A stretch of DNA of 64,000 nucleotides from Thiosulfatihalobacter marinus (GTDB lineage: Bacteria > Pseudomonadota > Alphaproteobacteria > Rhodobacterales > Rhodobacteraceae), in contig NZ_JAECRZ010000003.1 in assembly GCF_016019955.1 (NCBI RefSeq), forward strand, positions 232,892 through 296,891, in the 5' to 3' direction. Positions 1 through 64,000 of this stretch are shown one piece after another. The position numbers and the translations under genes are program-made. Each line of letters opens with the position of its first letter. Positions within the stretch are counted from its first letter, which is position 1. The notes below the pieces were generated by a model, which was given only the letters and a program-made list of their open reading frames with translations, was not told the DNA's origin and did no database searches.

Positions 1-132
1 GGCCGTCAGCTCGTTCTTTTCCAACAGGACACAATCCGTCCATCCCTTCTTGGCCAGGTGATACAGGCTCGACGCCCCCACCACGCCGCCGCCAATGATC
101 ACCACACGGGCCTTGCCTGGAAAATCGGCCAT
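1..132 (-). CDS. FAD-dependent oxidoreductase, N-terminal fragment
   Basis: Only the first 44 codons lie in the window; the gene runs off the left edge. The translation begins with ATG at 132 ([20 protein letters not shown]), followed by the Rossmann dinucleotide-binding glycine motif GGGVVGAS at residues 14-21 and an acidic residue (LLEK) about 20 residues later. That is the classic FAD-binding start of the DAO/glycine-oxidase fold. The phrase [11 protein letters not shown] resembles dimethylglycine or sarcosine dehydrogenases, so N-methylated glycine or amino acid oxidation is likely, but the substrate cannot be settled from this fragment. The gene is co-directional with, and 11 bp downstream of, a LysE exporter and an XRE-cupin regulator, so all three may form one amine or amino acid response operon. 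Confidence 0.75.
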
Positions 133-143
133 CTCGCTCTCCT

Positions 144-770
144 TCAGTCCATCAACAACCGGGCCGCCAGCCCGCCGAAAATGATTGCCGTTACCTTGTT
201 CATCACACCCGACACCCGCCGCAGCGAGGCGCCAAACAGGCCCGCCGCCGCGCCATACCCCGCCGTCACGGCGAATGCCGTCGCCGAAAACATTACCCCC
301 AGGATCAGGATCTGCTGCCAGACCGGTCCGGCCTGCGCCTGAGTGAATTGCGGCAGAAAGGCCAACACGAACAGCGCCACCTTGGGGTTAAGCATATTGG
401 TCAGGAACCCCCGGATCGCAGCCCGGCGCAGGCTGGTTGCGCCCTTCGCCTGCCCAATCTCGCCCGGTCCGCGCCACGCCCTGAAAGCCAGGAACAACAG
501 ATAGGCCGCACCGGCATACCGGATCGCGTCATAGGCCCATGGCATCGCCATCAATGCGGCCGAAATACCGATCGCCGCCAACACCGAATGGCCAAAAGCC
601 CCAAGCGCTATGCCCGCCGATGCCGCAACGCCACCACGCCAGCCCCCCGATACTCCGCAGGCCGTGGCAAACATCACGTCCGCCCCCGGTGTCAGGTTCA
701 GCAGCACTCCGGCCGACACGAATGTCAGGATCAGCGCCAGGTCCATGGCCAGCAAGGTGTCCAGCATCAT
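144..770 (-). CDS. LysE/RhtB family amino acid exporter
   Basis: A 208-residue hydrophobic protein of the usual length for LysE/RhtB exporters. The family signature is near the N-terminus ([20 protein letters not shown], about residues 26-45), followed by about five further membrane segments and the conserved [10 protein letters not shown] stretch. Members export amino acids or derivatives across the inner membrane using the proton gradient; the substrate is not readable here. Two ATGs lie in tandem at 770 and 767, and a GAGGGGGA Shine-Dalgarno sits 5 nt upstream of the first. It begins 10 nt after the stop of the XRE-cupin gene and ends just before the FAD oxidoreductase, which suggests co-transcription and joint regulation. 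Confidence 0.85.
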
Positions 771-780
771 CCGATCCCCC

Positions 781-1353
781 TCAATAAACCGGCGGTGCGA
801 TCACCCAGATCGCCACCGCCGGTTCGTCATAGGGGTTGGCCCAGTGGTGCATCTCGCCCCGAATGCGGAAACTGTCGCCCGGTCCCACCGTGAACCTGTG
901 CGCACCGATGGTCAGATCCAGCCGGCCCGACACCACATAGCCCAACTCCTGTGTCGGGCGCATCTGCGGCGCCAGCATCCGCGCGCCGGGCTGAAACGTG
1001 GAATGCACCACTTCGAAATCATCGGTCAGATCCGGCGACAACAACTCTTCCAAAAGCCCATCTTCGTCTGATCCCATGCGGCGGCGCGCGCCCGCGCGCA
1101 CCACATGGCCCGCCTCGTCTGACGGGGCCGCCGACTGCCCGAACAGCATCGACATCGGCACGTCCAGGACACGGGCGATCAGGCGCAGATCGGAAATCGA
1201 AGGTTCGGACTTGTCGCGCTCTACCTGGCTCAGCCATCCCACAGACCGCCCCAACTGCGCCGCCATCCCGGCCAGCGTCAACCCGCGGGACTTGCGCAGC
1301 GCCCGGATATCGGCGCCCAAGGTTTCCAGGTTCTCCAGCAGACTGTGCAGCAT
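781..1353 (-). CDS. XRE family transcriptional regulator with C-terminal cupin domain
   Basis: A 190-residue regulator. An N-terminal HTH_3 domain covers about residues 10-70 (RALRKSRGLTLAGMAAQLG, then SVGWLSQVERDKSEPSIS), and a C-terminal cupin covers about residues 110-185 (TQELGYVVSGRLDLTIG; FRIRGEMHHWANP). Proteins of this type sense small molecules through the cupin and often control adjacent amine or amino acid catabolic genes, here a LysE exporter and an FAD oxidoreductase. I chose ATG 1353 because a GGGGAG ribosome site lies 5 nt upstream. A longer reading from GTG 1389 is open, but it would place coding sequence across the probable operator. Two tandem inverted repeats directly upstream suggest autoregulation. 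Confidence 0.85.
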   Translation of the reverse strand: MLHSLLENLETLGADIRALRKSRGLTLAGMAAQLGRSVGWLSQVERDKSEPSISDLRLIARVLDVPMSMLFGQSAAPSDEAGHVVRAGARRRMGSDEDGLLEELLSPDLTDDFEVVHSTFQPGARMLAPQMRPTQELGYVVSGRLDLTIGAHRFTVGPGDSFRIRGEMHHWANPYDEPAVAIWVIAPPVY

Positions 1354-1364
1354 CCCCGCTCCCC

Positions 1365-1428
1365 GTGAAAATTCGTAACTGTTTTTCACGATGACAGCAG
1401 ATCATGAAAATTCAAAGCGATTTTTCAC
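1365..1428. promoter_or_regulatory. Tandem inverted-repeat operators of the XRE-cupin gene
   Basis: Two 25-bp inverted repeats lie at 1365-1389 and 1404-1428, offset by 39 bp. Each has the form RTGAAAATTC, about 7 variable bases, then TTTTTCAC. The outer arms GTGAAAA and TTTTCAC are perfectly complementary in the first copy; the second differs by one base (ATGAAAA). The region is AT-rich compared with its surroundings and lies immediately upstream of the regulator's start at 1353. Autoregulation by the XRE-cupin protein is inference. Confidence 0.6.
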
Positions 1429-1486
1429 ACCGGCGCGCTGCGCGCCGACGCGACCTGCCCGTTCAGATTTCAATGGAATCGGGCGC

Positions 1487-2374
1487 TCAGCCCATATCGC
1501 CCAGCGCCAGCGTATGCGCGCGCAGCCAGGTCATGAACCCGCGCGGGTCCGTGGACAGCTTGGCCATCTGCTCTTGGGTCAGCGGTTTGCCGACAATCGG
1601 CGCCTGCGGCTTGTTGCAGGACCGCACGATCTCGTGCAGCAGCAGGCCCTGGCGCAGGATCGGCGAAAACTGACAGGCGATCTGGTAGGCGCGCGAATTG
1701 TGCCCCGGGAAAAAGATCGGCACCACCCGAGCACCGGATTTGCGAATCATCTTGGCGGTGAACACGTTCCATTCTCGCTCGACGGGCGGGCCCCACCAAC
1801 TGTCCGACGACATCACCACACCCGACGGGAACAGCGCCACAACGCCGTCTTCGGCCAGATGCGCCATCGCCTTGGCGCGCATCTCCACCATCTTGCGCTG
1901 CGCTTCGGGATCGTGCGGGAACGGCACCGGGATCATGAACGATGTCGCCGCCTCATCCAGCCCGGTCAGCACCGAACGCGTCAGGATGCGGTAATCTTCG
2001 CGCACCCGCCCGATCAGATCGGCAAAGATCATGCCATCCACCATGCCGTGCGGGTGGTTGGCCACCACGATGACGGGGCCTTCCTTGGGGATATTGGCCA
2101 GCTGCTCTGCCGGGGTCTGCAGCTCGATTCCCATAGTATTCAACGCCCCGCGCCAGAATTTCTGGCCCCGGTACTGTGCATTGTTCTTCTCGAACTTGTT
2201 GACCATCCGAAGGATCTTCAACTTGCCGGTAAACCATTCGATGGCACGAATGGCGAAACTGGTCCAGGGGTCGTCGAACGAATTGGCATAGGTCAGGGTG
2301 CGCCGGTCATAGATCTGACCTTCGCCCTGTCTCTTTGCGTGCGCCCTGCGCGGCTCTGGCAACGTGTCCACCAA
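1487..2374 (-). CDS. Lysophospholipid acyltransferase family protein
   Basis: A 295-residue acyltransferase of the PlsC-like (LPLAT) superfamily, which transfers acyl chains to lysolipids or related acceptors at the inner membrane. The catalytic box reads VVANHPHGMVDG (about residues 102-113). The histidine-aspartate spacing is one residue longer than the canonical HX4D, as I recall for the hemolysin/OlsA-like branch with NHPxGxxDG. A second block, VALFPSGVV, is the expected FPEG-like phosphate-binding motif with Glu replaced by Ser. The frame has no early ATG; it opens with TTG 2374 immediately followed by GTG 2371, behind GGGAAG. It lies downstream of ptsH on the same strand with a 35-nt gap, so it may be the last gene of that operon. 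Ornithine-lipid or phosphatidic acid synthesis are both possible. Confidence 0.75.
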   Translation of the reverse strand: MVDTLPEPRRAHAKRQGEGQIYDRRTLTYANSFDDPWTSFAIRAIEWFTGKLKILRMVNKFEKNNAQYRGQKFWRGALNTMGIELQTPAEQLANIPKEGPVIVVANHPHGMVDGMIFADLIGRVREDYRILTRSVLTGLDEAATSFMIPVPFPHDPEAQRKMVEMRAKAMAHLAEDGVVALFPSGVVMSSDSWWGPPVEREWNVFTAKMIRKSGARVVPIFFPGHNSRAYQIACQFSPILRQGLLLHEIVRSCNKPQAPIVGKPLTQEQMAKLSTDPRGFMTWLRAHTLALGDMG

Positions 2375-2409
2375 GTCTCAACTTCCCGCCCTGACGCACA
2401 TGACTGGCG

Positions 2410-2688
2410 TCAGAACCCTTCTCCGAACTTGTCGGCAACCAGCGCTTCGATCGCATCCGCCAACGGCGCGGCATCCGGGCCGCTGGTCAAAACGTCGATC
2501 GATGATCCTTTCGACGCCGCCAACATCAGCAATCCCATAATACTGTCACCGCTTGCGCTCAACCCATCCTTTGAAACTTCGGCCGAGGCATCGAATCCCT
2601 CCACCACCTCGACAAGCTTGGCCGAGGCGCGGGCATGCAGCCCTTTTTCATTCACAATCTTCAACGCGCGGGTAATGGTCTCGGACAT
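2410..2688 (-). CDS. ptsH: HPr family phosphocarrier protein
   Basis: A 92-residue HPr-fold phosphocarrier. The phosphorylatable histidine is His18 in KGLHARAS. The regulatory serine is Ser49 in GDSIMGLLML, the site modified by HPr kinase. It accepts phosphate from Enzyme I and passes it to an EIIA; here the partner EIIA-Man-type gene lies immediately upstream (4-nt gap) and an HPr kinase gene lies further upstream in the same operon. No Enzyme I, EIIB or EIIC gene is present in the window. The set therefore looks regulatory, not sugar-transporting, as in other alphaproteobacterial incomplete PTS systems. Length and motifs are typical. Confidence 0.92.
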   Translation of the reverse strand: MSETITRALKIVNEKGLHARASAKLVEVVEGFDASAEVSKDGLSASGDSIMGLLMLAASKGSSIDVLTSGPDAAPLADAIEALVADKFGEGF

Positions 2689-2692
2689 TCAG

Positions 2693-3085
2693 TCAATCCG
2701 TATGTATGTTCTGACTATCAATATATTTGCGCCCCGCCTCCAGCGACGCGCGCACGGCATCGGGCACGGAAAGGTGGCGGCTTTTCGCCAATTTGATCAG
2801 CATCGGCAAATTGGCGCCGTACAGAATGCGGCGGTTGTCCGGGGCACAGGCCAGCAGGCTAAGGTTCGACGGCGATCCACCGAACATGTCGGTCACGACC
2901 ACAACGCCTTGCCCCGTATCCACCGAATCGGCGGCGGCGCAGATTTCCGTCTGCTTGCCGGACCGGTCATGATCCGCTTCGATGGTGATGGCGCGCACGC
3001 CCTTCTGCGATCCCACGACATGCTCCATCGCCGCCAGGTATTCCCTGGCCAGCCCGCCATGTGCCACGATCACAATTCCGATCAC
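2693..3085 (-). CDS. PTS EIIA component, mannose family (ManX-like)
   Basis: A 130-residue EIIA domain of the mannose/fructose family. The phosphorylated histidine is His9 in IVIVAHGGLA, and the second conserved block is VVVVTDMFGGSPSN. No EIIB domain is fused and no permease is nearby, so the protein probably relays phosphorylation state to regulatory targets, not sugar. The start is GTG 3085, whose GTGA overlaps the rapZ stop codon, showing translational coupling. ptsH follows after 4 nt. The order hprK, rapZ, EIIA, ptsH matches the conserved alphaproteobacterial arrangement. Confidence 0.9.
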   Translation of the reverse strand: MIGIVIVAHGGLAREYLAAMEHVVGSQKGVRAITIEADHDRSGKQTEICAAADSVDTGQGVVVVTDMFGGSPSNLSLLACAPDNRRILYGANLPMLIKLAKSRHLSVPDAVRASLEAGRKYIDSQNIHTD

Positions 3086-4020
3086 GCTTCGTCATCTCCA
3101 TTCGCGGTGTCGCCGGGTCGCCGCCCGGGCAATGTCGCAAACCTGTCAAGTTCGCGATGCCTTATTGACACTTGCCAGCCCCGATACGCAAGGGCTTGCG
3201 CGACGCTTTCGGCCATGAAAACCGACCGGTGCTTGCCGCCGGTACAGCCGAACCCGATCACCAGGTGGCCACGCCCCTCGGTCAGATAGGCCGGCAGCAA
3301 CAGATCGATCATGTCCATCAATTTCCCGAAAAACGGATCGAAATTCTTGTCGGCCGCCACATAGTCAGCCACTTCCGGATCGGCGCCGGTCAATGGGCGC
3401 AGGTCGTCCACCCAATGCGGATTGCGCAGGAACCGGCAATCAAACACCAGGTCGGCCACTTGCGGCAAGGCGCGTTTGTAGCTGAACGATTGTACCGTCA
3501 GCGCCAGCGCCTGCCGGTCCTCTGGGGCGAACCATTTCTCGACCGCGGCGCGCAACTCGTGCGGGCTGAGCGACGATGTGTCGATCAGAACATCCGCCGC
3601 ATCGCGCACCGTTTCCAGCATGGCGAACTCGCGCGCGATGCCCTCGCGCGGGCCCAGATCGGGCGCCATCGGGTGGCGGCGGCGGGTTTCATTGTAGCGG
3701 CGCTCCAGAATGTCGGCCCGGCAATCCAGGTACAGCAGCTCCGGCGACGGGCCGGGCAGGCCGCGCAGCAGGTCCAGAGCCTCCAGCAATGCATGAGACG
3801 AGAAATCCCGGTTGCGCGTGCCCAGTCCCAATGCCATCGGCCGCGCCGGGGGTGGCCCCGAGAACAACCGCTCCAACAGGCCAAGCGGCAGGTTGTCGAT
3901 GGTTTCGTAACCAGCGTCCTCCAGCGCCCGGATCGCCGTGGATCGCCCGGCCCCGGACGGTCCCGTCACAAGAACAAGCCGGGGGTCGGGATGGGTGGGG
4001 GGGCGGGTCAGCTCAGGCAT
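3082..4020 (-). CDS. rapZ: RNase adapter / nucleotide-binding protein RapZ
   Basis: A 312-residue RapZ (YvcJ) family protein. A Walker A motif GPSGAGRST is at residues 20-28. The C-terminal half carries the characteristic block IGFGCTGGKHRSVFMAE near residues 275-291. In Enterobacteria RapZ binds small RNAs and RNase E to tune glucosamine-6-phosphate synthase; in alphaproteobacteria its role is less defined. The ATG at 4020 overlaps the end of hprK by 8 nt, and its stop overlaps the GTG start of the EIIA gene, so the three are translationally coupled. Close linkage to HPr and HPr kinase fits a nutrient-sensing regulatory module. Confidence 0.92.
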   Translation of the reverse strand: MPELTRPPTHPDPRLVLVTGPSGAGRSTAIRALEDAGYETIDNLPLGLLERLFSGPPPARPMALGLGTRNRDFSSHALLEALDLLRGLPGPSPELLYLDCRADILERRYNETRRRHPMAPDLGPREGIAREFAMLETVRDAADVLIDTSSLSPHELRAAVEKWFAPEDRQALALTVQSFSYKRALPQVADLVFDCRFLRNPHWVDDLRPLTGADPEVADYVAADKNFDPFFGKLMDMIDLLLPAYLTEGRGHLVIGFGCTGGKHRSVFMAESVAQALAYRGWQVSIRHRELDRFATLPGRRPGDTANGDDEA

Positions 4021-4465
4021 GGCGTCCTTTGCGCAGATATTGCATCAGGGCTGGCGCAAAATGTGGGGCCTGCACCCGAAAAAGCAAGGGAACAGGACAC
4101 CCCAGAAGATGAATTTCGCGTGGGTGAGGCATCCGGTCCGTTTCCTCGCGATCCATGTCAACGGCCAGAACCAGCCGCGCCTCGGGCATCGGATCGGCCC
4201 GCAGGATGCCCACCCCCCGCGCCTCGATCAGCCCGGCAATCGTATCCGGCGCGCTGGCGACCAGAGCACTGCCGCGCAGCGTTACACAGGTCTTGTCATC
4301 CGCCACCAGCCGCGCGCCCAGCGCGATGAGCTGCAAGGCCAGCGCCGATTTCCCGCTGCCGGATGCGCCGGTGATCACAATCGCGCGGTCCCTGTCCAGG
4401 GCAACACAACTGCCGTGCAGGATGGTGTGTGCGGCGGGATCCGGCATGTCAGAAGTCGCGCCCAC
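4013..4465 (-). CDS. hprK: HPr kinase/phosphorylase, short alphaproteobacterial form
   Basis: A 150-residue HPr kinase. It contains only the C-terminal catalytic domain, about half the size of the Gram-positive enzyme. Walker A is GASGSGKS at residues 33-40. It is expected to phosphorylate HPr on the GDSIMG serine encoded two genes downstream. The frame opens at GTG 4465, 14 nt after the end of chvG; an alternative ATG is at 4447 with no better ribosome site, so the start is uncertain by six codons. Linkage with chvG/chvI and rapZ is the expected alphaproteobacterial context. Confidence 0.9.
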   Translation of the reverse strand: MGATSDMPDPAAHTILHGSCVALDRDRAIVITGASGSGKSALALQLIALGARLVADDKTCVTLRGSALVASAPDTIAGLIEARGVGILRADPMPEARLVLAVDMDREETDRMPHPREIHLLGCPVPLLFRVQAPHFAPALMQYLRKGRHA

Positions 4466-4479
4466 GCCCCGCGCCCGGC

Positions 4480-6174
4480 TCAGACCGGCAGGCCCACGAC
4501 AAACCGCGCGCCCAGCGGTTCCGATGTCACATCGGCCTCTGTGGGGCGGATATTCTCGGCCCAGATCACCCCGCCATGCGCCTCGACGATCTGTTTCGAA
4601 ATCGCCAGGCCCAGCCCCGAATTATTGCCGAACTGGCTCTCGGGACGATGCGAATAGAACCGGTTGAAAATCTTGTTCAGCGCCTGTTCCGGAATGCCGG
4701 GGCCGGTATCCTCGACCACCACCAGCACCCGGTTTTCACGCTTGCGGACCCAGACGCGGATTGCGTCGCCATCTTCGCAAAAGCTGATCGCATTGGTGAT
4801 CAGGTTCACGAAAACCTGCGCCAGCCGCGCCTCCAGCCCGTTGATCTCGATCGGCGTTTCCGGCAGGTCGGCGATAAAATCGATGCCCTTGCCCTTGGCG
4901 TCCTCGCCCAGGTATTGCGACAGATTATTGACCATTTCCAGAAGGTTGAACTGCTCTTCCTCTTCCTTGACCAGTTCGCTGTCCAGCCGCGACGCGTTGG
5001 AAATGTCGCTCACCAGCCTGTCCAGACGGCGCACATCATGCTCGATCACGTCCAGCAGCTTTGCCCGTTGTTCTTCTTTCTTCACCAGGCGCAAAGACCC
5101 CACGGCCGATCGCAGGCTGGCCAGCGGGTTCTTGATTTCATGCGCCACATCGGCGGCGAATTGTTCGTTGCTGTCGATGCGTTCATACAGCGCCGATACC
5201 ATGCCTCGCAGCGCGCCGGACAGGCGCCCGATCTCATCGGGACGCGCCGTCAGGTCCGGAATACGCACCCGGCCCGGATTTACCTTGCGGCTGTCGGTAT
5301 CGCGCCCGATTTCCGCCGCCGCCGCCAGATCCGACAGCGGGTTGGAAATGGTCGAGGCCAGCACCATCGACAATCCCACCGACACCACGGTGGCAATCAG
5401 GAACATCTGCAACACGCGCTCGCGCTCGCCGCGGACCATCTGATCCAGCTCTCCGGCGGCGCTGGTCAGCACCACCGCCCCCACGGCCCGGCCGTTCTGC
5501 ACAATCGGGACCGCAACCGCGAATACCGTGGCACCGGTCGGATCCTGAAGCGAGGTCAGCACTTCCTGCCCGTCGATCGCTGTCGACGACAAGTCGCGCG
5601 CCTGGGTCTCGACCGAGGGGCGCTGCGGCCCCACCGCGTCGTCGCCACCGCCAAACAGCCGCCAGACCCAGTTGAGCGCCGAGGTCAGCGGCGTGCCCTT
5701 CGGGCGCTCCGCCAGAACCGCGGCGGCATTGGCCGATGCTTCGCCCGCCTTGCGGCCGACTTCGGCGGCGCCCGTGTCAAAAACAAACACATTCGTGCCC
5801 AACCGCAGCGGCAGCTTGTCCAGCGTGCCGCCCACGTCGATCCCGTCGCCGGTGGCCATGTTCACCGGGGCGCCGCTGGGCATCTGCGCCCCGAACGCGC
5901 CCGCGATCAGCCGCGCCTCGGTCATCAGCCCATCGGCGCGTTGCACCGCGAAACTGTCCCGCGCGGAATTCAGATACAGGATACCGGCGACCAGAACGCT
6001 CAGCGCGATCAGGTTGAAGGTGATGATCTTGCGTGTCAGGGGGGACTTGCTCAGCGGCAGCAGGCGGCGGCGCTCGCGCCGGCCCCGCAATTCCCGCTCG
6101 ACATTGGCCTCGGGCGCGACCCAGTCATCGCCCAAAACAACGTCCCCGTCCCGCCCCTGGGCCATGTCGCGCAC
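4480..6174 (-). CDS. chvG: Sensor histidine kinase ChvG
   Basis: A 564-residue membrane sensor kinase. TM1 is about residues 49-69 and TM2 about 256-275, enclosing a periplasmic stimulus-sensing domain of roughly 185 residues. Then come a HAMP region, the HisKA box FAADVAHEIKNPLASLR with phospho-acceptor His345, and an HATPase_c domain with the N box NLITNAI (about 457-463) and DTGPGIP. ChvG/ExoS-type kinases sense acid or envelope stress and phosphorylate ChvI. The likely start is GTG 6174 with AAAGGA 5 nt upstream; ATG 6165 is an alternative. It lies 23 nt downstream of chvI and is followed by hprK. Confidence 0.92.
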   Translation of the reverse strand: MRDMAQGRDGDVVLGDDWVAPEANVERELRGRRERRRLLPLSKSPLTRKIITFNLIALSVLVAGILYLNSARDSFAVQRADGLMTEARLIAGAFGAQMPSGAPVNMATGDGIDVGGTLDKLPLRLGTNVFVFDTGAAEVGRKAGEASANAAAVLAERPKGTPLTSALNWVWRLFGGGDDAVGPQRPSVETQARDLSSTAIDGQEVLTSLQDPTGATVFAVAVPIVQNGRAVGAVVLTSAAGELDQMVRGERERVLQMFLIATVVSVGLSMVLASTISNPLSDLAAAAEIGRDTDSRKVNPGRVRIPDLTARPDEIGRLSGALRGMVSALYERIDSNEQFAADVAHEIKNPLASLRSAVGSLRLVKKEEQRAKLLDVIEHDVRRLDRLVSDISNASRLDSELVKEEEEQFNLLEMVNNLSQYLGEDAKGKGIDFIADLPETPIEINGLEARLAQVFVNLITNAISFCEDGDAIRVWVRKRENRVLVVVEDTGPGIPEQALNKIFNRFYSHRPESQFGNNSGLGLAISKQIVEAHGGVIWAENIRPTEADVTSEPLGARFVVGLPV

Positions 6175-6197
6175 TTCAGTCCTTTCGGCTGCCGCTT

Positions 6198-6899
6198 TTA
6201 CTCTTCGTTGTACCTATAGCCGATGCCATAGAGGGTCTCAATCGCCGAGAAATCAGGATCGGCGGTCCGCATCTTCTTGCGCAGGCGCTTGATGTGGCTG
6301 TCAATGGTGCGATCATCCACATAGACCTGATCGTCATAGGCCACGTCCATCAGCTGATCCCGGCTCTTGACGAAACCGGGGCGCTGGGCCAGCGCCTGCA
6401 ACAGCAGGAATTCGGTCACGGTCAGGGTCACGTCCTTGCCCTTCCAGCTGACCGAGTGGCGCAGCGGGTCCATCACCAGTTCGCCGCGGTTCATCACCTT
6501 GGTTTCCTCGGTGTCCCCCACAAGATCGCCGTCCACCGCCTCCTGGCGGCGCAGCAATGCGCGGATGCGTTCCACCAGAAGCCGCTGCGAGAACGGCTTC
6601 TTGACATAATCATCGGCCCCCATGCGCAGCCCCAGCACCTCGTCGATCTCGTCATCCTTCGAGGTCAGGAATATTACCGGCATGCTGGTTTTCTGCCGCA
6701 GCCGCTGCAACAGGTCCATCCCGTCCATGCGCGGCATCTTGATGTCCAGCACCGCCATATCCGGCAATTTCTTGTTGAAAGCGTCCAGCGCCTGCTGGCC
6801 GTCATTATAGGTTTCTACTTCAAACCCTTCTGCCTCAAGGGTCATGGAAACGGACGTCAGGATATTCCTGTCGTCGTCCACAAGGGCAATCTTCGACAT
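6198..6899 (-). CDS. chvI: Response regulator ChvI (OmpR family)
   Basis: A 233-residue OmpR/PhoB-type regulator. The receiver domain starts [12 protein letters not shown] with acidic residues Asp8-Asp10, and the phospho-acceptor is Asp52 in [12 protein letters not shown]-terminal winged helix with [20 protein letters not shown] binds DNA. It pairs with ChvG, encoded 23 nt downstream. ATG 6899 is the start that fits the family; the frame remains open to 6956, but the extra 19 residues are atypical. In other alphaproteobacteria ChvI controls envelope, polysaccharide and acid-response genes. The divergent neighbour is pckA, an arrangement conserved in Rhizobiales. Confidence 0.93.
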
Positions 6900-7271
6900 T
6901 GGTCGGGTCCTTATGCTGCTCGTTTTTATGCCTGTTTTTTGCGGTATTATGCGCAATTACCGCTCAGGCAATCAATCCAAAAGTGCGATTCGGGTCACAA
7001 ACCGGACTTATTTGACCCTGTTTTTGCTAAGCAATGGCTAATATGCCTCACCTTTTGAATCCAATTTGGGCGGAATGCCTCCGATCGGCAGGGCTGGTTG
7101 CGCTAACCTGTAAGTGGTTGCGCTAACTGCGCTATTGCGTCCTGTTCTTTTGCGGAACCGGCATGTTAAGCAGCGCTCATCAGCCAGAAACCGGGCTGAT
7201 CGGGGGCGCGAGAATTTCCCCGTGAATCAAGGACTGCCGCCTCAATTCAGGTCGGCTACAGGAGTTTGACG
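6900..7271. other. Divergent chvI-pckA intergenic region
   Basis: A 372-bp gene-free stretch between divergent chvI and pckA. It is more AT-rich than the flanking genes near chvI (around 6905-7060) and must hold both promoters. The only ordered element I can identify is the pair of 13-bp direct repeats at 7095-7127, described separately. I could not identify a convincing sigma-70 hexamer pair. Confidence 0.6.
7095..7127 (+). promoter_or_regulatory. Paired LacI-type-like operators upstream of pckA
   Basis: The 13-mer TGGTTGCGCTAAC occurs perfectly twice, at 7095-7107 and 7115-7127. The offset is exactly 20 bp, about two helical turns, which puts both on the same DNA face. Each copy matches, at 11 of 14 positions, a palindrome TGTTAGCGCTAACA of the kind I recall for the alphaproteobacterial LacI-family carbon regulator CceR, whose targets include gluconeogenic genes. 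The pair lies about 145-175 bp upstream of the pckA start. Assignment to CceR is inference. Confidence 0.5.
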
Positions 7272-8870
7272 ATGACATTTGGACGGGTAAACCCGCAATT
7301 CCGCCTCGAAGATCAAGGGATCCAGGGGCTGGGCAATGTCTATTACAATCTTATGGAGCCCGCCCTGGTCGAGGCCGCGCTGAAGAACGGCGAAGGCAGG
7401 CTTGGCAATGGCGGCGCCTTTCTGGTCAGCACCGGAGAATACACCGGCCGTTCGCCCAAGGACAAATTCACCGTGCGCACCCCGACCACGGAAAACACCA
7501 TCTGGTGGGACAATAACGCCCCGATGGCGGCCGACGCCTTTGATCGCCTGCACGCCGACATGCTGGAGCACATGAAGGGCCGCACCTACTTTGTGCAGGA
7601 TCTGTTTGCCGGGGCCGATCCCGCCCACCGCCTGAACGTGCGCGTGATCAACGAACTGGCCTGGCACAACCTGTTCATCCGCCACCTGCTGCGCCGCCCC
7701 GGCCAGGACGAGCTGGACGGCTTCACCTCGGATTTCACGATCATCAACTGCCCCAGCTTCAAGGCCGACCCGGCGCGCCACGGCTGCCGCACCGAAACCG
7801 TGATCGCGGTGAATTTCGACAAGAAGCTGATCCTGATCGGCAACACCGAATACGCGGGCGAAAACAAGAAATCCGTCTTTGGCGTGCTGAACTACCTGCT
7901 GCCCGAAAAGGGCATCATGCCGATGCATTGTTCGGCCAACCACGCCGATGGCAACCCGGTGGATGCCGCCGTGTTCTTTGGCCTGTCGGGCACCGGCAAG
8001 ACCACCCTGTCGGCCGATCCCAACCGCACCCTGATCGGCGACGACGAACATGGCTGGTCGGATCGCGGCACCTTCAATTTCGAAGGCGGCTGCTATGCCA
8101 AGACGATCGGGCTGAACCCCGAGGCAGAGCCGGAAATCTTTGCCACCACCGGCATGTTCGGCACCGTGATCGAGAACATGATCTTCGACGAACAGACCAA
8201 GGCGCTGGATTTCGAAGACAGCAGCCTGACCGAGAACATGCGGTGCGCCTATCCGCTCGATTACATCCCCAACGCCTCCGGCAACGGGCTGGGCGGCCAC
8301 CCCAAGAACGTGATCATGCTCACCTGTGACGCATTCGGCGTTCTGCCCCCGATTGCGCGGCTGACCCCGGCACAGGCCGAATATCACTTCCTGTCCGGCT
8401 TTACCGCCAAGATGGCCGGCACCGAACGCGGCGTGACCGAGCCGAAACCGGCCTTCTCCACCTGCTTTGGCGCCCCCTTCATGCCGCGCCGCCCCGAGGT
8501 CTACGGCGCCCTGCTGCGCCAGAAGATCGCCGATCACGGCACCACCTGCTGGCTGGTCAATACCGGCTGGACCGGCGGCGCCTATGGCGTGGGCAACCGG
8601 ATGCCGATCAAGGCCACCCGCGCCCTGCTCACCGCAGCGCTGGACGGCTCGCTGAATTCGGCGACCTTCCGCAAGGATCCCAATTTCGGCTTCGAAGTGC
8701 CTGTCACCGTGCCCGGTGTCGATGCCGGCCTGCTCGACCCGCGCTCGACCTGGGAGGACAAGGGCGCCTATGATGCGCAGGCCGCGAAACTGGTCAGGAT
8801 GTTCGCCGAGAATTTCGAACAGTACCTGCCCTATATCGATGCCGACGTAAAAGCCGCCGCCATCGGCTGA
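7272..8870 (+). CDS. pckA: Phosphoenolpyruvate carboxykinase (ATP)
   Basis: A 532-residue ATP-type PEP carboxykinase that converts oxaloacetate plus ATP to phosphoenolpyruvate, the entry step of gluconeogenesis. The nucleotide-binding P-loop GLSGTGKTT is at residues 237-245, the metal-binding GDDEHGW at 257-263, and EGGCYAKT at 271-278, all intact. ATG 7272 is chosen because GGAG at 7261-7264 lies 7 nt upstream; the TTG at 7266 that also opens the frame is too close to that site. It is divergent from chvI and followed by a strong hairpin terminator. Confidence 0.96.
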
Positions 8871-8896
8871 GCCACGGCACATTTTCCATGCCTCAA

Positions 8897-8927
8897 GGCC
8901 CCGGCGCGTCCTGCTCCGGGGCTTTTT
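8897..8927 (+). terminator. Rho-independent terminator of pckA
   Basis: The stem GCCCCGG (8898-8904) pairs with CCGGGGC (8916-8922) across an 11-nt loop, followed immediately by TTTTT (8923-8927). AAG upstream of the stem can extend pairing into the T run. It starts 27 nt after the pckA stop. Confidence 0.85.
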
Positions 8928-9049
8928 GGTTGCGAATCCCGGACCCGCCCCAAATACTGGCGGCCTGACGCAAATACCGCTTGGAATATTCGCCTCCCGG
9001 CCCTATTGGGCGATTCCCGGCACGCGGCCACTTTTTGGGGGATACCTGA

Positions 9050-10939
9050 TTGACGCATTCCGTCGACGCGCCACACGATATCTACGGCATTGAGAAATGG
9101 GGCAAAGGCCTGATCGTTGCGCTGGACTCCGGCGAGATCGGCCTGAAGAATCCGCTTGCCCCGGACGCGCCGGCCGTCAGCCTGCCCTCCATCCTGTCCG
9201 ATCTCGAAGAGCGCGGCATCCACGTGCCCATGCTGGTGCGCATTTCCAGCTATCTCGAAAACGAAATCCGCCACATCAATACCAGCTTTCGCGATGCCAT
9301 TGCCCGCGCCGGGTATCAGGGCACCTATCGCGGCGTCTTCCCGATCAAGGTCAATCAACAGGCCCAGGTGATCGACCGGATCGTCGAATTTGGCCAATCC
9401 TTCGATTACGGGCTCGAAGCCGGGTCCAAGCCCGAACTGGTCATCGCCCTGGCCCACAAGCTGGCGCGCAACGCGCTGATCGTGTGCAACGGGGTCAAGG
9501 ACGCGGAATTCGTCGCCCTCGCCACCCTGTCGCGCAAGCTGGGCTTCAACACCGTGATCGTGCTGGAAAGCCCGAAAGAGGCGGATACCGTCATCGCCGT
9601 CTACAGGGAACTGGGGGTCGCGCCGCTTTTGGGCGTACGCGTCAAGCTGACCAACCAGATCAGCGGCAAATGGCAGGAAAGCTCGGGCGACCGCTCCACC
9701 TTTGGCATGAACACCGATCAGCTGGTCGCCGTGCTGGACAAGCTGCGCGATGCCGGGCTGCTGCACTGCCTGAAACTGCAACACTCCCACCTGGGCAGCC
9801 AGGTGCCCGATGTCAACGACGTGCGCCGCGCCGCGGGCGAGGCGTGCCGCTATTTCACCGAACTCACCCGCGAGGGCGCGCCGCTCACTCATCTCGATCT
9901 GGGCGGTGGCCTGGGCGTGGACTATACCGGTGAAAAACGCGCCACCGAGAACTCGATCAACTACACCGTCGAGGAATACGCCTCCAACGTGGTCGAAACC
10001 GTCGGCTATGCGATGGACGAGGCGGGCATTCCCCACCCCACGCTTGTCACCGAAAGCGGGCGCGCCGTGGTGGCAACCTCGTCGATGCTGGTGTTCAACG
10101 TGTTGGAAAGCACGCTGTACGATGCCCCCACCGCCCCCGAAACCGGACCCGAAGATCACCACCTCCTGACCGATCTAGCCGCCGTCGCCGATTATCTTGA
10201 TGCCGACCGCGTTCAGGAATGCTGGAACGACGCCTCCTTTTACCGCAACGAATTGCGCGCCCTGTTCCGGCGCGGCTATATCGACCTGCGCCAGATGGCC
10301 CGCGCCGAACGCGTCTACCTGCACCTGATGTCCCGCATCAAGGCGCTGGTCGCGGCAATGGACGATTTCACCGATGTCGACAATCAGCTGGAAAAGGCCG
10401 CCGACATCTATCACTGCAACTTTTCCCTGTTCCAGTCGCTGCCCGATGTCTGGGCGATCGATCAACTGCACCCGATCGTGCCGCTGCAAATGCTGAACCA
10501 GCCCCCCGACCGGCGCGCGGTGCTTTCCGACATCACCTGCGACAGTGACGGCAAGGTCAGCCAGTTCATCCTCGCCGATGGCGTGTCCCCTTCGCTTCCG
10601 GTCCACTCCCTGCCCACGGACCAGCCCTATTATCTTGGCGTATTCTTCGTTGGCGCCTATCAGGAAACGCTGGGTGATCTGCACAACCTGTTTGGCGACA
10701 CCAATGTCGTTACCCTTGATCTGCGCGCCGATGGCGGCTTTGACCTGCTGCATGAACAAGAGGGCGACACCATCTCCGAAGTCCTCAGCTATGTCGAATA
10801 CGATCCCGCCGATTGCATCGCCGCCTTCCGCAAGATGGTGGATGGCGCAATTTCCGCCGGCGCCCTCAAGACATCCGACCGCAAGCTGATCATGGGCGCC
10901 TATCGCGACTCGATCAACGGCTATACCTATTACGAATAA
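9050..10939 (+). CDS. speA: Biosynthetic arginine decarboxylase
   Basis: A 629-residue fold-III PLP decarboxylase of the biosynthetic (plant/bacterial SpeA) type, converting arginine to agmatine. The PLP lysine is Lys100 in GVFPIKVNQQ, and the glycine-rich phosphate-binding block LDLGGGLGVDY is near residues 283-293. The start is TTG 9050: GGGGGA ends 7 nt upstream, and the next in-frame ATG is about 60 codons inside conserved sequence. It is the first gene of a polyamine operon; 23 nt separate its stop from the dehydrogenase start. With agmatinase at the operon end it supplies putrescine. Confidence 0.95.
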   Translation: MTHSVDAPHDIYGIEKWGKGLIVALDSGEIGLKNPLAPDAPAVSLPSILSDLEERGIHVPMLVRISSYLENEIRHINTSFRDAIARAGYQGTYRGVFPIKVNQQAQVIDRIVEFGQSFDYGLEAGSKPELVIALAHKLARNALIVCNGVKDAEFVALATLSRKLGFNTVIVLESPKEADTVIAVYRELGVAPLLGVRVKLTNQISGKWQESSGDRSTFGMNTDQLVAVLDKLRDAGLLHCLKLQHSHLGSQVPDVNDVRRAAGEACRYFTELTREGAPLTHLDLGGGLGVDYTGEKRATENSINYTVEEYASNVVETVGYAMDEAGIPHPTLVTESGRAVVATSSMLVFNVLESTLYDAPTAPETGPEDHHLLTDLAAVADYLDADRVQECWNDASFYRNELRALFRRGYIDLRQMARAERVYLHLMSRIKALVAAMDDFTDVDNQLEKAADIYHCNFSLFQSLPDVWAIDQLHPIVPLQMLNQPPDRRAVLSDITCDSDGKVSQFILADGVSPSLPVHSLPTDQPYYLGVFFVGAYQETLGDLHNLFGDTNVVTLDLRADGGFDLLHEQEGDTISEVLSYVEYDPADCIAAFRKMVDGAISAGALKTSDRKLIMGAYRDSINGYTYYE

Positions 10940-10962
10940 CCACCTCCAAAGGAGACATGACC

Positions 10963-12174
10963 ATGGGCAAGACACTCGTCGTGGGCGCCGGGGGCGTCAG
11001 CCACGCCGCCGTGCACAAGATGGCAATGAACAGCGACATCTTCACCCGGATCACCCTGGCCAGCCGCACCAAATCCAAATGCGACGCCATAGCCGCCAGC
11101 GTGAAGGAACGCACCGGGGTGACAATCGCCACCGCCGCGCTGGATGCCTACAAGGTCGCGGATACCGTCGCCCTGATCCGCGAAACCGGCGCCGAGATTC
11201 TTGTCAACCTGGCCCTGCCCTATCAGGATCTGGTGCTGATGGATGCCTGCCTCCAGGCAGGCTGCCACTATATCGACACCGCCAATTACGAACCCGAGGA
11301 CGAAGCCAAATTCGAATATCACTGGCAATGGGCCTATCACGACAAGTTCAGGGACGCCGGCCTGACCGCCATCCTCGGCTCGGGCTTTGATCCGGGCGTG
11401 ACCAGCGTGTTCGCCAAATGGCTCAAGAAACACAAGCTGGACACAATCCGCCAGATCGATGTGCTGGACGCCAATGGCGGCTCCAACGACCAGGAATTCG
11501 CCACCAATTTCAACCCCGAAATCAACCTGCGCGAAGTGCTGGCCGAAGCCCGCCATTGGGAAAACGGCACCTGGAAAACCACCCCCGCCATGACCCACAA
11601 GGTCAATTTCGACTTCCCCGCCATCGGGCCGAAAAACATGTACCTGATGTATCACGAGGAACTGGAATCCCTGTCCACCCACTTCCCCGAAATCGAACGC
11701 GCCCGCTTCTGGATGACCTTTGGCGATGCCTATATCATGCACGCCAAAGTGCTGGAAAATGTCGGCATGACCCGGATCGACCCGGTGCTGCATGACGGCA
11801 AGGAAATCATTCCCATCCAGTTCCTGAAAACCCTGCTGCCCGATCCCGGCGATCTGGGCGCCGAAACCAAGGGCAAGGCCTGCATCGGCGATATCGCCAC
11901 CGGCCAGGCCAAGGACGGCTCGGGCGAGAAAACCTATTACATCTACAATATCTGCGACCACCAGGAATGCTACGCCGAGGTGGGTTCCCAGGCCGTGTCC
12001 TACACCACCGGCGTGCCGGCCATGATCGGCGCCGCGCAACTGCTCAAAGGCAACTGGCGCGCGCCCGGCGTGTGGAACATGGAACAGCTCGACCCGGATG
12101 ATTTCATGGACATGCTGAACACCCACGGCCTGCCATGGCAGGTGCACGAACTCGACGGTCCGGTCGCCTTCTGA
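10963..12174 (+). CDS. Carboxynorspermidine/carboxyspermidine dehydrogenase (saccharopine dehydrogenase family)
   Basis: A 403-residue member of the saccharopine dehydrogenase family. It opens with a Rossmann motif LVVGAGGVSHAAVHK (residues 5-19), and conserved blocks such as HYIDTANYEPEDEA and GFDPGVTSVFA follow. This family reductively condenses a diamine with aspartate beta-semialdehyde; with putrescine it makes carboxyspermidine. Of two nearby ATGs I chose 10963, 8 nt after AAAGGAGA; ATG 10957 is only 2 nt from it. Its neighbours speA, nspC and speB make the pathway assignment strong, giving spermidine without S-adenosylmethionine decarboxylase or spermidine synthase. Confidence 0.92.
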   Translation: MGKTLVVGAGGVSHAAVHKMAMNSDIFTRITLASRTKSKCDAIAASVKERTGVTIATAALDAYKVADTVALIRETGAEILVNLALPYQDLVLMDACLQAGCHYIDTANYEPEDEAKFEYHWQWAYHDKFRDAGLTAILGSGFDPGVTSVFAKWLKKHKLDTIRQIDVLDANGGSNDQEFATNFNPEINLREVLAEARHWENGTWKTTPAMTHKVNFDFPAIGPKNMYLMYHEELESLSTHFPEIERARFWMTFGDAYIMHAKVLENVGMTRIDPVLHDGKEIIPIQFLKTLLPDPGDLGAETKGKACIGDIATGQAKDGSGEKTYYIYNICDHQECYAEVGSQAVSYTTGVPAMIGAAQLLKGNWRAPGVWNMEQLDPDDFMDMLNTHGLPWQVHELDGPVAF

Positions 12175-12209
12175 ATGCAGGGACAGGCGCCACCCCGCGC
12201 CCTTCATTG

Positions 12210-12255
12210 TTCCGAAAATACTCCGGGGGTCCGGGGGCAGCGCCCCCGGCCTCGC
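12210..12255. repeat. GC-rich palindromic intergenic repeat inside the polyamine operon
   Basis: In the 101-nt gap between the dehydrogenase and nspC, CCGGGGGC (12231-12238) pairs with GCCCCCGG (12242-12249) around a 3-nt loop. The preceding CCGAAAATACTCCGGGGG resembles the arms of larger repeats near 39.85 kb and 52.3 kb. The core GGGGGCAGCGCCCCC recurs near 52.35 kb. The strong hairpin could affect message stability or read-through inside the operon. There is no T run, so it is not a classical terminator. Confidence 0.6.
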
Positions 12256-12275
12256 CACACCAAGGACCGCCCGAT

Positions 12276-13445
12276 ATGCCCGACATGATGCAAACCCAGG
12301 CCGGCGACGCAGGCGCCTTTCGCAACTTCGATCTCGCACGCGTCCCCTCGCCCTGCTTCGTCGTCGACGAGGCCGCCGTAGAGCGCAACCTCGCGATCCT
12401 CCGGGACATCGCCGACCGCTCCGGCGCGCATGTCCTGTCGGCCCTCAAGGCGTTCTCCATGTTCGCCCTCGCGCCATTACAGCGCCAGTACCTCCGCGGC
12501 ACCTGCGCCTCCGGCATCCACGAAGCGCGTCTGGGGCGCGAGGAATACGGCGGCGAGGTCGCCACCTTCTGCGCCGCCTACAAGGACAGCGACATCGACG
12601 AAATCCTGTCCCTGTCCGACCATGTGATCTTCAACAGCCCCGCCCAGAAGGATCGTTTCCTTGCCAGGGCACAGGCGGCTGGCGTGCAAATCGGCCTGCG
12701 CATCAACCCGGAACATTCCGAAGGCGAGATCCCGAAATACGATCCCTGCGCCCCCGGCTCGCGCCTCGGCACGCCCGTCAGCCAGCTCAACGCGCACGCC
12801 CTGACAGGCGTCAACGGGCTGCATATGCACACGCTCTGCGAACAGGGTTTCGCACCGCTCCAGCGCACGTGGGACGCAGTGGCGCCTAAACTCGCCCCCT
12901 ACCTTCCCGGCCTCAAATGGCTCAATTTCGGCGGTGGCCACCACATCACCCGCGCCGACTATGACCGCGAGGCGCTCATCGACTTCATCAAGTCTCTTCG
13001 CGCCGCACACAACCTCGACATCTACCTTGAACCCGGCGAGGCCGTGGCACTGGATGCTGGCATCCTTGTGGGCGAAATCCTGGACCTGCCCCACAATGGC
13101 AGGAACCTTGCCATCACCGACATCTCCGCCACCTGCCACATGCCCGACGTGATCGAAGCACCCTACCGCCCGGCCCTTCTGGACGAGGCCGGCCAGGGCC
13201 ACACCTACCGGCTTGGCGGCCCGTCCTGTCTCGCGGGTGACGTGATCGGCGATTACACCTGGGACAAGCCACTGACCATCGGCCAGCGCTTTGCCTTTCT
13301 CGATCAGGCGCATTACTCGATGGTCAAGACCAACACGTTCAACGGCGTCCCCCTGCCCGCCATCGCCCTGTGGAACAGCCAGACCGACGCGCTGAAAATC
13401 ATCCGGCAATTCGGCTATGACGACTTCAAGACGAGGCTTTCATGA
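12276..13445 (+). CDS. nspC: Carboxynorspermidine/carboxyspermidine decarboxylase
   Basis: A 389-residue fold-III PLP decarboxylase that removes the carboxyl group from carboxyspermidine (or carboxynorspermidine) to give spermidine. The PLP lysine is Lys58 in LSALKAFSM. Other family blocks are GLRINPEHSEGEIPKYDPC, FGGGHHITRADYD and DISATCHMPDVIE. ATG 12276 has AAGGA 9 nt upstream; a second ATG pair at 12285/12288 is less well placed. Its stop overlaps the speB start in ATGA, showing translational coupling. Confidence 0.93.
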   Translation: MPDMMQTQAGDAGAFRNFDLARVPSPCFVVDEAAVERNLAILRDIADRSGAHVLSALKAFSMFALAPLQRQYLRGTCASGIHEARLGREEYGGEVATFCAAYKDSDIDEILSLSDHVIFNSPAQKDRFLARAQAAGVQIGLRINPEHSEGEIPKYDPCAPGSRLGTPVSQLNAHALTGVNGLHMHTLCEQGFAPLQRTWDAVAPKLAPYLPGLKWLNFGGGHHITRADYDREALIDFIKSLRAAHNLDIYLEPGEAVALDAGILVGEILDLPHNGRNLAITDISATCHMPDVIEAPYRPALLDEAGQGHTYRLGGPSCLAGDVIGDYTWDKPLTIGQRFAFLDQAHYSMVKTNTFNGVPLPAIALWNSQTDALKIIRQFGYDDFKTRLS

Positions 13446-14290
13446 CCATCTTCCTGAACAGCGAACTTCAACCCGGTGAACGCACCCAGGACGCCCGCTT
13501 TCGCATCATCCCGGTGCCGCTGGAACGCACGGTGTCCTATGGATCCGGCACCGCCAACGGCCCCGCCGCCATCATCGCAGCCTCCAATGAACTGGAGCGC
13601 ATCACCAACGCCATCGAACCCTGCGCCCACGGCATCGTCACCGAATCGCCGCTGGACTGCACCGGCCCCCTGCCCGACGTGATGGAAAGGCTGGCGCAGC
13701 GCACCCGGGCCGCCACCGCCGCCGGCAAGATCCCTGTCACCCTGGGCGGCGAACATTCGCTGTCATATGGTGCCGTCACCGGCGTCGCGCGCGCCCTTGG
13801 CAGGCCCCTCGGCCTGATCCAGATCGACGCCCACGCCGACCTGCGCATCGCCTATCAGGGCGAAAAACACTCCCATGCCAGCGTCATGCACCTGCTCGCC
13901 GAAACCGGCATCCGCCTTGCCCAGTTCGGCGTGCGCGCGCTCTGCCAACAGGAAATCGACAACCGCACCAGACATGACGTGTTCTACAAGGACGCCGAAG
14001 ACCTTGTCACCGGCAACATACACGCCATCGACCTGCCCGACGACTTTCCCGAACACGTCTATGTCAGCTTTGATGTCGACGGGCTCGATCCCTCGCAAAT
14101 GCCTGCCACCGGCACGCCGGTCCCCGGCGGGCTGGGCTACTATCAGGCGCTGCACCTCGTCGAACACGCGCTCAAGGGGCGCAAATGTGTTGGCCTTGAT
14201 GTGGTGGAACTGGCGCCCGACGGCAACGCCGCCTGGGATTTCACCGCTGCCCAGATCACCTATCGCCTGATGGCCGCCTGCCTGGGTTGA
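13442..14290 (+). CDS. speB: Agmatinase
   Basis: A 282-residue ureohydrolase. All three manganese-binding blocks of the arginase/agmatinase family are present: GGEHSLS (about residues 101-107), DAHADLR (about 124-130) and SFDVDGLDPS (about 205-214). In this operon, headed by arginine decarboxylase, hydrolysis of agmatine to putrescine and urea is the natural role; guanidinobutyrase or another ureohydrolase activity is the alternative. It is the last gene, overlapping nspC by 4 nt. No clear terminator follows; 14291-14477 holds nothing else I can support. Confidence 0.9.
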   Translation: MTIFLNSELQPGERTQDARFRIIPVPLERTVSYGSGTANGPAAIIAASNELERITNAIEPCAHGIVTESPLDCTGPLPDVMERLAQRTRAATAAGKIPVTLGGEHSLSYGAVTGVARALGRPLGLIQIDAHADLRIAYQGEKHSHASVMHLLAETGIRLAQFGVRALCQQEIDNRTRHDVFYKDAEDLVTGNIHAIDLPDDFPEHVYVSFDVDGLDPSQMPATGTPVPGGLGYYQALHLVEHALKGRKCVGLDVVELAPDGNAAWDFTAAQITYRLMAACLG

Positions 14291-14477
14291 GCGTGCCGGG
14301 CATCGCGCGGCCCGGGATCGAAGATCCTGTCCTCTTTCAACCCGCTTTATCGCACCGGGCCCGTCCCACGCGGAATTCGCCACACCGCGGCAAAATCACC
14401 CCGCATGGCAGAATGGGGGCGATGCCCGTCGGCAGGCACGGCGCGCCTTGAAACCGGGCAAGGCCTTGTACCAACCC

Positions 14478-15623
14478 TCACGCCACACGCGCGCCCTTGC
14501 TCCAGACCGCGCGCAGGGCCGGAACCCCCTCGGTCAGCCAGAACCGGATCAGATCGGCCGATTTGCCGATGTCCAGCTGCCCGCGATCCTCCAGCCCGGT
14601 ATATCGCGCCGGCGCCGCCGTCACCGTGTGCAGCCCCCGGGCCATGTCGCCCCAATGCTGCCCCAGCTGCACCGCCGCCAACAACAACGACGCAGGCACG
14701 TAATCGGACGAAATGATGTCCAGCAGCCCCGCCTCGGCCAGATCAATCGCCGCCACGTTCCCCGAATGCGATCCACCCCGCACAAGGTTCGGCCCGCCCA
14801 TGATATTGGCAATCCGGTGGCCATGATTGGCCCGCGCCGCCGCGACGGTCGTGGGAAACTCTGCAAGCCGCACCCCGTGATGCGCCGAGACCGCCACCTG
14901 ACCGGCGGTCGTGTCATCATGGCTTGCCAAGACCGCGCCGTAACGCCTGGCCGCCGCCACCGCCGCCGCCTCGTGCCGATCTCCCAGGCTGGCCCGCAAA
15001 TCCAACAGAAACGCCACATGGCGCGCAAACTCTTCGGCCTCCATCGAATACTTGCCGCGCACATACCCTTCGTATTTCTTCAGATCGGTGAATTGCCGCT
15101 GCCCCGGCGTGTGATCCATCAGGCTCACGATCCCGATCCGGTCTTCGGGTCCGAACTCGGCCAGTTCCTCGATCAGGGTCTCCGAACAGGTCTCGGCCCG
15201 CAAGTGAAGATGATGGCTGATCCGCAAGCCGCCGCTGGCGCGCATCGACAGGATCTCGCTGGCAATGGCGCGCGCATACCTGCCGTATTTCCTGTTCGGG
15301 TCGGACACGATCGATCCAACCCGGATCGCATCGAACACCGTCGTGATCCCGGCGCCGGCCAATTCCGCATCATGCGCCAAAATCGCCGCCTGGTGCGGCC
15401 AGTCCACCCTGGGGCGCGGATGGATATGACGCTCCAGATTGTCGGTATGCAGCTCGATCAGCCCCGGCGCCACGAAATCTCCCGCGCAATCCACCGCACC
15501 GGCCGGCACCGCCGCGCCGCTGTCCATCCCGGCAATCTTGCCGCCCCGCACCACGATGCTGCCCGTTACCGTTTCCTGCGGCAGCACCAGCGAGGCATTG
15601 GCAAGAATCAAGTCCTGTGTCAT
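14478..15623 (-). CDS. phnM: Alpha-D-ribose 1-methylphosphonate 5-triphosphate diphosphatase
   Basis: A 381-residue amidohydrolase-fold enzyme of the PhnM family. In the C-P lyase pathway it removes pyrophosphate from the phosphonate-ribose triphosphate intermediate. The metal-binding entry motif is APGLIELHTDNLERH near residues 55-70, and SHDDTTAGQV and SGNVAAIDLAEAG are typical later blocks. I prefer ATG 15623, which aligns with family N-termini; an upstream ATG at 15647 would add eight residues. No phnGHIJKL genes lie in the window, so phnM is either a remote part of a split pathway or has been retained alone. A DUF1045 gene is divergent 54 bp away. Confidence 0.9.
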   Translation of the reverse strand: MTQDLILANASLVLPQETVTGSIVVRGGKIAGMDSGAAVPAGAVDCAGDFVAPGLIELHTDNLERHIHPRPRVDWPHQAAILAHDAELAGAGITTVFDAIRVGSIVSDPNRKYGRYARAIASEILSMRASGGLRISHHLHLRAETCSETLIEELAEFGPEDRIGIVSLMDHTPGQRQFTDLKKYEGYVRGKYSMEAEEFARHVAFLLDLRASLGDRHEAAAVAAARRYGAVLASHDDTTAGQVAVSAHHGVRLAEFPTTVAAARANHGHRIANIMGGPNLVRGGSHSGNVAAIDLAEAGLLDIISSDYVPASLLLAAVQLGQHWGDMARGLHTVTAAPARYTGLEDRGQLDIGKSADLIRFWLTEGVPALRAVWSKGARVA

Positions 15624-15677
15624 CCCGGCGTTACATCCTGTTGTCATCGGCCCCCCGGCATCCTATCCCACATTCTC

Positions 15678-16364
15678 ATGCAATTCCAAAGATACGGCAT
15701 ATTCCACACCCCGCCCCCCGGCGCACTGGCCCGGTTCGGCGCACAGTGGCTGGGCTGGGACGCGGCCATGGGCCAGACCTGCCCCCATCCCGACATTCCC
15801 GACCTGCCTGCGCCCATCCCCGACATCACCGCCACGCCGCGCAAATACGGGCTGCACGGCACGATCAAGCCGCCCTTCTTCCTGGCGGCGGACACCACCG
15901 CCCCCGACCTGCACGACGCGTTCGAAACGCTCTGCGCCTCCCTGTCGCCGGTCCGCCTGGACGGGCTGCGCATCACACGCCTTGGCCGCTTTCTTGCCCT
16001 CAAGGTCAAGGGCGACCAATCCCTGCTGGCCAAACACGCCGCCATTGTTGTCCAAAGGCTCGATCCGTTCCGCGCGCCGCCAACCAGCGCGGAACTGGCC
16101 CGCCGCCGCAGATCCCGGCTCAGCCCCCGGCAAGAGGCGCTGCTGGCGCAATGGGGCTACCCCTATGTGATGGAGGAATTCCGCTTTCACATCACGCTGA
16201 CCGGCCCTCTCTCACCCGATCAGGCCGATCAGGTCCAACAGGTGCTCACCCCGCGCCTTGCGCCTCTCCTGCCCGTTCCGTTCGACGTTACCGATCTCAC
16301 CCTCGTGGGCGAGGACGCCGCCGGCATGTTTCACGAAATCCACCGCTGCGCCCTCACCGGCTGA
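15678..16364 (+). CDS. DUF1045 domain protein, 2H phosphoesterase-like
   Basis: A 228-residue protein with two H-x-T/S-type signatures of the 2H phosphoesterase (RNA ligase/LigT-like) fold: YGLHGTIKPPF near residue 58 and FRFHITLTGPL near residue 170. DUF1045 proteins are regularly found with C-P lyase genes and are annotated as phosphonate metabolism proteins; cyclic phosphodiester hydrolysis is a reasonable inference. It begins 54 bp from phnM on the opposite strand, so the two share a promoter region. Start ATG 15678 fits the family N-terminus (MQFQRYGIFHTPP). Confidence 0.85.
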   Translation: MQFQRYGIFHTPPPGALARFGAQWLGWDAAMGQTCPHPDIPDLPAPIPDITATPRKYGLHGTIKPPFFLAADTTAPDLHDAFETLCASLSPVRLDGLRITRLGRFLALKVKGDQSLLAKHAAIVVQRLDPFRAPPTSAELARRRRSRLSPRQEALLAQWGYPYVMEEFRFHITLTGPLSPDQADQVQQVLTPRLAPLLPVPFDVTDLTLVGEDAAGMFHEIHRCALTG

Positions 16365-16560
16365 ATTGCCAACGGCACCGGCGCGGTCGGGGACCACGTG
16401 CCGCCGCGCCAACCGGGCGGCGCGGTCGGACAGCCGTCATTGCAATCTGGCAATTCGGTGGCCATTTCCGACGCAACTTCCCACAAATCATCCATCAATT
16501 CGCCGCTTTTACGCGCTAGGTGAGGCACGCGACCCACCCCAACCGAAAGGACCAAACCCC

Positions 16561-16659
16561 ATGTTTACCGTTATTCAAGCCCTGCTTGTCGTCTTCTCCC
16601 TGGCGCTCGTCGCCAAGGTGATCCACGCCCGCAAATCGAAAGAAGACCCGCAGGCCTGA
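16561..16659 (+). CDS. Small predicted single-pass membrane peptide (32 aa)
   Basis: A 32-codon frame begins ATG 16561. The peptide has a hydrophobic stretch of about 18 residues (VIQALLVVFSLALVAKVI) followed by a charged tail rich in Lys, Arg, Glu and Asp. GAAAGGA lies 9 nt upstream of the start, a good ribosome site. Codon use is normal for the region. A perfect 11-bp hairpin follows 12 nt after the stop. I do not recognise the family. The ribosome site, membrane segment and following hairpin argue for a real small-protein gene. Confidence 0.5.
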   Translation: MFTVIQALLVVFSLALVAKVIHARKSKEDPQA

Positions 16660-16671
16660 TCTGCCGGTTCC

Positions 16672-16710
16672 GGCCATTCCGCATTCCTCACTTCGGGCGG
16701 CGGAATGGCC
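16672..16710 (+). terminator. Hairpin after the small membrane peptide gene
   Basis: GGCCATTCCGC (16672-16682) is perfectly complementary to GCGGAATGGCC (16700-16710) across a 17-nt loop. No T run follows, so it may be a Rho-assisted terminator, a stability element, or a site of unknown function. Confidence 0.4.
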
Positions 16711-16816
16711 CGCTGGCACCGCGTCGGTCGCAAGACGGACCGGGGACACGTTTCAGACCCCAGCCCACAACCGGGCGTGAATTTTCGTGGCCCGGAAAAA
16801 CCACCTGATTTCTCTC

Positions 16817-16845
16817 TTGACGATGCCCGCCAATGGCCCTAAATC
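16817..16845 (+). promoter_or_regulatory. Sigma-70 promoter of tRNA-Met
   Basis: TTGACG (16817-16822), a 17-bp spacer, then TAAATC (16840-16845), followed 13 bp later by the first base of the tRNA. Both hexamers are close to consensus and the spacing is ideal. Confidence 0.75.
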
Positions 16846-16858
16846 GCACCCCACTTAT

Positions 16859-16935
16859 GGCGGTATAGCTCAGTTGGTTAGAGCAGCGGAATCATAATCC
16901 GCGTGTCCGGGGTTCAAGTCCCTGTACCGCCACCA
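16859..16935 (+). tRNA. tRNA-Met (CAT anticodon)
   Basis: A 77-nt cloverleaf. The 7-bp acceptor GGCGGTA pairs with TACCGCC, the D arm reads AGCTCAGTTGGTTAGAGC, the anticodon stem GCGGA/TCCGC encloses loop ATCATAA with anticodon CAT at 16893-16895, the T arm is GGGGTTCAAGTCCC, and CCA is encoded. The G-C acceptor end pair and the GGAATCATAATCC context suggest elongator Met. tRNA-Ile2, which carries a modified CAT anticodon, cannot be excluded by eye. Confidence 0.93.
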
Positions 16936-16944
16936 GAATTCCAG

Positions 16945-16980
16945 AAACCCGGATGCCTTTGCGTCCGGGTTTCGCTTTTC
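16945..16980 (+). terminator. Terminator after tRNA-Met
   Basis: AAACCCGGA (16945-16953) pairs perfectly with TCCGGGTTT (16964-16972), and the stem can extend by three more pairs to leave a 4-nt loop. CGCTTTTC follows. The A/T-flanked symmetrical stem could also stop ridA transcripts arriving from the other strand. Confidence 0.75.
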
Positions 16981-16990
16981 TCGCGGGCCA

Positions 16991-17500
16991 TCAGCCTTCC
17001 GACAATTCCAGCTCCGCCTCGATCTCGATCGCGAAATTCATTGGCAATCCCGCGACGCCAATCGCCGAGCGGGCGTGGCCGCCGATATCCGGCCCGAACA
17101 CCTCCAGCACAAGGTCACTGAACCCGTTGATCACAAGATGCTGGTCCGTGAATCCAGGGGCTGAATTGACCATGCCAAACACCCGGGCCCACCCGGAAAC
17201 ACGGGACAAATTACCGATTTCCGCCTGCACATTGGCCAGAACAGCCAGCGCAATTTCACGCGAGGCATCGTATCCGTCCTTGGTGGTCAGATCCGTGCCA
17301 AGTTGGCCGAACGGCCCGGCGATCCGGCCATCCGCATGGGACTTGGGATGTCCCGAGATCATCACCCTGCGCCCGCGCACCCGCACTAGATCGAACGGAA
17401 TATGTACGCCGGCCGGAATTCGGGTGGGCGCCGGCAAGGACAATCCAAGCGCCTGCAATCTTGCGGTGACATCGACCATTTCATGCTCCTGAATATTCAT
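16991..17500 (-). CDS. RidA family protein
   Basis: A 169-residue member of the RidA/YER057c/UK114 superfamily, in the longer subgroup of about 150-170 residues. The diagnostic C-terminal stretch GHARSAIGVAGLPMNFAIEI is present. RidA proteins hydrolyse reactive enamine/imine intermediates from PLP enzymes; this subgroup is less well characterised, and the canonical RidA arginine context (R-x-x-V/I) is only loosely matched. It lies 33 nt downstream of the indolepyruvate oxidoreductase gene on the same strand, so it probably belongs to that operon and handles products of amino acid degradation. Confidence 0.82.
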   Translation of the reverse strand: MNIQEHEMVDVTARLQALGLSLPAPTRIPAGVHIPFDLVRVRGRRVMISGHPKSHADGRIAGPFGQLGTDLTTKDGYDASREIALAVLANVQAEIGNLSRVSGWARVFGMVNSAPGFTDQHLVINGFSDLVLEVFGPDIGGHARSAIGVAGLPMNFAIEIEAELELSEG

Positions 17501-17533
17501 AGAGGCAACCCTGGCACCCCCCCGGTTCCAAGG

Positions 17534-20500
17534 CTATCCCGCGTCGCCTTGTATCGTCAAACCGGCCAGCCAGGTATCAGCGGTTCGCAAAACCTTCTCC
17601 GACGCTTTCTCTCGCACAGGCCCATAGCCGCGTATATCCTGGGGCGCTTTCACCAGAGCGGCGCACGCCTCCTCCGTGTCTGGCGCGTATCCGGCGGCCA
17701 CTTGATCCAGCACGCCCTCAAACCACGTCAGCAGCGCGCGATCCAGCTTGCGATCGATGCTGAACCGGAACGGGTCGAACGGCCCGTTGCGCAGGCCCTT
17801 CATCCACGCCAGTACCCTGAGCACCGGGCGCAGCCACGGCCCCATCCGCATCTTCCGGGGCCGTCCGCGCCCGTCCCGGCCCAATGGCAGGATCGGTGGC
17901 GCCATGTGGTAATTCACCTTGAAATCGCCTTCGAACTCCCGGCGCAGCACCTCGTCAAACCCTGTCTCCATGTGCAGCCGCGCAACCTCGTATTCGTCTT
18001 TCACCGCCATCAGCCGGAACAGTGATTTGGCCGCCTCGATCACCAACGCATCGGGCAACACGCCCCGCAACCCTTCGATCCGCGCCCGGTACCGCGCGCC
18101 ATAGGCAGCATCCTGATACCCGGTCAGAAACGCCGCCCGCCGCGCGATGATCTCATCAAGCCCTTCCTGCGTCGGGCTTTCCTCGATGTCAAACGTCGCC
18201 GGGTCATGCGCCAGCACCCGGCCCAGATCAAAGGCGCGCGCATTCTTTTCCACGGCCACCCCGTTCAACAGGATCGCCTGTTTCAGCGCCCCTTCGCTGA
18301 CCGGCACCAGCCCCGTCTGCCAGGCAAAGCCCAGCATCATCACATTGGCGAACACCGCATCCCCCATCAGCCGCTCTGCCAGCGCATTGGCATCCAGCGC
18401 GCGCAGGTTCTCTGCCCCCACCGCATCCCGGATCACCCGTTCGCGCAGCCCGATCTTCAGGTCCGCATCCCGGTTCAGCACCAGATCGCCGGTCGGCATC
18501 GCCGCCGTGTTCAGCACCACACGGCTGCCCTTGCGGTAATGCACGCTGGCCTTGGGGGCCGAAGACACCACCACGTCACAACCAATCACCGCATCCGCCG
18601 CGCCCGCCTCGGTGCGCACCTGATGCAAGTCGCCGGGCGACGCGCCCAGCCGGATATAGCTCAGCACCGTGCCGAACTTCTGCGCAAACCCGGTGAAATC
18701 CAGCACGCTCGCACCGGACCCTTCCAGATGCGCCCCCATGGTGATCAGCGCGCCCACCGTCACAACGCCGGTGCCACCCACCCCCGTGACCAGCAAGTCA
18801 TAAGGCTCCGCGAGTGATGGCACCGCGGGGGTGGGCAACCCGGCCATCAAACCGGCCAGATCGATATCGGTCCCGTCCCGTTTGCGCCGCTTCGCCCCGG
18901 TCACGGTCACAAAGCTGGGGCAGAACCCGTTCACACAAGAGAAGTCCTTGTTACAGGAGGACAGGTTGATTTTTCGTTTACGCCCGAATTCGGTCTCCAC
19001 CGGCTCGACGCTCAGACAGTTGCTCTCTACCGAACAATCGCCGCACCCCTCGCAAACCAGCTCGTTGATGAATACGAACCTGTCGGGGTCTTCCAACGTG
19101 CCCCGCTTGCGCCGGCGGCGTTTTTCCGTCGCGCAGGTCTGTTCAAAGATCAGCAGCGTCACGCCCCTGATCTCGCGCATTTCCCGCTGCACCGCGTCCA
19201 GATCGCGGCGATCCCGAAACGTGGTGCCCGGCGGGAATTCGCCATGGCTGAACTTGCCGATGTCATCACTGACCAGCGCGATGCGTTCCACACCCTCGGC
19301 GCGCGCGTTCCATGCGATCCCCTGCACGGAAACCGGCCCGTCCACCGGCTGACCGCCCGTCATTGCCACCGCATCGTTGAACAGCACCTTGTAGGTGATG
19401 TTGGCCCCCACCGCGACTGCCTGCCGGATCGCCAGCGAGCCCGAATGATACCACGTCCCCTCGCCCAGGTTCTGGAACACATGCCGTCCGCCATTGAACT
19501 TCTGCGCCACGGCCACCGGTACGCCTTCGCCCCCCATCTGGGCATATCCACCTGTGTTGCGCCCCATCCAGCTTGCCATCACATGACACCCGATCCCGCT
19601 CATCGCGCGGCTGCCCTCGGGCACTTTGGTCGAGGTATTGTGCGGGCAGCCCGAACAGAAATAGGGCGTGCGCGTCGCCCCCGGCACGTTCAGCACCGGC
19701 GGCTTTTCCGCCAGCAGCGCGCGCGCCTTTTCTTCCAGCCTCTCATGCGGGAAAAACCGCGCCAAACGCTCGGCCACCACCGGCACCAGCATCAAGGGGC
19801 TCAACTCGCCCGTCCACGGCAACAGCGGCTCACCCACCGCGCGATACTTGCCCACCATCTTCTCGGGCTTGGCGCCGGGCCAGTCATAGAAATACTCCTT
19901 GAACTGGCTCTCGATGATGCCGCGCTTTTCCTCGACCACCAGCACCTCGCGCTTGCCGGTGACGAAGGCCAGCGCATCGCGCCGCGCCAGCGGCCAGACC
20001 ATGCCGACCTTGTAAATGTCGATCCCCAGCCGCCGACAGGCCGCTTCGTCCAGCTCCAGCAGGCGCAGCGCCTCCATCAGGTCCAGATGCCCCTTGCCCG
20101 TGGTGACAAACCCGTAAACCGCATCCTCGATGTCATAGATGCGCCGGTCAATCGGGTTCGCCTCGACAAAGGCTTCCACCGCGCGCAGCTTGTGCCCGAT
20201 CCGGGTTTCGATCTCGGGGCTGGGCAGGTCGCTGGGCCGCACATGCAGCCCGCCGGGGGGCATGTCGAACTCCGGGGTCACGAACTTTCGGTCGGGCTGC
20301 AATTCCACCGACCGCCCCGATTCCACCGTTTCCGAGATCGCCTTGAACCCCACCCATGTCCCGGAAAACCGCGACAAGGCAAAGCCGTATTCGCCAAACG
20401 CCAGGTATTCTTCCACGCTGGCCGGGTTCAGCGTTGGCATGAACCACGCCATGAACGCCACATCCGACTGATGCGGCATCGACGAACTCACGCACCCGTG

Positions 20501-20956
20501 GTCATCCCCCGCCACAACCAGCACGCCGCCCCTGGGCGACGCGCCATAGGCATTGCCATGTTTAAGAGCATCACCAGACCGGTCCACCCCCGGCCCCTTG
20601 CCGTACCACATGGAAAACAGGCCGTCATACGCGCAATCCGGGTCCAGCACCGCCTGCTGCGCACCCAGAACCGCCGTCGCCCCCAGATCCTCGTTCACCG
20701 CGGGCAGAAAGGTGATCTTCTCCTTCTTGGTGCGCGCCTTCTCGCGCCAGAACTCCAGATCCAGCGCCCCAAGCGGCGAGCCGCGATAGCCCGACACGAA
20801 ACCGCCCGTGTTCAGCCCCGCGGCCCGATCCCGGCGCGCCTGATCAAACATGATCCGCGCCAAAGCTTGCGTTCCGGTTAAAAACACCCGGCCGTCCCCG
20901 CGATCATAGCGATCGGACAGGGCATAGCTTTGAAAATCATGGCTGGCTTTGGTCAT
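17534..20956 (-). CDS. Indolepyruvate ferredoxin oxidoreductase, fused alpha/beta-gamma
   Basis: A 1140-residue fused enzyme oxidising aryl pyruvates (from Trp, Phe, Tyr transamination) to aryl-acetyl-CoA. It has N-terminal pyrimidine-binding and TPP-binding domains (for example CPHNTSTKVPEGSRAMSGIG and WYHSGSLAIRQ). A cysteine-rich iron-sulfur segment follows (CEGCGDCSVESNC, later CNKDFSCVNGFC). The C-terminal gamma domain includes VTGVGGTGVVTVGAL. ATG 20956 with AAGGAG upstream is the start; the frame is open 36 codons further without a ribosome site. It is divergent from an Lrp regulator, with RidA downstream. Size and order match the aerobic alphaproteobacterial type. Confidence 0.93.
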   Translation of the reverse strand: MTKASHDFQSYALSDRYDRGDGRVFLTGTQALARIMFDQARRDRAAGLNTGGFVSGYRGSPLGALDLEFWREKARTKKEKITFLPAVNEDLGATAVLGAQQAVLDPDCAYDGLFSMWYGKGPGVDRSGDALKHGNAYGASPRGGVLVVAGDDHGCVSSSMPHQSDVAFMAWFMPTLNPASVEEYLAFGEYGFALSRFSGTWVGFKAISETVESGRSVELQPDRKFVTPEFDMPPGGLHVRPSDLPSPEIETRIGHKLRAVEAFVEANPIDRRIYDIEDAVYGFVTTGKGHLDLMEALRLLELDEAACRRLGIDIYKVGMVWPLARRDALAFVTGKREVLVVEEKRGIIESQFKEYFYDWPGAKPEKMVGKYRAVGEPLLPWTGELSPLMLVPVVAERLARFFPHERLEEKARALLAEKPPVLNVPGATRTPYFCSGCPHNTSTKVPEGSRAMSGIGCHVMASWMGRNTGGYAQMGGEGVPVAVAQKFNGGRHVFQNLGEGTWYHSGSLAIRQAVAVGANITYKVLFNDAVAMTGGQPVDGPVSVQGIAWNARAEGVERIALVSDDIGKFSHGEFPPGTTFRDRRDLDAVQREMREIRGVTLLIFEQTCATEKRRRRKRGTLEDPDRFVFINELVCEGCGDCSVESNCLSVEPVETEFGRKRKINLSSCNKDFSCVNGFCPSFVTVTGAKRRKRDGTDIDLAGLMAGLPTPAVPSLAEPYDLLVTGVGGTGVVTVGALITMGAHLEGSGASVLDFTGFAQKFGTVLSYIRLGASPGDLHQVRTEAGAADAVIGCDVVVSSAPKASVHYRKGSRVVLNTAAMPTGDLVLNRDADLKIGLRERVIRDAVGAENLRALDANALAERLMGDAVFANVMMLGFAWQTGLVPVSEGALKQAILLNGVAVEKNARAFDLGRVLAHDPATFDIEESPTQEGLDEIIARRAAFLTGYQDAAYGARYRARIEGLRGVLPDALVIEAAKSLFRLMAVKDEYEVARLHMETGFDEVLRREFEGDFKVNYHMAPPILPLGRDGRGRPRKMRMGPWLRPVLRVLAWMKGLRNGPFDPFRFSIDRKLDRALLTWFEGVLDQVAAGYAPDTEEACAALVKAPQDIRGYGPVREKASEKVLRTADTWLAGLTIQGDAG

Positions 20957-21082
20957 GGCGCATCTCCTTCGGGCAGACAAGTGTCGCACGAAATCGCTGG
21001 AATTCTGTTCCGATTTGCGCGCAAGATCGGCCAGAATCGAAAACCCATGCCAAAAATGACCCAATCAGTGATATGAAAAACC

Positions 21083-21526
21083 ATGCAACTCGATGACAAA
21101 GACCGCCGCCTTCTCGCCCTTCTGGAACGCGATTGCCGCCTCTCCAACGCAGACCTTGCCGCACAGATCGGCATGTCCACCTCCGCCTGCTGGCGCCGCA
21201 TCAGGGCCTTCGAAGAGGCCGGGCTGATCGACAGCTACGGCGCCCGCCTGCGCGCCGACCGGCTTGGCCTGGCCTTCCACGCCATCGTGCATGTCCAGCT
21301 GACCCGCCACGACAAACCCGCCCTCAGGCGCTTTATCGAGGTCATCCCCAACCGCCCCGAAGTGCGCGACTGCTACGCCACCACGGGCGCGGCCGATTAC
21401 CACCTGCGCATCCGCTGCACCGATATCGACGCCTATAACCGCTTTCTCGAAGACGTGCTGTTTACCCTTCCCGCTGTACGCTCGGCCCAGACCAACGTGA
21501 TCCTGCGCGACCTCAAGACGCGCTAA
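21083..21526 (+). CDS. Lrp/AsnC family transcriptional regulator
   Basis: A 147-residue Lrp/AsnC regulator. An N-terminal winged helix-turn-helix covers about residues 3-60 ([35 protein letters not shown]), and a C-terminal RAM ligand-binding domain contains [15 protein letters not shown]. Such proteins respond to amino acids and commonly control the adjacent catabolic gene. Here the divergent neighbour, 126 bp away, is indolepyruvate oxidoreductase, so aromatic amino acids are the probable signal. The start ATG 21083 has no clear Shine-Dalgarno, suggesting weak or leaderless translation. Confidence 0.9.
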
Positions 21527-21588
21527 CCCCTTGCCCCGCCCCCCCTTTCACGGCTACTCCATGGATCAGACAGCAAGGCAGATCGCAC

Positions 21589-22026
21589 ATGACCCGCACC
21601 GTCACCATCCTGAACGGCCCCAATCTCAACCTGCTTGGCAAGCGTGAGCCAAAGATCTATGGCCCGGACACGCTCGACGATGTCGCCACCAGCTGCGCCG
21701 CGCTGGGCAAGGATCTCGGCATCCGGACAACCCTTCTGCAATCCAATCACGAAGGCCAGTTGATCGATTGGATCCACGCGGCCCGCGACACGGCGGACGG
21801 TATCATCATCAACCCGGCCGCCTTCACCCACACCTCGGTGGCCATCCTTGACGCGCTCAACACCTTCGACGGCCCGGTGCTCGAGGTGCACATCTCCAAC
21901 GTGCACCAGCGCGAAAGCTTCCGGCACCACTCCTATGTCTCGGCCCGCGCCAACGGCGTGATCGCCGGCTTTGGCGTGCAAGGCTACGAACTGGCCCTGC
22001 GCCGCATGGCGACGCTGCTCGCCTGA
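21589..22026 (+). CDS. aroQ: Type II 3-dehydroquinate dehydratase
   Basis: A 145-residue type II dehydroquinase, third step of the shikimate pathway (3-dehydroquinate to 3-dehydroshikimate). Catalytic Tyr24 lies in EPKIYG and His101 in [11 protein letters not shown], with the binding segment [10 protein letters not shown] at 75-84. Length is typical. It is 62 nt downstream of the Lrp gene. The 43-nt gap to the convergent tex gene holds a small hairpin with a GCAA tetraloop (22040-22053) and no T run. Confidence 0.95.
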
Positions 22027-22069
22027 CCCCTCGCGAAGACGCCCGCAAGGGCGGATAAGCCCCGCCGCT

Positions 22070-24394
22070 CTACCGCTTCCTCATCGCGTCCCGCAATGCC
22101 GCCCCCATCGCGCCATTGCCGCTGTCCCGGCTCTGCCCCCGCGACGGCGCCTTGCCGCCATGCGGCCCTTTCCCCGGCCCGCGCCCCTGCGGTCCGCCAC
22201 GCTCGTTGCGCGCCTCGCGCGCCGACACGCCGCCATCCTTCTTCATGCTCAGCCCGATCCGCTTGCGCGCCACATCCACTTCCGTCACGCGCACCGTCAC
22301 CACGTCCCCGGCCCTGACCACCTCATGCGGGTCTTTCACAAACCGGTCCGCCAACTGGCTGACATGCACCAGCCCGTCCTGATGCACCCCCACATCCACA
22401 AACGCGCCAAAGGCCGCCACGTTCGTCACCGTCCCTTCCAGCGTCATCCCCGGCTTCAGGTCGGTGATCGTTTCCACCCCGTCGGCAAAACTGGCCGTCC
22501 TGAATGTCGGCCTCGGATCGCGCCCCGGCTTTTCCAACTCGCTCAGAATGTCGCGCACCGTCGGCAACCCGAACCGCGCGTCCACGAACTCTTCCGCCCG
22601 CACCCGCTTCAACGCCGCCGCGTCGCCCATCAACGCACGCACATCCCGCCCACAGGCCTTCACGATCCGCCGCGCCACGTCATAGGCCTCGGGGTGCACC
22701 GCGCTGGCATCCAGCGGCTCCCTCCCGTCACGTATCCGCAGGAACCCCGCGCATTGCTCGAACGCCACCGGCCCCAGCCGCGCCACCTTCAACAAGTCCC
22801 TGCGCGCCGCAAACGCGCCATTGGCATCGCGATGCGCCACGATCGCCTCGGCCAAACCCGGCCCAAGCCCCGACACATGCGCCAACAAAGGCGCCGACGC
22901 CATGTTCAGATCCACCCCAACCGCGTTCACCGCATCCTCCACAACCGCTTCCAGCGATTTGCCAAGGCGGAACTGATCCACGTCATGCTGATACTGGCCC
23001 ACGCCGATGGATTTCGGCTCGATCTTGACCAGTTCCGCCAACGGATCCTGCAAACGCCGCGCAATCGACACCGCCCCGCGCAAGGACACATCCAGATCGG
23101 GAAATTCCCGCGCCGCCAACTCGCTGGCCGAATAAACCGAGGCCCCCGCCTCGCTCACCACTACCCTGGTCGGCACCGGCACGCCCTTGGGCAACAGCTT
23201 CAGCACATCGCCCACAAGCCGCTCGCTCTCGCGGCTGGCCGTCCCGTTGCCAATCGCGATCAACTCCACGCCATGTCTGGCAATCATCCCCAGCAAAACG
23301 GCCTCAGCCCCACGCACATCATTCCTGGGCTGGAACGGATAAATCGTCGCCGTGTCCAACAGCTTTCCGGTGGCATCCACCACCGCCACCTTACAGCCCG
23401 TCCGAATGCCCGGATCAAGCCCCAGTGTCGCCTTGGCCCCGGCCGGGGCCGCCAACAGCAGATCCTTCAGGTTGCGCGCAAACACGGCGATCGCCTCTTC
23501 CTGCGCCCGGCCGCGCAACTCGCCCATCAACTCCACGGTCATCGTCAGGCTCAGCTTCACCCGCCAGGTCCAGCCCGCCACCTTGCGCAGCCACTGATCC
23601 CCCGGCCCCGCGCCACGCGTTTCCAACCGCGCGGCCACCATGCTCTCGGCACGTTCCCTGCCGCCCTCGGGATCCGGCCCGATATCCATCGAGATCACGC
23701 CTTCCTTGCTGGCCCGCATCATCGCCAGCGCCCGGTGGCCGGGCACCTTCGCCCAGGGTTCGGAATGTTCGAAATAGTCCGAGAATTTGGCCCCCGCCTG
23801 CTCCTGCCCCGCAATCACCCGCGCGCTGACAATCGCGTCTTTCTGCAAAAAGGCGCGCAGCTGCCCCAGCAATCCGGCATCCTCGCACAGCCCCTCGGCA
23901 ATGATGTCCCGCGCCCCCTCCAGCGCCGCCTTCACATCCGCGACCGCCTCGCTGACATAGGCTTTGGCGAGGACCTCCGGATCGGCGCTCCGATCCGCCA
24001 ATATCGCCCCGGCCAGCGGCTCCAGCCCGTTTTCCCGCGCAATCATCGCCCGGGTGCGCCGCTTGGGTTTGTAAGGCAGGTAAATATCCTCCAGCGCCGC
24101 CTTGGTGTCCGCCCCGGCAATCGCCCTGGCAAGATCATCGGTCATCCTGCCCTGCTCGCTGATCGATGCGGCGACGGTCTCGCGCCGCGCTTCCAGCTCC
24201 CGCAGATAGATCAGACGGTCTGACAGCGTGCGCAGCTGCGTATCATCCAGCCCGCCCGTCACCTCCTTGCGATAGCGCGCCACAAAGGGCACCGTCGCGC
24301 CCTCGTCCAGCAGCCTGACAGCGGCTCCCACCTGCTCGGGCCGGGCTCCGATCTCGGTTGCAATGGTCCGTGAAATGCGCGCGCTCGTATCCAA
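22070..24394 (-). CDS. tex: Tex family transcription accessory protein
   Basis: A 774-residue Tex protein, an RNA-binding factor linked to transcription and gene expression under stress. An N-terminal helical domain starts [17 protein letters not shown], and an YqgF/RNase-H-like domain covers about residues 310-430 ([20 protein letters not shown]). Helix-hairpin-helix repeats and a C-terminal S1 domain (about residues 620-690, [21 protein letters not shown]) follow, with a basic Gly/Arg-rich tail. I place the start at TTG 24394: AGGAGG lies 7 nt upstream and the protein then aligns with family N-termini. The frame stays open to ATG 24472, but those 26 codons look like leader sequence. Confidence 0.93.
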
Positions 24395-24538
24395 GTCTGT
24401 GCCTCCTGTGTGTGCCGGGAGGCTCTTCATACCGCCCCCGTATTTCGCGGCCAAGGCGTTTTGAAACGCCATGCCATCTATTTCGAATTCGCCTGTCGTC
24501 CGACCGCCGCGTTAACCCCGCGATTTCCCGAAATCGGG

Positions 24539-24582
24539 CCGACGCAATACCGACGTGATACCGACGCTCTGCCGATACGGGT
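24539..24582 (+). repeat. 11-bp tandem repeat, copy A
   Basis: Four consecutive 11-bp units beginning CCGA: CCGACGCAATA (24539-24549), CCGACGTGATA (24550-24560), CCGACGCTCTG (24561-24571) and a degenerate fourth, CCGATACGGGT (24572-24582). Related arrays occur at 39926-39969 (same strand) and 52130-52173 (opposite strand). This copy lies between the 5' end of tex and the 3' end of modC. Confidence 0.7.
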
Positions 24583-24622
24583 TTTCCTGTCAGATCAGTG
24601 CGTTAACCGTGATTCGCGCGCC

Positions 24623-25708
24623 TTACCGCCCGCCCACGTCTTCCGGCGCGATCGACACGGTCTTGACCACCGCGAAACAGCGTACCCCCGGCACCAATCC
24701 CAGCGCCGCAGCCGAGCGCCGCGTCACCCGCGCCAGCACCGGCCCCGCCGCTGTCCTGACCGACACGATCGCTCCCGGTCCGTCGCCTGCGCGCACGGCG
24801 TCAATCTCGCCCGGCAACACGTTCAGCGCCGACAAACCCCTGGGTTCCTCGCGGCTCAGGATCACGTCATGCGCCGCGATCCGCACCCGCATGACCTTGC
24901 CCAACTCCTGCGGAATCCTTGGCAAAAACAACGGGATACCGCCCGCTTCCAGCTCACTCAACCCATCCGCGTGATGCTGCACCACCCGCGCGTCCAGCAC
25001 CGCGCCCACGGCCCGCACCCCTGCCGGCGTGAACCCCGGATCGCCCAGCACCTCGGCCGCCGGCCCCGCCCGGCTCACCCGTCCGTTTTCCAGCGCCACA
25101 ACCGTGGTCGCCAGCCGCGCCACTTCGCCCATCGAATGGCTGACATACAGGATCGGCACTTCGGATTCATCTCTAAGCCGTTCGAAATACGGCATAATTT
25201 CGGCCTTGCGCGCCTCATCCAGCGCTGCCAGAGGCTCATCCGCAAGGATCAGCCGGGGGCGCGCCAACAACGCGCGGCCGATCGCCACCCGCTGCTTTTC
25301 ACCACCGGACAAGGCGCCCGGACGCCGCTCCAACAGCGGTCCGATCCCCAGCATCTCCACCACTTTCCCAAGCTCGCCCGCCCCGCTGCGCTTGCGGGCA
25401 AACCACTGACCATAAAGCAAATTCTGCCTCACACTCAGGTGTGGAAACAGCCGCCCCTCCTGAAACACATAGCCCAGCCGCCGCTTGTGTGGCGCCAGCC
25501 AGACCCCCGCCGCGCTGTCCTGCAACACCCAGCCATCCACCGCCACGCGCCCCACGCTGCCGCGCGACAGCCCGGCCACCGCGTTGATCAGCGTCGTCTT
25601 GCCCGATCCGGACGCCCCGAACAGCACGGTCGCCCCTTTGGGCGCCTGAAATTGCGCGTCCAGCGTGAACTGCGCAAGCTCTTGTTTTATGGACACAAAA
25701 AGGCTCAC
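24623..25708 (-). CDS. modC: Molybdate ABC transporter ATP-binding protein
   Basis: A 361-residue ABC ATPase with the ModC layout. Walker A is GASGSGKTT at residues 31-39, the signature is LSGGEKQRVAIGRAL, and Walker B is LILADEP. A C-terminal molybdate-binding TOBE domain covers about residues 290-358. The start is GTG 25708, whose GTGA overlaps the modB stop. The same frame is open far upstream through modB and modA, but that extension is out of frame with those genes and not coding. It powers molybdate uptake with ModB and ModA encoded directly upstream. Confidence 0.93.
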   Translation of the reverse strand: MSLFVSIKQELAQFTLDAQFQAPKGATVLFGASGSGKTTLINAVAGLSRGSVGRVAVDGWVLQDSAAGVWLAPHKRRLGYVFQEGRLFPHLSVRQNLLYGQWFARKRSGAGELGKVVEMLGIGPLLERRPGALSGGEKQRVAIGRALLARPRLILADEPLAALDEARKAEIMPYFERLRDESEVPILYVSHSMGEVARLATTVVALENGRVSRAGPAAEVLGDPGFTPAGVRAVGAVLDARVVQHHADGLSELEAGGIPLFLPRIPQELGKVMRVRIAAHDVILSREEPRGLSALNVLPGEIDAVRAGDGPGAIVSVRTAAGPVLARVTRRSAAALGLVPGVRCFAVVKTVSIAPEDVGGR

Positions 25709-26400
25709 CCGCCGGCCACCCGGCGCGCCAGATAGCGCCCTATGAACTCGCTCAGCAACAGCGCGCCCATGGCCACGAACACCGACACCAGCACCAGCCG
25801 CATCGCCGCCGTTTCCCCGCCCGGAACCTGAAGGAAACTGTAGATCGCCGAGGGCAAGGTCCGCGTTTGCCCCGGTATGTTGGACACAAAGGTGATCGTC
25901 GCTCCGAATTCCCCCATCGCCTTGGCGAATGCCAGCACCGCGCCCGCCAGAATACCCGGCAAAATCAAGGGCATGGTCACGGTCAGGAACACCCAGCCGC
26001 GTGGCGCCCCCAGGGTCGATGCCGCCTGTTCCAGCCTGGGGTCCACCGCCTCGATCGACAGGCGCACGGCGCGCACCAGCAGTGGAAAGGCCATCACCGC
26101 CGCCGCCAGCGCCGCCCCCGTCCAGCGAAACGCGAACACGATGCCCAACTCCTTGAGGAAACTGCCAAAAACCCCCTGCGTGCCAAATCCGATCAACAGC
26201 AGATACCCCGTCGCAACCGGCGGCAGGATCAGCGGAAGATGCACCAGCCCGTTGACGATCTGCTTGCCCGGAAACGACCAACGCGCCAACGCATAAGCCA
26301 CGAAAATCCCGGGGCCCAGCGCGCCCAGCGTGGCCCACAAAGCCACCTTCAGCGACAGCGCCACCGCGCTCCATTCCTCCGGGCCAAGCCAGCCCGTCAT
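25705..26400 (-). CDS. modB: Molybdate ABC transporter permease
   Basis: A 231-residue inner-membrane permease with five to six hydrophobic segments. The EAA loop, which contacts the ATPase, is recognisable as EQAASTLGAPRGWVFLTVTMP near residues 140-160. It overlaps modA by 4 nt (ATGA) and modC by 4 nt, a tightly coupled cistron set. Length and position are standard for ModB. Confidence 0.93.
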   Translation of the reverse strand: MTGWLGPEEWSAVALSLKVALWATLGALGPGIFVAYALARWSFPGKQIVNGLVHLPLILPPVATGYLLLIGFGTQGVFGSFLKELGIVFAFRWTGAALAAAVMAFPLLVRAVRLSIEAVDPRLEQAASTLGAPRGWVFLTVTMPLILPGILAGAVLAFAKAMGEFGATITFVSNIPGQTRTLPSAIYSFLQVPGGETAAMRLVLVSVFVAMGALLLSEFIGRYLARRVAGG

Positions 26401-27188
26401 CGACCCGGCCCCGGCAACACAACAAACCCCTGCGCCCTGAATGCGGCGCGCGCCTGCGGACCGGTGAGATAGGCCATGAAGGCGCTCGTTTCGGCGCGCT
26501 GCCGCCCTTTGGGCACGGCCACCGAATAGACGATATCAGGCACCGTGCCCGGCGGGAAAATCCCCACGATATCAACGGCATCGCTGGCCAATGCGTCGGT
26601 GCGATAGACGATGCCCAAAGGCGCCTCTCCCAGCGCCACCAGCGCCAGCGCCGCGCGCACATTGTCCACCTGCGCCACCCGGTCGCGCAACACGTCCCAA
26701 ATCCCCAAAGCCTCCAGCCCGGCCTTGCCATATTGCCCGGCGGGCACCGCGTCGACCAGCGCCATCGCCAACCGCCCATCGCCCAGCAACGCACGGATCG
26801 CAGCGCCGTCCACCGTGCTTTCGGACGCCGCCCGCCCCTTGGGCGCCACCAGAACCAACTGGTTGCCCAACAGATCGATCCGGCTCGCGGTTTCGATCAA
26901 CCCCTTGTTTTCAAGGTAATCCATCCACTGAACATTGGCCGACAGGAACACATCCGCAGGCGCGCCGTAGTCGATCTGGCGCGCCAGGGCGGACGAGCCG
27001 GCCAACGAGACCACCACCCGCTGTCCCTGGCTGGCTTCGTACCCCTGCGCGATCTGATCCATCGCATCCTTCAGGCTGGCGGCGGCAAACACCGTCACCT
27101 CTCCGGCCCGCGCGCCGGACGCGGCCACACCCCAGAGCAGGGCCAGCACAGCCACAAGGCCTATCAGTTCACGGCGCCTGACCATCAT
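26397..27188 (-). CDS. modA: Molybdate ABC transporter substrate-binding protein
   Basis: A 263-residue periplasmic binding protein. A signal peptide of about 28 residues ends in ASGARAG. The mature start VTVFAAASLKDAMDQI is characteristic of ModA, as is GSSALARQIDYGAPADVFLSA. It is the first gene of modABC and captures molybdate for nitrate reductase and other molybdoenzymes. No ModE-type palindrome or Moco riboswitch is recognisable in the 133 bp upstream. Confidence 0.93.
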   Translation of the reverse strand: MMVRRRELIGLVAVLALLWGVAASGARAGEVTVFAAASLKDAMDQIAQGYEASQGQRVVVSLAGSSALARQIDYGAPADVFLSANVQWMDYLENKGLIETASRIDLLGNQLVLVAPKGRAASESTVDGAAIRALLGDGRLAMALVDAVPAGQYGKAGLEALGIWDVLRDRVAQVDNVRAALALVALGEAPLGIVYRTDALASDAVDIVGIFPPGTVPDIVYSVAVPKGRQRAETSAFMAYLTGPQARAAFRAQGFVVLPGPGR

Positions 27189-27321
27189 TCTCCCGGGGTG
27201 GAACGCTTTCTATTTCAACGGGATACCGAATTCCCTACTGTGTCGCAACAAATGCCTTCGGGCCAGAGCCAACCGCCCGGTTTGCGACAAGTGCAGACCA
27301 AGACCGCAAAGGAGCCCCGCA

Positions 27322-28605
27322 ATGGCCCAATCTCCCGTCCTGATCGCCGGAGGCGGCATCGGCGGCCTTGCCACCGCCCTGACCCTGCACCAGATCGGCG
27401 TGCCTTGTGTGGTGTTTGAATCCGTGCCCGAACTTCGCCCGCTGGGCGTGGGCATCAACCTGCAACCCAACGCGGTGCGCGAGTTGCTGGACCTGGGATT
27501 TGATCGCGCCCAGCTGGATGCGGTCGGCGTTCCGGCCCGCGAATGGGCACTGGTCGGCCTGAACGGCAACGACATATACGCCGAACCGCGGGGGGAACTG
27601 GCGGGCTATAAGTGGCCCCAATACGCCGTGCACCGGGGCAAGTTTCACATGATGCTCTATCACGCCCTGATCGATCGCGCCGGGCCGGGCTCTGTGCAAT
27701 TGGGCGCACGGGTCACGGGCTATGAAACCAATGCCGACGGCAGCGTCACCGCCATGATCGAAAACCCGGACGGCCACATCAGGCAGGAAACCGGCGCCCT
27801 TCTGATCGGGGCCGATGGGATCCATTCGGCCATCCGCGCGCAGATGTATCCGGACCAGCCGCCGATCCACTGGGGCGGCGCCCTGATGTGGCGCGGCACC
27901 ACCCGCTGCAAGCCGATCCGCACCGGGTCGTCCTTTGTCGGGCTGGGCACGCATCGCCACCGGATGGTGATCTACCCGATCTCGCACCCCGACGCGAACG
28001 GGGAATGCGATGTGAACTGGATTGCCGAAATCACCGTGGACGATCCTGCGAACTGGCCGCAAAGCGGCTGGTTCCGGCAGGTCGACATTGATGATTTCGT
28101 GCACCATTTCAACAGCTTCACCTATGGCTGGCTGGATGTGCCCGCAATGATCCGGGGCGCCGATATTGCCTTTGAAAACCCGATGATCGACCGTGATCCG
28201 ATCCCCTCATGGCGTGACGGGCCGGTGGCGCTGATGGGGGACGCGGCCCATGCCATGTATCCCACCGGCTCGAACGGCGCCAGCCAGGCGGTGATCGACG
28301 CGCGCACGTTGGGCGCGTCCATGCTCGAACACGGCGTCACCGCACAGGCCCTGACCGCCTATGACACCCGGTTGTGCGGCCCGGTCTCGGACCTGATCCT
28401 GCGCAACCGGGGCGCGGGGCCGTTCGGCCTTCTTGACATGGTGGATGAACGCTGCGGCGGGGTATTCGACACAATCGACGAGGTGATCCCGGCCCGGGAG
28501 CGGGCCGATTTCATGGCCGGATACAAGGCGGCGGCAGGTTTTGCCATCGACACGCTGAACGCGGCGCCACCCACCATTGCGGCGGGCGCCAGGCTGCCCG
28601 GTTAA
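27322..28605 (+). CDS. FAD-dependent aromatic-ring monooxygenase family protein
   Basis: A 427-residue class A flavoprotein monooxygenase. The FAD-binding motif AGGGIGGLATALTLHQIG starts at residue 9, a second motif IGADGIHSAIR covers about 157-167, and the FAD-ribityl motif MGDAAHAMYPTGSNG begins near residue 303. It resembles the salicylate hydroxylase/PhzS group (flavin-dependent oxidoreductase), which hydroxylates aromatic substrates with NAD(P)H and O2. The substrate is unknown. AAAGGAG lies well before ATG 27322. It is divergent from modA, and its stop shares TTAA with the stop of the convergent oppF-like gene. Confidence 0.83.
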   Translation: MAQSPVLIAGGGIGGLATALTLHQIGVPCVVFESVPELRPLGVGINLQPNAVRELLDLGFDRAQLDAVGVPAREWALVGLNGNDIYAEPRGELAGYKWPQYAVHRGKFHMMLYHALIDRAGPGSVQLGARVTGYETNADGSVTAMIENPDGHIRQETGALLIGADGIHSAIRAQMYPDQPPIHWGGALMWRGTTRCKPIRTGSSFVGLGTHRHRMVIYPISHPDANGECDVNWIAEITVDDPANWPQSGWFRQVDIDDFVHHFNSFTYGWLDVPAMIRGADIAFENPMIDRDPIPSWRDGPVALMGDAAHAMYPTGSNGASQAVIDARTLGASMLEHGVTAQALTAYDTRLCGPVSDLILRNRGAGPFGLLDMVDERCGGVFDTIDEVIPARERADFMAGYKAAAGFAIDTLNAAPPTIAAGARLPG

Positions 28606-29603
28606 TCCGCGCCGAACAACTCCCGCCACCTGTGGCAGGCAACGTCATGACCTTGCGCATCCGCGTGTTCCAGCACCGGCTCCTCGGCCTTGCAGCGATC
28701 TACCGCATAGGGGCAACGGGTGTGAAACTTGCAGCCGGCCGGCTGGTTCGTGGGCGACGGAATCTCGCCCTCCAGCTTTTGCGCCTTGCCCCTGTCATCC
28801 GGGTCCAGCGACGGGATCGCGGAAAACAGGGCCTTGGTATAAGGATGCTTTGGCGCGTGAAACAAGGTGCGCGTCGGCGCGGTTTCCACCAGCCGTCCCA
28901 GATACATCACCGCCACATGGTCGCAGGTATGGGCCACCACCGACAGATCGTGGCTGATGAACATGAAGGTCAGCCCAAGGTCGCGCTGCAATTCCTTCAG
29001 CAGGTTCAGTACATCCGCCTGAATCGACACGTCCAGCGCCGCGACGCTTTCATCCGCGACCACGAATTTCGGATCGCTCACCAGCGCCCGCGCAATGGAA
29101 ATCCGCTGCCGCTGGCCACCTGAAAACGCATGTGGAAAACGGCGCAGATGCTCCAGGTTCAACCGGCACCTGGCGGCGATCTCGCGCACCCGTTCGTCGG
29201 TTTCGGCGCGCGATCCGGTCAGGCCCATCACCTCCAGCGGTTCGGCAATGATGTCCCGCACCGTCATCCGGGGGCTGAGCGCCGCGTAGGGATCCTGAAA
29301 GATCAGCTGCGCGCGCTTGCGGTAATCCTTGAGCTGCGGCCCGGCCAGTTCGGCAAGATCATACTGCACCTCGCCATCGTCGTACCGCGCGTGGCCACCG
29401 GTGATCGGCACAGCCTTCAGAAACGCGCGGCCCAGCGTTGTCTTGCCCGATCCGCTCTCGCCCACCAGCCCAAAGAACGAGCCCTTCTCGATCTCGACAG
29501 AGACCCCGTCAACGGCCTTGAGAATCTGTTTATTGAACAGCCCCTTGCCGATCTGGAAACCAACCGAAAGCTGGTCGGCGCGGATCAGGATATCACCGCT
29601 CAT
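28602..29603 (-). CDS. Peptide-type ABC transporter ATP-binding protein (OppF-like)
   Basis: A 333-residue ABC ATPase. Walker A is GESGSGKTT near residues 48-56, the signature FSGGQRQRISIARAL and Walker B VVADES follow, and the C-terminal oligopeptide domain contains CKFHTRCPYAVDRC with its cysteines. It is the last gene of the five-gene ABC operon running from 34924, and the OppD-like gene overlaps it by 4 nt (ATGA). It provides ATP hydrolysis for import through the OppBC-like permeases. Walker B ends in ADES where ADEP is usual, a tolerated variant. Confidence 0.9.
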   Translation of the reverse strand: MSGDILIRADQLSVGFQIGKGLFNKQILKAVDGVSVEIEKGSFFGLVGESGSGKTTLGRAFLKAVPITGGHARYDDGEVQYDLAELAGPQLKDYRKRAQLIFQDPYAALSPRMTVRDIIAEPLEVMGLTGSRAETDERVREIAARCRLNLEHLRRFPHAFSGGQRQRISIARALVSDPKFVVADESVAALDVSIQADVLNLLKELQRDLGLTFMFISHDLSVVAHTCDHVAVMYLGRLVETAPTRTLFHAPKHPYTKALFSAIPSLDPDDRGKAQKLEGEIPSPTNQPAGCKFHTRCPYAVDRCKAEEPVLEHADAQGHDVACHRWRELFGAD

Positions 29604-30598
29604 GCGCCTTCTCCTTCGGGGTAAAGATGACAGGACACCGAATGGCTGGCGTCCAGATCATACCGCCCGGGAAGGTCTGTCCAACACCGTTCCCCGATCA
29701 CCCGCGCACATCGGGTATGGAACACACAGCCCGAAGGGCGTTCCAACGGCGACGGGATGTCACCCGGCACCGGGGTCAGCGGCGCGCCCAGATCGTCCAG
29801 CTTCGGCAAGGCCGCCAACAGCCCCTGAGTATAAGGGTGCGCCGGTGTGCGGATCACCTCGCGCACGGGGCCTTCCTCGACCAATTCGCCCAGATACATG
29901 ACCGACACCTTGTCAGCCGTCTGGGCCACCACGCCCAGATCATGGGTGATAAAGACGATGCCCATGTGGAACTCGTCCACCAGGTCTTTCATCAGGTCAA
30001 GAACCTGCGCCTGGATGGTCACGTCCAGCGCCGTGGTTGGTTCGTCCGCGATCAACAGCCTGGGTTGCGTTGACAGCGCCATGGCGATCATCGCCCGCTG
30101 GCGCATCCCGCCGGACAGTTCGAACGCATATTGATCGAACCGCTTGTGCGCATCGGATATTCCCACCCTGTCCAGCATCTCGACCGAGATTTCCCTGGCC
30201 CTTGCCTTGGACATGTTCCCGTGCAGCATCAGCTGTTCGGCCATCTGCTTGCCGATGGTGATCGCCGGGGCAAAGCTGGCCATCGGCTCCTGAAATATCA
30301 TCGAGATCGCGCCGCCGCGCACCACCTGCAATTCCGAAGGTTTTTGCAGCGACAGAACATCGACCTCGCGGTCATCCAGATGCAGGGTGATCTTGCTTTC
30401 GGGGCCATAGACCGCGTTGCGCGGGTTCAGATGCATCAGCGATTTCGCCGTGACCGACTTGCCCGAACCGGATTCCCCGACCAGCCCCATGACCTCGCCC
30501 TTTTTCAGCGAGAAACTCACATTATTCACCGCCGTGATCAGGCCCTCGTCGGTCCTGAATTGCAGCGTCAGGTTTTCCACGTCGATCAGACTGCTCAT
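29600..30598 (-). CDS. Peptide-type ABC transporter ATP-binding protein (OppD-like)
   Basis: A 332-residue ABC ATPase. Walker A is GESGSGKSV near residue 38, the signature [15 protein letters not shown] and Walker [13 protein letters not shown] are intact, and an oligopeptide C-terminal domain carries [18 protein letters not shown] 30598 overlaps the permease stop by 4 nt; the frame is open further but is out of context. It pairs with the OppF-like ATPase as a heterodimer under the two permeases. Confidence 0.9.
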
Positions 30599-31749
30599 TT
30601 GTGGGTATCCGAATAGGGGTCGGCGGCATCCCGCAGGCCATCGCCCACGAACACAAAGGCCATCACCAGCACGATGAAAAAGATCACCGGGATGAAATAC
30701 CACTGATAGTTCAGCATCACATCGGCGCTGGTGGCCTTTTGCAGCAACACGCCCAGCGAACTGACCGGATCCTTCAGGCCCAGCCCGATGAACGAAAGCG
30801 CGGTTTCGCTCAGCACCATATAGGGGAACGAGATCACCAGATCGACGATGATATAGCTGGTGAAACTGGGCAACAGGTGACGCCGGATCACGTGGCTGGA
30901 CGACGCGCCGCACAGCTGTGCCGCCAGCACGTATTCCTGGTTGCGTTCGGTCAGCAGATGGGTGCGCACACGCCTGGCCAGTGTCGGCCAGCCGATAAAG
31001 CCAAGGATCAGGGATATGTAGAAAAACCTGGCCTCGGCGGAGGTTTCCGGCGGCATGAAGGCCGCCACCGCCATGAACAGCGGAATGGCCGGCACCACGC
31101 GCACCGAATCCGTGACCATCTGTATGAACCCGTCGATCGCCCCCCCGTAATAGCCCGCGACTCCGCCTATGATCAGAGCCAGCACGAAGGCGATCAGCAC
31201 TCCGATCGTACCCACCTGCAAGGACGTCCAGACCGCATGCAGCGTGCGGCTGAATATGTCCTGGCCATCCTCGTCAGTGCCGAAAAGATGAATCTTGCCA
31301 CCTTCCACGCCAAACAGGTGCAGATTGCCGGGGATGACGCCGAACAGCTTGTATTTGTCGCCGCTTACGAACCACTGCACATACAGGCGCTTGTCTTCGT
31401 TGATCGTTGTCACCCAGCGGAAATTGGTCTTGATCGACCTTTCCCGCTCGACCGCATGAATGAAGGGCCGCGCCGAGCACCCGTTCGAGTCACAGAATTG
31501 CGGGATCTGCGGCGCGCCGTTGGTGTAATTCTTGTCGCGCCCGGCAATCGTGGGATCGTAGGGCGACAGGAATGGCGCGAACAGCCCCGACAGCACCAGC
31601 GCCAGAAGAACGGCCGCGGCAACAAGCGCCGTGCGCTGTTTCTTGAACCGCGCCCAGATCAGCTGTCGCTGAGAGGCGGTGAAATAGGCTTCCTTCGCCT
31701 TCTGTTCGTCCGCCGAAACCGGCACATCGGGTTGCGCTTGGCTGGTCAT
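30595..31749 (-). CDS. Peptide-type ABC transporter permease (OppC-like, with large periplasmic insert)
   Basis: A 384-residue permease, about 80-90 residues longer than ordinary OppC/DppC. After TM1 (about residues 37-57) comes a polar periplasmic insert of roughly 100 residues with two cysteines (CDSNGC). Then come GTDEDGQDIFSR, the usual OppC entry to the transmembrane domain, and an EAA loop near AAQLCGASSSHVIRRHLLP. The second ABC operon (52.4-58.2 kb) has a permease with the same kind of insert. It overlaps the OppD-like gene by 4 nt and follows the OppB-like gene by 4 nt. Confidence 0.88.
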   Translation of the reverse strand: MTSQAQPDVPVSADEQKAKEAYFTASQRQLIWARFKKQRTALVAAAVLLALVLSGLFAPFLSPYDPTIAGRDKNYTNGAPQIPQFCDSNGCSARPFIHAVERERSIKTNFRWVTTINEDKRLYVQWFVSGDKYKLFGVIPGNLHLFGVEGGKIHLFGTDEDGQDIFSRTLHAVWTSLQVGTIGVLIAFVLALIIGGVAGYYGGAIDGFIQMVTDSVRVVPAIPLFMAVAAFMPPETSAEARFFYISLILGFIGWPTLARRVRTHLLTERNQEYVLAAQLCGASSSHVIRRHLLPSFTSYIIVDLVISFPYMVLSETALSFIGLGLKDPVSSLGVLLQKATSADVMLNYQWYFIPVIFFIVLVMAFVFVGDGLRDAADPYSDTHK

Positions 31750-31753
31750 TGGC

Positions 31754-32758
31754 TCACCTCAGGATGCTCTTGCGAACGCGCGGATCCAGCACCGCCAGCA
31801 TCACGTCCGTCACGAAATTCAGCGTCACGATGGACGCGGTCAGCAGGAAGATGATCGCGCCCGCCAATTGCTGATCGTTCGACCGCGCCAGCGCGTCGAT
31901 CAGCAGCGCGCCCGCCTCGGTCAAGGTCAGGATCAGCGCGACAATGGGCAATTCGTTGAAAATGCGGTTCAGGTCAAACCCCAGCGAATTGACGATCGGC
32001 CCCAGCGCGTGCCGCGCCGGGTAGTTCCACAAAAGCTTGCGCCCGAACACCCCGCGCGCGCTGGCGGCGGTGACATAGAGCTTGCCAATCTCGTCCGACA
32101 TGAGCGCCCGCACGGTCTGCAAGGCAAAGGCCGTGGCCGACCACCCCAGGATAAAGATCGGCAGCCAGGCGTGTTTGAGCAGGTCGACGAATTTCGCCCA
32201 ACTCCAGTCCGCATCCCGGAATTCCTTGGAAAATAGCCCGGTCAGCGTTTCTCCGAACCAGACGGTTGATAACAACATGATCACCAGCGCCAACAGGAAA
32301 TTCGGCATGGCAAGGCCGAAATAGCTGATGAATTTCAGCGTGTTGTTCAGCGTGGCGTTGTTAGAGGCCACTGCGACGATTCCGACGGGAACCGCAATGG
32401 TATAGGCCAGCGCCAGCGACGCCAGGCAGATGCCCAGCGACAACCAGAATTTCTGCCCCAGCAGATTGGCGATACTCACCCGAAGGATACAGCTGTCACC
32501 AAATTCGCCCTGAAAGGCGTTTGTGATCCAAACCGCCCACCGGGCAAAAAACGGCTTGTCCAGCCCCAGTCTTTGCCGCTCGACCTCGATATCGGCAACC
32601 GAAATGCCCGAACCCTGGGTGTTCTTGAAGGCCAGATACCGTTCGGCGCAATCGCCCGGCACCAGTTCCATCAGCGAAAACACCACCAGCGACACCACGA
32701 TCAGCGTCGTCAGCGCCATGATGGCGCGTGTCAGAACGAAGCGTGCAAATTGCAGCAT
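31754..32758 (-). CDS. Peptide-type ABC transporter permease (OppB-like)
   Basis: A 334-residue permease with six predicted membrane segments. TM1 reads MALTTLIVVSLVVFSLMELV, and an EAA-type loop lies near YVTAASARGVFGRKLLWNYP. As in OppB, the first periplasmic loop (about residues 38-90) is long; it contains a pair of cysteines (DCAER; DSCILR). ATG 32758 is the best start; an open extension upstream reaches into the intercistronic hairpin and lacks a ribosome site. It forms the membrane channel with the OppC-like protein encoded 4 nt downstream. Confidence 0.87.
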   Translation of the reverse strand: MLQFARFVLTRAIMALTTLIVVSLVVFSLMELVPGDCAERYLAFKNTQGSGISVADIEVERQRLGLDKPFFARWAVWITNAFQGEFGDSCILRVSIANLLGQKFWLSLGICLASLALAYTIAVPVGIVAVASNNATLNNTLKFISYFGLAMPNFLLALVIMLLSTVWFGETLTGLFSKEFRDADWSWAKFVDLLKHAWLPIFILGWSATAFALQTVRALMSDEIGKLYVTAASARGVFGRKLLWNYPARHALGPIVNSLGFDLNRIFNELPIVALILTLTEAGALLIDALARSNDQQLAGAIIFLLTASIVTLNFVTDVMLAVLDPRVRKSILR

Positions 32759-32819
32759 CTGTCCGGCCCCCTGTCCCGCAGCTTTTTCTTCGCAGCCAGT
32801 CGGGATGTTTCTTGTGGAT

Positions 32820-32845
32820 CCGGGGGCAGCGCATGCCACCCCCGG
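32820..32845 (-). repeat. Intercistronic hairpin between binding-protein and permease genes
   Basis: CCGGGGG (32820-32826) pairs with CCCCCGG (32839-32845), with GGCA/TGCC allowing further inner pairing. It belongs to the same GC-rich family as 12231-12249. Placed just after the substrate-binding-protein gene, it could stabilise that message or limit read-through into the permease genes, as in many binding-protein operons. Confidence 0.55.
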
Positions 32846-32884
32846 AAACGTGCTTGCACAGGCCCGGTCAGGCCCGGACCCGGA

Positions 32885-34924
32885 TCACTCGTCCAGCCAC
32901 CACTGGGACGCGCGATAGGGGTAAGTCCGGTAATACTCATAGGAATGAGTCTTGAACTCGACAAAGTTCTGCACCCGGTTCGACTGATAGATCGGTGCCG
33001 GAGCGTTGACCGTGCCGATGAACATCAGCTGTTTGGTCATCGTGTCCACCATGCGCGCACCGACCTCGTTGAATTCATCCGAACCCTGAGCGGCCGATTG
33101 CAGCGCGTTGATGTCGTCGATCATCCCCTTGGCCCATGCCGGCGGCTCGACGCCTGCGCTGCCACCCGAGGAAATCCATTCGGCCCACAGCATCGCGTTG
33201 CGTACACCGAAATAGTTTTCGTAGGGCGGAACCCACAATTCGTTGTTGCCCAACACAATGGCCAGCGGCTGGCCCTTGCGCCACATCGCAACATCCAGCT
33301 GATTTGAGGATTGTGCCGACCGGTATTCATCCGGCGTCACTTCCTTGACAACCGACTGGATACCCACTTCGGCCCAGTATTGCGCCACCAGTTCAACGGT
33401 CTGGCCTGCAATACCCTGGGTCGAGAAGTTCATGTTCAGAACCAGCTTGTCGCCATTGGGCAATTCGCGGAACCCGTCACCATCGGTGTCCATCATGCCA
33501 ACCTCGTCCAAAAGCGCGCGGGCGGCATCGGGATCATAGTTGGCCTTGTAGGCCTTCAGTTCGGCATCGGCGAATTCCGGCAGCGGCGAGAACCCGACAT
33601 ATTGTTGCGGCGTGCCAAGGCCGAAGAAACCCACCTCGTTCAGCTCGTCGCGATTGATGGCCAGCGACATCGCCTCGCGGAATCGCAGGTCGGAAAAGGC
33701 CGCGCGTTTACCCTCTTCCGGGTGCGTGACGTTAAAGCCAAACACGCCCATGGTAATCTCGGGACGCAGATGGATCGTGTAATTGCCGCTTTCCTGGTTC
33801 TCCAGAAGGATCGGCGCCGAGGCCAGCTGGATCGACTGCGACTTGTAGTCGACTTCGCCATTGACCAGCTTCAGAATGCGCACCTCGTTGTCGTTGATAT
33901 AGACTTCGTCCTGCTCCGAGATGTACGGCAGCTGATTGCCGGCGGTGTCCACCTGAAAGAAATAGGGGTTCGCAACCAGCTGACGCCCCTCGGGCGTTTC
34001 GTTGGTCACGAAATGGCTCTCCAGCGTCGGCACGGCGGCCTTGGGCAGGCTGGGCACGCGATCCGGGATCGACAGCATCGGGCTGGGCGTGTCGGTCCAG
34101 TCAGAGTTGCCGTAATACGCCTTGATCGCCTCATACCCGTTCTCGAATCCCAGCGCCTGTGCATTGGCATCCGCATTCGGATCGATCGCGGGGTGGAACT
34201 GACCCAGGAAATGCTTGGGCTGGAAACCCTGCGCAAAAGAGGTGGCAAAATGCGCCAGCAATCCCGGCTTGGGCGCGGGCAGGTTGAACACCACGGTCTG
34301 GGGATCCGGTGTTTCCACGGTCATCGGCTCTCCGCCAACCAGCACATAGTCTTTTGGCTCGGAGAAGACATTGGTGTCCAGCATCAGGTTGTCATGCCAG
34401 AATTTCACGTCGGCCGAGGTGAACGGCGCACCGTCCGACCATTTGTGACCCTTGCGCAGCTTCATGGTCAGCTGGGTGAAATCGTCGTTCCATTCCCAGG
34501 ACTTGGCAACGTTGGGTACGATGGTCTGAAGATCGTCCGAATAGCGCACCAGGTTCACGTGGCGCACCGACAGGAAATCCGATGTGCCCGCTTCGGGCGC
34601 GTTCGACAGAACGTCCAGCGAACCGCCGTATTTCCCGATCGACGTATAAGGCACCACGACAAGCGGTTCTTCCGGCAGGCGCTCGGCCAGCGGTGGCAGA
34701 TCGGGGTTGCCCTGAATCTTGCCGTTCAGCATCGCTGCATCCGGGTTTCCGGCAAATTCCATTTGGCAATCCGCGGCTGCCTGGAATTCGGACAGCTCGT
34801 ATTGCTGCGGAAAGGCGCCGGGCGCGACGCCTTGCATGTCGGCAAGAGTGATCGCCGGGCAATTCGCCAGCGCGGCGACGGGCAAAAGCGCAAGCGCCGC
34901 CCCTGATAGTAGAATGCGTTTCAT
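32885..34924 (-). CDS. ABC transporter substrate-binding protein, peptide type (large)
   Basis: A 679-residue periplasmic binding protein of the SBP_bac_5 family, clearly larger than ordinary OppA/DppA (about 530-550). A signal peptide of about 21 residues ends ALA before NCPAITL. The extra N-terminal segment (about residues 22-95) has two cysteines and DLPPLAERLPEEP, a phrase echoed in the second system's binding protein. The family core then begins (KSWEWNDDFTQLTMKLRKGH, KWSDGAPFTSADV). Peptides are the default substrate, but relatives also carry oligosaccharides and other solutes. It is the first gene of the operon; a DeoR regulator is divergent. Confidence 0.88.
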   Translation of the reverse strand: MKRILLSGAALALLPVAALANCPAITLADMQGVAPGAFPQQYELSEFQAAADCQMEFAGNPDAAMLNGKIQGNPDLPPLAERLPEEPLVVVPYTSIGKYGGSLDVLSNAPEAGTSDFLSVRHVNLVRYSDDLQTIVPNVAKSWEWNDDFTQLTMKLRKGHKWSDGAPFTSADVKFWHDNLMLDTNVFSEPKDYVLVGGEPMTVETPDPQTVVFNLPAPKPGLLAHFATSFAQGFQPKHFLGQFHPAIDPNADANAQALGFENGYEAIKAYYGNSDWTDTPSPMLSIPDRVPSLPKAAVPTLESHFVTNETPEGRQLVANPYFFQVDTAGNQLPYISEQDEVYINDNEVRILKLVNGEVDYKSQSIQLASAPILLENQESGNYTIHLRPEITMGVFGFNVTHPEEGKRAAFSDLRFREAMSLAINRDELNEVGFFGLGTPQQYVGFSPLPEFADAELKAYKANYDPDAARALLDEVGMMDTDGDGFRELPNGDKLVLNMNFSTQGIAGQTVELVAQYWAEVGIQSVVKEVTPDEYRSAQSSNQLDVAMWRKGQPLAIVLGNNELWVPPYENYFGVRNAMLWAEWISSGGSAGVEPPAWAKGMIDDINALQSAAQGSDEFNEVGARMVDTMTKQLMFIGTVNAPAPIYQSNRVQNFVEFKTHSYEYYRTYPYRASQWWLDE

Positions 34925-35400
34925 GTGACCTCCGGTTGTTGTTCATTCTGGCAGTTGGATCCGCCTTGAGTTTTTGGCTGGCGCCCGTCGCCGGGCACAA
35001 AAAATGCTCGATTTCTCATGGTGTCAGGTGGCAATCCTGGCGCCTGGCATAGTCGGGCGGTTCCGACGTGACGCTACATTTCGATTGTAACCTTGTTGTG
35101 AAATTTTCGAGGGCAGGCAATCGATGCCCGAACGTCCAGCAAAATCCACAAACATACCCCGCCCGACCAAAAGGCCAAAACGTGGTTTCCCGATCTTCTG
35201 TTACCCCCTGTGTTGTCTTGACACAGAAGAGCCGGAAAATCCGCTCGGATCAAGGGCTTTGTCCTTCACGCCAGTTCCGGCGACATATTTTTTCCGGCCT
35301 GCCTGTTGTGTCGTCAGGCACCAAAACACCCCACAGCGGCGGAGAACCCGGAATGGACAAGCCCTGCAAGTGCTGCCAGAACAATGCGCAGGAGATTGAA
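34925..35400. other. Divergent region between ABC operon and deoR-type regulator
   Basis: A 476-bp gene-free stretch (428 bp if the regulator starts at ATG 35353). It must contain the promoters of both directions. Apart from the short inverted repeat at 35208-35226 I see no repeat, RNA or small gene that I can support. Confidence 0.55.
35208..35226 (+). promoter_or_regulatory. Inverted repeat overlapping a -35-like hexamer, candidate operator
   Basis: CTGTGT (35208-35213) and ACACAG (35221-35226) form a 6-bp inverted repeat with a 7-nt spacer. A perfect TTGACA (35218-35223) overlaps the right arm. No convincing -10 hexamer follows at 16-18 bp, so a promoter here is uncertain. The site is a candidate for autoregulation by the adjacent DeoR-type protein. 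Confidence 0.3.
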
Positions 35401-36183
35401 ATGCAGGACGCCCCCGAACCCCGCGCGACCCATCGAGAGGTCGAGTTGCTCGAGACATTGCGCGCGCATGGCGGTTCAGCGCGCACGGCGCGGCTCGCTG
35501 AAATTTTGGGCGTTAGCGAGGAGACCGTGCGCCGCGCGGTCAAGGCTTTGGCCAAGTCCGGCCTGGTCGAACGGGTCCACGGCGGCGTCTACCTGTCCAA
35601 CTCCGAGGCACTCAGCCCGGTTGGAATGCGCCTGGGAACGCGCACGCAGGAAAAACTGCGCATCGCCGCCGAAGTGGCCCGCCTGATCCCGCCCGGTTCT
35701 TCCGTGTTTCTGGACGTGGGCAGCACGACGGCCTTTGTTGCCGAAGCCCTGATTGCCCATGACGACCTGACGATCATTACCAACGGATTGCACGCGGCCC
35801 ACGCGTTGGCCGGCAAAACAGACGGCCGGGTGTTCCTCGCCGGGGGCGAAATGATGGCCGATGTGGGCGGAACCTTTGGGCAGAGCACCATCGCCTTTAT
35901 TCAACACTTCAACATTGACACGGCGGTGTTCTCTACGGATGCCGTGGATCTTCAGGCCGGCTTCCTGCTCAGTTCCCCGGCCGAGGCCGATCTTGCACGC
36001 AGCGTGGCCGCTCTTGCGCGCCGCACCGTCGTTGTCGCGGATGGCGCCAAGTTCGGCAAAAGCGCACCCATCGTCGCCTTTCCCCCCGAAGCCGCCGATC
36101 TGGTGGTCACTGACCATGCCCCCAAGCCCGCGTTCCGCGCCCAACTGGATGCCTGGGAAATCGAAACCGTCGTGGCCCGCTGA
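35401..36183 (+). CDS. DeoR/GlpR family transcriptional regulator
   Basis: A 260-residue DeoR-type repressor. The N-terminal winged helix contains RTARLAEILGVSEETVRRAV and GLVERVHGGVYL, and the C-terminal sugar-phosphate-sensing domain contains FLDVGSTTAFVAEAL and VVADGAKFGK. ATG 35401 has AGGAGA 5 nt upstream and gives the usual length. ATG 35353, with GGAG before it, would add 16 residues including CKCC. It lies between the divergent ABC operon and the convergent PMH-like hydrolase, and is the best candidate regulator of the transporter. The effector is likely a phosphorylated sugar or analogue. Confidence 0.87.
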   Translation: MQDAPEPRATHREVELLETLRAHGGSARTARLAEILGVSEETVRRAVKALAKSGLVERVHGGVYLSNSEALSPVGMRLGTRTQEKLRIAAEVARLIPPGSSVFLDVGSTTAFVAEALIAHDDLTIITNGLHAAHALAGKTDGRVFLAGGEMMADVGGTFGQSTIAFIQHFNIDTAVFSTDAVDLQAGFLLSSPAEADLARSVAALARRTVVVADGAKFGKSAPIVAFPPEAADLVVTDHAPKPAFRAQLDAWEIETVVAR

Positions 36184-36190
36184 TCCGTGT

Positions 36191-37726
36191 CTACCGGTGC
36201 CTGGACACGCGAACCGGCCCATTGCCGGTGATCTGATCCAGCGACAGCGTGTGATCCATGTTGCGCATCCGGTGGCGCAGCATCGCCCGCGTCAAACGCG
36301 CCATGTCGGCAGCATGTTCCGGCTTTTCGGCCACATTCGCGAACTCGCCCCGCCCTGCGTGATCAAACAGGATCGGCGGCAGGTCACAGGCAAATTCGAT
36401 CAAGGTGAACCGTCCGTCGCGCAGGATCCCAAGACACGATTCGCTGATCCCCGTCCCGAAAGCCTCTTGCCAGACAGACGGCGCCCCAATGCCGGAAAAA
36501 TCCAGTTCCGAAAAGCTCGAACGCCGCCACCCCGGCACAGGATCGCCCCGCAAAACCGGCAATAACGAATGCCCATCCACCGGGTTCGGTATGTCAACCC
36601 CGATCCAGTCAAGCACCGTGGGCATCACGTCAATCGATTCGGTCGGCACCTGCACCCGCGCGCCGGCCTGCGCGCCATTGCCCGGCAAACGCACGATCAG
36701 CGGAATGTGATAGGCCGCGTCGAAAACCGCCATCTTGCCCCAGGCAAAGTGATCGCCCAGCATCTCGCCGTGGTCGGCGGTGACAATCAACAGGGTGTCG
36801 TCATAAATGCCCGCCTGTTTCAACCACGCCACGATACGCCCGACATGGTGATCCACCTCGGTCGCCAGACCCAGATACACCGCCCGCGCCGCCTGGGTAT
36901 TGGCGTCATTCACCTCGAATCCCGGAAACCCCAGAAACGCCTTGGCCGGAGTTTCCCTGAGCTGGGCGGGCCCCATGAACGGATGCAGTGCCGCGGCGTC
37001 GCGGGCTGACGCTGCCCGCGCCGGAACAGGCACGTTTGACGGATCGTACATGCGGTTATACGGCTCTGGCGCGATCAGCGGCCAATGCGGGCGGATATAT
37101 GTCAGATGCGCAAACCAGCTTTCGGTTTCATAACCGGGCATGGTGGCCAGGAACCGGTCGGTCAGAAAGGCCGTGTCGCTGTCCTCGGCCCGGTAAAACG
37201 CCGGGTCGCCCAGGCGCGGCGCCCGCCCCTCGGGGCTGACCGGGCGATAGACGTTGTCATACCCGCCAAAATCATACCCCCTGCCACGCAGATGCGCACG
37301 CCAGGGAAATGACATCTCCATGCGCATTTCCAGCATCTCATGAAACCCGTGCATGGGGTATTCATAGGTTTTCAGCGCCGGATCATTGCGATCATGAACC
37401 CTGGGGTCGGCCGCCGTATCGGTATAACCGAACAGCATCGGCACATAGCCGGCCCTGCGCATTTCAGTGGCAATATTGGGAGTGTCGTGACGCAGCGGTG
37501 TGCCGTTGCGCACCGACCGGTGGTTCATCGCGTATTGCCCGGTCAAAAGCGACACCCGCGCCGGACCACAGGGGCAGGTCACGGTATAGTGTTGCTCGAA
37601 CGTGACCGCCTCCTGCATCAGCGCGCGCAGGTTGGGCAAATCCACATGCGCCGCCAGCGCACCGGTCAGGCAATCCGCGCGCAGCTGGTCAATTGTTATC
37701 AACAAGACATTCCTGCGGTGCTGCAT
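36191..37726 (-). CDS. Sulfatase-superfamily hydrolase, phosphonate monoester hydrolase-like
   Basis: A 511-residue alkaline-phosphatase-fold hydrolase. The N-terminus VLLITIDQLRAD provides a metal-binding aspartate. Cys53 lies in CGPARVSLLTGQ, a C-x-P-x-R site whose cysteine would be converted to formylglycine. TADHGEMLGDH near residue 316 is the second metal site. The sequence around GPARVSLLTG, YAMNHRSVRN and the short basic tail resembles rhizobial phosphonate monoester hydrolases more than choline sulfatases. Both phosphonate/phosphodiester and sulfate ester cleavage are possible, since the family is promiscuous. It has no signal peptide and is therefore cytoplasmic. It is downstream of kynU (16-nt gap) and may be co-transcribed. 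Confidence 0.8.
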   Translation of the reverse strand: MQHRRNVLLITIDQLRADCLTGALAAHVDLPNLRALMQEAVTFEQHYTVTCPCGPARVSLLTGQYAMNHRSVRNGTPLRHDTPNIATEMRRAGYVPMLFGYTDTAADPRVHDRNDPALKTYEYPMHGFHEMLEMRMEMSFPWRAHLRGRGYDFGGYDNVYRPVSPEGRAPRLGDPAFYRAEDSDTAFLTDRFLATMPGYETESWFAHLTYIRPHWPLIAPEPYNRMYDPSNVPVPARAASARDAAALHPFMGPAQLRETPAKAFLGFPGFEVNDANTQAARAVYLGLATEVDHHVGRIVAWLKQAGIYDDTLLIVTADHGEMLGDHFAWGKMAVFDAAYHIPLIVRLPGNGAQAGARVQVPTESIDVMPTVLDWIGVDIPNPVDGHSLLPVLRGDPVPGWRRSSFSELDFSGIGAPSVWQEAFGTGISESCLGILRDGRFTLIEFACDLPPILFDHAGRGEFANVAEKPEHAADMARLTRAMLRHRMRNMDHTLSLDQITGNGPVRVSRHR

Positions 37727-37742
37727 CGCCGGCTCCTTCCCC

Positions 37743-38936
37743 TCAGGTCACACGCGATTTCACCTGGTATTTCGGATCCAGGTACACGCCCTGCCCGATC
37801 ACCTCTTCCATCACCTCTGCCGCCGAAATCACATCCGCCTCGTCCAGGTAAAGCGGCGTAAAACCGAACCGCATGATGTCCGGTGCGCGGAAATCCCCGA
37901 TCACCCCGCGCGCGATCAACGCCTGCATCGCGGCGTAACCATGTTCAAAAGCAAATGAGACCTGCGAACCCCGCATCCTGGACTCTCGTGGCGACGCCAG
38001 CCTCAACTGCGGGCAACGCGCCTCGACCTCGGCGATGAACAGCTCCGACAGGCGCACCGACGCCTCTCTCAGATCCGCCATGTCCACACCGTCCCAAACC
38101 TTCAGCGCCTCCTCAAGAACCGCCAGTTGCAGGATCGGCGGCGTGCCCACCCGCATCCGCTCGGTCGACATGGCCGGGCGATAGTGACGCTCCATGGCAA
38201 AGGGAGCATCATGACCCAGCCACCCCGACAACGCCGGCTGCACGGCATCAACCAGATCGGGACGCACATAGATGAAGGCCGGCGCGCCCGGCCCGCCATT
38301 GAGATACTTGTAGGTACAGCCTATGGCGAACTCGGCATTGCTGCCCGCAAGATCAACCGGAACCGCGCCCGCACTATGGGCCAGATCCCAGATCATCACC
38401 GCGCCCGCCTCATGGGCACGCGCCGTGATCGCCGCCATGTCGTGCATCCGTCCCGACCGGTAATCCACCTGGGTCAGCATCACCGCCGCCACATCCTCGG
38501 TTATCGCCCCCATCACCGCCTCCGGGGCGGGCGTGCGCAGCTCGTACCCCTTGTCGATCGTCCCGATCAGCCCTTCGGCCATGTACAGGTCGGACGGGAA
38601 ATTCCCCGCATCCGACAGGATCACCCGCCGCTCCGGGCGCATTTTCAACGCCGCCGCCAATGCCTGGTAAACCTTGATCGACAACGTATCGCCCGTGGCC
38701 ACGGATCCCGCCGGCGCCCCCAACATCGCGGCAAGCCGATCGCCCACAACCTGCGGCAACGCCATCCAGCCAGCCGTGTTCCACGCCCGGATCAGCTGTT
38801 GCCCCCATTCCTGGCTGATAACCTCTGTCACCCGTGCCGCCGCCCCCCTGGGCAACACCCCCAGCGAATTGCCGTCCAGATAGATCACTCCTTCAGGAAT
38901 ATCGAAAAGCGCTTTTCTCGGCAGCGTCACACCCAT
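37743..38936 (-). CDS. kynU: Kynureninase
   Basis: A 397-residue fold-I PLP enzyme cleaving kynurenine to anthranilate and alanine. The PLP lysine is Lys210 in CTYKYLNGGPGAPAF, the cofactor-binding aspartate is Asp184 in WDLAHSAGAVPVDL, and the N-terminal block is YLDGNSLGVLPRGA. I chose ATG 38936, 2 nt after the kynA stop, with GGGGAGA 9 nt upstream; the open frame extends nine codons into kynA. Together with kynA it gives two steps of tryptophan degradation. The intervening formamidase (kynB) is not in the window. Confidence 0.94.
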   Translation of the reverse strand: MGVTLPRKALFDIPEGVIYLDGNSLGVLPRGAAARVTEVISQEWGQQLIRAWNTAGWMALPQVVGDRLAAMLGAPAGSVATGDTLSIKVYQALAAALKMRPERRVILSDAGNFPSDLYMAEGLIGTIDKGYELRTPAPEAVMGAITEDVAAVMLTQVDYRSGRMHDMAAITARAHEAGAVMIWDLAHSAGAVPVDLAGSNAEFAIGCTYKYLNGGPGAPAFIYVRPDLVDAVQPALSGWLGHDAPFAMERHYRPAMSTERMRVGTPPILQLAVLEEALKVWDGVDMADLREASVRLSELFIAEVEARCPQLRLASPRESRMRGSQVSFAFEHGYAAMQALIARGVIGDFRAPDIMRFGFTPLYLDEADVISAAEVMEEVIGQGVYLDPKYQVKSRVT

Positions 38937-38938
38937 GC

Positions 38939-39778
38939 TCACAAGTCTCCCCGCAGATGCCAAAGTTCCGGAAACAATTCCACGCTTAGCATCCTGCGCA
39001 GATATTGCACCCCCGACGTTCCCCCCGTGCCCCGCTTGAACCCGATGACCCGCTCAACAGTCGTCACGTGATTGAACCGCCAGCGCCGGAAATAGTCTTC
39101 CAGGTCCACCAGCTTTTCGCCCAGCTCGTACAGCGTCCAGTGTCGGTCGACATCCTCGTAAACCTGCTTCCAGCGTGCCTGCACCTCGGGCAGCGCGTGG
39201 TGCGGTGTGGTCAATTGTGGTGCGGGAACCCGCGCATCCGGGCCGTCCAGCGAGCGATACAGGAACCCGATCACCTCGTCATAAAAGCTCGGGCGCGCCA
39301 GTTCCGCCTCCAGCCGCGCGCGAATGTCGGGCACGTGATCATGTGGCCTGAGCATGTTCGGGTTCCGATTGCCCAGCACGAATTCGATCATCCGGTATTG
39401 CCACGACTGAAACCCGCTGGACGGCCCCAACGCCTCGCGAAACCGCGTGTAGTCCGCCGGTGTCATCGTGCGCAGCACGTCCCAGGCATTGTTGAGCTGC
39501 TCGAAAATCCGGCTGACCCGCGCCAGCATCTTGAACATATGCGCCATGTCTCCTTCGCGCAGCGCATCGCGCGCCGCCCCCAGCTCGTGAATGGCCAGCT
39601 TCATCCACAACTCGCTGGTCTGATGCTGAATGATGAACAACAACTCATCATGCGCGCCCGATTGCGGATGCTGCTGAGCCAACAAGCCATCCAGCCCAAG
39701 GTAATCGCCATAAGACATCGCCCCGGCAAACGACATCCGGGCCCCCTCCTTGCCGGGATCATAAGCGTCGTCGGTCAT
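38939..39778 (-). CDS. kynA: Tryptophan 2,3-dioxygenase
   Basis: A 279-residue heme dioxygenase opening the indole ring of tryptophan to N-formylkynurenine. Substrate-site residues are in the block [18 protein letters not shown] (residues 43-60), and the heme-ligand histidine is His237 in [13 protein letters not shown]. Length is typical of bacterial enzymes. The start is ATG 39778; the frame's open upstream extension crosses repeats and is non-coding. It is followed after 2 nt by kynU. Upstream lie a GC-rich repeat and an 11-bp tandem array, shared with the divergent U32 gene. Confidence 0.94.
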
Positions 39779-39828
39779 CCTCAAATTCTCCCTGAATCCG
39801 CGCCCCCACCCCCCGACATGGCCCGCCT

Positions 39829-39893
39829 CTTCTTTTGGCCCGAAATATCCCGGGGGGAGTCGCCAGGGGCGACGGGGGGCTGGCCCCCCGACT
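39829..39893. repeat. GC-rich palindromic repeat upstream of kynA
   Basis: TCTTTTGGCC (39831-39840) followed by GAAATATCCCGGGGGG matches one arm of the long hairpin at 52.3 kb. After it come a short GTCGCC/GGCGAC-type hairpin and a GGGGGGC/GCCCCCC hairpin, ending near 39893. It has the character of an interspersed repeat, not a gene-specific signal. Confidence 0.6.
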
Positions 39894-39925
39894 GCGTCAC
39901 GGACAGTGATGACGGCAAGATCGCA

Positions 39926-39969
39926 CCGACGCAATACCGACGTAATACCGACGCGATGCCGACACGCCG
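39926..39969 (+). repeat. 11-bp tandem repeat, copy B
   Basis: Four units in exact 11-bp register: CCGACGCAATA (39926-39936), CCGACGTAATA (39937-39947), CCGACGCGATG (39948-39958), CCGACACGCCG (39959-39969). The first unit is identical to the first unit of copy A at 24539. It lies between the divergent kynA and U32 genes. Confidence 0.72.
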
Positions 39970-40035
39970 AAATCCGTGATTTGCGCCACTGTGCGATCCC
40001 GTGTATGACGGCGCCCTGATCAGGAAAACGCACCC

Positions 40036-41691
40036 ATGACACCAGCCCAATCCGAACTCCTCATGCCCGCGGGCAACCTGCGCAAACTCAAGATGGCGGT
40101 GCTTTACGGCGCCGATGCCGTCTATCTCGGCACGCCCGACCTGTCGCTGCGCACCAAATCGGAATTCACGCTGGAAGACGTGATAGACGGCGTCAGGTTC
40201 TGCCACGCCCATGGCCGCCGCGCCTATCTGACACTAAATTTGTTCAGCCATAACAAAGATATACCAAAGCTCGACGAGTATATTGAAACGGTGCGCAAGG
40301 TACGGCCTGACGGGCTGATCATCTCCGATCCCGGCGTGTTCCAATATGTCCGCAACCGCGCGCCCGAAATCCCGCTGCATGTCTCGACCCAGGCCAATAT
40401 CGCGTCGTGGCTGACAACGCAGTTCTGGCAGTCCCAGGGGGCGGACCTGGTGGTCCTGGCCCGCGAAGTCTCCTTCCCGGAACTCGCGGATATCCGCGAA
40501 AAATGCCCCGATATCAAGCTCGAAGCCTTCATTCACGGCGCCATGTGCATGACCTATTCAGGCCGTTGCCTGCTGTCGAATTTCATGGCCGAACGCGGCG
40601 CGAACCAGGGCAATTGTGCCAATTCCTGCCGCTGGAACTACAAGTTCCACATGCGGCTAAAGGACGGCACTGTTCAGGAACTGATCATCGACGAAGACAA
40701 CCTGCACATGTTCGAATTCCTGCTCGAAGAAGGCGTGCGCCCCGGTGAGTTCCTGCCGATCCAGGAAGACGAGCGCGGAAGTTATATCCTTAATTCCAAG
40801 GACTTGTGCCTGATGCCCAAGCTTGACGACTATCTGCGCATCGGCGTCGACAGTCTCAAGGTCGAAGGCCGAGGCAAGTCCGAATACTACGCCGCCATCG
40901 TCGCCCGCGCCTATCGCATGGCGATCGACGACTACTATGCCGATCCGGAAAACTGGGACGCGGCCCCCTATATGGAAGAATTGGAAACCGTCGGAAACCG
41001 CGGCTACACGCTGGCCTTTCACAAGGGCCGCCTGACCAAACTTGCGCATGGATACGAACACACCCAGGCCATCGCACAATGGGAATATGCCGGTGTCGTG
41101 ACCGAGGTGAAGGACGACGCGTTCTTCGTCGAGGTCAAGAACAAACTGGAGCCGGGCGATGTGATCGAGATCGTGTCTCCGGTGGCGCGCAATACCATCC
41201 TGTTGCGCGGCTACAGCTATGAAGTTGCGGACACGGGCGAGATGAAAGACGTGATCCATGGCTCGACAAAGACGGTGATCCGGCTGCCATTTTCGCTATT
41301 CGAACATGAGGATATCGACGATCTGCGCCGCAACTTCCCGCCCTTTACGGTTCTGCGCAAGGAGCGTGCGCTCAGTGAAGAACAGTGGAAGCGCCTGCAA
41401 CTGGACAAAACCGCGCTGGCGATGGAGGTGAAGGATTCCACCAATGAAACCGCCTACCGGCGGCGGCGCGACGCGCTGGTTCAGGCCATCGACGCCGATA
41501 CCAACACCCGCCGCTTCAAGACCAATCGCAAAGGCACCGAAGGATGCTGTGGCAAGGGGTGCAATGGCTGCATGATCTTCTGGCAGGACGACATGTACGC
41601 ACATGCCCGCGACGTTCTGCGCCAGCGCAAACAGGGCGCCATGCTCAGCAAGGCGGAAGCCGCCGACCTGAAATTGCCGGCCGCGCAATAA
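40036..41691 (+). CDS. U32 family peptidase-like protein with C-terminal cysteine cluster
   Basis: A 551-residue U32 family protein. The TIM-barrel start [20 protein letters not shown] is typical. The four conserved cysteines lie in [12 protein letters not shown] (about 171 and 178) and GNCANSC (about 194 and 198). In UbiU/UbiV and TrhP-type relatives these bind an iron-sulfur cluster and the proteins hydroxylate ubiquinone precursors or tRNA uridine, so proteolysis is doubtful. A C-terminal extension carries [10 protein letters not shown] (about 501-510), which may bind metal. ATG 40036 overlaps no neighbour. It is convergent with the methyltransferase gene at 41731. Confidence 0.85.
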
Positions 41692-41730
41692 CGGGCACCG
41701 GCCGTATCACTGCCCCACCCGGCCCTGCCC

Positions 41731-42207
41731 TCAGGTCAGATAGAAGAAATACCGGTCCGGCGCCACGGTTTCCGGCCCGCGCACCTGCTTGAAACCCACC
41801 AAAGGCTGGCCCGAGACCAGCACCCCGCCAGGCGCCATGCAGGCTGCGATCAGGGGCGAAAGTCGCGCGGCTTCGGCGACATCCTTCTCCTTGACGCCAA
41901 AGCCGAAATCGTAATGCCCCAAAACCACCTTGGCCCCTGTTCCGGCCAGCTTGCGCAGCATGTCTTCCGCCTCTCCTTCCAGATAATCGCGTTCTGGCGG
42001 GACGCAGGACGGATGACAATTCAGCGCCCGGTCGATCACCCAGATGCGACGTTCGGGGGCGATCTCGCGCAGGTGATCATAGGTGCGCCCGTTGCCCAGC
42101 CCCATATCCAGGCAATCCCCGGCGATGCCGTCAACCCGCGCCTTGCCCCATTCCAACCCGTCGCGTTGCGCGGCAAGGCGGCGCATCATGCTGTCCAAAC
42201 GGCTCAT
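41731..42207 (-). CDS. Small class I SAM-dependent methyltransferase-like protein
   Basis: A 158-residue Rossmann methyltransferase-like protein. Motif I is DMGLGNGRTYDHLRE (about residues 34-48), followed by an acidic strand end (VIDR). It lacks a recognisable C-terminal substrate domain. A paralogue (58472-58963, 163 aa) shares the MSRLD start and GLGNGRT(Y/F)DHLRE. This is the last gene of the eight-gene glycan operon; its ATG overlaps the deacetylase stop by 4 nt. It may methylate the sugar product, or bind SAM for another purpose; no substrate can be named. Confidence 0.72.
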   Translation of the reverse strand: MSRLDSMMRRLAAQRDGLEWGKARVDGIAGDCLDMGLGNGRTYDHLREIAPERRIWVIDRALNCHPSCVPPERDYLEGEAEDMLRKLAGTGAKVVLGHYDFGFGVKEKDVAEAARLSPLIAACMAPGGVLVSGQPLVGFKQVRGPETVAPDRYFFYLT

Positions 42208-42959
42208 TTCAAATCCTTTTCATCATGGCGATACAGGTCGACCGGCCCATTGCCCAGCTCGGTCAGGAACTGGCGCGAGAACTCCCAGATATCGGCGTCA
42301 TGTACAAGATGGTGCGTGAGATACCCCAGCGGTTCGTCCCTGTCGGCCCGTCCCTGCCTGCGGTCCCGCAACAAGGACACGGTTTGCGCGACAAGCGTGT
42401 CGGGCGGCACCAGACCGCGCGTGCCGCGCCAGAAAATCGGATCGATATGCGTGTTGATTTGCACAAGACCGGGCACAGGCATCGGGGATTTGCGCGGCAA
42501 GTAGGTGGATACGGCATCAAACCCCGCCAACCCGACAACCGGGAGCGCGCCTGGCCCAAGCCGGTTCCACGGCGGTACGAACATCGGGGCCAGCGCGGCG
42601 CCGAACAGCGTGCGCATCCGCGCCATCGCCGCCATCAGATCCGCCCTGAGGTCGGCCTCTGCGCGGCCTGCCGCGAACTCGGCTTTCTTCTGCCCATGTG
42701 GCGCGTGATTATGATGCGCCCAGCCATGCACGACCGGAATGAACCGTGGCGACAAACCCCGGGCCAAGGCCCTTGTCGCCCCTTGCGGAATGATCGCCAG
42801 ATGCACCGGAACTCCGGTGTCGCGCGACAGCGCTTCTAGCCGTTCCAACTCTGGCGTCGGCGCGATTGCGTCGTCGTCGCGCCACCATATCGGCAAGCTC
42901 AGCCCGGACTTTCGCCATTGGGCAAGCTCGCGCCGCAGCGGTGTCCAGTCCGGGGTCAT
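42204..42959 (-). CDS. Polysaccharide deacetylase-like protein
   Basis: A 251-residue protein of the NodB/polysaccharide-deacetylase fold. WWRDDDA (residues 25-31) supplies the catalytic/metal aspartates and HGWAHHNH (78-85) the metal histidines. Later FVPPWNRLGP matches the conserved Pro-Trp-Asn segment of the family. No signal peptide is visible, suggesting a cytoplasmic substrate such as a lipid-linked or nucleotide-linked N-acetyl sugar. ATG 42959 overlaps the preceding glycosyltransferase stop, and the stop overlaps the methyltransferase start. It would unmask an amine on the glycan made by the operon. Confidence 0.82.
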   Translation of the reverse strand: MTPDWTPLRRELAQWRKSGLSLPIWWRDDDAIAPTPELERLEALSRDTGVPVHLAIIPQGATRALARGLSPRFIPVVHGWAHHNHAPHGQKKAEFAAGRAEADLRADLMAAMARMRTLFGAALAPMFVPPWNRLGPGALPVVGLAGFDAVSTYLPRKSPMPVPGLVQINTHIDPIFWRGTRGLVPPDTLVAQTVSLLRDRRQGRADRDEPLGYLTHHLVHDADIWEFSRQFLTELGNGPVDLYRHDEKDLK

Positions 42960-44098
42960 GCGCGGCGCTCCGCAACCAATCGCCGGGTGATATCGACCGA
43001 ACAGGCGGCCCCGTCATCGGCCAGCCCGGCAGGGTCTCGACGCCCCTGGGCCACGACGTTCGCGACCGCGCGCGCCATGGACGCGGGCGTCATCTCTGCC
43101 GTGGACAGCACCTCGAACGCGGGCTGGTGCGCCAGCGCCCGCGCGCGCAACGTCTGTTCAACCTCGCCGCCATCGTCAAACGGCACCAGAACCGAGGGCA
43201 ATCCGGTTTGCAACAGGTCCAGCGCGGTATTGTAGCCGCACATGCTGACCGACGCCGCCGCGCCTGTCAGCATCTGCCGGAAATCCGGCCGCACTGTTTC
43301 GATTGTGATCTTCGGGTCCTTTACGCGTTCTTTCAGCGCCGCAACCCGCGCCACCCTGTCACCCCCGCCAACAAGCAACCGCCAGGGCAAGGGTGACTGG
43401 CGCGCCGCCTCCAAAGCACATTCAAACAGCCCCTGCCCGACCGAACCGCCCCCTGCGCTGACCAACACTTCGCCCCACCCCGCCCCCAGCGGATGCAGGT
43501 CTGCCGCAGGAGGGGCGACATAGCCGGTATAGTGCAACATGGGCGCAACATCTTTGGCCACCGGCCAGCTTTGCCCAAGCTGCGTGATGGCCGGGTCGGA
43601 ATGAACCAGAACGCCGTTATAAAGGCTGGTCAGGATCTCGCGGGTGCGCTCTGCCTTGGCCGGTTTGGAGGGCGGCGCAAGAATATCGCGGATCGACGAC
43701 AAAACCACCGGGCGTGGCGTCTGGTCATGGGCCGCGCCGAGCAGGGCAAGGAATTCGCCCGCCAAAGCGCGGCGGCCAAACGGAAACAGCTCGGTGATCA
43801 CGGCATCCGGCGCCACCTCCTGCAAGCACGCGACCATCCGGGAGGAGCGATCTTGCAAATAGCGCGCGTCCGCCTCCTTTCCACCCTCGTCAAGCAGGCG
43901 TGTGAAATTCGTGCCGTCCGAGGCCAATGGCGGAACCTGCACAAATCTGAAACCGGTCATGTCCAGATGATCTGCGCCGCGCCCGCCCGATACCAGCGTC
44001 ACATCATGCCCGGCCTGTGCAAACGCCCGTGCCAGTGTGGCGGCCCGCGACAGATGTCCGGCGCCCAGAAGATGGGTGACGGCGATCAGAACCTTCAT
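42956..44098 (-). CDS. Glycosyltransferase, MurG-like (GT28-type)
   Basis: A 380-residue GT-B glycosyltransferase. The N-terminal MKVLIAVTHLLGAGHLSRAA carries the GxGH acceptor-site motif typical of MurG-like enzymes. The C-terminal SMCGYNTALDLLQTGLPSVL is the nucleotide-sugar-binding region. ATG 44098 overlaps the phosphatase stop by 4 nt. The gene at 46990 encodes a second protein of related design. The donor is probably a UDP-amino sugar, by family analogy only. Confidence 0.82.
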   Translation of the reverse strand: MKVLIAVTHLLGAGHLSRAATLARAFAQAGHDVTLVSGGRGADHLDMTGFRFVQVPPLASDGTNFTRLLDEGGKEADARYLQDRSSRMVACLQEVAPDAVITELFPFGRRALAGEFLALLGAAHDQTPRPVVLSSIRDILAPPSKPAKAERTREILTSLYNGVLVHSDPAITQLGQSWPVAKDVAPMLHYTGYVAPPAADLHPLGAGWGEVLVSAGGGSVGQGLFECALEAARQSPLPWRLLVGGGDRVARVAALKERVKDPKITIETVRPDFRQMLTGAAASVSMCGYNTALDLLQTGLPSVLVPFDDGGEVEQTLRARALAHQPAFEVLSTAEMTPASMARAVANVVAQGRRDPAGLADDGAACSVDITRRLVAERRA

Positions 44099-44682
44099 TG
44101 TGCCACCATGTCCAAACGCCGGATATCGGGGGTTGCCACGCGCAAACCCTGATCCGATATTTCCACCACGAACAGCCGGTTGCGCTTGATCCGGAACGGC
44201 GCGGGACCATCGAAATTCCACCCCGCTGCGCGCGCCAGAACAATCCGCATCGTGCCGATATGGCACACGGCAACGGTGTCACGGCTAAGTGAAAACAACC
44301 ACGGTTCCAGCCTGGTCCAGACATCGACCGGGCTCTCCCCATTGGGTGGCCGATAGTCCCAGCCCCACTGTTCTATATCCCGGAAACCGGACAGGGGGTC
44401 GGCGCGAAGATCGCCGCCCTTCATCCCTTCCCAATCGCCCCAGTCCATCTCGATCAGTTCCGGTGCGGTGTCCGGCTCCCTGCCGGCCACGATCCGGGCC
44501 GTTTCCTGCGCGCGCGACAGCGGGCTGGCCAGAAGATCGGCGTGGCGCCAGTCTTCCGGCAGGCAGAATCCCGCCAGATCGGCGCGGGCCTGATCATCCA
44601 GCGGAATATCCGTGCGGCCCTGTATCCGGCCAGCCCGGTTCCATTCCGTATGCCCGTGTCGCATCATGGCAAATCGTATCAT
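44095..44682 (-). CDS. Histidine phosphatase family protein
   Basis: A 195-residue phosphoglycerate-mutase-like phosphatase. The catalytic histidine is His9 in MMRHGHTEWN, and a second conserved histidine lies in VAVCHIGTMRI near residue 152. The start is ATG 44682 with GGAGG 5 nt upstream. It overlaps both neighbours by 4 nt, inside a glycosyltransferase operon. It may therefore dephosphorylate a sugar phosphate or lipid-phosphate intermediate of that pathway, not act in glycolysis. The substrate is unproven. Confidence 0.85.
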   Translation of the reverse strand: MIRFAMMRHGHTEWNRAGRIQGRTDIPLDDQARADLAGFCLPEDWRHADLLASPLSRAQETARIVAGREPDTAPELIEMDWGDWEGMKGGDLRADPLSGFRDIEQWGWDYRPPNGESPVDVWTRLEPWLFSLSRDTVAVCHIGTMRIVLARAAGWNFDGPAPFRIKRNRLFVVEISDQGLRVATPDIRRLDMVAQ

Positions 44683-45752
44683 GTGGCCTCCGGTATCAAT
44701 GGCGACAGAGCGCTCCATAGCGTGTCGCGGGCGCCGCCCAGCAGGTGCCGCGCGGCGATCCTCTCGCGCGCGGCGCGGACACGCGCGGCCCTGTGGACCG
44801 GATCATTCAACAGCGCCTGCAAACGGTCGGCAACGGCCTGTTCATCTCCGACCGGACAAAGCCCATCCGGGGCGACCACGTCGCGCACCCCATCGCGGTT
44901 TTCGGCGATAACCGGCACGCCGGCCGCCTGCGCCTCCAGATAGACCATCCCGAACGCTTCGTTCACGCCCGGCCAGAGAAAAGCACAAGCTCGCCGATAC
45001 GCCAGATCAAGCCCGCCCCGATCCAGCTGCCCCAGAAAACGGACCCTGTCGCCCAGAGGGGACATTGCCGCCTGCACCTGTGGCCGGGCAGGGCCATCTC
45101 CGGCGATCTCCACCTGCCAGTTGCCAGGCGGCAGGCGGCGCAATACGCGGGCCGCGATCTTATAGGATGCCAGCTTGTCACCTTCGCGCATCATACCCAC
45201 CAGAAGGATCGTCGGGCCATCGGGCCTTGCCTGTTCCGGTAAGTCCGTACGCGCCAGGAACGGCGCCAGAGGCACCAATTTCTGGCCCGAACGCAAATGC
45301 CGGCGCAAAGCCACGGCATCGCGCGCGGTCACATGAAACAGCACATCCGCACGATCACATGCCCTGGCGGCATAGTGTTCGAACCGGTCCCATGGCCCAC
45401 CCAACCGCTTGGAGGCGCGGGTGGCCTCGATGGCCAGATAGGGCAGGTTCAGCGCATCACACACGGCTGGTCCGATCAGGTCGGGCGCCTTGTAATAGCT
45501 GTGATATGTTACCCACGCAGCAAGGTTTCCGGCGGCGATCAGCCTGCCGGCCTCTTGCGTGGCGTCCTTGATCAACGCGGCCTGCGCCCTGGCATCGCCG
45601 CGCTTTTCCAGGCTGCGAAATTCGGACACAAGAGCGATTTCGTGACCCCGGCCCTCCAATGCCTGAAACAGGTTGCGGGCCATTTCACGCTCGCCCGAGG
45701 GGACCGGATGACGGGGCGACTTCAACGTTGCGTAAAAAGCTAATCGCGCCAT
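44679..45752 (-). CDS. Glycosyltransferase family 4-type
   Basis: A 357-residue GT-B retaining glycosyltransferase. It opens LAFYATLKSPRHPVPSGERE; the C-terminal donor domain contains LLVGMMREGDKLASYKIAAR and FLWPGVNEAFGMVYLEAQAA, the EX7E motif of GT4 enzymes (E in NEAFGMVYLE). ATG 45752 lies 13 nt inside the preceding glycosyltransferase, and its stop overlaps the phosphatase ATG. No membrane segment, so it probably acts at the cytoplasmic face on a lipid-linked acceptor. Confidence 0.85.
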   Translation of the reverse strand: MARLAFYATLKSPRHPVPSGEREMARNLFQALEGRGHEIALVSEFRSLEKRGDARAQAALIKDATQEAGRLIAAGNLAAWVTYHSYYKAPDLIGPAVCDALNLPYLAIEATRASKRLGGPWDRFEHYAARACDRADVLFHVTARDAVALRRHLRSGQKLVPLAPFLARTDLPEQARPDGPTILLVGMMREGDKLASYKIAARVLRRLPPGNWQVEIAGDGPARPQVQAAMSPLGDRVRFLGQLDRGGLDLAYRRACAFLWPGVNEAFGMVYLEAQAAGVPVIAENRDGVRDVVAPDGLCPVGDEQAVADRLQALLNDPVHRAARVRAARERIAARHLLGGARDTLWSALSPLIPEAT

Positions 45753-46993
45753 GCGCCCTGGTTCCGTTGCATCTGTTGCAAGCGCGCATCCAGTTGACGA
45801 ATGCCCGGCTGCATCAGGAAATCCGCCGTCAGGCGGGCATAGGCGGCCTCGGCCAAACGGCTGCGCAGCGCGGGATCCAGCGCAAGCCGTGACAGGGCGG
45901 CGGCAATTTCGGCAGGATCGTCCCCGGACAACACCCCATGTTGCCCGTCCGTAATGAACTCGGGTATCGCGGAAACCGGGGTCGACAACAGGCACAGCTT
46001 TTGCGACGCGGCCTCCATCAATACGTTTGGCAGCCCGTCACGGTCGCCATCGGCGGCAATCCGGCTGGGCAGAACAAAAACATCCGATCGCCGCATGGCC
46101 TCGATCACCTCGGGCTGATCACAGGCGCCGCGCCACGTGATCCTGCGGTCAATTCCCAGTTTGACAGCCTGCGCACGCAGTTGATCGCCAAGCTCCCCGC
46201 CCCCGATATGCTCCCATCGCCAGTCCAGGCCGGCGGGCAACTGCGCAAAGGCCTCCAGAAGGCGGTCAAAACCCTTCTTTTCCACAAGACGCCCCACGGA
46301 CAGAAACCGTATCACATCAGTTTCAGAGCGGGCTATCGGCGGGGCCGGAAAGCGCGTCAGGTCAAGCCCATGATAGATCAGTTCTACCCGCCCGGGCCGA
46401 TCGGCCAGTTCTTGCAGATGGCGCGCACCGACGCCGGTACAGGTGGCCAGGAACCGCGCGCCGTGGGTGGCATCCTGCAACTTTTCGCGCTTTTCCCATT
46501 CGGGCGATGTCCAGATGTCCTTGGCATGGGCCGATACCGCCCAGGGGGTGCCGCGAATAACGGCCGTGTAGCGGGCAACGGATGCCGGGGTGTGCAGGAA
46601 ATGGGCATAGATCGCCGCCGTGTCCCGTGGCATTTCGGCAGCCATCACACAAGCCTGCCCAAAGCGGCGCACGCGATTGCGGGTTGGATCGCGGCGCAAA
46701 TCGCGCATCCACAACCGGGCCGCGCGCCAGAACCCCTTGTGAAACATGGTGCGCAGCACGGCGCGCAGCACCCTGACCGGCTCTTGGTGCAGATATTCCG
46801 GCAGGTAGCGTACCCGGGCCTTCAACCGGTCATGCAGCGGGTGGCGCTTTTTGTCGGTCGGGAACCGCAAAGACCACAGATCCAGCTCATGGCCCGCCTC
46901 TTCCAACGCAACCAGTTCCTGGGCGATGAACGTCTCGGACAGGCGGGGCCAGCCCTTGACGACCACCGCCAGCTTGCGCGTTGTGGAAGTCAT
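45740..46993 (-). CDS. Glycosyltransferase family 4-type (colanic-acid WcaL-like)
   Basis: A 417-residue GT4 enzyme. The start VVVKGWPRLSETFIAQELVA is typical of WcaL/EpsD-like polysaccharide glycosyltransferases. The donor-binding part reads FLSVGRLVEKKGFDRLLEAF, and GLPNVLMEAASQKLCLLST contains the C-terminal glutamate region. ATG 46993 overlaps the preceding gene's stop by 4 nt. A 13-nt overlap with the next gene adds to the evidence for one transcript. Confidence 0.86.
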   Translation of the reverse strand: MTSTTRKLAVVVKGWPRLSETFIAQELVALEEAGHELDLWSLRFPTDKKRHPLHDRLKARVRYLPEYLHQEPVRVLRAVLRTMFHKGFWRAARLWMRDLRRDPTRNRVRRFGQACVMAAEMPRDTAAIYAHFLHTPASVARYTAVIRGTPWAVSAHAKDIWTSPEWEKREKLQDATHGARFLATCTGVGARHLQELADRPGRVELIYHGLDLTRFPAPPIARSETDVIRFLSVGRLVEKKGFDRLLEAFAQLPAGLDWRWEHIGGGELGDQLRAQAVKLGIDRRITWRGACDQPEVIEAMRRSDVFVLPSRIAADGDRDGLPNVLMEAASQKLCLLSTPVSAIPEFITDGQHGVLSGDDPAEIAAALSRLALDPALRSRLAEAAYARLTADFLMQPGIRQLDARLQQMQRNQGAWRD

Positions 46994-48228
46994 GCAACGC
47001 CTTGGGATTTCTCGAGCCCCAGCAGAGTTTGCGTCCGGCCCGACACAAAATCCAGTCCATCCAGCAACCCCGGCACAAAGGCCGAAGAGGGCCTGGCCTG
47101 TGTTGCGAGGCCACGAATGGCGGCAATCATGGATTCTGTCGTCAGACCGTCGCGGTTCCGATCCAGCACGCGCACAAGACCCAGCGCCTCGGCCTGGCTG
47201 GCGCGGATATATTGTTCCATGCGCGGGCGCGTGCGCGGCACGATCACCGCCGGTTTGTCAAAGCTCAGGACTTCGCAGAACGTGTTGTAGCCGCCCATGC
47301 AAACTATGCCCTGTGCACCCGCGAACAGGTTTTCCATCCGGCTTTCAAAACCCACGGCCTGGACCCGGCCATTCAGGCGGGCCACACGTTCCTCGAATTC
47401 GGCGCGCTGCGCGCCGGACAGGAAGGGGCCATAAACCAAAAGCGCGTTCGGCCCCAGCCCGGGGTCGCGCTCATAGGCGGACAGCACCAGATCGACCATC
47501 CCCGCCCCGTCACCTCCACCACCCGGTGTGACCAGGATATAGGGGTCCAAAGGCGCTTCTCCGTCCGGCAATTCTTCGCGCCGCAGATATCCGGTGAACT
47601 TCATGCGGGATCGGAAACTCGCGGAAAGGTTCAATCCGGCAGTCGGGTCACAAATTGACCGGAGGCCATAGACCCACGCTTCGTCATAGTAGGTTTCCGC
47701 CGCCTTCAGTGCCTCCTTGCGGTCCCATTCCACCGCCAACACCTCGGGATCGTCCAACACGTCGCGCAGTCCAAGAACGATACGCGCCTTGCGTTTGCGA
47801 CGCAGCCAGTCCAGTGCAGGCAGCAGCTCGCCACGAAACCCCGTGGGTTCCTTGTCGACAATCAGAAGGTCCGGATCGAAATGCTCGACCGTAGCCTTGA
47901 TCAGCCCGGCCCGGAGCGCGGTTGTTTCATCGATATGCAGGCCCAGCCGCTCGGACCGGTAATCGCCGTCCGGCGTCTTGGTCACGCCGGGAAGGCGGAT
48001 ATGGTCTACCCTTTCGGGGAACACAAAACGCCCCGCGACCGGCGAGCCGGTCATGATCAGGGCCGAAATACGCTCGTCCGCCTGCGTGATGGCACTGGCA
48101 AGCGCGCGCGACCGGCGCAGATGCCCAAGGCCATAGGTGTCATGGCTGTAAAACAGCACCCGAGGCGATGTGCCCAGGGTGCCATTGACGGCCATGGAAT
48201 ACGCTTCAGACAAATCTTCGCCCCGCAT
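46990..48228 (-). CDS. Predicted glycosyltransferase (MurG-like, COG4671 type)
   Basis: About 412 residues. The N-terminus VLFYSHDTYGLGHLRRSRAL has the GxGH motif of GT28-like enzymes, and the donor domain contains VTPGGGGDGAGMVDL and CMGGYNTFCEVLSFDKPAVI. Start uncertain: GTG 48231 and ATG 48228 are adjacent with weak ribosome sites, and ATG 48195 is possible. It follows the UDP-sugar dehydrogenase by about 9 nt. A second GxGH-type transferase is in the same operon, so the product likely contains at least two sugars added by this class. Confidence 0.82.
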   Translation of the reverse strand: MRGEDLSEAYSMAVNGTLGTSPRVLFYSHDTYGLGHLRRSRALASAITQADERISALIMTGSPVAGRFVFPERVDHIRLPGVTKTPDGDYRSERLGLHIDETTALRAGLIKATVEHFDPDLLIVDKEPTGFRGELLPALDWLRRKRKARIVLGLRDVLDDPEVLAVEWDRKEALKAAETYYDEAWVYGLRSICDPTAGLNLSASFRSRMKFTGYLRREELPDGEAPLDPYILVTPGGGGDGAGMVDLVLSAYERDPGLGPNALLVYGPFLSGAQRAEFEERVARLNGRVQAVGFESRMENLFAGAQGIVCMGGYNTFCEVLSFDKPAVIVPRTRPRMEQYIRASQAEALGLVRVLDRNRDGLTTESMIAAIRGLATQARPSSAFVPGLLDGLDFVSGRTQTLLGLEKSQGVA

Positions 48229-48237
48229 CACGCAAAT

Positions 48238-49515
48238 CTACAACCGCAAATCCGACTCGGATTTGGGCAATACCCCCTTGATATCGTAAAGCAAAGCTTC
48301 GGGTTTTCCGAGTGCCCTAATTGCCTCGCTGCCCATTTGGATAAAATCGGAATGTGCAACAGCAATCACGATGCCGTCATAGCTCCCGGCATCGGGTGCC
48401 GACACCGGCGCGATTCCGTATTCGCGCTGCACATCTTCCGCGTTTACATGCGGATCCCAGACATCCACCCGAGCAGAGTAACTTTGTAGCTCGTCCACGA
48501 TATCGGCCACGCGCGTGTTGCGGGTATCCGCGCAGTTTTCCTTGAACGCAAAGCCCAAGATCAAGACACGCGCGCGCACCGGATTTTCCTTGCGCGCCAG
48601 CATCGCCTTGATCAGTTCCTGCGCCACGTGACGGCCCATGTGATCATTGATCCGCCGTCCGGCCAGAATGACCTCGGGGTGATAGCCAAGCTGTTCGGCG
48701 CGAAAGGTCAGATAGTAGGGATCCACCCCGATACAATGCCCACCGACAAGGCCAGGGCGGAACGGAAGAAAGTTCCACTTGGTACCTGCCGCTTCAAGCA
48801 CCTCCAGCGTATCCAGACCAAGACGAGAGAAGATCAGGGCAAATTCATTGACCAGCGCAATGTTCAGATCGCGTTGCGTGTTCTCGATCACCTTGGCGGC
48901 TTCGGCCGTCTTGATCGAACTGGCTCGGTACAATCCCGCAGTGACAACAGGCGCATAGATCGCCTCGACCCGGTCTAACGTCGTGTCATCCTGGGCTGCG
49001 ATCACCTTGATCACACTTTCCAGAGAATGTTCGGCATCGCCCGGGTTCACCCGTTCGGGCGAATAGGCCAGCTTGATATCCCGGTACATGGCCAACCCGG
49101 TCGCCCGTTCCAGTTCGGCCCCGCAAACCTCTTCGGTCACACCAGGATAGACAGTGGATTCCAGGATCACCAGATCGCCGCTCGCCAAATGCGGCGCGAT
49201 GGTGGCGCAAGCCGAGCGCACCGGACCAAGATCCGGGGCTTTTGCATCGGTGATCGGGGTTGGGACCGAAATAATGTAAACGCTGGCGTCGCTCAGGTCG
49301 TGCGCCTTGTCCGAGAATCTGGCCCGGCTGGCCTGGATCGACTCGGGCACCACCTCGCCATTGGTGTCATGCCCGTCGCGCAACGCCTGCACATGCTGGC
49401 TGTCGGTATCAAAGCCAACTACGTCGAAACCAGCGCGGGACAGAGCCAGCGTCAATGGCAGCCCCACATAGCCCAGCCCCAAAACGGCAATTCTGTCGTG
49501 TTTCGTTTTGTCCAT
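48238..49515 (-). CDS. Nucleotide sugar dehydrogenase (UDP-N-acetylhexosamine 6-dehydrogenase-like)
   Basis: A 425-residue UDP-sugar dehydrogenase oxidising C6 of a nucleotide sugar to a uronic acid with two NAD+. Rossmann motif VLGLGYVGLP is at residues 11-20, the catalytic cysteine is Cys261 in GGHCIGVDPYYLT, and the lysine-containing LAYSPERVNPGD and KVIENTQRDLNIALVNEF are conserved. The pattern is closest to the WbpO/TviB type acting on UDP-GalNAc or UDP-GlcNAc. It is first in the operon (ATG 49515) and would supply an acidic amino-sugar donor for the downstream transferases. It is divergent from the mscS-type gene 217 bp away. Confidence 0.9.
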   Translation of the reverse strand: MDKTKHDRIAVLGLGYVGLPLTLALSRAGFDVVGFDTDSQHVQALRDGHDTNGEVVPESIQASRARFSDKAHDLSDASVYIISVPTPITDAKAPDLGPVRSACATIAPHLASGDLVILESTVYPGVTEEVCGAELERATGLAMYRDIKLAYSPERVNPGDAEHSLESVIKVIAAQDDTTLDRVEAIYAPVVTAGLYRASSIKTAEAAKVIENTQRDLNIALVNEFALIFSRLGLDTLEVLEAAGTKWNFLPFRPGLVGGHCIGVDPYYLTFRAEQLGYHPEVILAGRRINDHMGRHVAQELIKAMLARKENPVRARVLILGFAFKENCADTRNTRVADIVDELQSYSARVDVWDPHVNAEDVQREYGIAPVSAPDAGSYDGIVIAVAHSDFIQMGSEAIRALGKPEALLYDIKGVLPKSESDLRL

Positions 49516-49732
49516 GGGTTGCCCTGCCCCAACAGTGGATAGGTGTCTGTCCGGCTCTCTTCGTGCGCTACAGAACTTGGCAGGGATTGTCACGTGCAAA
49601 GGGAAATTTTCCAGCGCCGCTCTCCGGTGACAAGGTGTATTGCACCCGATACAGAGGTTCCTCCCGGGACGATCTGGATTTGCCCGTCTGGCAAAGTCAC
49701 TGTAGTGCTGAGGGAAACCTGGACAGGGATTC

Positions 49733-52090
49733 ATGACCGTGATGCGCCGTTTTACACTTGCCCTGCTGACAGTGATCCTCCTTCCGTTGCAATTTGCAGC
49801 GGCGCAAGCCACGAATGATCCAGCGCCCGCCGATCCCATGGCGCGGATTATCCGGGAAGCCTCCGAGGCCGGGATGAGCGTGATCATCCTTGATGCCGAA
49901 GGCAATCCCGCATCTGTCGAACCCAAGCCGGCCGCCCCAGGGCAGGCAGCGCAGGACAAGGCACAGAAAACGGCGTTGATGGAAGCGCAGTCCAAGGTTG
50001 ACGATTTTCGCGCGGTGCTCGCCAACCGGCTGGAGGCGTTACCCGCGGCGATCAACGAAGTGCTGTACATATTGCGCGCCAGTAGCCCGGACGGCACCAT
50101 TACCGCCTTTGTGCGCACCCTGATCTGGATGCTGGTTCTGTTGGGTGTGGGCATGGCGTTCGAACGGTATGTCTACGGGCCGAAGCTGGCAGGACGCTTC
50201 ATTGTCCCGTTGATCAAGGACACCCCCCAAGGCTATTCCGAGAAGCTGCCCTTTCTGGTGTACCGCTTTGTCGGTGGTGTCGTCGGCGCTGCAAGCTCGA
50301 TGCTGATTGCCTTTGTCCTGTGGCTGATCCTGCATGGCCCGGCCGAGGACACAGCGATCCGTTTTACCATCGTGACGATAAACGCCGCCTACGCACTGTG
50401 CCGGGTGGTGTCGCTGGCCTGGCGCATGATCCTGTCTCCCTATCTGGAACAATACCGCATTCCGGCGTTTTCGACGCCAGATGCGAAACGTCTGCACAAC
50501 TGGGCCTTTTCCATCGCGATACTGGATATTTGTTCCATGTTTCTTGGCGAATGGCTTAAGGAACTTGGGCTGAACTACGATGTTTACGCGTTGATGTCTC
50601 TGGCCCTGGCAATCGCGCTGGCAATGGCCAACATCGCCCTGGTTCTGGTCAACAAGCGGGCGATCTCGCGCGCGCTTCGAAATGGGCGGGCGCCGGAAAA
50701 TGTAAGCCCGCCGACCAGATGGATCAGCGTGTTGTGGGCCCCGGTCTTCATCCTCTACATACTGTACGGCACCGCTGAAATCGCATTTGACCTAGTGCTG
50801 GGGCAACCCACGTCGATCCCGTTGATTGCCGGAGCCTATTTCATTCTGACATCGATCGCGGTTGTCTATGCCACGATCAATTTCGCCATCGAGCGGTATT
50901 TCGCGCGGCGACGCGGGATGCGCAGCATGACGGAAACCGCCGAGGCGCTGCGCGACTCGGTCGCCGAATCCGATGGGAATTCAACGGATCAAGCCGAAGA
51001 ACTGCGGACGATCGAGCGGCTTCTGGATCACCGCCAGATCAGCACATTCGAAGATCTGGCGCGACGGGTTTCTGGAATCATCGCCGTTGTTGCGGGGCTT
51101 TACGCCGCGTTGCGCATCTTTGGGGCACAAGGCATCATGGCGACAGGCAACCAGGCGTCAGACCGGTTCCTGGATGTCGCGGTCATTATCTTCATCGGGT
51201 ACATCATCTTTCATGCCTTCCGCATCTGGGTCGACACCAAGATCCGAGAAGAACAGGGCGACGACTTGGACGAGGCCGAACTGGGCGACGAAGGCGGGGC
51301 CAACAGCGCCAGCCGCCTGGCCACCCTGCTGCCGCTGTTCCGCAGCGTGATCCTGCTGGTGATCATTGTGACCATCGCCCTGATTGCGCTGATGGAGCTG
51401 GGTGTCAACGTCAGCCCGCTTTTTGCCGGTGCGGGTGTTGTTGGCCTGGCGATCGGGTTCGGCGCGCAATCGTTGGTGCGCGACATCTTTTCCGGCGCGT
51501 TTTTCCTGTTCGATGACGCCTTCCGCAAAGGCGAATACATCGATATCGGCAGCGTCAAGGGTACCGTCGAGAAGATATCGGTCCGCTCGTTCCAGCTGCG
51601 CCATCACCTTGGGCCTCTGCACACGATCCCCTTTGGGGAAATCCAGTTTCTGACCAACTATTCAAGGGATTGGGTAATCATGAAACTGCCTTTGCGGGTG
51701 ACATACGACACCGATGTCGAGAAGGTGCGCAAACTGATCAAAACGCTGGGGATCGAGCTTCTGGACGATCCGACCATCGGGCACAACTTCATTCAGCCAT
51801 TGAAATCACAGGGCGTGGTCGAGATGCAGGACAGCGCCATGATCATCCGGGTAAAATTCATGACGAAACCCGGCGACCAGTGGTTGGTTCGCAAGAAAGT
51901 GTTCCAGGATATCCGCGACCTGTTCGAACGTGAGGGCATCAAGTTCGCCCATCGCGAAGTCACTGTGCGCCTGGCGGATGGCAACGCCGAAAACCTGTCC
52001 GAGCAACAGCGCGAGGCCATCACCGGGGCCGCGCAGGCCGCCATTGACGAGGATGATCTGATAGGCGACGAAGGCGGCGATGACCGCTGA
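49733..52090 (+). CDS. Large MscS family mechanosensitive channel
   Basis: A 785-residue channel protein. A signal peptide of about 25 residues (ending AAAQA) and a periplasmic region with a Pro/Ala-rich stretch come first. Several transmembrane segments follow between about residues 125 and 550. The MscS pore helix and beta domain follow (NVSPLFAGAGVVGLAIGFGA, DIFSGAFFLFDD, HTIPFGEIQFLTNYSRD). A soluble tail ends in acidic residues. Channels of this size (KefA/YbdG/MscK-like) release solutes on hypo-osmotic shock. It is divergent from the glycan operon and ends before a cluster of repeats. Start: ATG 49733, or ATG 49742 three codons later. Confidence 0.9.
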   Translation: MTVMRRFTLALLTVILLPLQFAAAQATNDPAPADPMARIIREASEAGMSVIILDAEGNPASVEPKPAAPGQAAQDKAQKTALMEAQSKVDDFRAVLANRLEALPAAINEVLYILRASSPDGTITAFVRTLIWMLVLLGVGMAFERYVYGPKLAGRFIVPLIKDTPQGYSEKLPFLVYRFVGGVVGAASSMLIAFVLWLILHGPAEDTAIRFTIVTINAAYALCRVVSLAWRMILSPYLEQYRIPAFSTPDAKRLHNWAFSIAILDICSMFLGEWLKELGLNYDVYALMSLALAIALAMANIALVLVNKRAISRALRNGRAPENVSPPTRWISVLWAPVFILYILYGTAEIAFDLVLGQPTSIPLIAGAYFILTSIAVVYATINFAIERYFARRRGMRSMTETAEALRDSVAESDGNSTDQAEELRTIERLLDHRQISTFEDLARRVSGIIAVVAGLYAALRIFGAQGIMATGNQASDRFLDVAVIIFIGYIIFHAFRIWVDTKIREEQGDDLDEAELGDEGGANSASRLATLLPLFRSVILLVIIVTIALIALMELGVNVSPLFAGAGVVGLAIGFGAQSLVRDIFSGAFFLFDDAFRKGEYIDIGSVKGTVEKISVRSFQLRHHLGPLHTIPFGEIQFLTNYSRDWVIMKLPLRVTYDTDVEKVRKLIKTLGIELLDDPTIGHNFIQPLKSQGVVEMQDSAMIIRVKFMTKPGDQWLVRKKVFQDIRDLFEREGIKFAHREVTVRLADGNAENLSEQQREAITGAAQAAIDEDDLIGDEGGDDR

Positions 52091-52129
52091 AAGGCGGTTC
52101 GATGGTTAACGGCCCTGTTTTGCAGATAT

Positions 52130-52173
52130 TCGCGCGTCGGTATCGCGTCGGTATTGCGTCCGCATCATGTCGG
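52130..52173 (-). repeat. 11-bp tandem repeat, copy C
   Basis: Read on the minus strand, the units are CCGACATGATG (52173-52163), CGGACGCAATA (52162-52152), CCGACGCGATA (52151-52141) and CCGACGCGCGA (52140-52130). The register is the same 11 bp as in copies A and B. It lies 40 nt after the mscS-type gene, beside the large palindrome cluster. Confidence 0.7.
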
Positions 52174-52221
52174 TCCGCACCCTTTTTTCGCCTGGCGTGA
52201 ACGCTACGACCCTCGTGTTAA

Positions 52222-52372
52222 CGGGGGCCAGCCCCCGCCGCCGCAAGCGGCGACTCCCCCGGGATATTTTCAGCCAAAAGAAGCATGGGCGGCCTTGGCT
52301 TCTTTTGGCAATAAATATCCCGGGGGGCTCCCGAGCTTGTCTCGGGAGGGGGGCAGCGCCCCCTCTTGGTTT
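52222..52372. repeat. Cluster of GC-rich palindromes between convergent genes
   Basis: Several hairpins in series. First is a GGGGGC/GCCCCC hairpin near 52223-52236. Next is a small GCCGC/GCGGC hairpin. A long one follows whose 28-nt arms (52257-52284 and 52298-52325) match at 25 positions around a 13-nt loop. Then CTCCCGAG (from 52328) pairs with CTCGGGAG, and the core GGGGGCAGCGCCCCC ends the series. The long arms contain CCAAAAGAAGC and its complement. It lies between the 3' ends of the mscS-type gene and the second oppC-like gene and may act as a bidirectional transcription end. Confidence 0.65.
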
Positions 52373-52388
52373 CTTTTTCAGGCGAAAC

Positions 52389-53540
52389 TCAGCTGCGGTT
52401 CGGATCAAGCGCGTCGCGCAGCCCGTCACCAAAGAAGTTGAAGGCAAGAACCACCACGATGATCGGCAGCATGGGGATGGCGGTCCAGGGATAGATCTCG
52501 ATCGACGCCAGGTTCTGCGCATCATTCAGCATGACTCCCCAGCTGACAGCCGGAGCGCGCAGGCCAAGGCCTAGGAATGACAGCGCGGTTTCCCCAAGGA
52601 TCATCGCGGGGATCGACAGGGTGGCCGACGCGATCAGGTGGCTGAGGAAGTTGGGCAGGAGGTGTTTTCTGATCACGCGGCCGGGTTTCGCGCCCATCAT
52701 CTCGGCGGCGCGCACGAATTCCTCTTCGCGTAGGGACAGGAATTTACTTCGCACCGCGCGGGCCAATCCTGGCCAGTCGAGAATTCCCAGGATGATCGAG
52801 ATGATGAAGAACACCGAGACCGGCCCCCAATGCGAGGGCACCGCGGCCGAAAGCGCGAGCCAGAGCGGCAACTCGGGCAGGCTTCGCAGGATTTCGATCA
52901 CCCGGTTGATGATCCAGTCCAGGAAGCCGCCGAAATACCCGGCGATGGAGCCAAGTACGATACCAATCACGAAAGACACGGTGATACCGACAAGGCCGAC
53001 GGTCAGCGACAGTTGCGCCCCGTAGAAGATCCGGCTGAACACGTCGCGGCCCAACCTGTCGGACCCCCACAGGAAAATGGTGGCACCCTCGGGGGCGCAG
53101 AAAAGGCGGGTGTTGGCCTTGAACAGGCCGGCAAAGCGGTAATCCGAGCCTTCGCAGAAAAACTCCAGCCTGGCCGGCTTGTCGGTGTCGGGCACGTATT
53201 CCCAGGCGAACTCTTCCAGGTTCATTTGGGCAGTGGTTTCATAAACGTAGGGTCCGATGAATTTGCCGTCGTAAAAGAACCGCACCATCTGGGGCGGGTG
53301 ATACAGATAATCCTCCAGCCGCTCGTTGGGTGTGTAGGGCGAGATGAACCCGGCGAAGGGCAGGATCAGGTAGGAGAACAGAAGAAACAGCCCCGCCACC
53401 AGGCCCAGCCGGTGCTGTTTGAAACGCAGCCACAGAAGCCGGGTGTTGGACATGTCCAGCTCGGCGTGGCGCACCTCGGCACCGGTATCGCGTTCATAGG
53501 GGGTGTCATCAACATACCGTCCGTCGGGCAAGGTGGTCAT
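52389..53540 (-). CDS. Peptide-type ABC transporter permease (OppC-like, with periplasmic insert), system 2
   Basis: A 383-residue permease. After TM1 (about residues 38-58) there is a polar insert of about 100 residues with a pair of cysteines (FFCEGS; LFCAPEG). The OppC entry GSDRLGRDVFSRIFYG and later membrane segments with the EAA loop RAAEMMGAKPGRVIRKHLLP follow. It matches system 1 (30595-31749) in length and layout, showing the two operons belong to one subfamily. It is last in the operon and overlaps the OppB-like gene by 4 nt. It ends next to the palindrome cluster. Confidence 0.88.
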   Translation of the reverse strand: MTTLPDGRYVDDTPYERDTGAEVRHAELDMSNTRLLWLRFKQHRLGLVAGLFLLFSYLILPFAGFISPYTPNERLEDYLYHPPQMVRFFYDGKFIGPYVYETTAQMNLEEFAWEYVPDTDKPARLEFFCEGSDYRFAGLFKANTRLFCAPEGATIFLWGSDRLGRDVFSRIFYGAQLSLTVGLVGITVSFVIGIVLGSIAGYFGGFLDWIINRVIEILRSLPELPLWLALSAAVPSHWGPVSVFFIISIILGILDWPGLARAVRSKFLSLREEEFVRAAEMMGAKPGRVIRKHLLPNFLSHLIASATLSIPAMILGETALSFLGLGLRAPAVSWGVMLNDAQNLASIEIYPWTAIPMLPIIVVVLAFNFFGDGLRDALDPNRS

Positions 53541-54568
53541 TTCTCACGCCCTCCGAAGCGAATGCGGGGATCGAGCAATGCCAACAGCACATCCGACACG
53601 AGTGTTCCAATCAGGGTAAGCAGGGCCACGAACATCAGCACGAAAGCCGACAGGAACAGATCCTGCGATTTCAACGCCGTCAGAAGCACGGGACCGATGG
53701 TTTGCAGGCCCAGCACCACCGACACCAGAACCGAGCCGGATACCAGCGAGGGCAGCAACGTGCCGATATCGGCCACGAAGGGATTGAACGCGACGCGAAG
53801 CGGGTATTTCACCAGCATCGCGCTTTCTTTCATGCCCTTGGCGCGGGCGGTTTCGACATAGGGTTTGCCCAATTCGTCCAGCAGGTTGGCGCGCAGGCGC
53901 TGCATCATGGCCGCGGCACCGGATGTCCCGATGACGAAGGTGGGAATGATCAGGTGGACCAGGACCGATTTCATCTTTTCAAATGTCATCGGCTCGCCTT
54001 CGAATTTCGGGTCCATCAGCCCGCCGATAGGCAGATTCAGGTACCGGTTGCCGTAGTAGAACAGGATCAGCGCCAGCAGGAAGTTGGGCGTGGCAAGCCC
54101 GAGGTAGCCGACAAAGGCCGAGGTATAATCGATCCACGTCTTGGAGCGGGCCGCCGCGATGACGCCCAATGGGAGCGCGATGGCATAGATGAACAGCACG
54201 GCGGCAAGGTTCACCAGCACAGTCATCCACAGCGCCCCGCCCACCAGATCGGCAACCGGTTTGTCGAATTCGAAAGACCAGCCGAACTCCCCCTGGATCA
54301 TCCCGGCAAATCCGTAGGGGCCGGGCAGAAACCCCATCCAGATCATGTATTGTTTCCACAGCGGTTGATCGAGCGAGTATTCGCGGCGCAAAAACTCGGC
54401 CTTGTCGATACCCGAGGACTGCCCGGTGGCGCGCAATTCATTGATCTGGTTGGACAGGTAGTCGCCCGGTGGCAGGTTGATGATGATGAAGATCATCACC
54501 GACACCACCAAAAGGGTGATCAGCATGGTCACAAGTCGAAAGACTGCAAAGCGCAGTATGGCCATCAT
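53537..54568 (-). CDS. Peptide-type ABC transporter permease (OppB-like), system 2
   Basis: A 343-residue OppB-like permease. TM1 reads FRLVTMLITLLVVSVMIFII. A long first periplasmic loop carries DYLSNQINELRATGQ and EYSLDQPLWKQYMIW, and the EAA-type loop is YVETARAKGMKESAMLVKYP. Tandem ATGs lie at 54568 and 54565. It follows the binding-protein gene by 6 nt and overlaps the OppC-like gene. Together the two permeases form the channel of the second importer. Confidence 0.88.
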   Translation of the reverse strand: MMAILRFAVFRLVTMLITLLVVSVMIFIIINLPPGDYLSNQINELRATGQSSGIDKAEFLRREYSLDQPLWKQYMIWMGFLPGPYGFAGMIQGEFGWSFEFDKPVADLVGGALWMTVLVNLAAVLFIYAIALPLGVIAAARSKTWIDYTSAFVGYLGLATPNFLLALILFYYGNRYLNLPIGGLMDPKFEGEPMTFEKMKSVLVHLIIPTFVIGTSGAAAMMQRLRANLLDELGKPYVETARAKGMKESAMLVKYPLRVAFNPFVADIGTLLPSLVSGSVLVSVVLGLQTIGPVLLTALKSQDLFLSAFVLMFVALLTLIGTLVSDVLLALLDPRIRFGGREK

Positions 54569-54574
54569 GCGCTC

Positions 54575-56476
54575 CTAGTCGGTCATGAAGAATTCGTCGG
54601 GACGGTGCATCCCGAAATGTGCCCCCGGCGACCAGGCCCAGATCGCCTTTTCCGGGACGTTCCTGACGCGGTTGGAAACAACGACCGGCTGTGGTGCCTG
54701 GTTGAGCAGGCCAATGGCAAAGACCTGATCGGCGTGGATATCAACCATTTCCTGCCAGATCTGCCCCCGTTCCACGGCCGAGTAGGCGCGGTTCCAGGCA
54801 TCGGCCAATTCGTCGAGCCGGATCGCGGCGGGCAGGTCGGGCGGCTCGCCTGCATCGCCATTGGTTTGATGATACTGGCCCCATTTCGGCCAGGCGAAGA
54901 ACTCTTGCTGGCGCGGCGCGACATAGGCGGGCGACGTATAGGTTTGGGGAAGGCCATTGTCCCAGCCGAACCACACAGAGGCCATGGATTCGCCAGAGTA
55001 GACCCGGTTGCGCAGAATGTCGCGTTCAAGCGGGCGCATGATCAGCTTGATGCCGATGTCCTTCCAGTTGTCGATGACGATCTGAAGCGCGTTTTCAACC
55101 TCTTGCCGCTCGCCGGCGGTTTCGACCACGATCCACATCGGACGCCCGTCGGGCAAAACGCGAAAACCGTCTTTGTCACGGTCGGTCAGGCCCATTTCAT
55201 CCAGAATGGCATTGGCGCGGGCCGGGTCATAATCGGCCCAGGCCCGACGGTTTTCCTCTTTGTAGAACGGGCTAAGGGGCAGCACGGTCATCGCGCCCTC
55301 TTTTGCAAGACCGAAATACAGGCTTTTGTTGATGATCTTGCGATTGATCGCCAGCGACAGGGCGCGGCGCAGGCGCGCATCGCGCATGATCTCGCGCCAG
55401 CCATCGTCATTGTAGTTGAGATTGAGGTAGATCGCGATCTGCGAAGCGGTACCGTTGCCCCAGAGATAGGTCGTGTAGTTCCCGCCGGCCTCGCCCTTTT
55501 TCAGGATGGCGGTGTCCTTGAAATCCAGCCCGCGGGCCTGAAGATCGACCTCGCCCGCATTGGCCTTGGCCGCGACAAGACCCGGCGCGACGACCTGCAT
55601 TTCCACAACGTCGATATAGGGCAGTTGCACGCCATTCGTATCGGCCCGGTGGTAATAGGGGTTGCGTACGAAGAGGAAGCGGCTTTTGCCGTCCTTGGTG
55701 GCCAGCATCCAGGGTTGCAGCGTTGGCAGGTCCGGGTTGTCGAACTTGTACATATTGTCGCTGCGATTGTGCAGCGCGGGCCAGCTGCGCACGCGGGCCT
55801 CGTAGAGCAATTCGCTCAGACCCTCTTCATCGGCATATTTGGCGTGCAGTTTCTTGAGAAAATGCGACGGGCGGTAGATGAAGGGCGGGCGGGCCTCGGC
55901 CAGCATTTGCAGGAATTGCGGGTTGGGTTTCTCCCATTCGTAAATGATGGTGGTTTCATCAGGGAACGTGACAGTCGGCAGCTTGCCATCGACCCGCAGG
56001 AAATCGATCGGGCCGGAGGGCGACAGAAGCTCGTTATTGGCCACGTCCTCCCACCAGTAGCGGAAATCCTCGGATGTGAAGGGCGCGCCATCCGACCAGC
56101 GGTGCCCCGGACGCAGGCGCATGGTGAACTTGCGGTCATCGACATTGTCGAGGGATTGCAGGATATCGGGCACCAGTTCGTAGCGTTCATTGTAACCCAC
56201 CAGGCGCGCATAGCCGTAGACCACCATCTGGCGCACATCCTTGGCGCGCGTGACCATGGTGCGCAGCGTCCCGCCCTGTTGGCCGAACTCGCGCCCTTTC
56301 AGGCTCAGATCGACCAGCAGCGGCGCAGAGGGCATACGTTCGGCCACTGGTGGCAGGTTGCCGGTGTCCACTTCGCTCTGCCAGAAGGCGCTTTCCTGCA
56401 ACTCCTGGGCGGACAGGGGTGCGGCCGACAGGGTTGCCAGGGCAAGACCAGCGGCAATCAGATAACGTTTAAGCAT
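54575..56476 (-). CDS. ABC transporter substrate-binding protein, peptide type, system 2
   Basis: A 633-residue SBP_bac_5 protein, again longer than classical OppA. A signal peptide of about 23 residues ends LSAQ before ELQESAFW. The region NLPPVAERMPSAP parallels DLPPLAERLPEEP of system 1. The core starts FTMRLRPGHRWSDGAPFTSE. It overlaps the ATPase gene's 3' end by 8 nt, so the gene order is ATPase, binding protein, permease, permease, different from system 1. The substrate is unknown; oligopeptides or oligosaccharides are both known for relatives. Confidence 0.88.
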   Translation of the reverse strand: MLKRYLIAAGLALATLSAAPLSAQELQESAFWQSEVDTGNLPPVAERMPSAPLLVDLSLKGREFGQQGGTLRTMVTRAKDVRQMVVYGYARLVGYNERYELVPDILQSLDNVDDRKFTMRLRPGHRWSDGAPFTSEDFRYWWEDVANNELLSPSGPIDFLRVDGKLPTVTFPDETTIIYEWEKPNPQFLQMLAEARPPFIYRPSHFLKKLHAKYADEEGLSELLYEARVRSWPALHNRSDNMYKFDNPDLPTLQPWMLATKDGKSRFLFVRNPYYHRADTNGVQLPYIDVVEMQVVAPGLVAAKANAGEVDLQARGLDFKDTAILKKGEAGGNYTTYLWGNGTASQIAIYLNLNYNDDGWREIMRDARLRRALSLAINRKIINKSLYFGLAKEGAMTVLPLSPFYKEENRRAWADYDPARANAILDEMGLTDRDKDGFRVLPDGRPMWIVVETAGERQEVENALQIVIDNWKDIGIKLIMRPLERDILRNRVYSGESMASVWFGWDNGLPQTYTSPAYVAPRQQEFFAWPKWGQYHQTNGDAGEPPDLPAAIRLDELADAWNRAYSAVERGQIWQEMVDIHADQVFAIGLLNQAPQPVVVSNRVRNVPEKAIWAWSPGAHFGMHRPDEFFMTD

Positions 56477-58247
56477 AGCGGCGTACCTTATGTCCGGGCC
56501 CCGTCACCGTGAGCGGCGGTGTGTCCAGCCCGTCAAAACGGAAGGCCTCGGGCCAGCTTGAGGGCTCGCCCGCGCCCTGGGCAACGATCCGCAGGTTGAT
56601 CGGACGGTTGATATCCGGTTCCGGCTGGGCGGCAATCAAGGCCTTGGTATAGGGATGCTGGGGATTGTAGAACAGCTGATCGGGTGGCCCCTGTTCCACC
56701 ACCAGACCGGCGCGCATGACGGCGACCTCGTCGGCGATGCGGGCCACGACGGCCAGATCGTGGCTGATGAACAGGTAGCTGAGATTAAGCCGATCGCGGA
56801 TTTCTTCGAGCAGTTGCAGCACCTGTTCCTGCACCGACACGTCAAGCGCCGATGTGGGTTCGTCGCAGACCAGGAAGGTTGGCCCAAGCATCAGCGCGCG
56901 GGCGATCGACAGGCGCTGGCGCTGACCGCCGGAAAAGGCGTGCGGATAACGGGTGAGCATGTTTTCCGACAACCCCACCCAGCGCAGCATTTCAACGGCG
57001 CGTGCGGTGCGGTCGGCATTTGTTCCAATGCCGTGAATTTCCATCGGCTCGGTCAGCGCGTCCTTGACCCGCATCCGCGGGTTCAGCGTGGAATACGGAT
57101 CCTGGAACACCATCTGCGCCTTGCGCTGAAAGGCAAGCCGATCGGCATTGTCGAGCTTTTGCAGATCCACGGTTTCGCCACCGGTTTGCGCGCGAAACAG
57201 GATTTCGGCCCCCGGATCGGCCCGTTCGGCGGCCAACGCCATGCGCGCGCAGGTGGTCTTGCCCGAGCCGCTTTCGCCGACCACGGCCAATGTCTTGCCG
57301 CGTTCAACGCCGAATTCGATGCCGCGCACGGCGTGAACGACGGTCCTGGGTTTCCAGGGCGAAGACCCCTTGAGCGTGAACGTCTTGGACACGTTGCGCA
57401 TTTCCAGGATGTAGTCGCGATCGCTTTCCTTATCCTTGTCCATCGGCGTGGCAGGGATTTCCGGCGCGGCGGCCATCAGATCGCGGGTATAGCCATGCCG
57501 GGGATCGTTGAGGATTAGCGGCGCCGGGCCGGATTCGACCACCCGGCCGCGATTCATCACCACAACGCTGTCGGCCATGTTGGCGACAACGCCCAGATCG
57601 TGCGTGACAAGGACCACGGCCATGCCGAAATCCTTTTGCAGATCCTTGATAAGGCCCAGCACCTGGGCCTGGGTCGTCACGTCCAGCGCGGTTGTCGGTT
57701 CGTCCGCGATCAGCAGTTCGGGTTTGCCCACCATCGCCATCGCGATCATGGCGCGTTGCCGCATCCCGCCGGACAGTTCGAACGGGTATGAATCGTAAAC
57801 GCGGTCAGGATCCTTGAAGCCGACGCGCTCGAACATGGCCAGAACGCGCTTGCGCTGTTCGGCCCTGTCGATGTTCTTGTGCAGGCGCAGCACCTCTGTC
57901 ACCTGATTGCCGATCCGGTGCAGTGGCGACAACGAACGCATGGGCTCCTGGAAAATCATCGAGATGCGTTCACCCCGAATGCGGCACATATGACGTTCGC
58001 TGACATCCATCAGGTTGATCAGCGCCCCGTCACCGCGCCCCGGAAACAGAACACGGCCGGACCGGACCTGGGCCATTTCAGGCAGAATGCGCAGGGCGGC
58101 ACGGCAGCTGAGTGTCTTTCCAGAGCCGCTTTCCCCGACAAGGGCAAGGGTTTCGCCCGGCTGCACCGAGAAATTGACATCATCGACGACGGGCGCGGCA
58201 TCGCCAAAACCGATCGTCAGGTTTTCAACAGTCAATAGTGCCGACAC
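56469..58247 (-). CDS. ABC transporter ATP-binding protein with two fused nucleotide-binding domains
   Basis: A 592-residue protein with two complete ABC domains, equivalent to fused OppD and OppF. Domain 1 has Walker A GESGSGKTL near residue 39, [15 protein letters not shown] and [12 protein letters not shown]. Domain 2 has GESGSGKTT near residue 345, FSGGQRQRLSIARAL and LVCDEPTSALD. The start is probably GTG 58247 with AGGGGAA 6 nt upstream; the open frame reaches 58328 but its first 27 codons are poorly supported. It is first in the operon, whereas system 1 encodes these domains as separate genes. Confidence 0.9.
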   Translation of the reverse strand: MSALLTVENLTIGFGDAAPVVDDVNFSVQPGETLALVGESGSGKTLSCRAALRILPEMAQVRSGRVLFPGRGDGALINLMDVSERHMCRIRGERISMIFQEPMRSLSPLHRIGNQVTEVLRLHKNIDRAEQRKRVLAMFERVGFKDPDRVYDSYPFELSGGMRQRAMIAMAMVGKPELLIADEPTTALDVTTQAQVLGLIKDLQKDFGMAVVLVTHDLGVVANMADSVVVMNRGRVVESGPAPLILNDPRHGYTRDLMAAAPEIPATPMDKDKESDRDYILEMRNVSKTFTLKGSSPWKPRTVVHAVRGIEFGVERGKTLAVVGESGSGKTTCARMALAAERADPGAEILFRAQTGGETVDLQKLDNADRLAFQRKAQMVFQDPYSTLNPRMRVKDALTEPMEIHGIGTNADRTARAVEMLRWVGLSENMLTRYPHAFSGGQRQRLSIARALMLGPTFLVCDEPTSALDVSVQEQVLQLLEEIRDRLNLSYLFISHDLAVVARIADEVAVMRAGLVVEQGPPDQLFYNPQHPYTKALIAAQPEPDINRPINLRIVAQGAGEPSSWPEAFRFDGLDTPPLTVTGPGHKVRRYA

Positions 58248-58471
58248 GCCCAATTCCCCTGCCTCGCCCCAAATTCCTTCCCGTTCCGGGGCGAGGCGCT
58301 GTTTCCGAGTGAACATGATTATCCGCATTGTCGCAAGCGTCTAGGACGGTCCGGGCGCGAACCCATGAAGTTCCGTGCATTTGCACGGTTTCCCGACACC
58401 CGGACGCGGCGGGGGTGACATCGACCGCAAAACCGGTATGAGGAAGCGGCAAGAGCACTTGAGGAAACCTG

Positions 58472-58963
58472 ATGAGCCGACTGGATGTCTTTATCAACCG
58501 TATGGCGTCACAACGCGCCTGTATCGATTTCGCGGCCCGACAGACCCGCGAACGGGGCGGGCCGGTGTTCGAGTTGGGGCTGGGCAATGGCCGCACCTTC
58601 GATCATCTGCGCGAGCAAATGCCCGAGCGCGATATCTATGTATTCGAGAGGGAAGTTGCATCGAACCCGGCCTCAACCCCGGCCCCGGAAATGACCATTC
58701 TGGGCGACGTGCGCGAGACACTGCCGGCGGCGCTTGCCCGGTTCGGCGCCACGGCCAGCGTGATCCACGCCGATCTGGGTGGACATGACCTGGCCAGGAA
58801 CGACCGGTTCGCGCGCGATATTTCGCCCCTGATCGAGCCCTTGCTGGGTCCGGGCGGCATCATGGTGTCGTCGGACCGCATGTATTTCGCCGGCCTGCGC
58901 GAACTGCCGCTTCCGCCCGACGCGGTTGAAGGGCGGTGCTTTGTGTACCGTCGGGACGCGTAG
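58472..58963 (+). CDS. Small class I SAM-dependent methyltransferase-like protein (paralogue)
   Basis: A 163-residue protein resembling the one at 41731-42207. Both begin MSRLD, and motif I here is ELGLGNGRTFDHLREQMPER (about 34-53), followed by VFER. The C-terminal half holds SPLIEPLLGPGGIMVSSDRM, matching SPLIAACMAPGGVLVSG of the paralogue. GAGG lies upstream of ATG 58472. It stands alone between the second ABC operon and the lipid locus, 176 nt upstream of the alpha-oxoamine synthase, so a link to lipid or glycan modification is possible but unproven. Confidence 0.72.
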   Translation: MSRLDVFINRMASQRACIDFAARQTRERGGPVFELGLGNGRTFDHLREQMPERDIYVFEREVASNPASTPAPEMTILGDVRETLPAALARFGATASVIHADLGGHDLARNDRFARDISPLIEPLLGPGGIMVSSDRMYFAGLRELPLPPDAVEGRCFVYRRDA

Positions 58964-59139
58964 AACTGTCTGGATTCCGGGCGGTTGCACCGGTAATAGG
59001 CGCAAAATTGTAGACCGTGCTGATTTGTACCTTCATATTGGCGGAACACCGGTTTAAGGGTGTAGCCGTTAAATGGGATACTCAGCGGCGCGTTCGAGCA
59101 GGCGCCACAAGCTTTAGTCTGTCCAGGACGGTGAGGGAC

Positions 59140-60366
59140 ATGGAAGAAAACAAATCCAGCTTTCTGACGTTTGCCGAGCGGTTCTTCCGGCTGGGCGGCG
59201 GATTCCTGGTTGCCGAAGACAACCCGTATTTCGTTCCGACCGATGCCCTGGAGGACAGGAGCGGCGAGTGGCCCGACGGCTATCTGTCGATGGCGCATTA
59301 CGATTACCTTGGCCTGCTGCATCACCCCGAAACCACCGCCGCCGCAAAGGCGGCGATTGACCGTCACGGGACCGGCGTGGGGGCCTCGCGGCTGGTGGGC
59401 GGAGAGCGCCTGGCGCATCGCGCCTTTGAAGAAGACATGGCGGATTTCCTGGGAGTCGGCGGCGTGCTGACAATGATCTCGGGCTATCTGACGAATGTCA
59501 GCGTGATCGGTCTTTTGGCGCACCACAAGGATCTGATCATTGTGGACGAGCTGGCGCATAATTCGATCATGGTCGGGGCGCAGGGGGTCAAGGCTGATCT
59601 GCTGTCGTATCCGCATAATGATCTGGACGCGTTGGACAAGCTGCTGGGCGAGAAACGCGGCAGCTATAACCGGGTGTTGATCTGTACCGAGGGCCTGTTC
59701 TCGATGGACGGCGACATCACTGATCTGCCCAGGCTGCTGGAGATCAAGGATCGCCATGACGCGTGGCTGCTTTTGGACGAAGCGCATTCCTACGGCGTGC
59801 TTGGTCCCACGGGGCGCGGCCTGTGCGAGCATTTCGGCATCGACCCGGAGCGCGTGGAGCTTTCGATCGGGACATTGTCCAAGAGCTTTGCCTCGGCCGG
59901 TGGGTTTGTGGCGGGCAACAAGAAGGTCATCGAGTGGATGCGGTTCGGCATCGCCGGGTTCATCTATTCGGTGGGCTTGCAGCCGGCAACGGTGGCCAGT
60001 TCGCACCAGGCCCTGAAGATCTTGCGCGACGAGCCGGACCGGGTGACACGGCTGCGGCGCAATTCCAAGCTGTTCCTGCGCAAGGCGCGCGAGGCCGGGC
60101 TGAACACCGGCACCGCGATCGGCGAGGCGGTGGTGCCGGTATTGTTCGAGTCGCCCATGGAATGCATGCTGGCGGCCAAAGCATTGATGGATCAGGGTAT
60201 TTATGCCCCGCCTGTCATCCAGATCGGCATTCCCAAGGACTTGCCGCGCATCCGCTTCTTCCTGTCGGCCACCCATACCGAAACTGATATCGACCGCGTG
60301 ATCAACGCGCTGGTCGCGGCGTCAGGCGGGGTGCATTCCGTACGGAACCGATTGAGCGCGGAATAA
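59140..60366 (+). CDS. Alpha-oxoamine synthase, serine palmitoyltransferase-like
   Basis: A 408-residue fold-I PLP enzyme of the alpha-oxoamine synthase family (SPT, AONS, KBL, ALAS). The PLP lysine is Lys248 in GTLSKSFASAGG, and the cofactor aspartate is in LLDEAHSYG (Asp213, His216). VDELAHNSIMVGAQ carries the histidine that stacks on PLP. These enzymes condense an amino acid with an acyl thioester. The downstream 3-ketosphinganine-reductase-like gene points to serine plus acyl-CoA or acyl-ACP giving a 3-keto sphingoid base. The N-terminal extension differs from 8-amino-7-oxononanoate synthase and no biotin genes are near. Start ATG 59140; the ribosome site is weak (AGGA 12 nt upstream). 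Confidence 0.8.
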   Translation: MEENKSSFLTFAERFFRLGGGFLVAEDNPYFVPTDALEDRSGEWPDGYLSMAHYDYLGLLHHPETTAAAKAAIDRHGTGVGASRLVGGERLAHRAFEEDMADFLGVGGVLTMISGYLTNVSVIGLLAHHKDLIIVDELAHNSIMVGAQGVKADLLSYPHNDLDALDKLLGEKRGSYNRVLICTEGLFSMDGDITDLPRLLEIKDRHDAWLLLDEAHSYGVLGPTGRGLCEHFGIDPERVELSIGTLSKSFASAGGFVAGNKKVIEWMRFGIAGFIYSVGLQPATVASSHQALKILRDEPDRVTRLRRNSKLFLRKAREAGLNTGTAIGEAVVPVLFESPMECMLAAKALMDQGIYAPPVIQIGIPKDLPRIRFFLSATHTETDIDRVINALVAASGGVHSVRNRLSAE

Positions 60367-60371
60367 TCCCG

Positions 60372-61004
60372 ATGCTGCGCATGTGCCTGTCCCGACTGCC
60401 GTTGCCGTGCGTTTTTATGCTGGTGGGTCTGATGGTCGTTGCGGCGGCGCTGCCCGCCCAGGCGCGGCCGGGCATCCGGCTGACGGAAAGCAGCGTGTCA
60501 TACTCCCTGCCCCGGGCTCGCGCCGAGTTCCCGCATCCTGACGAACCGCGCCAGCTGTTCTTTGTTCAGCGCACGCCAAACGCCAACACCGTTGTCTATG
60601 CCGCCCGGTTCACCGCCGACGGGCGTCTCGACCCGCGCCGCCCGGTGGTTGCCTATTGGCGCCGCTATGCCAGCCAGGGGCAGACCATGCGGCTGCGCTG
60701 GTACGAACGGTTGTTCGGCTATGGTGTCTGGAGCCGGCCGAACCGCAATGGATCGGGCTATCTTGTGGGCGTCAACGCGATGCGGAACACAAGCGTGGAG
60801 CTGCGCCAGACCGGTCCGTTTCAAGCCGCGCTATGGACACGGGTCGACAATCGTGATTTTCAGCTGGTCTATGGCTACCTGGACCTTGACGAAAGTGGGA
60901 TGCTTCCCAGGGTCGAACGCCTGCGCCTATACACCACGGACCCGGAAACGGGCCGCTATGTCACACATTTTTTTGCAGTTTCCGGTGGAGAATACCACGA
61001 ATGA
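60372..61004 (+). CDS. Exported DUF4833-like protein
   Basis: A 210-residue protein. It has a signal peptide or anchor (about residues 13-32, ending PAQA), then an approximately 150-residue domain. The segment FFVQRTPNANTVVYAARF, with YWRRYASQGQ and ERLFGYGVW, matches my recollection of DUF4833, a family I associate with inositol-lipid loci of Bacteroidetes. The function is unknown; a periplasmic lipid-related role is an inference from context. It starts 5 nt after the alpha-oxoamine synthase, and its stop overlaps the ATG of inositol-1-phosphate synthase (ATGA). This coupling indicates that it works in the same pathway. Confidence 0.68.
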   Translation: MLRMCLSRLPLPCVFMLVGLMVVAAALPAQARPGIRLTESSVSYSLPRARAEFPHPDEPRQLFFVQRTPNANTVVYAARFTADGRLDPRRPVVAYWRRYASQGQTMRLRWYERLFGYGVWSRPNRNGSGYLVGVNAMRNTSVELRQTGPFQAALWTRVDNRDFQLVYGYLDLDESGMLPRVERLRLYTTDPETGRYVTHFFAVSGGEYHE

Positions 61005-62122
61005 CTTCGCAGACGACGAAAACCCCCATCCGCACCGTGATCGTGGGGGTTGGCAATTGTGCCAGTTCGCTGATCCAGGGCGTTTCCTATTGCAAGGCGA
61101 CGGGCGCTGAGGCCGTGGGGGTGAGCTTTCCCGAGCTGGGCGGCTACCGGCCCGAGGATATCGAGCTGGTTGCCGGGTTCGACGTGGATCTGCGCAAGGT
61201 TGGCAAGCCGCTGGGCGAGGCGGCTTTCGCGGCGCCCAACTGCACCGAACGGTTCCACACCGATCTGGAGGACCAGACCGCACCGATCCATCGCGGGCCC
61301 GATCTGGACGGGGTGGCCTGGCATATGTTGCAGAACCCCGAGGATCGTTCGTTCCGCCTGTCGCAGGAACCGGCGCTGAGCAAGGACGACGTTGTGGCCA
61401 CGCTGCGCGCGCTGGAAGCAGAGGTCATGATCATCTTCCTGCCGGTGGGATCGCAGAAGGCCGTGGAATTCTACGTGGAATGCGCATTGGAGGCCGGGGT
61501 GGCCGTGGTAAACGGCATCCCCGTGTTCATCGCCTCGCATCCGGTCTGGGCCGCGAAATTCCGCGCCGCGGGCGTGCCGATCCTGGGCGATGATTTCAAG
61601 GCCCAGTTCGGCGCCACCATCGTGCACCGCACATTGGTCAATCTGGCCCGGATGCGCGGTGTCGAGATCGACCGCACCTATCAGCTGAACGTGGGCGGCA
61701 ACACCGACTTTCTGAACATGACCGAGCAGGAACGGCTGACCAACAAGCGCGAGAGCAAGACCGAGGCGGTACAGGCCGCGTTGAACAACCGACTGCATGA
61801 AAATGACATCCGCATCGGCCCGTCCGACTATGTGCCCTGGCTGAACGACCGCAAGGTTGCCTATGTGCGCATGGAAGGCCGCCTGTTTGGCGGGGCACGC
61901 ACCAATATCGAGGTACGGCTGGATGTCGAGGACAGCCCCAATGCCGCCGCCGAGGCGCTGGTGGCGATCCGGCTGGCGCGGATTGCGCGTGATCGCGGAA
62001 TGGCCGGGCCAATCGCGGATGCCAGCGCGTTTCTGTTCAAGCACCCGCCAGAACAGATCGAAGACACTGATGCCCATGACGTGATCCTGAATTTCGTCAA
62101 AGGGGACGGGGCAGGCGCCTGA
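61001..62122 (+). CDS. myo-Inositol-1-phosphate synthase
   Basis: A 373-residue NAD-dependent enzyme converting glucose 6-phosphate to 1L-myo-inositol 1-phosphate. The Rossmann motif VGVGNCASSLIQG is at residues 16-28. The conserved LNVGGNTDFLNM, GPSDYVPWLNDRKVAYVRMEG and the LFKHPPEQ tail are typical of the bacterial/archaeal short form. It overlaps the DUF4833 gene by 4 nt and the SDR gene by 1 nt. The enzyme is uncommon in alphaproteobacteria and is here embedded in a sphingoid-base operon, pointing to an inositol-phosphate lipid head group. Confidence 0.9.
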   Translation: MTSQTTKTPIRTVIVGVGNCASSLIQGVSYCKATGAEAVGVSFPELGGYRPEDIELVAGFDVDLRKVGKPLGEAAFAAPNCTERFHTDLEDQTAPIHRGPDLDGVAWHMLQNPEDRSFRLSQEPALSKDDVVATLRALEAEVMIIFLPVGSQKAVEFYVECALEAGVAVVNGIPVFIASHPVWAAKFRAAGVPILGDDFKAQFGATIVHRTLVNLARMRGVEIDRTYQLNVGGNTDFLNMTEQERLTNKRESKTEAVQAALNNRLHENDIRIGPSDYVPWLNDRKVAYVRMEGRLFGGARTNIEVRLDVEDSPNAAAEALVAIRLARIARDRGMAGPIADASAFLFKHPPEQIEDTDAHDVILNFVKGDGAGA

Positions 62123-62916
62123 TGCGCCCGGCCTTTGTCACCGGCGGATCAAGCGGCATCGGACTTGCCGCTGCTGTACTGCTGGCGAAACGAGGCCATG
62201 ACATTGCGCTTTTCGCCCGCGATCCGGGCCGGCTGGCGGCGGCGCGGCAGGTCATTCTTGACGCGGCGCCCGACATATCCGTGCGCGAGTTTCCCGTTGA
62301 TGTCAGCGATCGCGCCGCGGTGGAAAGCGCCGTGGCCGAGGCCGTTGCGGCGATGGGCGTGCCGGGATTCGCCATTGCCAGCGCGGGCATAGCCGAACCG
62401 GGCCTGTTTGCCGAACAGCCAGTCGACCTGCACGAACGCCATATGGCGATCAACTATTTCGGAGCGCTCTATTTCGTCAGAGCCCTGACCGGCCCGATGG
62501 CCGATGCCGGCGGCGGCAAGGTCGGGCTGGTCTCGTCGGGGGCGGCATTTTTCGGGATCTACGGCTATTCCAGCTATGCGCCGTCGAAATTCGCGCTGCG
62601 TGGATTGGGCGAAGTGCTGCATGTGGAACTGGAACCGCGGGGCATCGACGTGACGATCTGTTATCCACCCGATACCCAAACGCCAATGCTGGAGGCCGAG
62701 ATGGCCACCAAGCCCGCCGCGACGGTCGAGATTACCAGGGGAGGCGGGCTTTGGCAGGCCGAGGCCGTGGCCGCCCGGCTGATCGCCGGGATGCAGGCCG
62801 GACGGCTGGTGGTGGCGCCGGGTTTCCAGATGGCGGGGCTAAACCGGTTCACAAGCCTGATCGCGCCGATCCTGCGCTGGCATCAACGGCGGCTGATCCG
62901 CAAGTTCAGCGAATGA
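62122..62916 (+). CDS. Short-chain dehydrogenase, 3-ketodihydrosphingosine reductase-like
   Basis: A 264-residue classical SDR. The cofactor motif is GGSSGIG (residues 8-14), the catalytic serine lies in GLVSSGAAFFGIYG, and the catalytic pair is Tyr152 and Lys156 in YAPSKFALRG. After it, EPRGIDVTICYPPDTQTPML closely resembles the YPPDTDTP region of eukaryotic 3-ketodihydrosphingosine reductase (KDSR/FVT1/Tsc10). It would reduce the 3-keto base made by the first enzyme of the operon to a sphinganine-type base. It overlaps inositol-phosphate synthase by 1 nt and the CdsA-like gene by 4 nt. Confidence 0.82.
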   Translation: MRPAFVTGGSSGIGLAAAVLLAKRGHDIALFARDPGRLAAARQVILDAAPDISVREFPVDVSDRAAVESAVAEAVAAMGVPGFAIASAGIAEPGLFAEQPVDLHERHMAINYFGALYFVRALTGPMADAGGGKVGLVSSGAAFFGIYGYSSYAPSKFALRGLGEVLHVELEPRGIDVTICYPPDTQTPMLEAEMATKPAATVEITRGGGLWQAEAVAARLIAGMQAGRLVVAPGFQMAGLNRFTSLIAPILRWHQRRLIRKFSE

Positions 62917-63794
62917 ACGGGCTGAGCGCCGAAGGTCTGGCGCTGACCGGGGCCGTGCTTTTGGCGGTGGGTTATGGCGTTTTGGGTGCGCTGTGGCTGA
63001 TCCCCGCGACCCGGGCGATTGCACGCGATCTGGCGCGGGTGTTTTTCAGTGCCACGATTGTGGCCGTGGTGCTGATCGCCGCCCTGCTGGCGGGCACGGC
63101 GGGGCTGGTTCTGTTGATGGTGGCCGTATCGCTGCGCGTCGGGTACGAGGCGGGCCATGTTCGTCTTGGCGCGGGGCGCCCAGCCTGGGGCATGGCGATT
63201 GTGGCATTTGGTGTGACAGCGGCGGCCATGGCAGAGCCACTGGCCGCGGTGGCGCTGGCCGGAGTGTGGCCGCTGTTATTGTTGCGCGCCCTTATGGCAC
63301 GAGGCGGCGGGACGGGACGGGGTTTGTTGGATTTGCTGGTCTTCCCGGTGATCCCGATGGCGTTGCTGGCGCATGGATTGACCGCGCCGGAATGGCGTAT
63401 TGCCAGCGCCGGGGCCTATGCGCTGGTCGAGATTTTCGACAGTTGCGCGCTGCTGGCGGGCAAGCTGTTCGGCCGGCGCAAGGCGTTTCCGGTGCTGTCA
63501 CCGGGCAAAACCGTCGAGGGGCTGATCGGTGGCGGGCTTGGGCTATTGGCGCTCAGCGCGGGGGGGGCGGTTCTGCTGGGGTTGGATGGTGGTGCGCTTA
63601 TCCTGACGGCATCGCTGGTTGCCGGGCTGGCGGTGGCGGGTGATCTGGCCGCCTCGCGGCTGAAACGCATGGCCGGGGTCAAGGATTACCCGGTCCTGAT
63701 GCGGCGCCAGGGCGGCGTGCTGGATTCGCTGGACAGCTGGATTGCCGCCGGCGCCGGGCTGGTGGCGTTGAATATTATCCTGACGTGGCTGTGA
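62913..63794 (+). CDS. CdsA-like phosphatidate cytidylyltransferase family protein (divergent)
   Basis: A 293-residue membrane protein with seven to eight hydrophobic segments. Near residues 248-268 the C-terminal signature reads LKRMAGVKDYPVLMRRQGG, then VLDSLDSW. In CdsA the equivalent is SxxKRxxxxKDxxxxxPGHGG followed by DRxDS; here the histidine is replaced by Gln and the arginine by Ser, while both aspartates remain. CdsA makes CDP-diacylglycerol from CTP and phosphatidate. The altered signature and the sphingolipid setting suggest another lipid phosphate as substrate, giving a CDP-activated lipid that could take inositol phosphate. Start ATG 62913 overlaps the SDR stop. Confidence 0.78.
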   Translation: MNGLSAEGLALTGAVLLAVGYGVLGALWLIPATRAIARDLARVFFSATIVAVVLIAALLAGTAGLVLLMVAVSLRVGYEAGHVRLGAGRPAWGMAIVAFGVTAAAMAEPLAAVALAGVWPLLLLRALMARGGGTGRGLLDLLVFPVIPMALLAHGLTAPEWRIASAGAYALVEIFDSCALLAGKLFGRRKAFPVLSPGKTVEGLIGGGLGLLALSAGGAVLLGLDGGALILTASLVAGLAVAGDLAASRLKRMAGVKDYPVLMRRQGGVLDSLDSWIAAGAGLVALNIILTWL

Positions 63795-63834
63795 CGGGCT
63801 TGCACCGGGGGATCGCAGGGGGAATGGTTGCGCC

Positions 63835-64000
63835 ATGAGAGTTCTTCGCCCCCTCATACGGATTCTGGCGTGGCCGGTGCTGGCGCGATTGCTGGTGATC
63901 CTGGCGGTGGTCGAGGCGATTTTCCTGGCCGAGAGTTTCACGACGCTGCTGGAAGAGGCGCTGCGCAACGATGCGTTGGCGGCGGATGTGGGGATTTTGC
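63835..64000 (+). CDS. Possible LptF/LptG-type permease, N-terminal fragment
   Basis: The first 55 codons of a gene cut by the window edge, starting ATG 63835. A hydrophobic segment covers about residues 10-32 (WPVLARLLVILAVVEAIFLA), followed by ESFTTLLEEAL. A first membrane helix followed by an amphipathic stretch of this kind is typical of the LptF/LptG (YjgP/YjgQ) transporters that extract lipopolysaccharide. Other membrane proteins could start the same way. It lies 40 nt downstream of the CdsA-like gene on the same strand, so it could export the operon's lipid product. Confidence 0.45.
   Translation, partial: MRVLRPLIRILAWPVLARLLVILAVVEAIFLAESFTTLLEEALRNDALAADVGIL

Follow-up and report, generated by a model that had tools for sequence, protein, structure and literature searches.

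A candidate operon for the synthesis and export of a glycosylated phosphoinositol sphingolipid in the alphaproteobacterium Thiosulfatihalobacter marinus

Organization of the gene cluster

The operon that begins at position 59,140 of the window, which is the whole 64,000-nucleotide stretch of Thiosulfatihalobacter marinus DNA analysed here, may, together with its continuation past the right edge, encode the synthesis and export of a glycosylated phosphoinositol lipid with a sphingoid-type base. We favour this explanation with modest confidence; it draws on which genes are present, on their homology, synteny and co-occurrence, and on signs of selection, all of which were observed directly. In our reading of the open reading frames, positions 59,140 to 64,000 hold five complete co-directional genes and the start of an LptF-type permease gene, all on the + strand. 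The first gene (59,140 to 60,366) encodes an SPT-like alpha-oxoamine synthase of 408 aa, assigned from Pfam, PDB ranking and trees to a clade that is sister to serine palmitoyltransferase (SPT) and includes RkpG-type enzymes; an alternative GTG lies upstream at 59,017, and homologues align from 59,140. It is followed by a DUF4833 protein (PF16117; 60,372 to 61,004), which according to Pfam, alignments and an AlphaFold model has an N-terminal hydrophobic helix and is then all-beta, and by the myo-inositol-1-phosphate synthase MIPS (61,001 to 62,122; Pfam, PDB 1GR0, TIGR03450). Next come a KDSR-like short-chain reductase (SDR; 62,122 to 62,916; adh_short, PDB 8JAT) and a CdsA-like CTP:lipid-phosphate cytidylyltransferase that diverges from the curated CdsA model (62,913 to 63,794; CTP_transf_1, PRK11624). 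Pfam scores were 152 bits for Aminotran_1_2, 85.6 for DUF4833, 120.8 for Inos-1-P_synth, 122.8 for adh_short and 91.7 for CTP_transf_1.

The earlier note had described six co-directional genes with overlaps of 4, 1 and 4 nt, and open reading frames, Pfam matches and junctions agree with it. The SPT-like gene stops at 60,366, 5 nt before the DUF4833 ATG at 60,372; the DUF4833/MIPS junction reads ATGA (4-nt overlap), MIPS/SDR reads TGATG (1-nt overlap) and SDR/CdsA again ATGA (4-nt overlap), while 40 nt separate the CdsA stop at 63,794 from the LptF-like ATG at 63,835. The window holds the first part of this permease gene (63,835 to 64,000), and gene and cluster run on past the edge from L002:6727 onward. 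The gene is whole in the parent contig (L002:6727-7842; LptF_LptG, 48.5 bits), where an LptG-like gene (92.3 bits) comes after it, and the permease first proposed as a possibility was confirmed. Past LptG lie a nucleotidyltransferase (NTPt), two CDP-alcohol phosphotransferases (CDPPT1 and CDPPT2) where one had been predicted beyond position 64,000, a PimA-like glycosyltransferase (GT4), a xylulokinase-like FGGY kinase that adjoins CDPPT2, a Frag1-type membrane protein and an ABC exporter.

Enzymes of inositol phosphate, CDP-alcohol and sugar transfer

The substrates and the order of steps given here are those that we infer from homology. MIPS was rightly identified at the outset, as it matches M. 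tuberculosis Ino1 along its length (PDB 1GR0; 356 bits over residues 6-366); against TIGR03450 it reached 374.8 bits, under the cut-off of 638. It would convert glucose 6-phosphate to inositol 1-phosphate. The CdsA-like enzyme (67.7 bits against PRK11624, cut-off 385) would yield a CDP-activated lipid, to which CDPPT2, an enzyme of the PIP-synthase type, may join the inositol phosphate. For CDPPT2 the best NCBIfam model was archaetidylinositol-phosphate synthase (117 bits, cut-off 180), followed by PIP synthases (77.5/170 and 68.8/350), and the best PDB match was 6H53, of the mycobacterial PIP synthase type. The residues aligned with K135, R155 and R195 of Mtb PIPS, whose roles we presume, are conserved in 15, 15 and 14 of the 15 members, respectively, the fifteenth having an alignment gap at the R195-aligned position. 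Moreover, CDPPT2 orthologues were found in all five further genomes whose DUF4833 locus includes MIPS and, one weak match apart, in none of the four whose DUF4833 locus does not. G678 also has CDPPT2 and was excluded from the count of five since it had been classed as inositol type by that very gene; the best oxoamine synthase of that genome is a canonical-type SPT (34% identical to the window enzyme, 49% to E. coli SPT).

A PgpA-type phosphatase would then remove the second phosphate. The phosphatase predicted in the earlier note was present as a PgpA type at 5 of the 25 loci of named relatives and at 0 of the 11 loci from the order Rhodobacterales, this cluster included, the two sets partly overlapping and not being independent; here the step is presumably served by a housekeeping enzyme. 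GT4 scored 133 bits against PimA, the next solved relative in the PDB reaching 53, and would glycosylate the inositol. Where a locus has NTPt and CDPPT1, these may add a second CMP-activated group. Both are absent from 5/11 order loci, and 5/11 order genomes had no NTPt orthologue, so NTPt is not the sole inositol-attaching route there. Its best solved match was PntC (91.5 bits), with 42.7 bits for the Thermococcales IPCT/DIPPS profile; it is at most a tentative candidate for a CDP-inositol synthase. A phosphonate substrate was rejected for this genome, in which a search with the Stappia PEP mutase fusion found nothing at E<=1e-10.

Conservation and related loci

The nearest named relatives are in Shimia. 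The cluster is rare: DUF4833 is carried by 11 of 292 order genomes, or 3 of 112 genera, and co-occurrence across Rhodobacterales, as the earlier note had considered, does not hold. In 10 of these 11 genomes the SPT-like, DUF4833, MIPS, SDR, CdsA, LptF2 and LptG2 genes are syntenic, and the eleventh has the same genes together except the SPT-like one; the arrangement is therefore not due to chance. dN/dS was 0.07-0.32 for 12 genes against one close relative (L041). Thresholds of the presence table were chosen after inspection of earlier BLAST lists, L089 and L090 are short contigs, and the L082 genome, with no oxoamine synthase at all and probably incomplete, is uninformative for SPT.

In a class-wide genome draw MIPS occurred in 36 of 385 genomes, at 38 places. 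The 36 places other than those in the window genome and G022 were all read, with flanks of up to about 9 kb, shorter where a contig ends; several are on short contigs, bit thresholds were chosen by the analyst, and in 3/36 the MIPS gene itself scored below 60 bits with the queries used. An SPT or a gene of the SPT-like clade (clade X) lay beside MIPS in only 3/36 places (L056, L060 and L179), and MIPS alone was rejected as evidence of sphingolipids. At a further place, L187, the neighbouring oxoamine synthase grouped with Kbl on a long branch. NTPt-like genes were found beside MIPS in 10/36 places and LptFG matches in 1/36.

L179, from genome G140 of another alphaproteobacterial family, unites a clade X synthase, SDR, CdsA-like enzyme, MIPS and CDPPT2 (54%) with a second CDP-alcohol enzyme and GT4, FGGY, ABC and Frag1 genes, in an order that differs from that of the window. 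There were no DUF4833 or LptFG matches at this locus; MacB/FtsX-type permeases and a TolC-type OEP gene adjoin. The set has thus been kept and rearranged with a different type of exporter, which means that the biosynthetic genes behave as one unit. This finding favours a common product over the strongest alternative, namely that one locus serves two lipids. MIPS, the CdsA-like enzyme, CDPPT2 and the PimA-like GT4 would then make a diacylglycerol-based phosphatidylinositol glycoside like mycobacterial PI/PIM1, and the SPT-like enzyme and SDR a separate sphingoid lipid, with only the exporter in common. We regard this as rather unlikely, even though CDPPT2, GT4 and MIPS all have mycobacterial PI/PIM enzymes as best PDB matches and no PAP2/AUR1-type transferase, ceramide kinase or BT_1522-like IPC synthase was found among the annotated cluster genes. 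In addition, the SPT-like gene and CDPPT2 are located apart from the MIPS core in G467, and DUF4833, SPT-like and LptG genes co-occur without MIPS in L085, L086, L088 and L091. Nevertheless, the overlapping DUF4833-MIPS-SDR-CdsA operon begins 5 nt after the SPT-like gene, an SPT-like orthologue is present in 11/11 order genomes with the cluster, and the intact set in L179 shows that a common exporter is not what binds the genes. Moreover, ordinary CDP-diacylglycerol would need no dedicated divergent CdsA copy. In the favoured explanation of a joint product, the inositol phosphate would be attached to the sphingoid-type base instead of diacylglycerol.

The oxoamine synthase and its reductase partner

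The SPT-like enzyme would condense an acyl thioester with an amino acid, probably serine. Its best PDB match was S. multivorum SPT (3A2B, 218 bits vs 195 for Kbl and 193 for AONS), and in three trees it grouped with SPT rather than with Kbl, ALAS or E. coli BioF, as the earlier note had expected of an SPT relative. Clade X was sister to SPT with support of 96/94 in a tree of 39 rows that included one E. coli BioF on a long branch; the split uniting the two had 98/96 in a 26-row tree without long branches and without AONS, and 97/96 in a 27-row tree with E. coli BioF, a long branch. In the 26-row tree a grouping of clade X with Kbl was rejected (p 0.017) and one with ALAS was not firmly rejected (p 0.065). 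The enzyme fell below every NCBIfam SPT cut-off (271.7/640, 264.5/500 and 205.4/670), for which reason we name it SPT-like. Its top NCBIfam score was bioF (325, cut-off 426), and it is 29-35% identical to the compared SPT, Kbl, BioF and ALAS rows (31-34% for canonical alpha SPTs).

The 3-keto group of the base would be reduced by the SDR, whose only PDB match at E<=1e-20 was the 3-ketosphinganine reductase TSC10 (8JAT, 83.7 bits); its initial description as KDSR-like is upheld by this closest solved relative. Any N-acylation of the base would depend on an enzyme that was not found. The acyltransferase or ceramide synthase predicted next to the window was not identified in the cluster, and the YghO family, which we take to be ceramide synthases, had no match in this genome and a distant one in 2/11 order genomes. 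Of the 25 named genomes nine were searched, and five of these have YghO, which is missing in all four with MIPS at the locus. Proteobacterial SPT has been described to co-occur with a specialised acyl-ACP synthetase (AasR) and an ACP (PMC9386255). Here no ACP was identified among the cluster genes and AasR was not found in this genome, with weak matches at most in the 11 order genomes (best 59 bits).

Clade X also holds the S. meliloti enzyme at the RkpG position of the pSymB capsule locus and PKS/capsule-linked enzymes of Caballeronia and Pseudomonas, and the window SDR is 37% identical to the SDR beside that S. meliloti gene. This would fit an RkpG/RkpH-type system in which the oxoamine synthase and SDR make the lipid anchor of a surface polysaccharide, with inositol phosphate and sugars as parts of the glycan, and the Stealth-type sugar-phosphate transferase at 3/11 order loci, with a homologue in L179, points the same way. 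However, neither a PKS (RkpA) nor a capsule-export gene is among the identified cluster genes, the exporter genes are of the LptF/LptG type, and the branch of the window enzyme clusters with those of Acidisoma, L086 and L091, of which L086 and L091 lie next to YghO, and is separate from the branch of S. meliloti. We consider such an anchor improbable. That the oxoamine synthase is no SPT and works on a different amino acid or on a short acyl chain, with no sphingoid base formed, is likewise doubtful: the missed SPT cut-offs, the bioF profile and the even identities to all four enzyme types speak for it, whereas the trees, the PDB ranking, the TSC10-like partner, the relatives whose neighbour is YghO (L086, L091) or a homologue of a sphingolipid delta-4 desaturase (L085, L088), and the presence of the genome's own Kbl and ALAS speak against it.

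DUF4833 and export

LptF2/LptG2, probably with a shared LptB, and the DUF4833 protein may carry the product in the direction of the outer membrane. A second LptF/LptG pair lies beside the SPT-like gene, as one does beside SPT in the sphingolipid loci of E. coli B and Caulobacter crescentus (PMC11324152, PMC9386255). The DUF4833 protein is likely periplasmic and linked to export. Two AlphaFold models (pLDDT 81 and, for the window protein, 88) had no PDB fold match at E<=0.001; the candidate role of an LptC/LptA-like lipid carrier was consequently dropped, as only gene neighbourhood remained for it. No literature on DUF4833 was found in the open-licence PMC articles searched. How sphingolipids reach the outer membrane was posed as a question in PMC11324152, and the tie between a family of unknown function and a second LptFG pair bears on this route.

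Comparison with known systems

The best-known inositol sphingolipids are those of eukaryotes and gut Bacteroidetes. BT_1522-1526 of B. thetaiotaomicron (PMC9246714) similarly combines MIPS and a PIP-synthase-type enzyme in a sphingolipid context, and the PgpA type recurs in some relatives of the window cluster. Unlike there, where SPT (BT_0870) lies at a separate locus, the window cluster includes an SPT-like enzyme of another clade and adds a PimA-like GT, a CdsA copy and LptFG, with no counterpart of IPC synthase BT_1522 identified among the annotated genes. The alternative inositol lipid cluster of B. vulgatus, described in the same source as not functionally confirmed, likewise has an NTP transferase and a CDP-alcohol phosphotransferase near MIPS, but its HAD hydrolase is not among the window cluster genes, and NTPt, closest here to the phosphonate-type PntC, is missing with CDPPT1 from some order loci. 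From the Caulobacter and E. coli B loci, as far as PMC11324152 and PMC9386255 outline them, the window cluster differs in having no AcpR, AasR, CerR or YghO, a KDSR-type SDR in place of CerR, and added inositol headgroup genes, whereas some relatives in the SPT-like clade adjoin YghO as those loci do.

The mycobacterial PI/PIM pathway provides the best solved-structure matches of MIPS, CDPPT2 and GT4 (Ino1, PIPS and PimA); here, in contrast, these enzymes occur in a Gram-negative host and are tied to SPT-like and Lpt-type export genes. In the rhizobial rkpGHIJ genes, reportedly the capsule genes of Kiss 1997 (as cited in PMC3908369), a same-clade oxoamine synthase also adjoins an SDR, but no PKS or capsule export genes were identified in the window cluster. 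More tentatively, the SPT/KDSR-like, Ino1, PIP-synthase and PimA-like enzymes could form a bacterial counterpart of eukaryotic glycosyl-inositol-phospho-sphingolipids, for whose delivery to the outer membrane there would be a dedicated LptF2/LptG2-DUF4833 system, or a MacB/FtsX-TolC-type one in another family. In Stappia and a Mesorhizobium MAG, 2-aminoethylphosphonate would be added, which would give the chemical inventory of trypanosomatid glycoinositolphospholipids.

The gene combination was not found described for alphaproteobacteria in the open-licence PMC literature searched. For Shimia-group strains, PG, PC and DPG were the only lipids predicted in the relevant part of a genome-based survey (PMC5770400), which counts against our explanation; unidentified lipids were reported in a relative of Shimia, the pertinent passage naming no inositol or sphingolipid (PMC10608839). 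A lipid whose fragmentation resembles that of inositol-dihydroceramide was described from Novosphingobium acidiphilum, an alphaproteobacterium without homologues of either known cluster according to PMC9246714. The Shimia/Stappia/L179 type and the canonical-SPT type (L056/L060) are gene candidates for alphaproteobacterial inositol sphingolipids. Independent support comes from L056, where MIPS, NTPt and a CDP-alcohol enzyme lie among a canonical SPT, ACP, AasR, CerR, a homologue of YghO and an LptF/G gene.

Structure and distribution of the cluster

The gene arrangement of the candidate lipid operon described in the earlier note was confirmed, and its interpretation as an alphaproteobacterial route to a phosphoinositol sphingolipid was partly supported. 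In the 4.16 Mb assembly, whose contig C33 contains the window (C33:232892-296891), five complete plus-strand genes of the families named there were verified at 59140-63794, namely the SPT-like alpha-oxoamine synthase (59140-60366), DUF4833, myo-inositol-1-phosphate synthase (MIPS), the KDSR-like reductase (SDR) and CdsA. The reported overlaps of 4, 1 and 4 nt were read directly in the sequence, while 5 nt separate the SPT-like from the DUF4833 gene and 40 nt CdsA from the LptF-like gene. The latter starts at 63835 and continues past the window edge in locus L002 (C33:290000-309000; position + 57108 = window coordinate) as LptF2 (L002:6727-7842). It is followed by the LptG-like LptG2 (L002:7839-8966), a nucleotidyltransferase (NTPt, L002:8963-9709, minus strand), the CDP-alcohol phosphotransferase CDPPT1 (L002:9799-10467), the PimA-like glycosyltransferase GT4 (L002:10464-11597), an FGGY kinase (L002:11661-13187), a second CDP-alcohol phosphotransferase, CDPPT2 (L002:13213-13824), and, both on the minus strand, a Frag1/Sfk1-type membrane protein (L002:13809-14636) and an ABC exporter (L002:14558-16318). 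CDPPT1 and CDPPT2 carry the motif DxxDGxxAR...GxxxDxxxD. Upstream of the operon lies a small S-adenosylmethionine methyltransferase gene (58472-58963; PF12692, 216 bits), kept in some relatives only, and further upstream are oligopeptide-type ABC transporter genes.

DUF4833 was detected in 11 of 292 Rhodobacterales genomes (3 of 112 genera) and in 3 of 385 genomes drawn from the class, one of the three under the cut-off. All 11 loci of the order comprise DUF4833, MIPS, SDR, CdsA, LptF2, LptG2 and GT4, and ten have the SPT-like, FGGY, CDPPT2, Frag1 and ABC genes; in the exception, L044 (G467), an SPT-like gene (58%) and the FGGY-CDPPT2 pair sit elsewhere in the genome. NTPt and CDPPT1 occur in six of the 11, and a search for NTPt elsewhere in the five genomes lacking it at the locus gave weak matches only. 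A partly overlapping named scan yielded 25 DUF4833 loci (12 Shimia, 4 other Rhodobacteraceae, 2 Stappia, one Mesorhizobium MAG and 6 other alphaproteobacterial MAGs), with SPT-like in 22, MIPS in 19 and LptG2 in 23. Between GT4 and FGGY, some loci hold a gene for a Stealth-type sugar-phosphate transferase (L045:12559-13518; also L041, L043, L083, L084, L089 and L179).

Proposed sphingoid base and phosphoinositol

Among solved relatives the SPT-like enzyme matched Sphingobacterium multivorum SPT best (218 bits), a modest lead over Kbl (195) and AONS (193); S. paucimobilis SPT reached 188. It stayed under every NCBIfam cut-off, bioF ranking first (325 vs 426). In three trees of oxoamine synthases (39 rows, 26 rows without long branches, and 27 rows), clade X, which unites the enzymes of the window, Shimia and Stappia, the S. 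meliloti RkpG-position enzyme and PKS/capsule-linked enzymes, was sister to the Bacteroidota and proteobacterial SPT. It separated from Kbl and ALAS (98/96 in the 26-row tree) and, in trees including BioF, from the single E. coli BioF sequence. Grouping clade X with Kbl was rejected (p 0.017), grouping it with ALAS not firmly so (p 0.065); the window genome has ALAS and Kbl genes of its own. For the SDR, TSC10 was the only solved match at E<=1e-20, and the SDR adjoining the S. meliloti clade X enzyme is 37% identical. Clade X genes occur with DUF4833 and LptG-type genes in four relatives whose locus has no MIPS; L086 and L091 add YghO, and L085 and, by homology, L088 add a desaturase with the sphingolipid delta-4 desaturase domain PF08557. 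A sphingoid product is backed more by this gene context than by sequence scores. We consider it probable that the cluster makes a sphingoid-type base.

No YghO-family protein was found in the window genome, and two of the 11 order genomes have distant ones (31%, 26%). Among nine genomes searched from the named scan, five have YghO; it was not found in the four with MIPS at the locus, nor was there a match in L179. Thus, most of the inositol-type loci and genomes searched come without the known N-acyltransferase, and the base would either be acylated by another enzyme or remain free. Matches to AasR were weak.

MIPS aligned to M. tuberculosis Ino1 over 6-366. CDPPT2 stayed under the cut-offs of three profiles: archaetidylinositol-phosphate synthase (117 bits), PIP synthase (77.5) and the BT1523 model (68.8). 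At the positions of the functional residues K135, R155 and R195 of Mtb PIPS, its alignment shows conservation in 15, 15 and 14 of 15 members; the one exception is a gap. All five additional genomes whose DUF4833 locus includes MIPS have a CDPPT2 orthologue; of four without it there, none does, one weak match aside. GT4 aligned with PimA over its full length at 133 bits, against 53 for the second-best solved relative. Stappia, the Mesorhizobium MAG and two short contigs also carry a PgpA-type gene inside the cluster (L083 by Pfam, others by homology); a B. thetaiotaomicron study gives the PgpA-type BT_1525 as PIP phosphatase (PMC9246714). Production of a phosphoinositol lipid by the cluster is, in our view, very likely.

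Proposed export and pathway unity

The top profiles of LptF2 and LptG2 were LptF (75 bits, cut-off 230) and LptG (92, cut-off 240), scores that mark them as a divergent pair. An LptF/LptG pair likewise lies beside spt in E. coli BL21, and the Caulobacter sphingolipid region holds LptC2/F2/G2 (PMC11324152). LptG accompanied DUF4833 in 23 of the 25 named loci, whether MIPS was present or not; the remaining two loci are short contigs. This makes an export role likelier for DUF4833 than an inositol role. Its AlphaFold models matched no PDB fold at E<=0.001.

In L179 (G140, another family, class draw) a matching set lies within about 13 kb: Frag1, ABC, CDPPT2 (54%), FGGY (42%), a Stealth homologue, GT4 (36%), a further CDP-alcohol enzyme, MIPS, CdsA-like, SDR (48%) and a clade X synthase (44%) that branches with L085, not with the window. 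Gene order differs from the window cluster, and MIPS is on the other strand. Over the 19.5 kb read, neither DUF4833 nor LptFG gave a match. Adjoining the set are genes for an ABC ATPase, two MacB/FtsX-type permeases and a TolC-type OEP (L179:12921-18469), possibly an alternative lipid exporter. That the set stays together with another exporter suggests that SPT-like, SDR, CdsA, MIPS, CDPPT2, FGGY and GT4 form a single pathway with LptFG-DUF4833 as its replaceable export part. That base and phosphoinositol reside within one molecule is slightly favoured; these three likelihoods are our judgement.

Related arrangements

A link between MIPS and canonical sphingolipid genes exists in further alphaproteobacteria. 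In L056 (1129-16344), MIPS, NTPt and a CDP-alcohol enzyme are interspersed among an SPT exceeding its NCBIfam cut-off (667 vs 500), ACP, homologues of AasR (46%), CerR (36%) and YghO, and an LptF/LptG-family gene. L060 (2405-8206), a short contig with part of the set, holds MIPS, NTPt, SPT, a fatty acid hydroxylase and a YghO homologue (56% to that of L056, 43% to E. coli YghO). This second, unrelated arrangement offers candidate genes for making inositol sphingolipids in other families. The MIPS-SPT link is not the rule, as neither SPT nor a clade X gene was found in 33 of 36 other MIPS neighbourhoods read.

Directly upstream of SPT-like, a PEP mutase-NTP transferase fusion, a TPP enzyme and a class V aminotransferase occur in Stappia and the Mesorhizobium MAG (L083:3753-7870, L084:3996-7897, L087:4419-8371; Pfam on L083, the others by homology). 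The L083 fusion contains EDKIFPKTNS, in line with the EDKxxxxxNS rule (PMC6697681). These genes fit 2-aminoethylphosphonate synthesis, and a sphingophosphonolipid is possible in these organisms; a search of the window genome with the Stappia fusion gave no match at E<=1e-10. In L127, too, SPT-like follows a class V aminotransferase gene. A further genome of the genus has, unrelated to the window cluster, a divergent oxoamine synthase overlapping a YghO homologue, adjoined by a CerR-like gene (24%; L128:6766-10265).
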